Part shown: positions 1 through 35,288 of the stretch, piece by piece
How positions within the stretch are numbered: the first letter of the stretch is position 1
Layout: every line of letters begins with the position of its first letter
Assembly (NCBI GenBank): GCA_030531435.1
Contig: JAUNNN010000024.1
Span: 1 to 35,288 of the forward strand
Source: Lachnospiraceae bacterium
GTDB lineage: Bacteria > Bacillota > Clostridia > Lachnospirales > Lachnospiraceae
DNA: 35,288 nucleotides
Reading direction: 5' to 3'
The notes under the pieces: generated by a model
The model's database searches: none
Told to the model about the DNA's origin: nothing
What the model saw: only the letters and a program-made list of their open reading frames with translations
Made by a program: the position numbers and the translations under genes

Positions 1-33
1 CGGTTTGGAAGAGATTCCAAGCCGCCTTTTTTT
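1..33 (+). terminator. Rho-independent terminator of a gene left of the window
   Basis: A 10-bp stem (1-10 with 15-24, one G-U pair) closes a GAGA tetraloop and is followed by a run of seven T at 27-33. On the plus strand this is a textbook intrinsic terminator. The gene it ends lies outside the window. It also sits just past the stop of the minus-strand gene at 43-540, so the hairpin may serve that gene too, but the T-tract needed for that would be outside the window. Confidence 0.85.
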
Positions 34-42
34 CACACTCTC

Positions 43-540
43 TTAGAACTCCTGAACTCTGTTTAAATATTTATCCCAACTAATTGTGGCTTTTGAAAAA
101 GATATATTCAATTGATATGTATCCGATACATTGCTGCCGTAGTCTGAGTCATCGGCAAATTCAAGTCCGAAGGCATATTCGAAATCCGCATCTACAGGGT
201 GTTTTTTTATCCCAAAAAGGTAAGCACCAGAAGATTTTTTGATAAGCTCCTTTATTTCTGAATCATTTAAATCAGTATCAGGTTCTTCTGATAATAATTT
301 GTCATCTGCATCATAGTACTTAAACCCTTCTTTAAATCCAGATAATATTTTTGCATCTTTTAAAACAATCTTTGTGATATCAGCATAGCTGTTTGTATAG
401 TTTGTATTTTGTGAGTTTTCTGCTAAAACAATAAGCGCTTCTACTTCAATAATAATGTCCTTTTCACTAAAGCTTATTTCATTTATCTGACAATCTTTAA
501 AAGAAAAGTTTTCAAGTTCATTTTCACATTTAAAAGCCAT
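43..540 (-). CDS. Hypothetical cytosolic protein, 165 aa
   Basis: I do not recognise a characterised family. The protein is acidic, has no signal peptide or membrane segment, and looks like an alternating beta-strand protein with an Asp/Glu-rich middle (residues about 70-95). The ATG at 540 has a strong AAGGAG ribosome binding site about 8 bases upstream on the minus strand, and a perfect TATAAT lies about 30 bases upstream. It is transcribed alone, divergently from the panE-like gene. The size and acidic beta-rich look would suit a small stand-alone adaptor or immunity-type protein, but nothing next to it supports a toxin partner, so function is left open. Confidence 0.8.
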   Translation of the reverse strand: MAFKCENELENFSFKDCQINEISFSEKDIIIEVEALIVLAENSQNTNYTNSYADITKIVLKDAKILSGFKEGFKYYDADDKLLSEEPDTDLNDSEIKELIKKSSGAYLFGIKKHPVDADFEYAFGLEFADDSDYGSNVSDTYQLNISFSKATISWDKYLNRVQEF

Positions 541-569
541 TTTTTATTCTCCTTAAATGAGTTTCTTCT

Positions 570-598
570 ATTATATATACTATTCCATTTTAATTCCA
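570..598 (-). promoter_or_regulatory. Promoter for the 43-540 gene
   Basis: On the minus strand a perfect TATAAT (570-575) lies 17 bases downstream of a weak -35 (TGGAAT, 593-598). It sits about 30 bases before the ATG of the orphan gene. The -35 matches the consensus poorly, so the call rests on the -10 and the spacing. Confidence 0.5.
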
Positions 599-616
599 TT
601 TTTTTATTCAAAATCA

Positions 617-645
617 TTGAAAAGTATTATGGATTCAGAGATAAT
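617..645 (+). promoter_or_regulatory. Sigma-A type promoter of the panE-like gene
   Basis: TTGAAA (617-622), a 17-base spacer and GATAAT (640-645) give five of six matches in each box. Transcription would start near 652. This places an upstream in-frame TTG (645) outside the transcript and supports the ATG at 675 as the start of the next gene. It probably drives the plus-strand run that follows. Confidence 0.7.
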
Positions 646-674
646 TGTTAAAGGTAAAATGGGAGGAAGAAAAT

Positions 675-1604
675 ATGAGTAAAAGTATCGCAATTAAGAA
701 AACTGCGATTATTGGAATGGGTGCACTTGGCCTTTTATATGGAAATCAGATTCAAGAGGGCCTTTCAAGTGATGCAGTAAGTTTTATCGTTGATAAAGAC
801 AGATTTGAAAAATATAAAGAGAAGAAATTTACAATCTGTGGAGAAGAAAAGCACTTTAATATTGAATTATCAGATGAAGCAAAGCCAGCAGATCTTGTTA
901 TTGTTGCCGTAAAGTATAATGCACTTGAGTCAGCTCTTGATACAATGAAAAATGTTATAGATGACCATACAATCATAATTTCTGTAATGAATGGAATAAC
1001 AAGTGAAGAGATTATTGGTAAAAGATATGGCAAGAAAAATATAGTATATTCTGTAGCTCAGGGCATGGATGCCATGAGATTTGGTGATGCTCTTAATTAT
1101 ACTAAAATGGGTGAGCTTCGACTTGGTGTTAAAAATGGTGATGATGAAACATCACTTATGAAAGTAAAAGAGTTATTTGATACAGTAAATATGCCATATA
1201 CTATTGATGAAGATATCATATTCAGAATGTGGAGTAAATTTATGCTTAATGTCGGTATAAACCAGACATGTATGATGTATGAAACAACATATTCTGGAGC
1301 AATTACACCTGGAACAGAGGTTTATGATACATTTGTTGGAGCTATGGATGAAGTAATTAAGATTGCTAACGCAGAGAATGTTATGTTAACTGAAAAAGAC
1401 AAGGAAATATACATAAACATTCTTAAGACACTTGATCCAAATGGAGTACCTTCAATGAGACAGGATTCAATGTCTGGAAGAAAGACAGAAGTTGATATGT
1501 TTGCTGGTACAGTGATTGAAATTGCAAAAAAACATGGAATACCTGTTCCTGTAAATGAAAGAATATATGCAACAGTTAAAAAGATGGAGGAAACTCTTGC
1601 ATAG
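675..1604 (+). CDS. panE: 2-dehydropantoate 2-reductase family protein
   Basis: The protein is about 309 aa, the usual size for ketopantoate reductases (ApbA/PanE), which use NADPH to reduce 2-dehydropantoate to pantoate in pantothenate/CoA synthesis. The N-terminal Rossmann motif GMGALG is at residues 14-19. The C-terminal half carries the expected lysine region (SKFMLNVGINQ) and the conserved GRKTEVD segment that places the catalytic Glu. ATG 675 was chosen over an upstream TTG at 645 because GGGAGGA lies 8 bases before it and the likely promoter overlaps 645. No other pantothenate gene is nearby. Several paralogues of this family reduce other 2-keto acids, so the exact substrate is inferred. 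Confidence 0.88.
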   Translation: MSKSIAIKKTAIIGMGALGLLYGNQIQEGLSSDAVSFIVDKDRFEKYKEKKFTICGEEKHFNIELSDEAKPADLVIVAVKYNALESALDTMKNVIDDHTIIISVMNGITSEEIIGKRYGKKNIVYSVAQGMDAMRFGDALNYTKMGELRLGVKNGDDETSLMKVKELFDTVNMPYTIDEDIIFRMWSKFMLNVGINQTCMMYETTYSGAITPGTEVYDTFVGAMDEVIKIANAENVMLTEKDKEIYINILKTLDPNGVPSMRQDSMSGRKTEVDMFAGTVIEIAKKHGIPVPVNERIYATVKKMEETLA

Positions 1605-1618
1605 AGTAAATATAATTA

Positions 1619-3175
1619 ATGAGTATTTTAAACGTTGAAAATTTAACCCACGGATTTGGAGATAGAGCAATATTTGAAGATGTATCCTTTAGACTATTAA
1701 AAGGGGAGCATATTGGTCTTGTGGGCGCAAATGGCGAAGGAAAATCTACATTTATGTCCATTATTACAAATAAGCTTATGCCAGATGCTGGAAAAATAGA
1801 GTGGGCGAAGAACGTACGAGTAGGTTATCTCGATCAGCATACTGTTCTTGAAAAAGGAATGACAATTGAAGATGTATTGAAATCAGCATTTGAATTTCTT
1901 CTTGAGCAGGAAGCAAGAATGAATGAAATCTGTGACAAATTGTCTGATCCAGAAATAACAGAAGAGGAAATGACAAACCTTATGGAAGAAATGGGCATAA
2001 TTCAGGATATGCTAGATGCCCATGATTTTTATATGATTGACGCTAAGGTAGATGAGATCGCAAGAGCATTTGAATTAAATGATCTTGGCCTTGATAGAGA
2101 TGTATCAGAATTGTCAGGTGGACAGAGAACAAAGGTATTACTTGCAAAACTTTTACTAGAGAAGCCAGATATTCTTCTTCTTGATGAGCCTACAAACTAT
2201 CTTGATGTTAATCATATCGAATGGTTAAAAAGATATCTTCAGGAGTATGAGAACGCATTTATACTTATTTCTCATGATATACCATTTCTTAATTCTGTAA
2301 TTAATATTATTTATCATATGGACAACCTTAAGCTTGAAAGGTATGTCGGAAATTATGATGAATATATGGAAGTATATGAGATGAAGAAATCTCAGCTAGA
2401 GGCGGCATATAATAAACAACAGCAGGAAATAGCTGAGCTAAAGGACTTTGTTGCCAGAAATAAAGCGCGAGTAGCAACTAGAAATATGGCTATGTCAAGA
2501 CAGAAGAAGCTTGATAAAATGGATGTTATTGAGCTTGCAAAAGAAAAGCCAAAGCCTCAGTTCTCATTTAAAACAGCTAAAACATCAGGTAAGTTGATAT
2601 TTAAGACTAATGACCTTGTTATAGGCTATGATGATCCACTTTCAAAGCCCATAAATATGTATGTTGAAAGAGGCGACAGGGTTGTTTTATATGGTGCTAA
2701 CGGAATCGGAAAAACTACATTATTTAAGAGTATTTTAGGTGAAGTAAAGCCATTATCCGGTAATGTTGAGAAAGGAGATATCCAGTATATTGGATACTTC
2801 GAACAGGAGGTTAAGCCTTCAAACAATAGTTGTATTGATGAAATATGGAATGAATTTCCCTCATATACACAGTATGAATGCAGAGCTGCACTTGCAAAAT
2901 GCGGACTTACAACAAAAAATATTGAAAGCCAGGTTCGCGTACTATCAGGTGGAGAACAGAGCAAACTAAGATTATGTAAACTAATGAATCGAGAAAGTAA
3001 TATTCTTTTCCTCGATGAGCCAACAAACCATCTTGATGTAGATGCAAAAGATGAGTTAAAAAGAGCATTGCTTGAATATAAGGGAACAATTATTTTAATA
3101 TGCCATGAGCCAGAATTTTATGAAGGCTTGTGTGATAAGGTGATTGACTGCAGTGAGTGGTCTTTAAGAAAATAA
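1619..3175 (+). CDS. ABC-F family ATPase (ribosome-associated type)
   Basis: This 518-aa protein has two fused ABC ATPase domains and no membrane domain, the hallmark of ABC-F proteins, which bind the ribosomal E site and modulate stalled or antibiotic-bound ribosomes. Walker A motifs are GANGEGKST (36-44) and GANGIGKTT (359-367). Signatures are LSGGQ (165-169) and LSGGE (442-446). Walker B/DEPT boxes are at 184-196 and 462-473. The charged helical linker around 255-305 (ARNKARVATRNMAMSRQKK) is where ABC-F proteins contact P-site tRNA. The second H-switch reads CHEPEF rather than SHDR. It lies 14 bases after the reductase gene with no clear Shine-Dalgarno, so translation may be coupled. Housekeeping or antibiotic-protection roles cannot be separated from sequence alone. 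Confidence 0.93.
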   Translation: MSILNVENLTHGFGDRAIFEDVSFRLLKGEHIGLVGANGEGKSTFMSIITNKLMPDAGKIEWAKNVRVGYLDQHTVLEKGMTIEDVLKSAFEFLLEQEARMNEICDKLSDPEITEEEMTNLMEEMGIIQDMLDAHDFYMIDAKVDEIARAFELNDLGLDRDVSELSGGQRTKVLLAKLLLEKPDILLLDEPTNYLDVNHIEWLKRYLQEYENAFILISHDIPFLNSVINIIYHMDNLKLERYVGNYDEYMEVYEMKKSQLEAAYNKQQQEIAELKDFVARNKARVATRNMAMSRQKKLDKMDVIELAKEKPKPQFSFKTAKTSGKLIFKTNDLVIGYDDPLSKPINMYVERGDRVVLYGANGIGKTTLFKSILGEVKPLSGNVEKGDIQYIGYFEQEVKPSNNSCIDEIWNEFPSYTQYECRAALAKCGLTTKNIESQVRVLSGGEQSKLRLCKLMNRESNILFLDEPTNHLDVDAKDELKRALLEYKGTIILICHEPEFYEGLCDKVIDCSEWSLRK

Positions 3176-3201
3176 AAAAGTATTAAGGAGTCTGTTTTAA
3201 T

Positions 3202-4263
3202 ATGAAAAATGGCCCATTAAAGAAATGGTTAAGTAGCCTGTTAAGTAATAAGATAATATCAATTTCCACGTTATTGATTCTATTTGTTCTATCAATGGCA
3301 GTAATAAAAAGATTCGATAAAATTAGTGGATTAAATTACAGAGATGTATCCTCATGGGCATATCGTGAAGTCGATGAAAATAAGCCTGTTGACGTTTTCT
3401 TTGTATGTCCTACAATTGCTTCTGGTAATAACGGCGAAAAAAATATGAACTATAATAACAGGGATTTAAGAAGAAAATTCGTAGGCGCCATTAACATGGA
3501 GAAGGGAATGTATGATGATGTTGCCAATTTTTATGCACCATACTATAGACAGGCAACGCTTGCAGTATATTCACTTCCAGCACCTGAACAGGAAAAATAT
3601 TTTGAGCTTGCCTATGATGATATAAGAGATGCTTTTAAAACATATATGAGTACAATGAATCATGGCAAACCTGTTATCCTTGCTGGATTTTCACAGGGAT
3701 CAGATATGGTTATAAGACTTATGAAAGAGTTTTATGGCGATAAGAGATATTCAGATAATCTTATAGCCGCTTATTGTATAGGTTGGAGACTTACTGAAGA
3801 AGAAGTAAATGATTACCCATGGCTTCATCCTGCAGAAAAATGGGATGATACAGGTAGTATTATTTTATTTGAAGCAGAAGAAAAGGGTGTAAAAAATACG
3901 CTTGTAATTCCTGAGGGAGTTAAGACATACAGTATCAATCCGCTTAATTGGAAAACAGATGATACAATTGCCTTTAATTCTAAAAATCTAGGTGCCTGCT
4001 TTACAAATTATGATGGTGATGTGGTTAAGGAAATACCAGAATTAACAGGCGCGTATATTGATCCAGATAGAGGAAGTCTTGTTGTGCTTGACATTAACTC
4101 AGATGAGTATGCCGACTCTACGGTAGGTGCTGGATCATATCATGTATATGACTATCAGTTTTTCTATAGAAATATAGAGAAAAATGTACGTGACAGATCG
4201 AATGCATTCTTTGAAAAACAAAGATTAAATGTGAGACTAATTGAAGAGAAAAATGACAAATAA
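3202..4263 (+). CDS. DUF3089-type alpha/beta hydrolase, membrane anchored
   Basis: The 353-aa protein has one N-terminal membrane segment (about residues 18-36) and an extracytoplasmic domain that resembles DUF3089, a lipase/esterase-like alpha/beta hydrolase family. Visible are the FVCPT strand (66-70), the YAPYYRQ segment and the nucleophile elbow GFSQG (162-166) with Ser164 as likely nucleophile. The substrate is unknown. An AAGGAG site precedes ATG 3202. It is followed after 10 bases by the cation antiporter gene, so the two are probably co-transcribed. Confidence 0.82.
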   Translation: MKNGPLKKWLSSLLSNKIISISTLLILFVLSMAVIKRFDKISGLNYRDVSSWAYREVDENKPVDVFFVCPTIASGNNGEKNMNYNNRDLRRKFVGAINMEKGMYDDVANFYAPYYRQATLAVYSLPAPEQEKYFELAYDDIRDAFKTYMSTMNHGKPVILAGFSQGSDMVIRLMKEFYGDKRYSDNLIAAYCIGWRLTEEEVNDYPWLHPAEKWDDTGSIILFEAEEKGVKNTLVIPEGVKTYSINPLNWKTDDTIAFNSKNLGACFTNYDGDVVKEIPELTGAYIDPDRGSLVVLDINSDEYADSTVGAGSYHVYDYQFFYRNIEKNVRDRSNAFFEKQRLNVRLIEEKNDK

Positions 4264-4273
4264 GAGGTGAAAA

Positions 4274-5209
4274 ATGGTTAAAGCAGTTTTGTTATTTATT
4301 GTAGGCTTAATACTTATATGTGCAGGTGGAGACAGATTGGTTGATGCTGCAGTTGCAATCGCTAAAAAGTTAAAAATTCCACAGATGGTTGTAGGCGCCA
4401 CAATAGTCAGTCTTGGAACGACACTTCCAGAAATACTTGTGTCAACTACAGCAGCATTTAACGGTTCAGCAGCTATTGCCGCAGGAAATGCTTTTGGTTC
4501 AATTATTTGTAATACTGCATTAGTTGCGGGGCTTACTCAGCTTATTAAACCAACAGCGAAAGTAGAAGCAGCTCCACTTAAATGGAGAAGCATATTCTTT
4601 TTAGCTGTGCTTCTAGGAATGAACGTATTTGGATTTATTACAGGTGCAATTAATCGTCCTGCAGGTGTGGTTCTTCTCTTATTATTCTGCTTGTATGCAT
4701 ATCTTAATATCAAAAAATCAAGTTCAGAAGGTGGAGATGAGGAAGAAAGTGAAGAACAGGATAAACCTCTTGTGCTTCAGCTACTTATATTAGCAGTGTG
4801 TGCTGCACTTTTATATGTTGGAGCAAACCTTTTAGTTAATAATGGAATCTATATTGCTTCTGCACTTGGTGTTCCAGAAAGAGTTATTGCAGTAACATTT
4901 ATTGCTCTTGGTACATCTTTACCAGAGCTTGTTACATCAGTTGTGTCATTGATTAAAGGCTATGGAAATGTTGGATTTGGTAATATCATTGGTGCCAATA
5001 CACTTAATATGCTTTTAGTTATTGGTATACCTGCAGCTGTAGCTGGAATTCCACTTGAGACATCTACAACAACAGTTGATATGCCACTTTCACTTTTGGT
5101 TATGGCTATACTTATTCTACCAACAATAATTAGAAAGAAAGTATCTAGAATACAGGGTGTTTTGTTACTTGCGATATATGTTACATATTGTGTAGCATCT
5201 TTTATGTAA
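4274..5209 (+). CDS. Calcium/sodium antiporter (CaCA family, YrbG-like)
   Basis: This 311-aa polytopic protein has the two inverted alpha-repeats of Na+/Ca2+ exchangers. The first is GATIVSLGTTLPEI (41-54) with GNAFGSIICNTAL (71-83); the second is TFIALGTSLPEL (208-219) with GNIIGANTLN (236-245). The glutamates in the two LPE motifs are the expected ion-binding residues. A short acidic cytoplasmic loop (about 147-163) joins the halves, as in prokaryotic members. It would exchange cations across the cytoplasmic membrane. GAGGTGA precedes ATG 4274. The gene lies in a tight same-strand run. Confidence 0.92.
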   Translation: MVKAVLLFIVGLILICAGGDRLVDAAVAIAKKLKIPQMVVGATIVSLGTTLPEILVSTTAAFNGSAAIAAGNAFGSIICNTALVAGLTQLIKPTAKVEAAPLKWRSIFFLAVLLGMNVFGFITGAINRPAGVVLLLLFCLYAYLNIKKSSSEGGDEEESEEQDKPLVLQLLILAVCAALLYVGANLLVNNGIYIASALGVPERVIAVTFIALGTSLPELVTSVVSLIKGYGNVGFGNIIGANTLNMLLVIGIPAAVAGIPLETSTTTVDMPLSLLVMAILILPTIIRKKVSRIQGVLLLAIYVTYCVASFM

Positions 5210-5212
5210 ACC

Positions 5213-5644
5213 ATGAAAAATAAGCTTAAAACAGTATTATTTGTTATATGGATTCTGTTTATATGGTCTAGGTCTATGCGTACCGCAGCACAGTCTAGTG
5301 TTGAGAGTGTAACAACAACATCCATTGTTAATTATCTTATGATGATTTTTGGAGCAACACTCACGGAGCATATTGTCAGAAAGGCTGCACATTTCGTGGA
5401 ATTTGCGTTGCTTGGATTATTAGGAATAAATGCGATAAATAGGTTTAGCGTAACAGCAGCAATTTGCCTAACGGTTGGTTCCATTGATGAGATTATTCAG
5501 AGATTTTTCCCTGGAAGATCGTGTCAGCTTTCAGACGTAGTTCTTGATTTTGTTGGGGCGCTAGCCGGAATAATAACGTATTATTTCCTACGGTTCATTA
5601 TGACAAAGGCAAAGAGAAAATTTAGTTCAAGAAATAGAGGATAG
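5213..5644 (+). CDS. VanZ-like family membrane protein
   Basis: The 143-aa protein has about four membrane segments and the VanZ-like pattern: RKAAHFVEFALLG (56-68), DEIIQRFFPGR (92-102) and a following D-V-x-x-D helix (108-112). VanZ-like proteins are small membrane proteins; VanZ itself gives low-level teicoplanin resistance, but most family members have no known reaction. It starts three bases after the antiporter stop and lacks a good ribosome binding site, so it is likely translated by coupling. Nothing nearby indicates a van cluster, so resistance should not be assumed. Confidence 0.85.
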   Translation: MKNKLKTVLFVIWILFIWSRSMRTAAQSSVESVTTTSIVNYLMMIFGATLTEHIVRKAAHFVEFALLGLLGINAINRFSVTAAICLTVGSIDEIIQRFFPGRSCQLSDVVLDFVGALAGIITYYFLRFIMTKAKRKFSSRNRG

Positions 5645-5645
5645 C

Positions 5646-6290
5646 ATGATAAAAAAGAAATTAATTACACTATTTATATCAGTATTTGTACTGTTTTCAT
5701 TTTGTGGTTGTCTCAGTGAATTTTTAGAAGATGAGCCAGAAAGATATCCCGTTGAACAAGAGGATGAAGCTGAAGATGACGATACAGGTTTACCTGATTG
5801 GGATAAAGATTATGTTGATATGTTCATGGATCTTGGACCGATTACAGATTTTTCATTAAAGACAATAGAAGGCACTGAAATTTCAGCAGATATATTTAAA
5901 AATTCGGAAGTAACAATGCTTAACATATGGGGTACGTTTTGTGGCCCATGCATACAGGAAATGCCAGGTCTTGGTGAGATTGCAGCTGAAAGAGATGAAA
6001 GTGAGTTTCAGGTAATTGGTGTAATCTGCGATGTAGAGAGTGAAAGCAGTCCTACATTTAATGATGCTATAGATATAATAAATGATACAAAGGCATTCTA
6101 TACACATGTCATTCCATCAGGGGATTTTATGTACAAATATATGAGTGTTGTTGATGCAGTACCTACAGATATATTTGTAGATAGCGATGGCAATATTCTA
6201 TATGTATACAGAGGCGGTCTTTCAAAAAGCGATTTTGATGATATAATTGACGCCGTTCTTTTAATGAAGAGTAACAGAAGTAATGAATAA
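5646..6290 (+). CDS. TlpA-like thioredoxin-fold lipoprotein
   Basis: A 214-aa exported thiol-disulfide protein. The N-terminus is a lipoprotein signal (hydrophobic residues 6-19, candidate lipidated Cys20 or Cys22), then an acidic linker (28-60) and a TlpA/ResA-type redoxin domain with the active site WGTFCGPC (Cys99, Cys102) and a cis-Pro loop (VPT). It would act outside the membrane, reducing or exchanging disulfides. It overlaps the next small gene by 8 bases and stands just before a membrane polyferredoxin, which suggests that electrons for its CGPC site come from cytosolic iron-sulfur carriers. It starts one base after the VanZ-like stop with AGAGGA upstream. Confidence 0.9.
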   Translation: MIKKKLITLFISVFVLFSFCGCLSEFLEDEPERYPVEQEDEAEDDDTGLPDWDKDYVDMFMDLGPITDFSLKTIEGTEISADIFKNSEVTMLNIWGTFCGPCIQEMPGLGEIAAERDESEFQVIGVICDVESESSPTFNDAIDIINDTKAFYTHVIPSGDFMYKYMSVVDAVPTDIFVDSDGNILYVYRGGLSKSDFDDIIDAVLLMKSNRSNE

Positions 6291-6429
6291 TAAAAAGCTT
6301 ATTTTAACAAGATTTATAATGCTTACAGTAGCTGTTTCATGTATATTATCAGGAATATACAGGGGTGAAGTTTATACTGTATTAAATAAAGCGATTCATA
6401 TTTGTATGGAGTGTATTGGAATTGGATAA
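6283..6429 (+). CDS. Small CXXC membrane peptide, CD1871A-like (48 aa)
   Basis: A 48-residue protein that is easily missed because of its length. It has a hydrophobic segment (about residues 6-27), an IYRGEV turn, and a C-terminal CMEC pair (Cys42, Cys45) in the ending CMECIGIG. This layout matches what I know as the CD1871A family of CXXC-motif proteins, which accompany TlpA-like and 4Fe-4S membrane proteins in clostridia. Its ATG overlaps the stop of the TlpA-like gene (ATGAATAA) and its 3' end overlaps the start of the polyferredoxin gene by 14 bases, so the three are translationally linked. The CMEC pair may relay electrons or hold a metal; the role is inferred. Confidence 0.82.
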   Translation: MNNKKLILTRFIMLTVAVSCILSGIYRGEVYTVLNKAIHICMECIGIG

Positions 6430-7276
6430 ACTATATTCAAAGACAAGACTCATATTCCAGGTGGCTTTTTTTGCTTTAACTAATGGATACATAAAAGGAT
6501 TTACTTCTGGAAAGATATATACAGGCAATTCAAAAAAACTATGTGTTCCAGGGCTTAATTGCTATTCATGCCCAGGCGCTTTGTACTCATGTCCAGTAGG
6601 ATCACTTCAGGCCGTTATGAGCCAAAAATCGTATACGGTGTCTCTTTATATTATAGGAATGCTTACAGCATTTGGGACAGTTTTTGGAAGATTTATATGT
6701 GGGTTTATGTGCCCATTCGGACTTGTCCAGGACTTACTTTATAAAATCCCAATAATGGATAAAAAGAAATGCATAAAGGGGCATAAGATATTAAAGAATG
6801 TACGATATATAATTCTCATATTATTTGTTATTCTTTTACCTACATTCTTTGTAAATGCTGCCGGAGGTGGCAATCCATGGTTTTGTGAATATATATGTCC
6901 ATCGGGAACTTTATTTGGTGCAATTCCTTTACTTATAGTAAATAAAAGTCTTAGAGCACTCTTAAGATGGCGATTTTTCTTAAAAATATCCATATTATGC
7001 CTGATAGTCATTATTTCCATAAAATATTATCGTCCATTTTGTAAGTATCTATGTCCTCTTGGGTTAATATATGGATGGTTCAACAAGTTTTCCTTTGTAC
7101 GTATATCATATGACAAAGATAAATGTAATAATTGTGGGGCGTGTAATAATGCCTGCAAAATGGGAATAGATGTAAAGAATAATCCGAACAGTTGTGATTG
7201 TATTAGATGCTTTGACTGTGTACACTCCTGTAAAGAAGGAGCTCTTCAAAGCAGTATAGGTATTACAAAAAGGTGA
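6416..7276 (+). CDS. Membrane polyferredoxin, NapH/CcoG-like 4Fe-4S protein
   Basis: This 286-aa membrane protein is rich in cysteine. It has an N-terminal Cys group (43, 49, 52, 59), repeated C-x3-CP motifs next to membrane helices (CGFMCPFG 95-102, CEYICPSG 157-164, CKYLCPLG 209-216), and a C-terminal two-cluster ferredoxin domain: CNNCGACNNAC at 237-247 and CIRCFDCVHSC at 262-272. NapH, RnfB-related and CcoG-type proteins pass electrons across or along the membrane in this way. The start is a TTG at 6416 (or the TTG at 6422), inside the preceding small gene, with GGAG at 6408-6411. Context suggests it feeds reducing power to the CXXC peptide and the TlpA-like lipoprotein. Confidence 0.9.
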   Translation: MELDKLYSKTRLIFQVAFFALTNGYIKGFTSGKIYTGNSKKLCVPGLNCYSCPGALYSCPVGSLQAVMSQKSYTVSLYIIGMLTAFGTVFGRFICGFMCPFGLVQDLLYKIPIMDKKKCIKGHKILKNVRYIILILFVILLPTFFVNAAGGGNPWFCEYICPSGTLFGAIPLLIVNKSLRALLRWRFFLKISILCLIVIISIKYYRPFCKYLCPLGLIYGWFNKFSFVRISYDKDKCNNCGACNNACKMGIDVKNNPNSCDCIRCFDCVHSCKEGALQSSIGITKR

Positions 7277-7279
7277 AGT

Positions 7280-7981
7280 ATGCATATTGCGGTTTTAGAT
7301 GACAATGTAGCTGATAGAAATCAGATGAATCGACTTTTGACAAGAGCTTCTGATGCAAATCGTGGTACAGAGATTGAAGAGTACTACATTGATTTGTTTG
7401 GAAGTATTGAGTCTCTTATGCCAAAAACCGCTATGTACGATGCCATATTCATTGATATGGTCACAGAAGATATTAAAGGACACGAGATTGCTGAGAGAAT
7501 CTTCAAACAGGGAGTCAGTGCAAAGATCGTTCTATGTATAAGCAAGATTAATTACAAGGATGTAGTCAGTGATGAACTAAAAGATGAATTTTTGTATATA
7601 AATAAGCCAATTAAGGTTCCAGAACTAAATGAAATCCTATACATCTGTGATGCAAAAAGAATGAAGAAGGAACCAAAAATTGAACTTAGGACAAAAGGTG
7701 AAACGGTTTACATAAAGTATTCTGATTTCTACTATGCAAAAGCCTTGGAAATGGGCAAGACAATAGTGACTCTTACAAATGGAGATAATTTAGTTGTATT
7801 AAAAGATATAAGTGCTTTTCGTGGGGATATGTCGCCATATGATTTCATTAAAAGCATAAACTTAGATACAATAGTTAGTATGAAGCATGTAAAAAAGTTT
7901 AGTACACTTAAAGTTATTATGGACGATGGAACTGAGTTTAGAAATAATAGCCTGTTAGTTAAACTGTTAAAAAAGAATTAA
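7280..7981 (+). CDS. LytTR-family response regulator
   Basis: A 233-aa two-domain regulator. The receiver domain (1-125) has the acidic pair Asp7-Asp8, the likely phospho-acceptor Asp59 in FIDM and Lys109 in NKP. The C-terminal LytTR DNA-binding domain (about 135-233) has the typical ending in which a FRNNSL segment precedes a short basic tail. LytTR regulators bind DNA and often control virulence, bacteriocin or surface genes. It starts 3 bases after the polyferredoxin stop, with AGGTGA as ribosome site. No histidine kinase is adjacent on this strand, so its sensor must be elsewhere. Co-transcription with a redox cassette is unusual and hints at redox-linked control. Confidence 0.88.
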   Translation: MHIAVLDDNVADRNQMNRLLTRASDANRGTEIEEYYIDLFGSIESLMPKTAMYDAIFIDMVTEDIKGHEIAERIFKQGVSAKIVLCISKINYKDVVSDELKDEFLYINKPIKVPELNEILYICDAKRMKKEPKIELRTKGETVYIKYSDFYYAKALEMGKTIVTLTNGDNLVVLKDISAFRGDMSPYDFIKSINLDTIVSMKHVKKFSTLKVIMDDGTEFRNNSLLVKLLKKN

Positions 7982-8006
7982 TATAAGTGGAATAATTAGG
8001 TTTACA

Positions 8007-8040
8007 TAAAAACACATACGCAAAAGCATATGTGTTTTTT
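8007..8040. terminator. Bidirectional terminator between convergent genes
   Basis: An 11-bp stem (8011-8021 with 8026-8036, one mismatch on the plus strand that becomes G-U on the minus strand) has an AAAA loop, an A-run before it and a T-run after it. It would end both the LytTR regulator transcript and the MATE operon; the T-run overlaps the MATE stop codon. Confidence 0.88.
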
Positions 8041-9373
8041 ATATTTCCTCTTTTTTCGTATAATAAATATAGAATAAAAAACATATTATCGCTGATAGAA
8101 GTGATCCAAGAGGCGCTGCCCATCCCATTGGATAAAGAGTATCAGGCCACCATTTACTAAAGAAATATGTGCCTGGAATACGAATTAATGCAACTGATAT
8201 CATATTATGAATAAATGATATTTTTGATTTCTCAACACCGCAGAAGTATCCGCTGAAGCAGAAATGAAATGCCGCAAAAAATGTATCAAAGCTATATGAT
8301 CTAAGGTACTCACAGCCAGCTGGTAATACAGCAGTGTCCTTTGTAAATAACGTTACAATAGTGTGTGGCAAAAACTGATTGTATATTCCGCAGAATAGTC
8401 CCCAAGCTCCAGTAATAAGGAGTCCATAATAAAGACTCTGTCTTGCTCTCTCTGGTTTCCCGGCTCCCATATTCTGGGCAGTAATAGCGGAGATTGCCGA
8501 AAGATAAGATGATGGTATAAGGAACATGAAGCATATTATTTTTTCAACTATTCCAACACTTGCAGCAGCAATAAGTCCGCGACTGTTAGCAATAATTGTA
8601 ATTACAATAAACGCAATCTGAATTAGTCCATCCTGTAGAGCAATTGGTGAACCAACATACAGTATTTTTGATAAACTGTCACGGTTTAGCTTTGCACCTT
8701 TTATTTTTAATTCAAAACCAAAATCAATCTTTCTTATGGCAAATAAAGAAATAATGACACTAATTATTTGACCAAAAACTGTTCCAAGGGCAGCTCCAGT
8801 AGCACCAAGTCCTAAATATCCAATGAAAAGAAAATCCAGTATGATATTTGATATACATGCTATTGCCACAAATATCATAGGACGTTTTGAGTCGCCAGCA
8901 CCTCTGAAAATACTGCTTATAACATTATATGCGGTAATGAATGGAATTCCTGCAAAGCATATAAATAAATATGAATTAGTCTGTGTGACAGCCTCAATTG
9001 GAGTTGACATAACTTTGGTTATAGGCTTTGTCAAAAGAAGTAGTGAAACTGTGAGAATAAATGCAATAATTGAAAAAAGATAAACTGAATTGCTAACTAT
9101 TTTAGAGGATTCGTCTTTATCCTTTGCACCAACACATCTTCCAACATGTACAGTTGTACCCATTGCAAAACCAAGAATTATAACAGTAATCATATGCATA
9201 ACCTGACTACCAATAGATACAGCTGTGGTAGTTGATGCATCGTTATAAAGTCCTACAATCATTAAATCAGCCATTCCATAAAATGTCTGCATAAAAGCGG
9301 CAAGCATATATGGAAGAGCAAACTTTATTAAATTATTTCTTACGTTTCCTACTGTTAAATCGTTATCAATCAT
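8039..9373 (-). CDS. MATE family efflux transporter
   Basis: The 444-aa protein has about twelve membrane helices in two related halves, as in MATE (NorM/DinF-type) Na+- or H+-coupled drug exporters. Family-like stretches are LIKFALPYMLAAFMQTFYGMAD near the N-terminus (two short parts: LIKFALP and YGMADLMIVG), AVSIGSQVMH, and IFRGAGDSKRPM in the first half, with SAITAQNMGAGKPERA in the second. It starts two bases after the stop of the small DUF202-like gene, so it is third in an operon with a hybrid histidine kinase. Its substrate cannot be read from sequence. Confidence 0.93.
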   Translation of the reverse strand: MIDNDLTVGNVRNNLIKFALPYMLAAFMQTFYGMADLMIVGLYNDASTTTAVSIGSQVMHMITVIILGFAMGTTVHVGRCVGAKDKDESSKIVSNSVYLFSIIAFILTVSLLLLTKPITKVMSTPIEAVTQTNSYLFICFAGIPFITAYNVISSIFRGAGDSKRPMIFVAIACISNIILDFLFIGYLGLGATGAALGTVFGQIISVIISLFAIRKIDFGFELKIKGAKLNRDSLSKILYVGSPIALQDGLIQIAFIVITIIANSRGLIAAASVGIVEKIICFMFLIPSSYLSAISAITAQNMGAGKPERARQSLYYGLLITGAWGLFCGIYNQFLPHTIVTLFTKDTAVLPAGCEYLRSYSFDTFFAAFHFCFSGYFCGVEKSKISFIHNMISVALIRIPGTYFFSKWWPDTLYPMGWAAPLGSLLSAIICFLFYIYYTKKEEI

Positions 9374-9375
9374 AA

Positions 9376-9780
9376 TTATTCGGACAGCTCGAAATCAAAT
9401 ATTTCATCTTTAATCTGCTCGTTCAGATCATTAGTATCTTTCTCCATATCTTCAAGCTCCTGCTTCATTTTAGGATAAACAGATGCGTCTTTATATATGA
9501 AATAGCAGGCAAAGAGAAGTAGGAATGAAGCTAAAAGTGTTGAAAACAAATTAGAAACTCCAAGGGCAGGTAGTGCCTTGTATATCGTTGCTGCTGTACC
9601 AATGAGCGTAACAATAGTTCTAAGATATGCAAGATGAGTTTGATTAAGAGACATCTTTGAATTATAAAATGCAAGCTTTGTTCTTGTTACAGATAGTTCA
9701 GTTCTCTGCTTTGCAAGCTTATCCTGATTGATAGCCATAGCAGTTTTTGTTTTCATGTTTTCTGGTTTAGTATTTGACAT
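9376..9780 (-). CDS. Small DUF202-like membrane protein
   Basis: A 134-aa protein with a charged helical N-terminus (about 15-50), two membrane helices (about 54-72 and 79-98), and an acidic helical C-terminus (103-134). The segment LAYLRTIVTLIG resembles the ER-T-x-LAW-x-RT-type signature of DUF202/YidH proteins, but without the usual Glu-Arg, so the family call is tentative. It sits 8 bases after the histidine kinase stop and 2 bases before the MATE start, so it is probably part of the sensor-exporter operon. It could tether or modulate either partner. Confidence 0.68.
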   Translation of the reverse strand: MSNTKPENMKTKTAMAINQDKLAKQRTELSVTRTKLAFYNSKMSLNQTHLAYLRTIVTLIGTAATIYKALPALGVSNLFSTLLASFLLLFACYFIYKDASVYPKMKQELEDMEKDTNDLNEQIKDEIFDFELSE

Positions 9781-9788
9781 ATTAATTC

Positions 9789-11531
9789 TTACTTTGTGTA
9801 TCCTTCAATCATATTTAATAGGTCATTTCTTTGAACAGGTTTTGATAAATAGTTATCAAAACCGAAGTCTAAAAATCTCTTTTGTGCATCGTTTACTGCG
9901 TCAGCAGTAATGACTATAATTGGACAAGTTGTACCATTTTCTCTGAGCTTTTTAAATGTTTCCATACCATCCATGCCTGGCATGAAATAATCTAAGAATA
10001 TGATATCAAAAGCTTTTTCTTTAACAATATTAAGAGCTTCTAGACCAGAGAACGCATAAGTTGCATCAATTCCAGATCCTTTGAGAAGACCATTAAATAC
10101 AATTGTATTAATCTTTGTATCATCAACATACAGTACTTTGACGTCATTAAAATGATATTCTTTAGTCTGCCCTTTATTCTTAGAAATTGTAGGATTTTCA
10201 ACTTTTTTGTGGCTGACTTCTGCGATGAATGTGCTTCCAGAACCATATTCTGAAGTAACGCTGACTTTTCCGCCCATTGCTTCAGTAAGTCTTTTTGTAA
10301 TAGAAAGACCAAGTCCAGTTCCCTCAATATGTCTATTATTCTTAACATCAACTCTTTGGAAGCTATCAAAAATAAATGGCAAATCCTCTGCCTTAATACC
10401 TTTACCAGTGTCAGTGACTTTAATAATAAGCATCTCTCGAACGTTATCATAATCAACAAGTACATCGATAGACCCGGATTCTGTATATTTAATGGCATTA
10501 TTAATAATATTTGTTCCAACCTGTCTTAATCTTATTTCATCTCCAAATAGTACTTCAGGAACAGATTCAGATGCAGATACAGTATATTTAAGCCCTTTAG
10601 CCTCTGCACGGCCTGCGCCTACTGTTCTAAAGTCAGTAATGATTTCTTCTGTAAAGTATTCTGTATCAACAATATCCATCTTACCTTTTGATATTTTTTC
10701 AAAGTCAAGAATATCGTTTATTACATTTAAAAGCATACCTGCAGTTCTATTGACATTTGATGCCATATCGTGAACAGCGTGTATATTATCTTCATGCTGA
10801 ATCATCTCAGATAGTCCAATAACAACGCCCATTGGAGTACGGATTTCATGTGACATGTTTGCAAGAAACATTGATTTTGCAACATTTGCCTGTTCTGCCT
10901 CTTGTTTTGCCTTTTCAAGCTGCTTTGCCTGAAGATCATATAGGAACAGCTGATAAGAAAAAATAGCAATTAAAATGAATATACAGGAAATACAGGAAAT
11001 TGTATTTGCAAATGCTGAAACCTCTGTAGAAACCGTAGTACCATTAACAGTACACAAATCTGGACGCTTTACAGATAAATACACTGTGAAAATCATAAGA
11101 AGAGAAGAGAAAACAAGATTAGCCTTTCTGAAGGTTCCTCTCAATACTAGATATGAGAATACAACGACAGTGAGAAAGAAGAATAGTCCACCGCCAGCGA
11201 GTCCACCTGATAAGAAAAATACTGGTGCGACAATGAGTTCGCAGCCAACACAGGTGATTTTTTCAAAAAATTCTATATTTTTCTTAAACTTACTTATGAG
11301 AAAGACTTCAATAATCAGAGATGCCCCTATGAAGAGATACATTATTCCAAGTGTATAGTGTCCAACAAGAAGCATAGCGGGAATTATAAGTAGCGATCCT
11401 ATAATATGAAGATTAAGTACAAATAAAAAACATTTGTCCTTGATTTCGGTTGTATCTGTATAGAGATGTTTAGTAGCAAAACTAACTAAAAGACTGTGTA
11501 TTTTTGCTATAATACTTTGGTTGCTATCCAT
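9789..11531 (-). CDS. Hybrid sensor histidine kinase/response regulator
   Basis: A 580-aa protein. The N-terminal sensor has about six membrane helices (34-198) and no large outer domain. It continues into a coiled coil (200-222) and a HisKA domain with MSHEIRTPM (phospho-acceptor His228). The HATPase domain has N345 in NNAIKYT, DTGKG (374-378) and GTGLGLS (404-410). The C-terminal receiver has Asp470-Asp471, phospho-acceptor Asp514 in FLDYFMPGMDG, and Lys564 in SKP. ATG 11531 is chosen over an upstream ATG at 11696 because it has GGAG 8 bases before it and the extra 55 residues lie across the promoter. No output domain is present, so the receiver probably relays phosphate or acts by contact. 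The DUF202-like protein and MATE exporter follow in the same operon. Confidence 0.92.
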   Translation of the reverse strand: MDSNQSIIAKIHSLLVSFATKHLYTDTTEIKDKCFLFVLNLHIIGSLLIIPAMLLVGHYTLGIMYLFIGASLIIEVFLISKFKKNIEFFEKITCVGCELIVAPVFFLSGGLAGGGLFFFLTVVVFSYLVLRGTFRKANLVFSSLLMIFTVYLSVKRPDLCTVNGTTVSTEVSAFANTISCISCIFILIAIFSYQLFLYDLQAKQLEKAKQEAEQANVAKSMFLANMSHEIRTPMGVVIGLSEMIQHEDNIHAVHDMASNVNRTAGMLLNVINDILDFEKISKGKMDIVDTEYFTEEIITDFRTVGAGRAEAKGLKYTVSASESVPEVLFGDEIRLRQVGTNIINNAIKYTESGSIDVLVDYDNVREMLIIKVTDTGKGIKAEDLPFIFDSFQRVDVKNNRHIEGTGLGLSITKRLTEAMGGKVSVTSEYGSGSTFIAEVSHKKVENPTISKNKGQTKEYHFNDVKVLYVDDTKINTIVFNGLLKGSGIDATYAFSGLEALNIVKEKAFDIIFLDYFMPGMDGMETFKKLRENGTTCPIIVITADAVNDAQKRFLDFGFDNYLSKPVQRNDLLNMIEGYTK

Positions 11532-11542
11532 GTTATTTCTCC

Positions 11543-11591
11543 AAATGTCACATTTGTCACATATTATAGCACGTTTGACTATACGATTAAA
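11543..11591 (-). promoter_or_regulatory. Promoter and palindrome before the hybrid kinase operon
   Basis: On the minus strand an extended -10, TGCTATAAT (TATAAT at 11563-11568), lies 17 bases from a weak -35 (TTTAAT, 11586-11591). Just downstream, near the expected start of transcription, is the inverted repeat AAATG-TGA-CATTT (11543-11555), a plausible operator. The -35 is poor, as is common with extended -10 promoters. I found no convincing promoter for the divergent ybaK gene in the rest of this 213-base gap. Confidence 0.55.
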
Positions 11592-11744
11592 CTTTAAAAG
11601 TCGATTTTTCCTTAAAATAACTAAAGAATTGAACAAAATACACAGATAATAGTGTAAAATAAATAATATATGACTTTTAATCATGTTCCATAACATATAT
11701 CAATATAAAAAACAAATAGATTAACATATGCGATAGGGAAGAAA

Positions 11745-12230
11745 ATGGCTAAAAAAGAGAAGGAAATAAAAACAAACGTAATGAGGCTTCTTGAGCAGGC
11801 AAATATAAATTACAATCATTACTGCTATGCTGATACAGATGCCATAAGTGGCCTTGAGGTGGCTAAAGCTATGAACCAGCCGGTTGAGAGAGTTTTTAAA
11901 ACTCTTGTGACAGTAGCAGCATCAAAACAGTACTATGTCTTTGTAATTCCTGTTGATAAGGAGCTTGATTTAAAAAAGGCGGCAGCTTCTGTTTCTGAGA
12001 AGAGCATTGAAATGCTAAAGCAAAAAGATCTTTTACCGCTGACTGGTTACGTTCACGGTGGATGTTCTCCTGTTGGAATGAAAAAGCTTTTCGCTACAAC
12101 ATTTCATGAAAGTGTAAATAATCTTGATAAAGTTATTTTTTCAGCAGGTAAGATTGGCTATCAGGTAGAAATTGTTCCTAATGATTTACAGGCTATTGTA
12201 CCATTTAAAACAGCAGATATTGTTAAATAA
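11745..12230 (+). CDS. ybaK: Cys-tRNA(Pro)/Cys-tRNA(Cys) deacylase, YbaK/EbsC type
   Basis: A 161-aa single-domain protein of the YbaK/INS family, which hydrolyses mischarged Cys-tRNA(Pro). Seen are the conserved Lys52 in VFKTLVT, and [14 protein letters not shown] (101-114), which matches the family's GGxSPxGxKK loop. It works in the cytosol with prolyl-tRNA synthetase. GGGAAG precedes the ATG. It is followed after 11 bases by dtd, another tRNA-proofreading hydrolase, so the two form a quality-control pair. Confidence 0.9.
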
Positions 12231-12241
12231 TAGAGGATAAC

Positions 12242-12697
12242 ATGAGATTATTAATTCAAAGAGTAAAAAATGCTTCTGTAAAGGTTGATGAAGAAGTTAA
12301 GGGAAGCATTAATAACGGCTTTTTAGTATTTATTGGAGTGTCAGATAGCGATACAAAGGAAATTGCTGATCGTATGGCTAAAAAGCTTATAGGTCTTAGA
12401 ATTTTTGAAGATGAGAATGGAAAAACAAATCTTTCAATTAAAGACGTTGATGGAGAGCTTTTAATTATTTCGCAGTTCACTTTGTATGCGGATTGTAAAA
12501 AGGGAAATCGCCCAAGCTTTATTAATGCTGGAAAACCAGATTATGCTAATGAACTTTATGAATATTTTGCTGATATTTTAGAGCCTGAAGTTAAACATGT
12601 CGGCAGAGGCGTTTTCGGTGCAGATATGAAAGTTGAATTACTAAATGATGGGCCATTTACCATATGGCTTGATTCAGATGAAATTTTGAGTAAATAA
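12242..12697 (+). CDS. dtd: D-aminoacyl-tRNA deacylase
   Basis: A 151-aa protein of standard Dtd length. It removes D-amino acids (and glycine from tRNA-Ala) wrongly attached to tRNA. The active-site motif SQFTLYAD (77-84, with Thr80), NRPSF (89-93), and the cross-subunit Gly-cisPro in [10 protein letters not shown] (Gly137-Pro138) are all present, so the enzyme looks intact. AGAGGA lies upstream of the ATG. Stop-to-start spacing to the CapA-like gene is 7 bases, pointing to one operon. Confidence 0.96.
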
Positions 12698-12704
12698 GGG
12701 ATAT

Positions 12705-13886
12705 ATGATGAGTGAAACTTCTTTAATTTTTACTGGCGATATTGGATTCGACAAATACATGGATAGAAAATGGGAAGATGATGAACTTGTATCAGAGGAA
12801 ATACTTGAGTATCTTCATTCTGGAAATCATCTTATCATTAATGTTGAAGGGCCTTTGTCAAGACAGGATAAAGTCGAACGTGCGAACGGAGTTGCTGCGC
12901 TTACACATAGCATGAATCCAGATGCTGTAAGGTTTTTTGATAAAATTGGAGCAGACGTTTGGAATATCTGCAATAACCATATAATGGATGCTGGTCAGAA
13001 TGGAATGGCAGATACGCTAAAAGAAGCTAGCAAAGCTGGTGTCATGACATTAGGTGCTGGAATGAATATTTCAGAAGCATCAAAGCCAGTTATCTTTAAT
13101 GAATGTGGCGGCATTGGTATGATAGGAGTTGGATATCAGCGTGCCTGCAGAAAAGCAGATGAGGAAACTCCAGGATGCTTTAGCTGGAGCGATATGGAAT
13201 TAATTCAGAAGAGAATTGATGAAATTAAGAAGACATGTCGCTGGTGTATAGTTGTAGCGCATGGTGGAGAGGAATTTACAGCACTTCCTTCACCATATGT
13301 TAGAAAACGATACATGGATTATCTTGATATGGGTGCTGATATAGTTATTTCACACCATCCACATGTTCCAATGAATTACGAAACATTTCCAGGTAAAGCA
13401 ATATTTTATTCTCTTGGAAATTTTGTATTTGATACAGATTATCAGAGATCTCAATATAACACTGAATATGGGCTTTTTATTAAGCTTAAATTTACCGAAA
13501 CAGAGTTTTCTTTTGAACCATTTGGTATAGAAATAGATAGAACATGCGACCATGTAATTAAAGGTGACATACCAGATATCTTTGTTGATGTAAGAGAGGA
13601 AGAATATGAAAAACTTGCGCCTTTTGCTGCTAAAATGTTTATAGAAAACACAAAGCGTCAGTTAAGATATCTAAAACCAGATATATTTAATAATGCAACT
13701 GAGGAAGACTTCTATAACAATTTTTATGAGCCACTTAGAAGTGGAAGAGTACCAGGAGAAGTACTTGATTTCCAAATTGTTTATCCACTATCTCTTGAAG
13801 AAAAGCATAAAGCCTGGAAGGAATCTAAACTTGAATCAGTAAAGAATTATATGCTTAGGCAAATTGATGACAAAGGAGAGTATTAA
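12705..13886 (+). CDS. CapA-like (PGA_cap) metallophosphoesterase
   Basis: A 393-aa protein of the CapA/poly-gamma-glutamate synthesis family, with a calcineurin-like fold. Motifs in order are FTGDIGFD (9-16), NVEGPLS (46-52), NICNNHIMDAG (87-97), VAHGGEEF and SHHPHVPMNYE, giving the expected metal ligands (Asp12, Asn91, His92 and later histidines). Unlike CapA of capsule operons it has no N-terminal membrane anchor or signal peptide, and no capB/capC lies nearby, so it is probably a cytosolic relative with an unknown phosphoester substrate. A second ATG directly follows the first (12708). It overlaps the next gene by one base (TAATG). Confidence 0.88.
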   Translation: MMSETSLIFTGDIGFDKYMDRKWEDDELVSEEILEYLHSGNHLIINVEGPLSRQDKVERANGVAALTHSMNPDAVRFFDKIGADVWNICNNHIMDAGQNGMADTLKEASKAGVMTLGAGMNISEASKPVIFNECGGIGMIGVGYQRACRKADEETPGCFSWSDMELIQKRIDEIKKTCRWCIVVAHGGEEFTALPSPYVRKRYMDYLDMGADIVISHHPHVPMNYETFPGKAIFYSLGNFVFDTDYQRSQYNTEYGLFIKLKFTETEFSFEPFGIEIDRTCDHVIKGDIPDIFVDVREEEYEKLAPFAAKMFIENTKRQLRYLKPDIFNNATEEDFYNNFYEPLRSGRVPGEVLDFQIVYPLSLEEKHKAWKESKLESVKNYMLRQIDDKGEY

Positions 13887-14434
13887 TGTCGGCAAGACGT
13901 AGAAGAAGACGAATTTCAATTATTACTCCAATATTGTTTTTAATAGTAATTGCGCTATTAGTATTTATTGGATTAATTCTATATAAACAGCATAAAAAGT
14001 CAAAAGAGCCAATATTTGAATATGTATCAATTGCTGAAGAAGCTTCAGCAAGGGCGTTAGTATGGCTTAATGATATTGATGATATTGAACTAAGCTTTGA
14101 AGATGTTAAGGAGTGTATGGGGGAATTTAATTTGGAAGTCAAGTATACCCCAACAGAGACGAAAGGAATATATACAGTAGAGTTAATGCCTGATTGTTAT
14201 GAATACTGTGAAAGTCAGGCAAAAATTGGACTTGAGAAATCATACCGACGTGCTGTTATAAATAGGCTTCAGAAAGCCGGCTATGAAGGCCCATGTACTG
14301 ATGAAACAGTTGAAAAACTTATGAAAACAACATTTGGTATAACTGTAGCTGATTATCTTGAGCAGTGTGAAATTTCGCTTCTGCCATCTTTTGAAGAGTT
14401 AAATGCTAAATATTCAGGGGAGGTAGAAAGATGA
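13886..14434 (+). CDS. Hypothetical single-pass membrane protein
   Basis: A 182-aa protein with a very basic N-terminus (RRRRRR at residues 4-9), one membrane helix (about 13-32) and an outer domain of about 150 residues with two Cys in the CYEYC stretch and a third in GPCTDE. The positive N-terminus predicts N-in, C-out topology. I do not recognise a family. Start and stop overlap both neighbours (TAATG with the CapA-like gene, ATGA with the carboxypeptidase gene), so it is tightly coupled to the carboxypeptidase and may be an accessory of cell-wall trimming. Confidence 0.82.
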   Translation: MSARRRRRRISIITPILFLIVIALLVFIGLILYKQHKKSKEPIFEYVSIAEEASARALVWLNDIDDIELSFEDVKECMGEFNLEVKYTPTETKGIYTVELMPDCYEYCESQAKIGLEKSYRRAVINRLQKAGYEGPCTDETVEKLMKTTFGITVADYLEQCEISLLPSFEELNAKYSGEVER

Positions 14435-15861
14435 AAAAAATAAAACAGACTATCTCACTAATTATTGCAGTAACATTGATAATGGTTGCATGCCCTGATG
14501 TTACAAGTGCTGCTGATCTTGAAATACGAAAGAACTTAAGCGTTGTTGTTGACGGCGTATCAAAAGGCAGCATTATGGCTCTTGATCTCAACTATGATAA
14601 CAATGTGTATATTTCATTAAGAGGATTAGCGTACACACTCAGGGAAACAAATAGCGCGTTTACACCTTTTGTTAAGGAAAGTGGAATCGAGATATCTACA
14701 GGGCTTGATTACTATGAAGACCCACACACATGGGACGCAGAAGAGCTTTCTGAAAGAAGTAAGCTTAAGCTTGCAAGAAACGACATATCTGTCAATGGTG
14801 TTGAGAGAAGATACTATTCGTTGCTTGGTTCTCTTGGAGAAAGTGGTATGGACGCCTTTATGAGTCCTGTACATATAGCGATGATTCTTAACACAGATAT
14901 AGAAATAAATAATGGCGAAATAGTTGTTAATACAGGTGAGCCATTTTCTGTATCCGATGCGGATTTAGAAAACTCGGGCTATCTACAGGGCGTAAACTCA
15001 CTAGTTATTGGTGATGGTACAACTGGAGAGGTATATTTTAACTTTGATGAAGATGAGGTTTTGCCTATTGCCAGTACAACAAAGCTTATGACATATCTTG
15101 TTATGATGGATGCTGTTTCTGACGGAAAGATTTCACTAAACGACACAGTAATACTTTCTTCAGAGGCTCAAAGGTTATCAGAAGGAATTGACGGTGTTAT
15201 TGCAATGACTGCTGGAACGGAAGTGCCATTAAAAGACCTTATTAACGGAATGCTTTTAGCTTCAAGTAATGAATGCGCCCTTGCTATTGCAGAACATATT
15301 GCTGGCAGTGAGTCTGCCTTTGTTGATATGATGAATGAAAAAGCAGATGAACTTGGATTGATTGATGCAAAGTTTTATAATTGCAATGGTCTTCCTGTAT
15401 ATGAAAACCAGCTTCTTCCTGCCAAAATGCAGAATCGTATGTCAGCTAAGGAAATGTTCACATTAACATCTGAAATATTAAATAAGTATCCGCAAATAAC
15501 AGATATTACTTCAGTTAAAATAATGTCATTACCTGTTTTTGAAAGGGATATCAAGAATACAAATGCTATACTTTATAATCTAGATGAAGTAAAAGGGCTT
15601 AAAACGGGTACAACCAATAAATCTGGCGCATGTCTTGTATCCTGCGCACAGGTAGAAAAAGGTGGCGAAATTCATAATTTAGTATCTGTTCTGCTTGGTG
15701 CAGAAGGGGAATATGACAGATCTACAGTATCTGAAATAGCCATGCGATATGCCATAAATAAGATAAATGGGACTGTTGTAGAAACAGAAGAAAGCTATAA
15801 CAGTGTTCCAAAAAATCCAGAACTGGTTGTACAGAAATTAATTAGAAATGCTATGAAGTAG
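14431..15861 (+). CDS. D-alanyl-D-alanine carboxypeptidase (DacF/PBP5-like, S11)
   Basis: A 476-aa exported serine peptidase. It has a signal peptide (1-27), an N-terminal region (about 28-170) that looks like a copper-amine-oxidase-N type beta repeat (NNVYISLRGLAYTL), then the S11 domain with STTK (Ser215, Lys218), SSN (278-280) and KTG (391-393). These are the three catalytic motifs, so the enzyme should be active in removing terminal D-Ala from peptidoglycan stem peptides. The usual S11 C-terminal beta domain appears short or absent, and the extra N-terminal region makes the protein longer than typical. GGGGAGG precedes the ATG, which overlaps the previous stop. Confidence 0.93.
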   Translation: MKKIKQTISLIIAVTLIMVACPDVTSAADLEIRKNLSVVVDGVSKGSIMALDLNYDNNVYISLRGLAYTLRETNSAFTPFVKESGIEISTGLDYYEDPHTWDAEELSERSKLKLARNDISVNGVERRYYSLLGSLGESGMDAFMSPVHIAMILNTDIEINNGEIVVNTGEPFSVSDADLENSGYLQGVNSLVIGDGTTGEVYFNFDEDEVLPIASTTKLMTYLVMMDAVSDGKISLNDTVILSSEAQRLSEGIDGVIAMTAGTEVPLKDLINGMLLASSNECALAIAEHIAGSESAFVDMMNEKADELGLIDAKFYNCNGLPVYENQLLPAKMQNRMSAKEMFTLTSEILNKYPQITDITSVKIMSLPVFERDIKNTNAILYNLDEVKGLKTGTTNKSGACLVSCAQVEKGGEIHNLVSVLLGAEGEYDRSTVSEIAMRYAINKINGTVVETEESYNSVPKNPELVVQKLIRNAMK

Positions 15862-15868
15862 GTGAGTT

Positions 15869-16216
15869 ATGAAATATAAGAAAAATACAAATGAAAACCT
15901 GGATAATGCATTCAAAAATGCTACAAAACATGGAATGAATATAAAACTCTTTGAAGATATCCTGTTCTATAGAAAAGGTTTCCACTGGGAATTTATAGAA
16001 AAAAAGGATGTAAAGCGATTATATAGACGTGTTGAGGAAGTTATTTCTCATACAAGCTGTTGCGCTGAAAATATGGATATTGATAAGCTTATAGCCATCG
16101 GTCACGATGATAGTGAAACAATAATACATGTGTGCGATGGAGAAAGAAGATTAGCTGAAAGATTATATTCTGATATTACTTCAAGTTGGGATGGAGTAGA
16201 GTTTGGAAAAGCTTAG
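15869..16216 (+). CDS. Hypothetical protein, 115 aa
   Basis: No family recognised with confidence. The protein is soluble and highly charged, with beta-strand alternation in the part LFEDILFYRKGFHWEFI, an adjacent Cys-Cys (in SHTSCCAEN) and a final helix. The strand-rich core ending in one helix recalls small PH-like domains, but this is weak. AGGTGA lies 6 bases before the ATG. Its 3' end overlaps the metallo-beta-lactamase gene by 14 bases, so the two are probably translated together. Confidence 0.78.
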   Translation: MKYKKNTNENLDNAFKNATKHGMNIKLFEDILFYRKGFHWEFIEKKDVKRLYRRVEEVISHTSCCAENMDIDKLIAIGHDDSETIIHVCDGERRLAERLYSDITSSWDGVEFGKA

Positions 16217-16808
16217 TCTGACAGAGGAAATTTCATATATTAAAGGCTCTGAAAGTCCGCTTTCAGCTGACGTAATATTTATTAAGGGTAACACGGCCAC
16301 ATGGATTTTCGATGTAGGAGCCTGTGAAGATACCTTAAATGAAATAAATAGTATTTCTGGAGTGAAAAATATTATTATTTCTCATTTTCATGGTGACCAC
16401 AGTAATAATTTATCTAAAATAGATTACAACGAGTTATACGTAAGTAAGTATACGTACAAATACACAGAAATTGGCACATTAGTTGATGAAGATCTGTATA
16501 TAGATGATGGTGTAAAACTCCACATTTTCAAAATACCATCATCCCATGAAAAGGGCTGTCTTGGACTTGAAATTAATGATGATTTAATACTGCTTGGAGA
16601 CTCGTTTTATCCGTCTAGAAAAGGGGGAAAGCGTTCCTATAATGTTCAGCAGATAAAAGCACAAATTGATTTATTTTCCTCCCTAAAGGGAACAAGAGTG
16701 TATCTAAGTCACGATAAAAAGCCAATTATTTCAAAAACGATAGCTATTGCGTTTCTCAAAAAAACATTTGCATTAAGAGATAAAAATAAGAATATAATAG
16801 AGTTATAA
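16203..16808 (+). CDS. Metallo-beta-lactamase-fold hydrolase
   Basis: A 201-aa MBL-fold protein. The metal motif SHFHGDH is at 60-66 (His61, His63, Asp65, His66), followed by SSHEKG, LLGDSF and LSHDKK, which supply the remaining ligands. The core is short for the superfamily and has no second domain. Members hydrolyse thioesters, lactones, phosphodiesters and other substrates, so the reaction is not assigned. It starts with TTG at 16203, preceded by GGAG at 16194-16197, inside the previous gene. Confidence 0.88.
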   Translation: MEKLSLTEEISYIKGSESPLSADVIFIKGNTATWIFDVGACEDTLNEINSISGVKNIIISHFHGDHSNNLSKIDYNELYVSKYTYKYTEIGTLVDEDLYIDDGVKLHIFKIPSSHEKGCLGLEINDDLILLGDSFYPSRKGGKRSYNVQQIKAQIDLFSSLKGTRVYLSHDKKPIISKTIAIAFLKKTFALRDKNKNIIEL

Positions 16809-16809
16809 C

Positions 16810-17211
16810 ATGGAAAAAGACAAAGGCCTTATTGGCAATGAGAAAATTGTTAATAATATAAAAAAGCTAAAGGCTGATATGACGGATGAAAATCTTGCCA
16901 TACTTCTTACAACGCTTAGAAAAAGAGCATTAGATGGCGGCCAGTTTGTTGTTGCTGTTGATGCTAATGGCGGCGATAATCTGGCACTTAAAACAGCAAA
17001 TATGAATGGCAAAAAATGGTTTATTTCATATACCGATTTTGATGAGGAACTTAAAGGCAATCTTGATGTAATGTCTGGATTTTTGGCTGATATGGACAAA
17101 ACTTTTGACATGGCTCTTATGGATGATAGTATCGCAGGCATAATACTTAATCCCTATGGAGAGAGCTTTGCATTAAATAAACAACTGATTAGTGTAATTA
17201 AAGGACTATAA
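16810..17211 (+). CDS. SseB-like N-terminal domain protein
   Basis: A 133-aa soluble protein. The pattern of FVVAVD (47-52), a SYTDFDEEL segment and a C-terminal GIILNPYGESFALNKQLI stretch resembles the SseB N-terminal domain, a small domain of unclear function common in Firmicutes and linked to enhanced serine-sensitivity protein in enterobacteria. The ATG follows the MBL stop by one base without a strong ribosome site, suggesting coupling. Function is unknown. Confidence 0.7.
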   Translation: MEKDKGLIGNEKIVNNIKKLKADMTDENLAILLTTLRKRALDGGQFVVAVDANGGDNLALKTANMNGKKWFISYTDFDEELKGNLDVMSGFLADMDKTFDMALMDDSIAGIILNPYGESFALNKQLISVIKGL

Positions 17212-17226
17212 TTATTGGAGTAAGAT

Positions 17227-17493
17227 ATGTATTTTGTAAATGACAATACAGAAAAATGCGGATATTATGAATGTAAAAGATGTGATTACAGATTTTTGTC
17301 ATTACATACTACTAAGAAGGCACCATGCCCACTGTGCGAACAGGATATTGACTACGAAATTGGACCAGATGAGTCAATCGATGATCTTCTTGAGTCAGCA
17401 GAGCTTATTGATATAATTGAAGGCGCAGAGAATGTTGAGAGAATGGATATACTTCTATCAGTTGCGTATGTTGAAGATGAGTCGTGGATATAA
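17227..17493 (+). CDS. Small zinc-ribbon protein
   Basis: An 88-aa protein. The first half is a rubredoxin-like zinc ribbon with C16-x2-C19 and C34-x2-C37 (ECKRCDY and PCPLCEQ). The second half is an acidic helical tail. TTGGAG lies 6 bases upstream of the ATG. It looks like the last gene of the plus-strand run starting at 11745. The Cys pairs could bind zinc or iron; partner unknown. Confidence 0.8.
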   Translation: MYFVNDNTEKCGYYECKRCDYRFLSLHTTKKAPCPLCEQDIDYEIGPDESIDDLLESAELIDIIEGAENVERMDILLSVAYVEDESWI

Positions 17494-17544
17494 AATTATT
17501 AGTACATAAAATAATAATTATTTGAGTATATAAATAGATTTTGT

Positions 17545-17590
17545 GGAGATATAATTATGAAAAAAAAACGCTGAAAATCAGGTAAAAATG
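17545..17590 (+). promoter_or_regulatory. A9 slippage or frameshift site at a gene start
   Basis: GGAG (17545-17548) sits 8 bases before ATG 17557, the best ribosome site in the area. That ATG is followed by nine A (17560-17568) and then CGC TGA, so as written it gives a five-residue peptide. With eight A the frame opens into the PAS protein and adds ten residues (MKKNAENQVK) before Met at 17588. Nine A is a length known for polymerase or replication slippage, so this may be a phase-variable or slippage-controlled start, or a single-base assembly error. Confidence 0.6.
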
Positions 17591-18232
17591 AGCGAATATA
17601 ACCATGCATTATTCCAAAATATGGTTTCATGCCTTACTTCTATATGGGAAATTAATGTTCCAGTTAATAAAGCATGGGTTATGTATGACAGATTTAATGA
17701 AAGAGTAAATGGAAGAGAATTTAATTATTTTGAATTATTAGATACATTTACTAATAAATTCGTAGGAAAGGAATGCTACCATTTCTTTATGAGCAAAATG
17801 TCTCTTGATGTGCTTAGAAATATGACGAAAGAGGTTATTTTTGAGTGTCCACTTACTATGCCAGATAAAGAAGTTAGACAGTTTAGATTTACTTTGACTC
17901 CTGGAGAGCGTGTAAATGGTGTACTTGAGAGCGTATATTTTTCATCTATCGACCTTAAAACAGAAGCTGCGTCAATGCTTGGAGAGCTTAAGGAGTCTAA
18001 TGAGAAGCTTATGGCAGATAGAGACCTTGCTTTAAAAGAGAGTACTGCAATGAGTGTAATTATGACTCGAATCAAGAATGAAGCAGCTGATCCATTAAAT
18101 AAAATTGATGCATTAATTAACGAGATAGATAATCTTCAGGATAAACCTGAACTTGTATCAGAAAATATAAAGAAAATTCAAGAAAATTTTATTATTTTAA
18201 GAGATATCTATGATAGCCTAGACAACTTGTAA
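17588..18232 (+). CDS. PAS-like protein with histidine-less kinase helix pair
   Basis: A 214-aa cytosolic protein. Residues 1-125 look like a PAS-type sensory fold, followed by a coiled coil (about 127-150) and a helical pair about 150-210. The stretch IKNEAADPLNKIDALI aligns by eye with the HisKA box HEIRTPLNxIxG, but Asn stands where the phospho-acceptor His should be, and no HATPase domain follows. It therefore resembles a degenerate kinase core kept as a dimerisation module. The in-frame ATG 17588 has only a weak AGG upstream. The better start (ATG 17557) is out of frame by one base because of an A9 tract, so the natural N-terminus is uncertain. Confidence 0.72.
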   Translation: MSEYNHALFQNMVSCLTSIWEINVPVNKAWVMYDRFNERVNGREFNYFELLDTFTNKFVGKECYHFFMSKMSLDVLRNMTKEVIFECPLTMPDKEVRQFRFTLTPGERVNGVLESVYFSSIDLKTEAASMLGELKESNEKLMADRDLALKESTAMSVIMTRIKNEAADPLNKIDALINEIDNLQDKPELVSENIKKIQENFIILRDIYDSLDNL

Positions 18233-18303
18233 TAAAATGTATGTAGACAAAAGTTCACAAAAGGATTCTAAACATACATCATATTTAAATATAGATCTGT
18301 GTG

Positions 18304-18861
18304 CTATAGTCTAAAAATTATACCTATCAGTGCAGCAAATAAAAACCAGAGTGCAGGGTGTAATTTCTTGGTTTTTGGCCATTGAATAAGCACAAATATA
18401 ACTACAGCAATTATCATACTCGAAATACGTGGAGTAATAACGCTGTCAGAAATATCAAATAAACTTACTTTAAAAATATTCATAACTGCAACTGCAATTA
18501 GAGCTGTAACAGCTGGTTTTATTCCTGCGAATACAGCTTTTACTATTTTATTATCCTGAAATCCCTCAAGAAACCTTGCAATAATGAGAATAATGACGAT
18601 ACTTGGGATTGTGAGAGCTAAAGTTGATACAATACCACCGAATGTACCTAGTGTTTTAAATCCTGCATAAGTTGCCATATTGAGACCAACAGGTCCTGGT
18701 GTACTTTCAGATATAGCAATCATGTCACTAAGTTCAGCCATAGAAAACCAAGGATATTTTTTTGCCATATCCATTAAAAATGGAATAGTAGCAGGTCCGC
18801 CACCTATAGCAAATAAACCAGTCTTGAAGAACTCGATAAAGAGGAGATATTTATTGCTCAT
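18304..18861 (-). CDS. CHR-family transporter, second half (ChrA-like)
   Basis: A 185-aa membrane protein with one CHR domain. FKTGLFAIGGGPATIPFL near the N-terminus and ISESTPGPVGLNMATYAG are the family motifs (GGG and TPGP). About five to six helices. It overlaps the upstream CHR gene by 11 bases, so the two half-size proteins probably form a heterodimer equal to a full-length ChrA, as in other Firmicutes split pairs. Family members export chromate, but in anaerobes the natural anion may differ. Confidence 0.9.
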   Translation of the reverse strand: MSNKYLLFIEFFKTGLFAIGGGPATIPFLMDMAKKYPWFSMAELSDMIAISESTPGPVGLNMATYAGFKTLGTFGGIVSTLALTIPSIVIILIIARFLEGFQDNKIVKAVFAGIKPAVTALIAVAVMNIFKVSLFDISDSVITPRISSMIIAVVIFVLIQWPKTKKLHPALWFLFAALIGIIFRL

Positions 18862-19399
18862 TCTTTTTTCCTCCTCTTATTTTCTCAATAATTACGCCAC
18901 ATACTCCAGCAGCAATAATAAGTACGATCGTAGGAACGTCTGTAAATAATGCCAAAAGAAGAGTAATGGCACAAATAACCACGTTTACAATGCTTATCAG
19001 GCTCTTTTTAGCAAGAGAATATACTGTATTAAGCATTAGCGCACATACGGCACCTCTTATTCCCATGAGGGCATGTTGAATAATAGCTACTTCCATGAAA
19101 TTCTGAAGAAACATTGCTATTAATGTAATAATAATCACTGATGGTGAAATCATACCGAGTGTTGCAAATATTCCACCTAAGATGCCTCTTTTTAGGTATC
19201 CAACATAGGTTGCAGTATTTACGGCAATAATACCTGGTGTACACTGACCAATTGCGTAGCAATCTAATAATTTTTCCTCTGTAATCCATTTCTTTGTTTC
19301 ACAGAGTTCATATTTCAAAAGTGGCAGCATTGTAAGTCCACCGCCAAATGTCAAAATTCCGATTCTAAAAAAAGTTATATATAAATCAATAAAGTCCAT
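18851..19399 (-). CDS. CHR-family transporter, first half (ChrA-like)
   Basis: A 182-aa membrane protein with one CHR domain: FFRIGILTFGGGLTMLPLL (19 residues at about 10-28) and IGQCTPGIIAVNTATYVG. AAGGAA precedes the ATG at 19399. It is the promoter-proximal gene of a split chromate-type transporter pair and is divergent from sstT. Both genes are intact single-domain copies, not fragments of a broken fusion, since each has its own start and ribosome site. Confidence 0.9.
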   Translation of the reverse strand: MDFIDLYITFFRIGILTFGGGLTMLPLLKYELCETKKWITEEKLLDCYAIGQCTPGIIAVNTATYVGYLKRGILGGIFATLGMISPSVIIITLIAMFLQNFMEVAIIQHALMGIRGAVCALMLNTVYSLAKKSLISIVNVVICAITLLLALFTDVPTIVLIIAAGVCGVIIEKIRGGKKNEQ

Positions 19400-19435
19400 A
19401 GTTATTTCCTTTCATAGAAATTTACCAAACTAAAT

Positions 19436-19463
19436 ATTATCATCTGAGTATATATAGTTGCAA
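19436..19463 (-). promoter_or_regulatory. Promoter of the split CHR transporter
   Basis: On the minus strand TTGCAA (19458-19463), a 16-base spacer and GATAAT (19436-19441) lie about 40 bases before the ATG. The -35 is the core of an 8-bp palindrome, GTTGCAAC (19457-19464). It is nearly back to back with the sstT promoter. Confidence 0.55.
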
Positions 19464-19469
19464 CAATGA

Positions 19470-19498
19470 TTTACAGCTGTAAAGTAGTAATATATAAT
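19470..19498 (+). promoter_or_regulatory. sstT promoter with palindromic operator
   Basis: TTTACA (19470-19475), a 17-base spacer and a perfect TATAAT (19493-19498) make a strong sigma-A promoter. The -35 is the left arm of a perfect 14-bp palindrome, TTTACAGCTGTAAA (19470-19483), a likely repressor site. The start codon of sstT is about 30 bases downstream. Confidence 0.75.
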
Positions 19499-19529
19499 AT
19501 TATTAATAAAAAGAAATGGAGAAATAAGA

Positions 19530-20759
19530 ATGAAAAACATATGGGAAAAATACAATAGCGTAAGCCTAATTTTAAGGATTGCGGTTGGCTTAATTATTGG
19601 TATTTTATTAGGTATCTTTGCTCCCGGGCTTACAGGGATTGCAATATTTGGACAGCTTTTTGTAGGAGCACTTAAAGCAATTGCTCCATTACTCGTTTTT
19701 GCACTTGTAGTTAGTGCAATTCTTGGGGCTAAAAAGGGTGGTATTGGTAAGAGATTTAGAACAGTTATTTTATTCTATCTTATTAGTACATTGTTAGCAG
19801 CTTTTGGTGCAGTAATGTCAAGCTTCTTGTTCCCAGTTACACTTAAGCTCGCAGATGCAGTTGAAAATCAGAATCCTCCTCAGGGAATTGCAGAAGTATT
19901 AGGAAATCTTCTTAATAATATGGTAATGAATCCTATTTCTGCTATATGTAATGCAAATTATATTGGCATTTTATTTTGGTCTATATTATTTGGTATAGGT
20001 CTTAAGACAGTTGCTTCTGAAAGTACTGAAGAGGCTATGAAGCAGGTGTCAGACAGTATTTCTCAGATAGTTAAATGGATTATTTCATTTGCTCCATTTG
20101 GTATCATGGGCCTTATTTTCGATACAGTATCAACAAATGGTATAAGCGTATTTGCAGGATATGGAAGACTTCTTGCAGTACTAGTTGGATGTATGCTCTT
20201 TATTGCATTAGTAGTTGATCCACTTATAGCAGGAATTGCTCTTAGAAAGAATCCATACCCACTTGTTTTCAGATGCTTTAAGGAGAGTGGATTAACAGCT
20301 TTCTTTACAAGAAGTTCTGCCGCAAATATTCCTATTAATATGAAGCTTTGTGAAGATCTTGGACTTGATAGAGATGTATATTCTGTATCAATTCCACTTG
20401 GTGCAACAATAAACATGGATGGTGCCGCTATTACAATTACAGTAATGGCTCTTGCAGCAGCGAATACTCTTGGTATTTCTGTTGATTTCCCATCAGCACT
20501 CATATTAAGCTTACTTGCTACAATTGGTGCATGTGGTGCATCTGGCGTGGCTGGAGGTTCATTACTTCTTATCCCAATGGCTTGTTCATTATTTGGAATC
20601 TCAAATGATGTGGCTATGCAGGTAGTTGGTGTAGGCTTCATTATTGGTGTAATTCAGGATTCATTTGAAACAGCTATAAATTCTTCTGGCGATGTATTAT
20701 TTGCCGCAACAGCAGAGTTTATGGAATGGAAAAAGCAGGGAAAAGAGATCAAATTCTAA
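19530..20759 (+). CDS. sstT: Serine/threonine:Na+ symporter SstT
   Basis: A 409-aa transporter of the dicarboxylate/amino acid:cation symporter (DAACS) family, subfamily SstT, which takes up L-serine and L-threonine with Na+. The N-terminus ([17 protein letters not shown]), the serine-rich hairpin region with [13 protein letters not shown], and the NMDG motif in [13 protein letters not shown] fit SstT closely, and the length is standard. GGAG lies 8 bases before the ATG. A strong promoter with a palindromic operator controls it. The GNAT gene begins directly after its stop. Confidence 0.95.
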
Positions 20760-21275
20760 ATGTATAAAGCAAATACTTCAGAAATAAACGAAATATACGC
20801 TTTTTATAAAGATGTCGTTGAATATATGGACACTTACGGCATAAAACTTGGTTGGGATATTAATGAGTATCCCAATCTTGCTTTTGTTGAAGAAATGGTA
20901 CAAAACGGCTATATGTATGTAGAGCGTGAGGGTGACAGTATTATTTGTACTGCAGCTATAAATCATATAGTTAATCCGGAATACGATGATATAGACTGGC
21001 AGGTAAAAGGCCCTAAGGAAAAGATTTCTACAATTCATGCGCTAGCTGTTTCTCCAAATCACAGAGGGAAAAATGTCAGTGACAAATTTCTTAAAGAGCT
21101 TGAGGACTGTTGTCGTGATAATGGAGATTTGGCTATCCATTTTGATGTAATTGATTTCAATACACCTGCTTTTAAGCTCTATGAGCGTAATGGATACATT
21201 AATCATGGCTCTATAGACATGTATTATGAAGTGGTTGGCACAAAACAGTTTTATATGCTAGAAAAAGTACTATAG
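20760..21275 (+). CDS. GNAT family N-acetyltransferase
   Basis: A 171-aa acetyltransferase of the GCN5-related fold. The acetyl-CoA-binding segment IHALAVSPNHRGKNVSDKFL matches motif A (V-x-P-x-x-RG-K-x-x), followed by the beta-strand IHFDVIDFN and the C-terminal YERNGYINHG typical of the family. The substrate is unknown. Its ATG starts at the base after the sstT stop (TAAATG), with AAAGAGATC upstream as a weak ribosome site, so it is co-transcribed with the transporter and may act on a small amino compound. Confidence 0.88.
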   Translation: MYKANTSEINEIYAFYKDVVEYMDTYGIKLGWDINEYPNLAFVEEMVQNGYMYVEREGDSIICTAAINHIVNPEYDDIDWQVKGPKEKISTIHALAVSPNHRGKNVSDKFLKELEDCCRDNGDLAIHFDVIDFNTPAFKLYERNGYINHGSIDMYYEVVGTKQFYMLEKVL

Positions 21276-21294
21276 AATAGATATATGTAGATAT

Positions 21295-21336
21295 AAAAAA
21301 AGCTTAGATTGCAGTCAATGCAACCTAAGCTTTTTT
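21295..21336. terminator. Bidirectional terminator between GNAT and FNT genes
   Basis: A 17-bp stem (21296-21312 with 21320-21336, one internal mismatch) with a 7-base loop is flanked by an A-run and a T-run, so it can stop transcripts from both strands. It separates the convergent sstT-GNAT unit and the formate/nitrite channel gene. Confidence 0.92.
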
Positions 21337-21348
21337 ATATATAACTAA

Positions 21349-22182
21349 TTAGTTATCTTTTTTATGAACATTTAAATAATAGAGTGGTAATCCAAGTGCG
21401 AATGAACCGCCAATAATATTTCCGATTGTTACAGGAATAAGGTTCTTAACAAGGAAACCATATACTGTTAAGTTATTTAATTTCTCTGCACTAAGTCCAA
21501 GCTGACTTGTTGCAACAGCCACATAATCAGGATTAGCTTTTGCAAATAAGCCTGCTGTGATGTAGTACATATTAGCAACACAGTGCTCAAATCCAGATGT
21601 AACAAATAACATTATTACAAAGAAACATACAAGTAATTTGCCTGCGATATCTTTTGAACAATTTGCCATAAGAACAGCACCTACAACAAGAATATTACAA
21701 AGAATTCCTGATACTAAAGCAGTTGTGAAGTTCATGCTTACTTTATTTGCAGCTATATTGATTGTATAAGCTCCAAGAAGTCCTGATGAGTAATTTAACT
21801 GGTTACTTAAAATTATTAACCATGAAAATACAACACCACCAACAAAGTTACCTAAAAATACTACAAGCAATAATCTGACAAAATCAAGAGCTGTTGTCTT
21901 TTTTCCAGGAACAGCCATAACTGCGAGACAATCACCAGTGAAAAGCTCTGCTCCTAACAGTATTACCATCATAAGTCCAACAGGGAAAACACATCCAGCA
22001 ACAAGTCTTGCAACACCTACATTGCTTATGTTGTGAGCTGCAACGTTACTTCCAGCTGCACCCATTCCAATAAACATACCTGCGAAAATCGCTTTAAAGA
22101 AGATTGTTGAAGCCTTTGTTTTTGACTTTGCAACACTTCCATCAATGTATTTTTGAATTGATTCAGATGTGGTTAATGACAT
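21349..22182 (-). CDS. Formate/nitrite transporter family channel (FocA-like)
   Basis: A 277-aa membrane protein of the FNT family, pentameric channels that pass formate, nitrite or hydrosulfide. Six helices are visible, with the family segments AELFTGDC, GNFVGG, GFEHCVANMYYI and the C-terminal GNIIGGS. The GFEH-x-x-ANM type motif holds the central pore histidine. ATG 22182 is used, not an upstream in-frame TTG at 22203, because AGGAG is 8 bases before the ATG. Formate is the likely substrate in a mixed-acid fermenting anaerobe, but the nearby genes (no pyruvate formate-lyase) do not prove it. Confidence 0.92.
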   Translation of the reverse strand: MSLTTSESIQKYIDGSVAKSKTKASTIFFKAIFAGMFIGMGAAGSNVAAHNISNVGVARLVAGCVFPVGLMMVILLGAELFTGDCLAVMAVPGKKTTALDFVRLLLVVFLGNFVGGVVFSWLIILSNQLNYSSGLLGAYTINIAANKVSMNFTTALVSGILCNILVVGAVLMANCSKDIAGKLLVCFFVIMLFVTSGFEHCVANMYYITAGLFAKANPDYVAVATSQLGLSAEKLNNLTVYGFLVKNLIPVTIGNIIGGSFALGLPLYYLNVHKKDN

Positions 22183-22229
22183 AATTATTTCTCCTAAACT
22201 CAATTATTTTATGTAAAAACACTTACAAT

Positions 22230-22251
22230 AATATATCACATAAACAGGTGA
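22230..22251 (-). promoter_or_regulatory. Possible promoter of the FNT gene with inverted repeat
   Basis: On the minus strand TGATATATT is an extended -10 (TATATT, 22230-22235) without a good -35. It overlaps one arm of TCAC-N8-GTGA (22236-22251), a possible operator. The sequence is suggestive only. The rest of the 231-base gap is AT-rich; a TATAAT at 22385-22390 could serve the next plus-strand gene but has no matching -35. Confidence 0.35.
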
Positions 22252-22413
22252 AATAAAACAAAAGTGTGTTAAATAATTTCTGTATAAATTATAAAATATA
22301 ATGTAAAATTATACTTAGGAAATTGCCATTATTATAGTTTGTTATGCAGTTCTGTATTATAGAATTTACTTACACAGACGAATATAATGATTTTTCAGAG
22401 GAGTGGTACGTTT

Positions 22414-23889
22414 ATGAATCTATTTGAAGAAGCAGTAATTTATTCTACTATAATGCATGCTGGAAAAACACGTAAGGACAACTCCCCTTACATTTTGCAT
22501 CCACTTGAAGTATCTCAGCTTATTGCAACGATGACAGATGACATAGAAGTTATTACAGCAGGAGTTCTTCATGATGTTGTAGAAGACACGGATGGTACAA
22601 TAGATGAAATAAGAGAGCGATTTGGAGAAAGAGTAGCTAATCTTGTAGTATCAGAGACTGAAAATAAGTATGAAAATCTCCCAAAGTCAGAAACATGGAA
22701 AAGACGTAAAGAAGAAAGCCTTGCAGTACTTAAGAATTCTCCGGACATAGGCGTAAAGATGCTATGGCTCGCTGATAAGCTCTCTAATATTAGATCAATC
22801 GCCAGACGATATGGGGAGATTGGTAATTCGGTGTGGCAAACATTTAACCAAAATGATCCTATGATGCACAAATGGTATTACCAGTCAGTTGCAGAGATTA
22901 TTGAGATGGATCTAAATAGAACCGGTGCATATAAAGAACTGATACAGCATATAAACTTTATATGGCCAGGGACATTTGCTCGAAGTAAGGAACAATATAG
23001 AAAATATAAGGAATTGTCAATTGACGGTCTTGAGTTAATAGGAAAAGGTGCTAAAGGCAATGTGTACCGCGTTGATGATGAATTAATTGTCAAAGTCTAT
23101 AACAACGAAAACATGTTCAAGGATATTGAAAGGGAGAATGCTCTTGCAAGAAAGGCTTTTATTGCAGGAATACCTACAGCAATTTCCTTTGGTATCGTTA
23201 CAGTTGGTAAAAAATATGGTTCATTATTTGAACTAGTTGAATCAAATACAATCTCAGGACTTATTGCCAAAAATCCTGATAATGTTGAATTTTATGCAAA
23301 GACAATGGCAGATCTTGCCAGGCAAATTCATAATACAGATACAACGGGAATGGATATTCCTGACTATATGCCAGAGGTGTATAAATGGATAAATGGTGGA
23401 GTTGCTAATGTTGATGTAGACGTAGCTAAAAAGGTTACAGAAATGCTTGACGCTCTTCCTAAAGCTACAACTATGATTCATGGAGATTTCCATACTGGAA
23501 ATGTTATGCAGCAAAAGGGTGAGTATTTACTAATAGATATGGATCGTTTATCAACGTGTAATCCAATTGCTGAACTAAGTGGTGTTTACATGTTCTATGT
23601 TGCCTTTGGTGAACTTGGATCAGAATTTGTAGATAACCTCATGGGATTTTCACATGATGTGTCAAAAGAATATTATAGGCATTTTATGAATTACTATTTT
23701 AGTAATAAATCTGAAGATGAAATACAGCTGATAAGTAAAAAATGTGCACTTCTTGCATATTTAAGGCTTGTGAGAAGATGCTATAAGAAAGGATTAAACT
23801 TATCTGAGGTAGATAGAAAAGCATGCGACTACTGCATGAGCAAGATATATGAGCTTCTAGAGGATGTAGATGATTTTATCATTACATAG
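22414..23889 (+). CDS. Fusion of (p)ppGpp-hydrolase HD domain and APH-like kinase
   Basis: A 491-aa two-domain protein. Residues 1-180 form an HD domain like the hydrolase half of RelA/SpoT and the small alarmone hydrolases (MESH1-like): R20-K, PYILHPLEV (His29), LHDVVEDT (His53, Asp54, Glu57, Asp58), and LADKLSNI (Asp121). Spacings match the Mn-binding set of Rel hydrolases. Residues 205-450 look like an aminoglycoside phosphotransferase/choline-kinase-type fold: GKGAKGNVYRV (210-220), Lys227, HGDFHTGNVM (356-365, Asp358, Asn363) and IDMD (Asp375). Both sites look intact. ATG 22414 has GAGGAG upstream; an ATG at 22387 lacks it. No synthetase domain is present. The kinase substrate is unknown. 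Confidence 0.87.
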   Translation: MNLFEEAVIYSTIMHAGKTRKDNSPYILHPLEVSQLIATMTDDIEVITAGVLHDVVEDTDGTIDEIRERFGERVANLVVSETENKYENLPKSETWKRRKEESLAVLKNSPDIGVKMLWLADKLSNIRSIARRYGEIGNSVWQTFNQNDPMMHKWYYQSVAEIIEMDLNRTGAYKELIQHINFIWPGTFARSKEQYRKYKELSIDGLELIGKGAKGNVYRVDDELIVKVYNNENMFKDIERENALARKAFIAGIPTAISFGIVTVGKKYGSLFELVESNTISGLIAKNPDNVEFYAKTMADLARQIHNTDTTGMDIPDYMPEVYKWINGGVANVDVDVAKKVTEMLDALPKATTMIHGDFHTGNVMQQKGEYLLIDMDRLSTCNPIAELSGVYMFYVAFGELGSEFVDNLMGFSHDVSKEYYRHFMNYYFSNKSEDEIQLISKKCALLAYLRLVRRCYKKGLNLSEVDRKACDYCMSKIYELLEDVDDFIIT

Positions 23890-23934
23890 ATACATAGAAT
23901 ACGGTCAATTATTAAAGAAAAGAGGAAAAGCAAT

Positions 23935-24720
23935 ATGAATTTAAAAAGAATGATTAAAAGCTTTGGTGTAGTGCTGATTATTGGTGTTTTAGGAATTAAT
24001 ACACCTGTACTTGCAGCTACAAACGCTACTAACGTTAAGTACGTTCATGATCCTAGATTAAATGAAAAGGCGATGGAGGACATCGTAGTTGATAACACAG
24101 CAGTTTATGGGTTTAAGCCAAGCAAGGATTCAACTAGATTAGCCGAGTACGCAAATGCAGATTGGTCTGATCCTGTAGCTGTTGAAGGATATAGACAGGA
24201 GCGTGTTCAGTATTTAAGTCAGTTTGATTCCATGTATGATTTATGGAACGAAATGATTGCTAAAGGTGCAACAACAGAGGCAATAGCCAGGGCTGTTAGC
24301 GCAAAAAGAAATGAACTTCGTCTGGCTTCATATGCTAATGATCCAGTAGGCTTAGAGAGAGTAAAGAAAAGTAATTTAGATACATATGGAAATGAGAATG
24401 GACCAACACCAGAAAGCCTTTTTGAAAAGTATGGTGCATGGGAAAAGGTTATTTTAAAATCATTCAGCTCAAATTCTGGAATGGATGCATGTCTTGGATT
24501 ATACGATGTACAGTATGAACATAACAAAATGGTTCAGTCTATCGTAGAACATGACAAGATAACATATACAGTAAAACACAATGATAATTTGTCAAAAATC
24601 GCAGAGAAATACTACGGAACACAGTCAGGATGTAGCGTAATTTATGAGGCAAATAAAGACCAGATTAAGTCAGCTAATTTGATATATGAAGGTCAGGTTC
24701 TTGCAATACCACTACAGTAA
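23935..24720 (+). CDS. Exported LysM-domain protein
   Basis: A 261-aa secreted protein. The signal peptide spans about 1-27, with cleavage likely after VLA. A middle region (30-200) is helical and not recognised. The C-terminal LysM domain (about 207-258: TYTVKHNDNLSKIAEKYYG through GQVLAIP) binds peptidoglycan or chitin-like glycans, so the protein is probably held on the cell wall. No catalytic domain is visible. AGAGGAAA is 8 bases upstream of the ATG. It follows the HD-kinase gene by 45 bases and ends at a terminator at 24763. Confidence 0.88.
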   Translation: MNLKRMIKSFGVVLIIGVLGINTPVLAATNATNVKYVHDPRLNEKAMEDIVVDNTAVYGFKPSKDSTRLAEYANADWSDPVAVEGYRQERVQYLSQFDSMYDLWNEMIAKGATTEAIARAVSAKRNELRLASYANDPVGLERVKKSNLDTYGNENGPTPESLFEKYGAWEKVILKSFSSNSGMDACLGLYDVQYEHNKMVQSIVEHDKITYTVKHNDNLSKIAEKYYGTQSGCSVIYEANKDQIKSANLIYEGQVLAIPLQ

Positions 24721-24762
24721 TGAATTGATTTCCTATAACAAAATAGCATAAATATTACAACG

Positions 24763-24805
24763 ATATCTCCTGGATTCAAAATTTTTGAATTCCGGAGATA
24801 TTTTT
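24763..24805 (+). terminator. Rho-independent terminator after the LysM gene
   Basis: A stem of about 13 paired bases with two mismatches (24763-24777 with 24787-24801) is followed by five T (24801-24805). Its T-tract runs directly into the promoter of the next gene. Confidence 0.8.
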
Positions 24806-24834
24806 GTTACATAATGGGTGATATGTGATATAAT
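24806..24834 (+). promoter_or_regulatory. Promoter of the GGDEF-pilin operon
   Basis: GTTACA (24806-24811, four of six), a 17-base spacer and a perfect TATAAT (24829-24834) preceded by TGA form a strong extended -10 promoter. It begins one base after the T-tract of the previous terminator, so the operon is insulated. No c-di-GMP riboswitch fits in the roughly 10-base leader. Confidence 0.78.
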
Positions 24835-24850
24835 ACTTCGTTGGGGGTAG

Positions 24851-26986
24851 ATGAAAATGAGGACGAAACATATGAAAACGACAACAAAAATAGGGAAATA
24901 TATTGTACTTACATTTTTGACTGTTATCTTATCCATTATTCCTAAACACAATGTTTATGCAGAAGAAGTAAACGAGACAGTTGTAAAGGTTGGATATTAT
25001 GAAAATGAGAACTTCCAGGAAGGTGCATCTGAAGGTGCGGTAAAATCTGGATATTCCTACGAATATCTTCAGAAGATTGCAACTTATACTGGCTGGAAAT
25101 ACGAATATGTATACGGTTCATGGTCTGAAATGTATGATGCATTTATCAATGGTGATATTGATTTGCTTGCAGGGCTTGGATATTCGGAAGAACGTTTGGA
25201 AATCATGAATTATCCAAATTATCCAATGGGATATGAAAGCTATTATCTTTATATACGTGGAGATGATTCAGAGATTACAGTTGATCCATCAACGTTAAAT
25301 GGTAAGAAAATTGGAACTATTTCAGGACTTATGGAAAAAGCAATCCATGAATGGATGGAGAAAAATAATGTAGATGCTCAAGTTATCATTTATGACGATG
25401 TAACTGATAGAGATCAAGCTTTAAACAATGGAGAAATAGATGCCTTAATAGGAGAGGGAGCTTCTGTAGGCTCTAAGATGAACATCGTTTCTTTGCTTAA
25501 AATTAAAAATGTAGATATGTATATGTGCGTGGCAAAGGAAAGAACGGATTTGTTACGTGATTTGAATATGGCCCAGGAATATATTGATAGTAAGGAACCA
25601 TATTATATAAATGATTTATCTAAAAAACATTTCAGTAAAAATGCTATAAGTGTACAGGTGTCAGCTGAAGAGACTGCATGGCTTGAATCTCATAATTATA
25701 CAATTGCGATAGGTTACATGGACAATTTCTTACCTTATTGTGGGACGGATGAAAATGGAAATGCAACGGGAATTATGGTGGATGTAATTAATGAAGCCTT
25801 TTCTAATATTAAATCCGAAAAACCAATACAGTTTGAATATCGTCCATATAATAATACAGAAGAAATGATTCAGGCTATACATTCTCATGAAATAGAGATA
25901 CTGTTCCCAATATCTGATGATATTTATTTTATGGAACAAAATAGTCTATATCATTCAGTTGATGTCATTAAAACAGCCATGAATTTAGTATATATGGGAG
26001 ACCCGGCCAACGCAGAGCAGGGTATTATTGCTATAAATAAAAATAATCAAATCCAGTATAACTATATAGCTAATTATCTTCCTGATAATGAGGTGATGTT
26101 TTTTGATTCAGTAGATGAATGTCTTGATGCCGTTGTTGAAGGAAAAGCAAATGGAGCAATTCTTAGTGGACTAAGAGCAAGTACTTTGCTGAAACAAAGA
26201 TATTACTCTGATTTATCCTATATCGAATTACCACATGATACTGTAAAGTGCTTTGGAGTAAGTACTGCTCATAAAGGTATCTTACCTTTACTCAACCAAG
26301 CGCTTAACTCTATTGAAGAAAACAGTGCCGTTGATTATACCTTTAAATATGCAGACTATGAAGAAGATTACAGCATTACAGAGTTTATCAGAAGACATAA
26401 AACGCAGGTTGCATTTGCTATTATGCTATTAGCTATTGTCGTTGTTATTGTTATCGCAAATGATAGAGTGAAAACACAAAAGCGTAATCTCTACTATGAA
26501 TTTGCTTATAAAGATGGACTGACAAAGCTATTAAACAGACGTGCATACGAAGAGGAACTTGAAAAACTAAATCGTTCAATCCCAGAAAAACTGATTTGCG
26601 TATCTATGGATTTGACAAGACTTAAGTTTGTAAATGATACGTACGGACACGCTGCAGGAGACGAGCTGATTAGTGAAGCTGGTAGATTAATTACAGAAAG
26701 TTTTGGCAAGTACGGTAAAATATTCCGAACTGGTGGCGATGAGTATTATGGACTTTTACAGGCTGATATTTCAGAATTCGAAGCAGCCCAAAAGCATCTT
26801 GATGAACTTTGTGAAAACTGGAAAGGTGTTTATAGTAGTAATCTAAAAATTGCTGTAGGTGCTGCAACTCCAAAGGATGTAGAAAGCAAGCAGATAATCG
26901 AAATATGTAAGTATGCTGATAAATGTATGTATCAAGCAAAATCAGATTGGTATAAGAGTTCTGGAATCAATAGACGAGTAAATTAA
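24851..26986 (+). CDS. Diguanylate cyclase with two SBP_bac_3-like sensor domains
   Basis: A 711-aa membrane receptor. A signal/anchor (18-36) leads to two solute-binding-type domains, about 44-255 and 280-505, each with the SBP_bac_3 pattern (AVKSGYSYEYLQKIA, MYDAFINGDIDLLAG; then ATGIMVDVINEAF). A membrane helix (about 520-537) connects to a GGDEF domain (550-700) with DGLTKLLNRRAYEE, Asp587 and GGDEY (628-632). GGDEY keeps the catalytic residues, so it should make c-di-GMP from GTP. No RxxD inhibitory site precedes it. It would sense amino-acid-like ligands outside the cell. It is first in an operon with a pilin-like gene and a degenerate GGDEF gene. Confidence 0.92.
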   Translation: MKMRTKHMKTTTKIGKYIVLTFLTVILSIIPKHNVYAEEVNETVVKVGYYENENFQEGASEGAVKSGYSYEYLQKIATYTGWKYEYVYGSWSEMYDAFINGDIDLLAGLGYSEERLEIMNYPNYPMGYESYYLYIRGDDSEITVDPSTLNGKKIGTISGLMEKAIHEWMEKNNVDAQVIIYDDVTDRDQALNNGEIDALIGEGASVGSKMNIVSLLKIKNVDMYMCVAKERTDLLRDLNMAQEYIDSKEPYYINDLSKKHFSKNAISVQVSAEETAWLESHNYTIAIGYMDNFLPYCGTDENGNATGIMVDVINEAFSNIKSEKPIQFEYRPYNNTEEMIQAIHSHEIEILFPISDDIYFMEQNSLYHSVDVIKTAMNLVYMGDPANAEQGIIAINKNNQIQYNYIANYLPDNEVMFFDSVDECLDAVVEGKANGAILSGLRASTLLKQRYYSDLSYIELPHDTVKCFGVSTAHKGILPLLNQALNSIEENSAVDYTFKYADYEEDYSITEFIRRHKTQVAFAIMLLAIVVVIVIANDRVKTQKRNLYYEFAYKDGLTKLLNRRAYEEELEKLNRSIPEKLICVSMDLTRLKFVNDTYGHAAGDELISEAGRLITESFGKYGKIFRTGGDEYYGLLQADISEFEAAQKHLDELCENWKGVYSSNLKIAVGAATPKDVESKQIIEICKYADKCMYQAKSDWYKSSGINRRVN

Positions 26987-27014
26987 AAAATAAACGGACA
27001 TGAGGTCACAAATT

Positions 27015-27626
27015 ATGACTAAAAAATTTGATAACAAAGGTTTATCATTGATAGAGCTAATTGTGGCAATTGCTATTATGGCAATACTAGTGGGTGTAAT
27101 TGCTCCTCAAATGGTAAAATATATTGAAAGGGCGAAACAGGTCAAGATAGAAAAAGAGGCCAGTGAGTTCATTAGATCGGCACAAATTGCATTTGTAGAT
27201 GTAGCTGCCCAGGGAAAGAGCCCTGAGAGCGATTCTGTAAAGAACAGAACCGAAACTTCAAGCCCTTATTACAAAAATGGTACAAAATACGGAAATCTAA
27301 CAAACTGGACAGTACATAACGGGGTAGTTGCAGGCGCAACTAATGGCCCATTTGCAGATGAATTCTTTTCATTACTAGGCATATCATATGGAAAGGAATG
27401 GAAAAGCGGAAAATCTTCGATTCCAATTTCAGAAAATCAACCAAAGATAAACCCAGCAGGGTCTATGACAAAAGAATGTATCTTTCAGGTTTTCTACGAT
27501 ATAGATGGAAACATGGTTGTTGAATATAGCAGGGAAGGCTATTTTGTAAGAATGGAAAATTCTCTTTTAGTAGAATCTATTAGACTTAAGAATGATAGAG
27601 AGAAGCATTTCACATCTTGGCAATAA
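27015..27626 (+). CDS. Type IV pilin-like protein
   Basis: A 203-aa protein with a class III prepilin signal: short basic leader MTKKFDNKG then LSLIELIVAIAIMAILVGVIAP, cut after Gly9, with Glu at mature position 5 and a 20-residue hydrophobic helix. The rest (40-203) is a globular pilin domain. It would be cleaved by a prepilin peptidase and assembled by a type IV pilus or pseudopilus machine, none of which lies in the window. ATG 27015 is chosen because GAGG sits 9 bases upstream; the in-frame ATG at 27000 overlaps that site. It lies between two GGDEF-type membrane genes 28 and 18 bases away. Confidence 0.9.
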   Translation: MTKKFDNKGLSLIELIVAIAIMAILVGVIAPQMVKYIERAKQVKIEKEASEFIRSAQIAFVDVAAQGKSPESDSVKNRTETSSPYYKNGTKYGNLTNWTVHNGVVAGATNGPFADEFFSLLGISYGKEWKSGKSSIPISENQPKINPAGSMTKECIFQVFYDIDGNMVVEYSREGYFVRMENSLLVESIRLKNDREKHFTSWQ

Positions 27627-27644
27627 AGAAGGGCGGATATAAAG

Positions 27645-29006
27645 TTGGAAAACAAAGAAATCGTGATTAAAGGAAAAGGAATAAAGGTAAACATTTTATC
27701 CGGCATTTTTATAGCTATAGGTGTAATTACAATGATTGCCTCTATTTTTGTGATTAAAAAGATATATGTTACGTATGATGAAATGACGAATTCTTATCAG
27801 AACGTTGAGGTACAAAGGGAAGCTGCCGAGAGTTTTCAAGAAGCATCTGACTATTTAACAGACCAGTCAAGACGATTTGTTGTAACTGGTGATGTGAAGA
27901 ATACAGAAAACTATTTTGAAGAAATAAACGATACAAAACGAAGAGAAGCAGCCATTGATGTGATTGAGAATTCACATATGCTAAATCTAGAGTGTGAACT
28001 TTTATACAATGCGATGGAGTTATCAGAAAGCCTTGCCAAGCAGGAAATACATGCAATGAAACTATCTGCAGTGGCAATGAAGCTTGATGAATCCAAGCTT
28101 CCAGATGAAATCGCATCTTATGAATTGTCAGGCGACGAGCTAAATCTTAACAGTACTGAACAGCAGAATCTAGCAATACATTTACTATATAATAGTGAAT
28201 ACGAGGATTATAAAAACAGAATTAACTGGGATATAAACAATGCAATTACATTAATCAAGGATGAATCTGGCACTCGTTATCGCGAAAATGAGTCAAGCCT
28301 AATTATAGTGTTAAATATAGCAACATTGCTTATTTTTGTTATGTTTATTTTGCTCATGCTTATATTCATCTTTAACATACTTTTAGTAGTTAATCCTGCG
28401 AAGAAGTTTGTGGAATTGTTAGACAAAGGAGAAAAACTCCCAGAAATTGGAGGATATGAGTTTAGAAAATTTGCTAGAAGATATAATGATATTTACCGTT
28501 CAAACAAGAAAAACCGCGAGCTTTTGAGGGAGCAGGGAGAGGTAGATGATTTAACTGGAACACTGAAGGCTGGTACTTTGGAGCTTGTCCGTCATAACCT
28601 AACTCAGACTAATGAATCGTTAGGAATTATGCTAATTGATATAGACAATTTCAGATCTATCAAGGAAGCTAACGGATACGATATGGCAGACAAGGTAGTA
28701 GCAAAAGTCGCAAACTTGTTTATTACTTCTTTTAAGCGCAGTGATTACATTATTCGTACTAGTCAGGATGAATTTGAAATCTTTCTTCTTCGAATGCAAC
28801 AGCAAGATTCAAATATGCTAATAGAACGAATTGATGAAATCAACAGGAAATTGAAGGATACATCCGATGGTGTAATGGAGGCATCTGTTAGTGTGGGGGT
28901 TTCGTTCTCTGAAAATGGATATACTGTTGAAGCCGAGAGAAAAGCAGATATGGCATTGAACTCTGTAAAGGAAAATGGTAGAGGCGCCTGTAAAATATCC
29001 TTATAA
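27645..29006 (+). CDS. Membrane protein with degenerate GGDEF domain
   Basis: A 453-aa protein with two membrane helices (about 15-38 and 218-249), an outer helical bundle (40-215) like the four-helix sensors of chemoreceptors, and a C-terminal GGDEF-type fold (about 298-453; DDLTGTLKAGTLE, LIDIDNFRSIKEANGYDMAD). The signature is SQDEF (373-377) instead of GGDEF, losing the glycines that shape the GTP loop, and the RxxD inhibitory-site position reads KRSD (364-367). It is therefore probably not a cyclase but a GTP or c-di-GMP sensing partner. It starts with TTG after GGGCGGA and is last in the operon ending at 29045-29078. Confidence 0.85.
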   Translation: MENKEIVIKGKGIKVNILSGIFIAIGVITMIASIFVIKKIYVTYDEMTNSYQNVEVQREAAESFQEASDYLTDQSRRFVVTGDVKNTENYFEEINDTKRREAAIDVIENSHMLNLECELLYNAMELSESLAKQEIHAMKLSAVAMKLDESKLPDEIASYELSGDELNLNSTEQQNLAIHLLYNSEYEDYKNRINWDINNAITLIKDESGTRYRENESSLIIVLNIATLLIFVMFILLMLIFIFNILLVVNPAKKFVELLDKGEKLPEIGGYEFRKFARRYNDIYRSNKKNRELLREQGEVDDLTGTLKAGTLELVRHNLTQTNESLGIMLIDIDNFRSIKEANGYDMADKVVAKVANLFITSFKRSDYIIRTSQDEFEIFLLRMQQQDSNMLIERIDEINRKLKDTSDGVMEASVSVGVSFSENGYTVEAERKADMALNSVKENGRGACKISL

Positions 29007-29044
29007 TAATGTTTTTTTACCAGAATTACAAAAGCAAAATACTC

Positions 29045-29078
29045 GCCCGTTTAGAAGCAATTCTAAGCGGGCTTTTTT
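29045..29078 (+). terminator. Rho-independent terminator of the GGDEF-pilin operon
   Basis: A 12-bp stem (29045-29056 with 29061-29072, one G-U), a GCAA tetraloop and a six-T tail (29073-29078). A very strong intrinsic terminator, 39 bases after the last stop codon of the operon. Confidence 0.95.
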
Positions 29079-29107
29079 AGAAGAATCATGACGTATTGAG
29101 ATTAAAG

Positions 29108-29173
29108 TATAATATATTCATTCACGTAGTTGTGCGTATTTGTTAAACAATTATGCTGTGGTTGTGATAAAAT
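29108..29173 (+). promoter_or_regulatory. Promoter region of the SpoIIE-type phosphatase gene
   Basis: Two candidate -10 boxes are seen: TATAAT at 29108-29113 without a good -35, and an extended -10 TGATAAAAT (TAAAAT at 29168-29173). The inverted repeat TTGTT-A-AACAA (29140-29150) lies at the -35 position of the second and could be an operator. I cannot tell which is used. Confidence 0.4.
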
Positions 29174-29231
29174 AGGTCTATATGATTTCGTTTTATAAAC
29201 TTATTATGAAAAAATAAAAAATGGAGTGAAA

Positions 29232-31664
29232 ATGTACATTAAACTGATAGGAACTATTTTATTACCAACTTTATTTACTGTTAGTATATATGTTCTGAAT
29301 AAGAAAAAAGTCCTCAGTGGACTAAATACATATGTTAAGCAAGTTCTGATTGGAATAACTTTTGGTCTAATAGCTTGTGTTTTGGCGACTTTTGGTAGTA
29401 CGTCATCAGATGAGCTTATTAGGTTAAGTGATAGTGCAATATTATGCTCAGGGCTTATATTTGGTGGTCCTGCAGGTATTATTTCGGGAATAATCTGTAG
29501 CATATACTGCTACTTTGCATCATTTATAACGATACATGAATTTATCCGCACAGGCCTGATAGTGGGAAGCATAGTTGCAGGTGTATATGCTGCATTTGCA
29601 AGAAGATTTATGTTTGAAAATAAAATGCCTAGTTGGGTTATGGGGCTCTTTGTTGGAATAACAATGGAGGTCGTCCACTTTAATTTACTTTTTTCTGCAA
29701 ATGTAAATGATTTTAAGGATATCCTCAAGGTATTAAATGTTATTACAATACCTTCAATTGTTGCAAATGGAGTAGCAGTATGTATTCCGATACTCATAAT
29801 AACGGTTATTACTAAGGAACCATTGTTTATGAGGACTAAGAGTAAAGCCAGAATTTCACAGACTATTCAGGCGTGGCTTTTAGGTACAGTTCTTGTTGCA
29901 CTTATTTGTTCTTCATTATTTACATTTTCACTTCAGGCAATGATTGCAAATATGGATACAGAATCTATAATGTCAGACACAATCTCAGACGTTAAGAAAG
30001 ATATTATAGATGCTTCTGATGATAACTTACTAAAGATCACCGAAAGTATTGCAAGTGAAATCGTAGCTAATAATGTAACTGATTATAATGAGCTTGTTAA
30101 TATTGCTGACAGCTATAATGTTGATGAAATAAACAGAGTTAATAAGGCTGGCATAATATATGCAACAACAAATAATAATTACATGGGTTTCGATATGAGA
30201 CAAGGTGAACAGTCAGCCGAATTCATGTGTTTAATAGATGGGTTTAATAGAAAATATGTACAGAGACTAATGCCTCTTTCATACAATTCATCAATTAATA
30301 TGAAATATGCAGGTGTACGTTTAGGCGATGGAGGATTTGTACAGGTAGGATACAGCGAGTCTAGATTTTACAGTGATATTAAGGAGCGAATTGCCCTTTC
30401 TGCAGTTAACAGACATATAGGATCTAAGGGATATGTTGTAATTACAGATAACAAATTCGCATATCAAAGTTATCGTACGGACAGTGATATCCTTTACTTA
30501 AGTAATTCGTCAGGACCATCAATTTTTGGTGAAATGATTGAAGGTACAGAAGAGTACACTATTGTTAATGGGAATATACTCAATAGAGATGTATTCTGCA
30601 TGTATACAACAGCTGAAGGATATTACATCATTGGTGTATATCCAGCAGATGAAGCGTATTTCACTAGAAATGTAGCGCTTTACGCAAACGTCTTCACAGA
30701 GATTATTATTTTTGCTGTATTATTTGCAGTAATCTATATATTAATAAGGGTTATAGTAGTAAACAATATTTTCAAAGTTAATCAGTCCCTTGCTCAGATA
30801 ACAGGCGGAAACCTAGATACAGTTGTTGATGTTAGAAATAACGAAGAGTTTTCAATGTTGTCTAATGACATCAACAGTACTGTAGATACACTAAAAAAAT
30901 ACATAGCGGAGGCTGCATCACGAATAGATGCGGAATTACAATATGCTAAAGACATTCAAGCTTCAGCATTACCTCACATAGAACCGAACTTTGTTGGCAA
31001 AAATGAATATGAACTTTACGCATGCATGTTTACAGCAAAAGAGGTTGGTGGCGATTTCTATGATTTCTACTATGTAGATGACAATCATCTTGCGATTACT
31101 ATTGCAGATGTTTCTGGCAAAGGTATTCCAGCTGCGCTATTTATGATGACATCTAAAACGATGCTTAGAAATATGATAGAGTCTGGTATGTCAATTGAGG
31201 AGGCAATGACTTCTGCAAATGAAAGACTATGCGAGAATAACGATGCAAATATGTTCGTAACTGTGTGGGCAGCAATTATTGATCTTCAAACTGGGCTTAT
31301 GGAGTTTGGTAATGCAGGACATAACCATCCGGTAATACGAAAAAAGGATGGAAGCTACGAATTCCTTAAATCTAGACCAGGAATGGTTTTAGCGGGAGTG
31401 GGCGGTGTACATTATAGACGTAATGAATATAAGCTTGAAGCTGGAGATATTTTATTCCTCTATACAGATGGAGTCACAGAAGCGACAAATATAAATAATG
31501 AGTTGTTTGGTGATGATAAATTAATTGAATCATTAAATAATGCATATAAAGAGGACATTTCAATGGAAGAGGTGTGCAATTCAGTAAAGAAAGATGTGGA
31601 CTTATTTGTTGATGAAGCACCACAGTTTGATGATATAACCATGTTAGCTTATAAATTTAAATAG
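29232..31664 (+). CDS. SpoIIE-type serine phosphatase receptor (5TMR-LYT, HAMP)
   Basis: An 810-aa receptor. The N-terminal 190 residues form a multi-helix membrane sensor like 5TMR-LYT (LIFGGPAGIISG and LGIITG-like repeats). A helix at about 212-235 leads to an outer Cache-like domain (about 240-490), a second helix (about 495-518), a HAMP-like region, and a PP2C/SpoIIE phosphatase domain (about 590-808) with EVGGDFYDF, DVSGKGIPAALFM, GNAGHNHP, LYTDGVTEA and FDDITML. The Asp residues in GGDFYD, DVSGKG, TDG and DDIT are the metal ligands, so it should dephosphorylate phospho-Ser/Thr targets such as anti-anti-sigma factors. ATG 29232 is used; an upstream GTG at 29226 overlaps the GGAG. No anti-sigma gene is nearby. 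Confidence 0.9.
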   Translation: MYIKLIGTILLPTLFTVSIYVLNKKKVLSGLNTYVKQVLIGITFGLIACVLATFGSTSSDELIRLSDSAILCSGLIFGGPAGIISGIICSIYCYFASFITIHEFIRTGLIVGSIVAGVYAAFARRFMFENKMPSWVMGLFVGITMEVVHFNLLFSANVNDFKDILKVLNVITIPSIVANGVAVCIPILIITVITKEPLFMRTKSKARISQTIQAWLLGTVLVALICSSLFTFSLQAMIANMDTESIMSDTISDVKKDIIDASDDNLLKITESIASEIVANNVTDYNELVNIADSYNVDEINRVNKAGIIYATTNNNYMGFDMRQGEQSAEFMCLIDGFNRKYVQRLMPLSYNSSINMKYAGVRLGDGGFVQVGYSESRFYSDIKERIALSAVNRHIGSKGYVVITDNKFAYQSYRTDSDILYLSNSSGPSIFGEMIEGTEEYTIVNGNILNRDVFCMYTTAEGYYIIGVYPADEAYFTRNVALYANVFTEIIIFAVLFAVIYILIRVIVVNNIFKVNQSLAQITGGNLDTVVDVRNNEEFSMLSNDINSTVDTLKKYIAEAASRIDAELQYAKDIQASALPHIEPNFVGKNEYELYACMFTAKEVGGDFYDFYYVDDNHLAITIADVSGKGIPAALFMMTSKTMLRNMIESGMSIEEAMTSANERLCENNDANMFVTVWAAIIDLQTGLMEFGNAGHNHPVIRKKDGSYEFLKSRPGMVLAGVGGVHYRRNEYKLEAGDILFLYTDGVTEATNINNELFGDDKLIESLNNAYKEDISMEEVCNSVKKDVDLFVDEAPQFDDITMLAYKFK

Positions 31665-31699
31665 TGGATGTAAAATCATAATTTTCTAAAAAGTGCAAA

Positions 31700-31724
31700 A
31701 TAGGCCTATGTAAATTGCTAAACT
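31700..31724 (+). promoter_or_regulatory. Possible promoter with palindrome ATAGGCCTAT
   Basis: An extended -10, TGCTAAACT (TAAACT at 31719-31724), lies 9 bases after a perfect 10-bp palindrome, ATAGGCCTAT (31700-31709). There is no -35. If used, transcription would begin near 31731 and run through the hairpin at 31746-31790. Confidence 0.3.
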
Positions 31725-31745
31725 ATTCATATATTTATTGAATGT

Positions 31746-31790
31746 AAAGCTGTATGATTCTTTCATAAGGAAAGATAATACAGCTTTTTT
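31746..31790 (+). terminator. Terminator or attenuator hairpin upstream of a small gene
   Basis: A 10-bp stem (AAAGCTGTAT with ATACAGCTTT) extended by about five more pairs across an internal loop, with an ATAA loop and a run of T (31785-31790). It could simply end the SpoIIE gene 80 bases upstream. It also stops only four bases before the GGAGGT of the next gene, where a hairpin could act as an attenuator. Confidence 0.7.
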
Positions 31791-31805
31791 ATTGGAGGTA
31801 TTGAT

Positions 31806-32036
31806 ATGATTACATTAATTCTAACTTTTGCGTTTATATATTTTGTTATGTGGCTTGTTATTAAAGTGATAGGTTTAGTTTTTAAGATTGCTTTATTCCC
31901 AGTTAAACTGGCATTCAGTCTCTTATTTGCTATTATTGGGTATGTAGTATTCCCAGCACTTATTATTTTCTTCGTATTACCACTTATAGTTGTAATAATT
32001 GGTGCTTTAACCTGCAAGGCAGTATGCAGAATATGA
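31806..32036 (+). CDS. Small hydrophobic membrane protein, 76 aa
   Basis: A 76-aa protein that is nearly all membrane helix: about residues 2-22, 27-48 and 50-70, with lysines at the helix ends. I do not recognise a family. GGAGGT lies 5 bases before the ATG. It is followed after 24 bases by a helical soluble gene, and the pair looks like a small operon behind an attenuator-like hairpin. Such small polytopic proteins often go with stress or phage-shock type partners, but nothing in the sequence proves that here. Confidence 0.75.
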   Translation: MITLILTFAFIYFVMWLVIKVIGLVFKIALFPVKLAFSLLFAIIGYVVFPALIIFFVLPLIVVIIGALTCKAVCRI

Positions 32037-32060
32037 TAACTGGTAAGGTTGGTGGTAACT

Positions 32061-32480
32061 ATGAATAAAGATATGACAGTAGAAATATATGAAGCTATTG
32101 ATGCAGGTGAAAGAGCTCTTAGGAGTCTTAAAGAGGCTCAGCAATATCTTAACAGCGCCGGTAACTGGGGGCTGTTTGATATGTTTGGCGGTAACCTTAT
32201 AACAGGTCTTATGAAACATTCAAAAATAAGTAATGCTTCAAGAGCTATTGAAGATGCTAGATATGATTTAAGAAAGTTTCAAAAAGAGCTTGATGATGTT
32301 GATACTATAGTTCCTGATATAAATGTAGGCGATTTCCTTACTTTTGCAGACTTTTTCTGGGATGGTTTTGTAGCAGACATTTTAGTTCAGTCAAAAATCA
32401 GTAAAGGTAAAAAGCAGGTGGCGGAAGCTATTTCAAGAGTAAATGATATTCTCACACAGCTTAAAAGATATTATAGATAA
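32061..32480 (+). CDS. Conserved-looking helical protein with GNWGLFDMFGG motif
   Basis: A 139-aa soluble, helix-rich protein. The motif GNWGLFDMFGGNLITGLMKHSK (two short parts GNWGLFDMFGG and ITGLMKHSK) and the related later part DFFWDGFVADILVQSKISK look like two copies of one pattern: a hydrophobic turn followed by an S-K-I-S-x-A/G helix. I recall similar uncharacterised proteins in Firmicutes, but I cannot name a family. ATG 32061 is preferred over a TTG at 32049 because GGTGG (32051-32055) precedes it. It probably acts with the small membrane protein encoded just upstream. Confidence 0.78.
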   Translation: MNKDMTVEIYEAIDAGERALRSLKEAQQYLNSAGNWGLFDMFGGNLITGLMKHSKISNASRAIEDARYDLRKFQKELDDVDTIVPDINVGDFLTFADFFWDGFVADILVQSKISKGKKQVAEAISRVNDILTQLKRYYR

Positions 32481-32610
32481 TTGTGTCGCCATTTAACGTA
32501 TTTCGTTGTAAAATGCTCTTATACTGATTCTCTAGGAGACATATAATATTTTACATATTTTAGACCGATATCATTATTAGTGTATAAATACAGGTTGGGG
32601 AGCCTGTTTT

Positions 32611-32652
32611 ATGATGTTAGAGCTTATAATAATACTTTTTGAGGGAGGTTAG
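32611..32652 (+). CDS. Possible 13-residue hydrophobic leader peptide
   Basis: ATG 32611 has GGGGAG 8 bases upstream, an ideal ribosome site, and encodes MMLELIIILFEGG. Its TAG ends at 32652, inside the stretch between GGGAGG (32643-32648) and the ATG of the next gene, so translation would run over the next ribosome binding site. It may be a leader ORF that couples or hinders translation of the 73-aa protein. The gap 32481-32610 holds only AT-rich sequence and a weak TAGACC/TATAAA promoter-like pair. Confidence 0.35.
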   Translation: MMLELIIILFEGG

Positions 32653-32657
32653 TGGCT

Positions 32658-32879
32658 ATGTTTAAGAAGTTTGCTGCATTTAAGGAAAGTTTAAAAAATG
32701 ATGTTACATTTAATAAGAAAGAATATATTCTTACACTTACTGTATGTATATTGGGTGGAATATTATTCGGTATGATTATTACTCCTAAAAAGGCACTTAC
32801 TATTGGCAGTTTTAATGGTAATGGTTGGGAGCCAAAAGAGCTAGAAGATATGAAGGCAGAAGAAGACGATGATAAATAG
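32658..32879 (+). CDS. Small single-pass membrane protein, 73 aa
   Basis: A 73-aa protein with a basic soluble N-terminus (1-22), one membrane helix (about 24-42) and an outer tail that is acidic at its end (DDDK). No family recognised. ATG 32658 is preferred over an in-frame GTG at 32652 because GGGAGG lies 9 bases upstream. It comes 68 bases before the SulP start and probably shares a transcript with it, so it could be a small subunit or regulator of that transporter. Confidence 0.75.
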   Translation: MFKKFAAFKESLKNDVTFNKKEYILTLTVCILGGILFGMIITPKKALTIGSFNGNGWEPKELEDMKAEEDDDK

Positions 32880-32940
32880 AGATGATATGCTTGAGCTTAC
32901 AGAATCAGATCGAGAAAATATTGATCACTGTTGTATCTGA
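32869..32940 (+). CDS. Possible 23-residue Cys-Cys leader peptide before SulP
   Basis: An ORF begins inside the end of the preceding gene (ATG 32869, overlapping its stop codon) and encodes 23 residues ending DHCCI. Its TGA (32938-32940) overlaps the GAGG (32939-32942) that is the likely ribosome site of the SulP transporter, so stopping at the two Cys codons (32929-32934) could change access to that site. Small Cys-codon leaders control sulfur genes in some bacteria (mycobacteria), which makes this plausible for a sulfate-type permease. It may also be a chance ORF; there is no good ribosome site before the ATG. Confidence 0.3.
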   Translation: MINRDDMLELTESDRENIDHCCI

Positions 32941-32947
32941 GGTATAT

Positions 32948-35107
32948 ATGCTATTAGAACAAATAAGACATAGAAAAATACATAATCCATTAAAAGATAT
33001 AACCTCAGGTATAATCATTGCACTTGTGTCTATTCCTATTGCTATGGGTTATGCTCAGATTGCCGGATTACCTGTAATCTATGGTTTATATGGCTCATTT
33101 CTGCCTATTCTTATATACGCTCTTATGACTACATCACCTCAATTTGCAATTGGGGTAGATGCTATGCCAGCGGCAATGGTTGGCACACTTATAACCACAC
33201 TATCACTTGAACCAGGTTCTGATAAAGTGATGACACTTGTTCCGACAGTGTCTTTGCTTGTAGGTATCTGGTTTATTATTTTCTATTTTGTAAAAGCCGG
33301 TAGAGTAGTTAAATACATTTCCGTTCCGGTTATGGGTGGTTTCATATCAGGTGTTGGATTCACTATCATTCTTATGCAAATCCCTAAACTATTTGGTGGA
33401 AATCCAGGAACAGGAGTGCTTCTTACTTTACTGATAAATATCGTTTCTGAAATGAAGAATTTTAATATGCTTTCTGCAGTATTAGGTATAGGTACAGTTA
33501 TTATCATTCTTGTATGTAAAAAATACATACCTAAAATACCTATGACTGTTGTAATGATGATTATCGGTGCATTTCTTCAAATAATAGTGAAGCTTGATAG
33601 ATTTGGGGTAAAACTGTTACCGACAGTATCTGCAGGACTTCCTAAGTTAATAATACCGGATATTAGTTGTATCTCGGGTAACGCTATAACAATAATACTT
33701 GAGTCCTTTAGTATTGCAGCTGTAATTATGGCCCAGACTCTTTTGGCAACAAATAGTTATGCAGCAAAATATGGCGATAGTGTTGATAATGGAAGAGAAC
33801 TTTTATCATATGCTGGTATGAATTTCGCAAGTTCACTTGTCGGCTGTTGCCCTATAAATGGTTCTGTATCAAGAAGTGGTATGGCAGATTCCTTAGGTGT
33901 AAGAAGCCAGTTAATGTCAATATCTGCTGGAATTACAATGATTCTTATTTTGCTGTTGGGAACACCTGTTTTACAGTTTTTGCCAGTGCCTGTGCTTACA
34001 GGAATAGTTATGACTGCTCTTATTGGTATACTTGATTTTAAGATGTTTAAGAGACTCTGGAAGACTTGTAAAAGCGAGTGGGTAATATTTATGCTTTCTT
34101 TTATTGGAGTCCTGGTTCTTGGTACTGTAAACGGTGTTATTGTAGGTTGTGTACTCTCATTTTGGGAAGTATCAGTTAAAGCAGCGTCTCCACCTACATG
34201 TTTTGTCGGCAGAATACCTGGGCATGGTAACTTTCACTCACTAAATAGAAATACACATGCACGTCCCATAGCAAATACAGTTATATACAGGTTTAGTGGC
34301 AATCTTTTCTTTGCCAACATAGATAAATTTGAGAATGATATTTTATCTGTAATTAAAGATGATACCCATCAGGTGGTTGTTGATGCAAGAGGTATTGGTA
34401 ACATTGATGTGACAGCTGTAGACAGGCTTATATCCTTTACCGAACAGATGAATAGAAGAAGCATCAAATTCTACATAACAGAGCATGAAAGCTCATTAAA
34501 TGATCAGATTAGAACTCTTGGTGGCGAAAAACTTCTTGATAGTGGTGTAGTTCGAAGAACAATAACTCTAGCACTCAGAGATGCAGGACTTGAAAAACCA
34601 TATACTCTGGAAGGAGCAGATATTACTGATAACACAGCATATATGGAATCAGAGGAGAAACTTGCTGAGTTTGAGTGGGCATTTGGTGAAGATGCTGAAG
34701 ACAGACTTAAAAAGCTGGCAGATGCTACAGCCGATGAACTCGTAGAACAGATAACAAATCATGAAGAACATATTTCAGTTCTTGAGGATCATGGTGCAAC
34801 AACTAAGTGGGGTATGCTTGGCTTGTTTGATGAGCATGAATTCTGGGATTTCCTTGAAGTAAGAATTGACGATATGGTTAAAGATGGCGTTATGTCAGAT
34901 GAAGACGCTACGTGGATAAAAGAAAGAATTGAGGTTAGACGACTAAAAGGTGAACAGCGATTAAGCGAACTCAATCCTAGAGCTATAAAAATACTGTCGA
35001 AGCATAGAGAGAGAATTTTAAAACATGTAAAAGACAAAGATCCGGAAGCATACGAACATATGAAAAAAATAATTACACAAATACACGATACTAATAGTCA
35101 GGCGTAA
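32948..35107 (+). CDS. SulP family anion permease with STAS domain and C-terminal extension
   Basis: A 719-aa transporter of the SulP/SLC26 family. The membrane part has about eleven to fourteen helices (about residues 15-420) and carries the family stretches DITSGIIIALVSIPIAMGYA and AGLPVIYGLYGSFLP. A STAS domain (about 435-555) has the usual VVVDARGIGNIDVTAVDRL core. An extra tail of about 160 residues (560-719), helical and charged, with no family I recognise, follows. Natural substrates of the family include sulfate, bicarbonate and dicarboxylates. ATG 32948 is preferred (GAGG, 5-base spacing); an in-frame ATG at 32882 has no ribosome site and adds 22 residues unlike the family N-terminus. 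Confidence 0.9.
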   Translation: MLLEQIRHRKIHNPLKDITSGIIIALVSIPIAMGYAQIAGLPVIYGLYGSFLPILIYALMTTSPQFAIGVDAMPAAMVGTLITTLSLEPGSDKVMTLVPTVSLLVGIWFIIFYFVKAGRVVKYISVPVMGGFISGVGFTIILMQIPKLFGGNPGTGVLLTLLINIVSEMKNFNMLSAVLGIGTVIIILVCKKYIPKIPMTVVMMIIGAFLQIIVKLDRFGVKLLPTVSAGLPKLIIPDISCISGNAITIILESFSIAAVIMAQTLLATNSYAAKYGDSVDNGRELLSYAGMNFASSLVGCCPINGSVSRSGMADSLGVRSQLMSISAGITMILILLLGTPVLQFLPVPVLTGIVMTALIGILDFKMFKRLWKTCKSEWVIFMLSFIGVLVLGTVNGVIVGCVLSFWEVSVKAASPPTCFVGRIPGHGNFHSLNRNTHARPIANTVIYRFSGNLFFANIDKFENDILSVIKDDTHQVVVDARGIGNIDVTAVDRLISFTEQMNRRSIKFYITEHESSLNDQIRTLGGEKLLDSGVVRRTITLALRDAGLEKPYTLEGADITDNTAYMESEEKLAEFEWAFGEDAEDRLKKLADATADELVEQITNHEEHISVLEDHGATTKWGMLGLFDEHEFWDFLEVRIDDMVKDGVMSDEDATWIKERIEVRRLKGEQRLSELNPRAIKILSKHRERILKHVKDKDPEAYEHMKKIITQIHDTNSQA

Positions 35108-35157
35108 TACTATTCCATATGATTATTTTTAAACTATAGCTTTTTAATAACGTAATT

Positions 35158-35185
35158 TGCCTAAAAATTAAAAATTAGGCATTTT
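35158..35185 (+). terminator. Weak terminator after the SulP gene
   Basis: TGCCTAA (35158-35164) pairs with TTAGGCA (35175-35181), with a 10-base A/T loop and four T after it. The stem is only 7 bp, so it is a weak call. The rest of 35108-35288 has no other gene I can support. Confidence 0.4.
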
Positions 35186-35226
35186 CCGTAGCATTATTTA
35201 TAAATATTCTCGGCATAAATGAATCT

Positions 35227-35288
35227 TCATGAACTTGTCATTAATAAAAACTCATGAAAACCGCCATTACTACTCAAGCCATATCTTC
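35227..35288 (-). CDS. Possible C-terminal end of a minus-strand gene
   Basis: The only minus-strand frame open from the window edge gives 19 residues ending at a TGA (35227-35229). Its neighbour would be convergent with SulP, as the weak hairpin between them suggests. Too short to identify, and chance is a real alternative. Confidence 0.15.
   Translation of the reverse strand, partial: RYGLSSNGGFHEFLLMTSS

Follow-up and report, generated by a model that had tools for sequence, protein, structure and literature searches.

Small alarmone hydrolases (SAHs) of the MixSpo (RelH) family include the C. glutamicum RelH (7QOC/7QOD), the L. levettii enzyme (7QOE) and Listeria Lmo0812 (4YF1), according to the available text of PMC10434055. 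RelHCg is described as having (pp)pGpp pyrophosphohydrolase activity in the accessible part of PMC5954133, while an orphan SAH hydrolyses several alarmones together with NADPH in the accessible part of PMC9765508, where toxic synthetases are also named as frequent companions of SAHs. In RelSeq, Mn2+ is bound by H53, H77 and D144, D78 belongs to the same site, and R44 and N148 contact the nucleotide (PMC13299517, partial text). Small RSHs in general are single-domain proteins, and a Mesh1-like protein is joined to DUF429, not to a kinase (PMC3153485, partial text). No description of an SAH-kinase fusion or of a STAS-APH protein, nor of an APH member with an SAH domain, was found in the titles and abstract openings of the open-access literature, a search that lies outside preprints and most subscription papers; the accessible parts of PMC10434055 and PMC1262709 contain no SAH-kinase fusion, and no papers on TIGR02172 were found in the open-access literature searched.

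The window, i.e. the whole stretch of 35,288 nucleotides analysed here, comes from a Lachnospiraceae bacterium and contains the following features:

22414..23889, + strand: HD(SAH)-APH fusion protein of 491 aa, an open frame with Pfam HD_4 and APH and with 19 further full-length relatives
22414..22980, + strand: predicted small alarmone hydrolase domain of RelH/Lmo0812 type, residues 1-189 (R20, K21, H29, H53, D54, E57, D58, D121 and N125), from PDB profile matches, a model and conservation
23011..23886, + strand: APH-fold kinase domain, about residues 200-491 (K227, E241, H356-G-D358, N363, D375 and D377), Pfam APH and TIGR02172-like, with these residues invariant in 19/19 fusions
29226..31664, + strand: 5TMR_LYT-SpoIIE (PP2C-type) phosphatase of 812 aa (Pfam), a possible functional partner lying 5.3 kb downstream of the fusion

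The ATG of the fusion gene at 22414 is preceded by a GAGGAG-like stretch, and an alternative in-frame ATG at 22387 gives a product of 500 aa. In Pfam, HD_4 covers residues 7-132 (3e-21, above the cut-off) and APH covers residues 206-398 (1.6e-14; 54.7 bits against a cut-off of 23.2), while the 491-aa protein has no synthetase, TGS or ACT match. The sequence-only reading of this locus, which proposed a Rel/SpoT-type hydrolase and an APH-fold kinase in one protein, both sites apparently live and no synthetase domain present, agrees with the Pfam matches and the conserved residues, and R20, H29, H53-D54, E57-D58, D121, K227, HGDFHTGN (356-363) and D375 are found where it placed them. Its Rel-like spacing holds for H29 to H53, 24 residues as from H53 to H77 in RelSeq, but H53 and D121 are 68 residues apart, not the proposed 67, which is the distance between H77 and D144 in the RelSeq numbering (PMC13299517, partial text). 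By motif, RelSeq H53, H77, D144, D78, R44 and N148 correspond to H29, H53, D121, D54, R20 and N125 of the window protein. The HD hydrolase residues and their spacing (within one residue) are therefore common to the window protein and long Rel/SpoT enzymes, from which it differs in having no synthetase, TGS or ACT match. PADLOC matched nothing on the 491-aa protein, and a defence system was rejected on that account.

By sequence, the hydrolase half comes closest to the solved structures of Lmo0812 (4yf1) and of the L. levettii SAH (7qoe), with Rel and MESH1 ranking behind; one Rel chain in the sequence search, and some Rel chains in the search with a profile of nine fusions, are interspersed among the RelH-type matches. 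In the latter search of the PDB, 4yf1 is matched at 8e-33 over residues 12-182 and 7qoe at 2.6e-28, and a match of this span points to a whole small alarmone hydrolase, more than the HD core. The NCBIfam Rel/SpoT model covers residues 10-129, under its cut-off. A model of the HD half, built from an alignment of 30 relatives consisting of one MAG protein and 29 viral-contig SAHs, has block-mean pLDDT of 89-98 over residues 1-180, except for residues 81-100 (70 and 81). Its top Foldseek matches are 7qoe (TMt 0.86) and C. glutamicum RelH (7qoc_B, 0.88), with target TM-scores of 0.85-0.88, and the fold matches also take in human MESH1 solved with NADPH and PAPS. The fold match, together with the alignment to solved SAHs, indicates indirectly that the HD residues meet in one site. 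The alarmone-hydrolase HD domain of the sequence-only reading stands, with the correction that it is a full SAH of RelH/Lmo0812 type, as 7qoe, 7qoc and 4yf1 rank before MESH1 and Rel. As judged from these comparisons, the HD half is a complete SAH of RelH/Lmo0812 type with a site that looks intact, carrying the metal ligands H29, H53, D54 and D121 together with E57-D58. It shares with RelH-type SAHs the whole SAH fold over residues 1-185, the metal ligands and the R/K/N positions, and differs from them by its fusion to an APH kinase, a departure from their usual, though not strictly defining, single-domain layout.

SAH domains were recorded in several other proteins. At L263 (1047-2483, + strand), one is attached C-terminally to an MscS-type mechanosensitive channel (HD_4 and parts of MS_channel in Pfam), while L264 (900-2549, + strand) encodes a 549-aa SseB - Macro domain - SAH (HD_4) protein. 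The SAHs of L084, L086, L088, L091, L092 and L095 are about 290-310 aa long and bear an N-terminal extension of about 110 aa, for which Pfam has no name in the three tested (L254, L255 and L259, the genes of L086, L088 and L091).

The kinase half matches TIGR02172 at residues 203-428 (model positions 3 to 226, 2e-27), but the 96.5 bits of the whole protein and the 98 bits of the kinase half alone lie under the NCBIfam family cut-off of 228.2, whereas the APH superfamily (PF01636) is matched over its cut-off. Among the eight kinase halves in alignment A3, TIGR02172 is matched by 8/8, NF008738 (serine/threonine kinase) and CotS by six each, CotI by three and APH(6) by one, every model other than TIGR02172 matching weakly. 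The best solved match by profile is YtaA (CotI/YtaA, 2Q83; 9.5e-07), while a single-sequence model of this half is unusable (pLDDT 38). K227, E241, HGDFHTGN (356-363), D375 and D377 make up what we take to be a complete APH-type site. The kinase had also been read as possibly of resistance type, a link that is not supported: the fusion protein reaches the cut-off of no resistance family (best MphB, 17.8 of 615 bits; NCBIfam), and its close relatives are mostly STAS-APH or STAS-APH-HATPase proteins.

Within a family sample of 397 genomes, at least nine carry a full-length fusion, own genome included, and the other copies are 50-55% identical to the window protein; at most three candidates were scored per genome in this search. 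The 37 genomes of the genus hold 11 copies in 10 genomes, again including the window's own, while three genomes of a phylum sample of 398 have the fusion, all from the same family, and one further copy (L282) was met in a sample of the order when a different protein served as query. The total is 20 full-length fusions including the window's own, 19 of which were aligned. A contig end in another genome of the genus (L122; G817 contig C5:5112-5264) matches the window protein over residues 441-491 at 100% identity, which suggests that a nearly identical copy of the fusion is present there. A relative of the HD half only, 43% identical, is encoded at L032 in a Lachnospiraceae MAG, and SAH matches at E up to 1e-35 occur in 129/397 family genomes.

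The active-site residues are highly conserved in this set. H29, H53, D54, E57, D60, D121, K122 and R127 are invariant in 19/19 aligned fusions, R20, K21 and N125 are kept in 18/19 and D58 in 14/19, with R20, D58 and N125 all lost together in L040. The kinase residues K227, E241, H356, D358, N363, D375 and D377 are present in 19/19. Homologues of which most lack one site were looked for, and this is not the case, as the seven kinase residues and the metal ligands are kept throughout and D58 is gone from 5/19; the same domain order recurs in the 19 further full-length fusions from the genome samples. With 20 full-length copies, and active-site residues invariant in the 19 aligned except D58, R20 and N125, comparison of the proteins confirms that the fusion is beyond chance. 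D58 is kept in 26/26 stand-alone SAHs, and its loss in 5/19 fusions against 0/26 of these may reflect relaxed or changed chemistry.

The SAH halves of the 20 fusions form one clade (100/99; 94/99 in the 19-row tree). Three kinase-only proteins fall together with their kinase halves, L125 and L126 being nested inside (15-row fork, 98/90), and the fusion label needs three changes on the kinase tree. One fusion followed by loss of the SAH in some lineages would be the simplest account of this tree, though the tree does not show it. In the plasmid and phage collections, no record covers 80% of the fusion query at a single place, and the best 15 of 326 and best 15 of 94 matches, respectively, all fall within residues 1-227. 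In viral contigs, the HD profile finds HD-only relatives among the 80 matches listed, while the fusion profile and the kinase profile find nothing. The fusion was consequently rejected as phage or plasmid cargo.

Most kinase relatives without the HD half have an N-terminal STAS domain of about 95 residues, and some also have a C-terminal HATPase_c_2 domain (Pfam); among the neighbours tested are a stand-alone STAS gene and SpoIIE phosphatases, some of which carry HATPase_c_2 as well. The SAH domain of the window clade thus occupies the N-terminal place held by STAS in these relatives. Domains in the loci of other genomes were called with local profiles made from 4 to 9 sequences, by which weak STAS, HATPase and SpoIIE domains may be missed and histidine kinases may be included among the HATPase calls. 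These profiles identify 53 STAS-APH proteins, from 51 fetched loci plus one more at the fusion locus L034, and all of them (53/53) contain the motif SSxG[LI]R, the SSxG region being presumably the bearer of the phosphorylated serine in anti-sigma antagonists. A fused HATPase is found at 9/51 STAS-APH loci, and a SpoIIE gene lies within the stretch at 13/51 and is absent from it at 38/51. Such phosphatases dephosphorylate STAS anti-anti-sigma factors (PMC11418112, partial text). By comparison, the 20 SAH-only control loci, fetched from the better-scoring places of the family sample (129 genomes of which have an SAH match), contain no STAS, SpoIIE, HATPase or kinase gene in 20/20 stretches of 4-15 kb (SpoIIE 13/51 versus 0/20, Fisher p 0.008). 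Some relatives, such as L047 and L050, have the STAS phospho-acceptor motif, a PP2C phosphatase and a HATPase kinase. Relatives of the window protein share with SpoIIE/RsbU - STAS - RsbW systems three characteristic domains and the SSxG motif, but here an APH-fold kinase and an SAH seem to take the place of the sigma factor as output, and the window protein is itself without a STAS domain.

At six loci (L043, L044, L046, L047, L048 and L050), a stand-alone SAH gene adjoins a STAS-APH gene in the same orientation, the two either overlapping or standing no more than 137 bases apart. The SAH gene is upstream in all but L047, i.e. at 5/6 loci in the same order as in the fusion. Six such adjacencies were observed against about 0.3 expected among 46, where the chance rate is rough (14 kb in 2.5 Mb) and the count carries a selection bias, because the query P0001 contains both domains. 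All six paired SAHs (6/6) keep R20, H29, H53, D54, E57, D58, D121 and N125. The SAH of the paired locus L046 is sister to the main fusion clade (97/91), a position that is not resolved in the 19-row tree.

A second fusion is encoded in another genus at L262, where SAH, a STAS match and APH are found in one 608-aa protein, 98% identical over residues 29-608 to that of L268 from the same genus. At 20.8 and 21.4 bits, the STAS matches of L262 and L268 fall short of the Pfam cut-offs, and the local STAS profile missed L262, but the place of the match and its DFSGLR motif fit STAS. The SAH of L262 groups with the stand-alone SAH of L281 (100/99), apart from the main fusion clade, and the SAH tree thus shows that SAH and (STAS-)APH were joined at least twice.

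The surroundings of the fusion vary. Among 19 fusion loci, SpoIIE occurs in three (window, L034 and L036) and a STAS gene lies directly upstream in two (L040 and L118), so that a partner-switch gene is present at 5/19 fusion loci versus 0/20 SAH-only loci, a modest difference (Fisher p 0.02); the fetched stretches of the other 14/19, some of them short (4.6-10 kb), contain none. Up to six genes on each side, and apart from the near-identical loci L112 and L115, the recurrent neighbours are SpoIIE (three loci) and STAS (two), followed by a gene reading like a VOC protein, by its sequence alone (three), an uncharacterised gene (three, two of which are L112/L115) and an uncharacterised pair (two). 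A conserved metabolic operon was rejected, as none recurs within this range at the 19 fusions. A divergent formate/nitrite transporter gene adjoins the fusion in the window (21352-22185) and in L039 (8594-9220).

Downstream of the window fusion, on the same strand, follow genes for a LysM protein, an SBP_bac_3-GGDEF protein, an N_methyl-motif protein and a GGDEF protein, and then the SpoIIE phosphatase. The interval 24851-29006 accordingly holds two GGDEF proteins, one of them with SBP_bac_3 parts, and the N_methyl-motif protein. Over 825 columns, among them the sensor part, the phosphatase shares 42% identity with the L050 SpoIIE-HATPase protein, whose gene belongs to a row that also holds STAS, SAH and STAS-APH genes. 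Since the fusion and the phosphatase gene are separated by four genes and a terminator-like site (29045-29072), the window phosphatase may be unrelated to the fusion, and the arrangement is only suggestive of a link between them.

The genome of the window encodes two SpoIIE matches over the cut-off and one HATPase_c_2 match over the cut-off, the latter beside the other SpoIIE gene. Its three STAS matches are a protein of ~120 aa (contig C90), the window's Sulfate_transp-STAS protein and a 573-codon frame on C3. The window itself therefore has the SpoIIE gene 5.3 kb away as its partner-switch part, while HATPase_c_2 and the small STAS protein are on other contigs. The genome also encodes a long Rel with the H, HD and ED motifs, in addition to an SAS and a third synthetase-like ORF, and with its long Rel it probably has an alarmone hydrolase besides the fusion. 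The third ORF (L135, contig C2) is a RelA_SpoT-like 339-codon frame with a partial match of 52.9 bits. BLAST with two synthetase queries from this genome, by which remote synthetases could be missed, turns up no synthetase at any fusion, paired or SAH-only locus. Besides the synthetases of the genome itself, this search locates a single one, at L072, where a kinase-only relative (6679-7581) lies beside a small alarmone synthetase (7806-8525), both on the - strand, a single case; this synthetase is 65% identical over 199 aa to the SAS of the window genome.

The window protein is tentatively identified as a bifunctional SAH-kinase that stems from a partner-switching module, where an APH-fold kinase and the removal of alarmone would be under joint control, an assignment whose probability we put at slightly below even. 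In this mechanism, a membrane SpoIIE phosphatase and an RsbW-like kinase would set the phosphorylation state of STAS (in cis in the relatives, in trans here), which would gate the APH-fold kinase as the output of the switch. The SAH domain would hydrolyse (pp)pGpp-type nucleotides with Mn2+, and the lowering of alarmone and the changed phosphorylation of the kinase target would occur together. We infer the gating by STAS, the hydrolysis of (pp)pGpp and the coordination of both from domain content and gene order, and confidence in the partner-switch reading is slightly lowered by the kinase tree, which does not show a single origin, and by the L262 STAS match, which is under the cut-offs. A link of the fusion to starvation signalling, as the sequence-only reading had it, is plausible. 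A further, rather unlikely reading is an alarmone-coupled partner switch where the kinase phosphorylates STAS proteins, or is their direct output, and the fused SAH reads or erases (pp)pGpp, by which starvation signalling and the SpoIIE/STAS phospho-switch would meet in a single polypeptide.

The protein may instead be a metabolic enzyme, whose hydrolase and kinase act on the same or on successive small molecules, e.g. in a nucleotide or NAD(P) cycle, with partner-switch proteins at most regulating it. In its favour, APH-fold enzymes mostly have small-molecule substrates, the HD half matches the fold of human MESH1 solved with NADPH and PAPS, several alarmones and NADPH are hydrolysed by an orphan SAH (PMC9765508, partial text), and fusion of the same two enzymes on two occasions fits a shared metabolism. 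However, no metabolic operon recurs within six genes per side of the 19 fusion loci and the fusion partners of the relatives are signalling domains (STAS and HATPase), so that we regard this alternative as doubtful. The HD domain may also be mainly a sensor, binding an alarmone and gating the kinase with little or no hydrolysis. This role is possible in some members in view of the loss of D58 in 5/19 fusions (with R20 and N125 also gone from L040), beside kinase residues that are invariant in 19/19, but as a general account it is improbable, as all metal ligands and E57 are kept in 19/19, the window copy keeps every residue tested, and the six paired stand-alone SAHs keep all eight (6/6).

Two further explanations have very little probability. 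An antibiotic-resistance kinase with an accessory HD domain would belong to the superfamily common to aminoglycoside and macrolide phosphotransferases, and weak matches to APH(2'') and Mph models are found, but the listed resistance models score far below their cut-offs and STAS-APH proteins make up most of the nearest relatives; such an identity is scarcely credible. It is just as hard to credit that the HD half serves as antitoxin to a toxic alarmone synthetase. SAHs often accompany such synthetases (PMC9765508, partial text) and the window genome has an SAS and a third synthetase-like ORF, but the two-query BLAST locates no synthetase at the fusion, paired or SAH-only loci, and the one at L072 is beside a kinase-only gene.

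What appears to be new here is the setting of the fusion, namely its STAS-APH relatives, SpoIIE and the SAH neighbours, which is more informative than the fusion alone. If the identification as a bifunctional SAH-kinase from a partner-switching module is true, alarmone turnover and STAS/SpoIIE partner switching would be tied together by a fusion and by a repeated gene neighbourhood, and partner switching would have an output other than a sigma factor. It would also offer a testable role for the SAH genes and the STAS-APH proteins.
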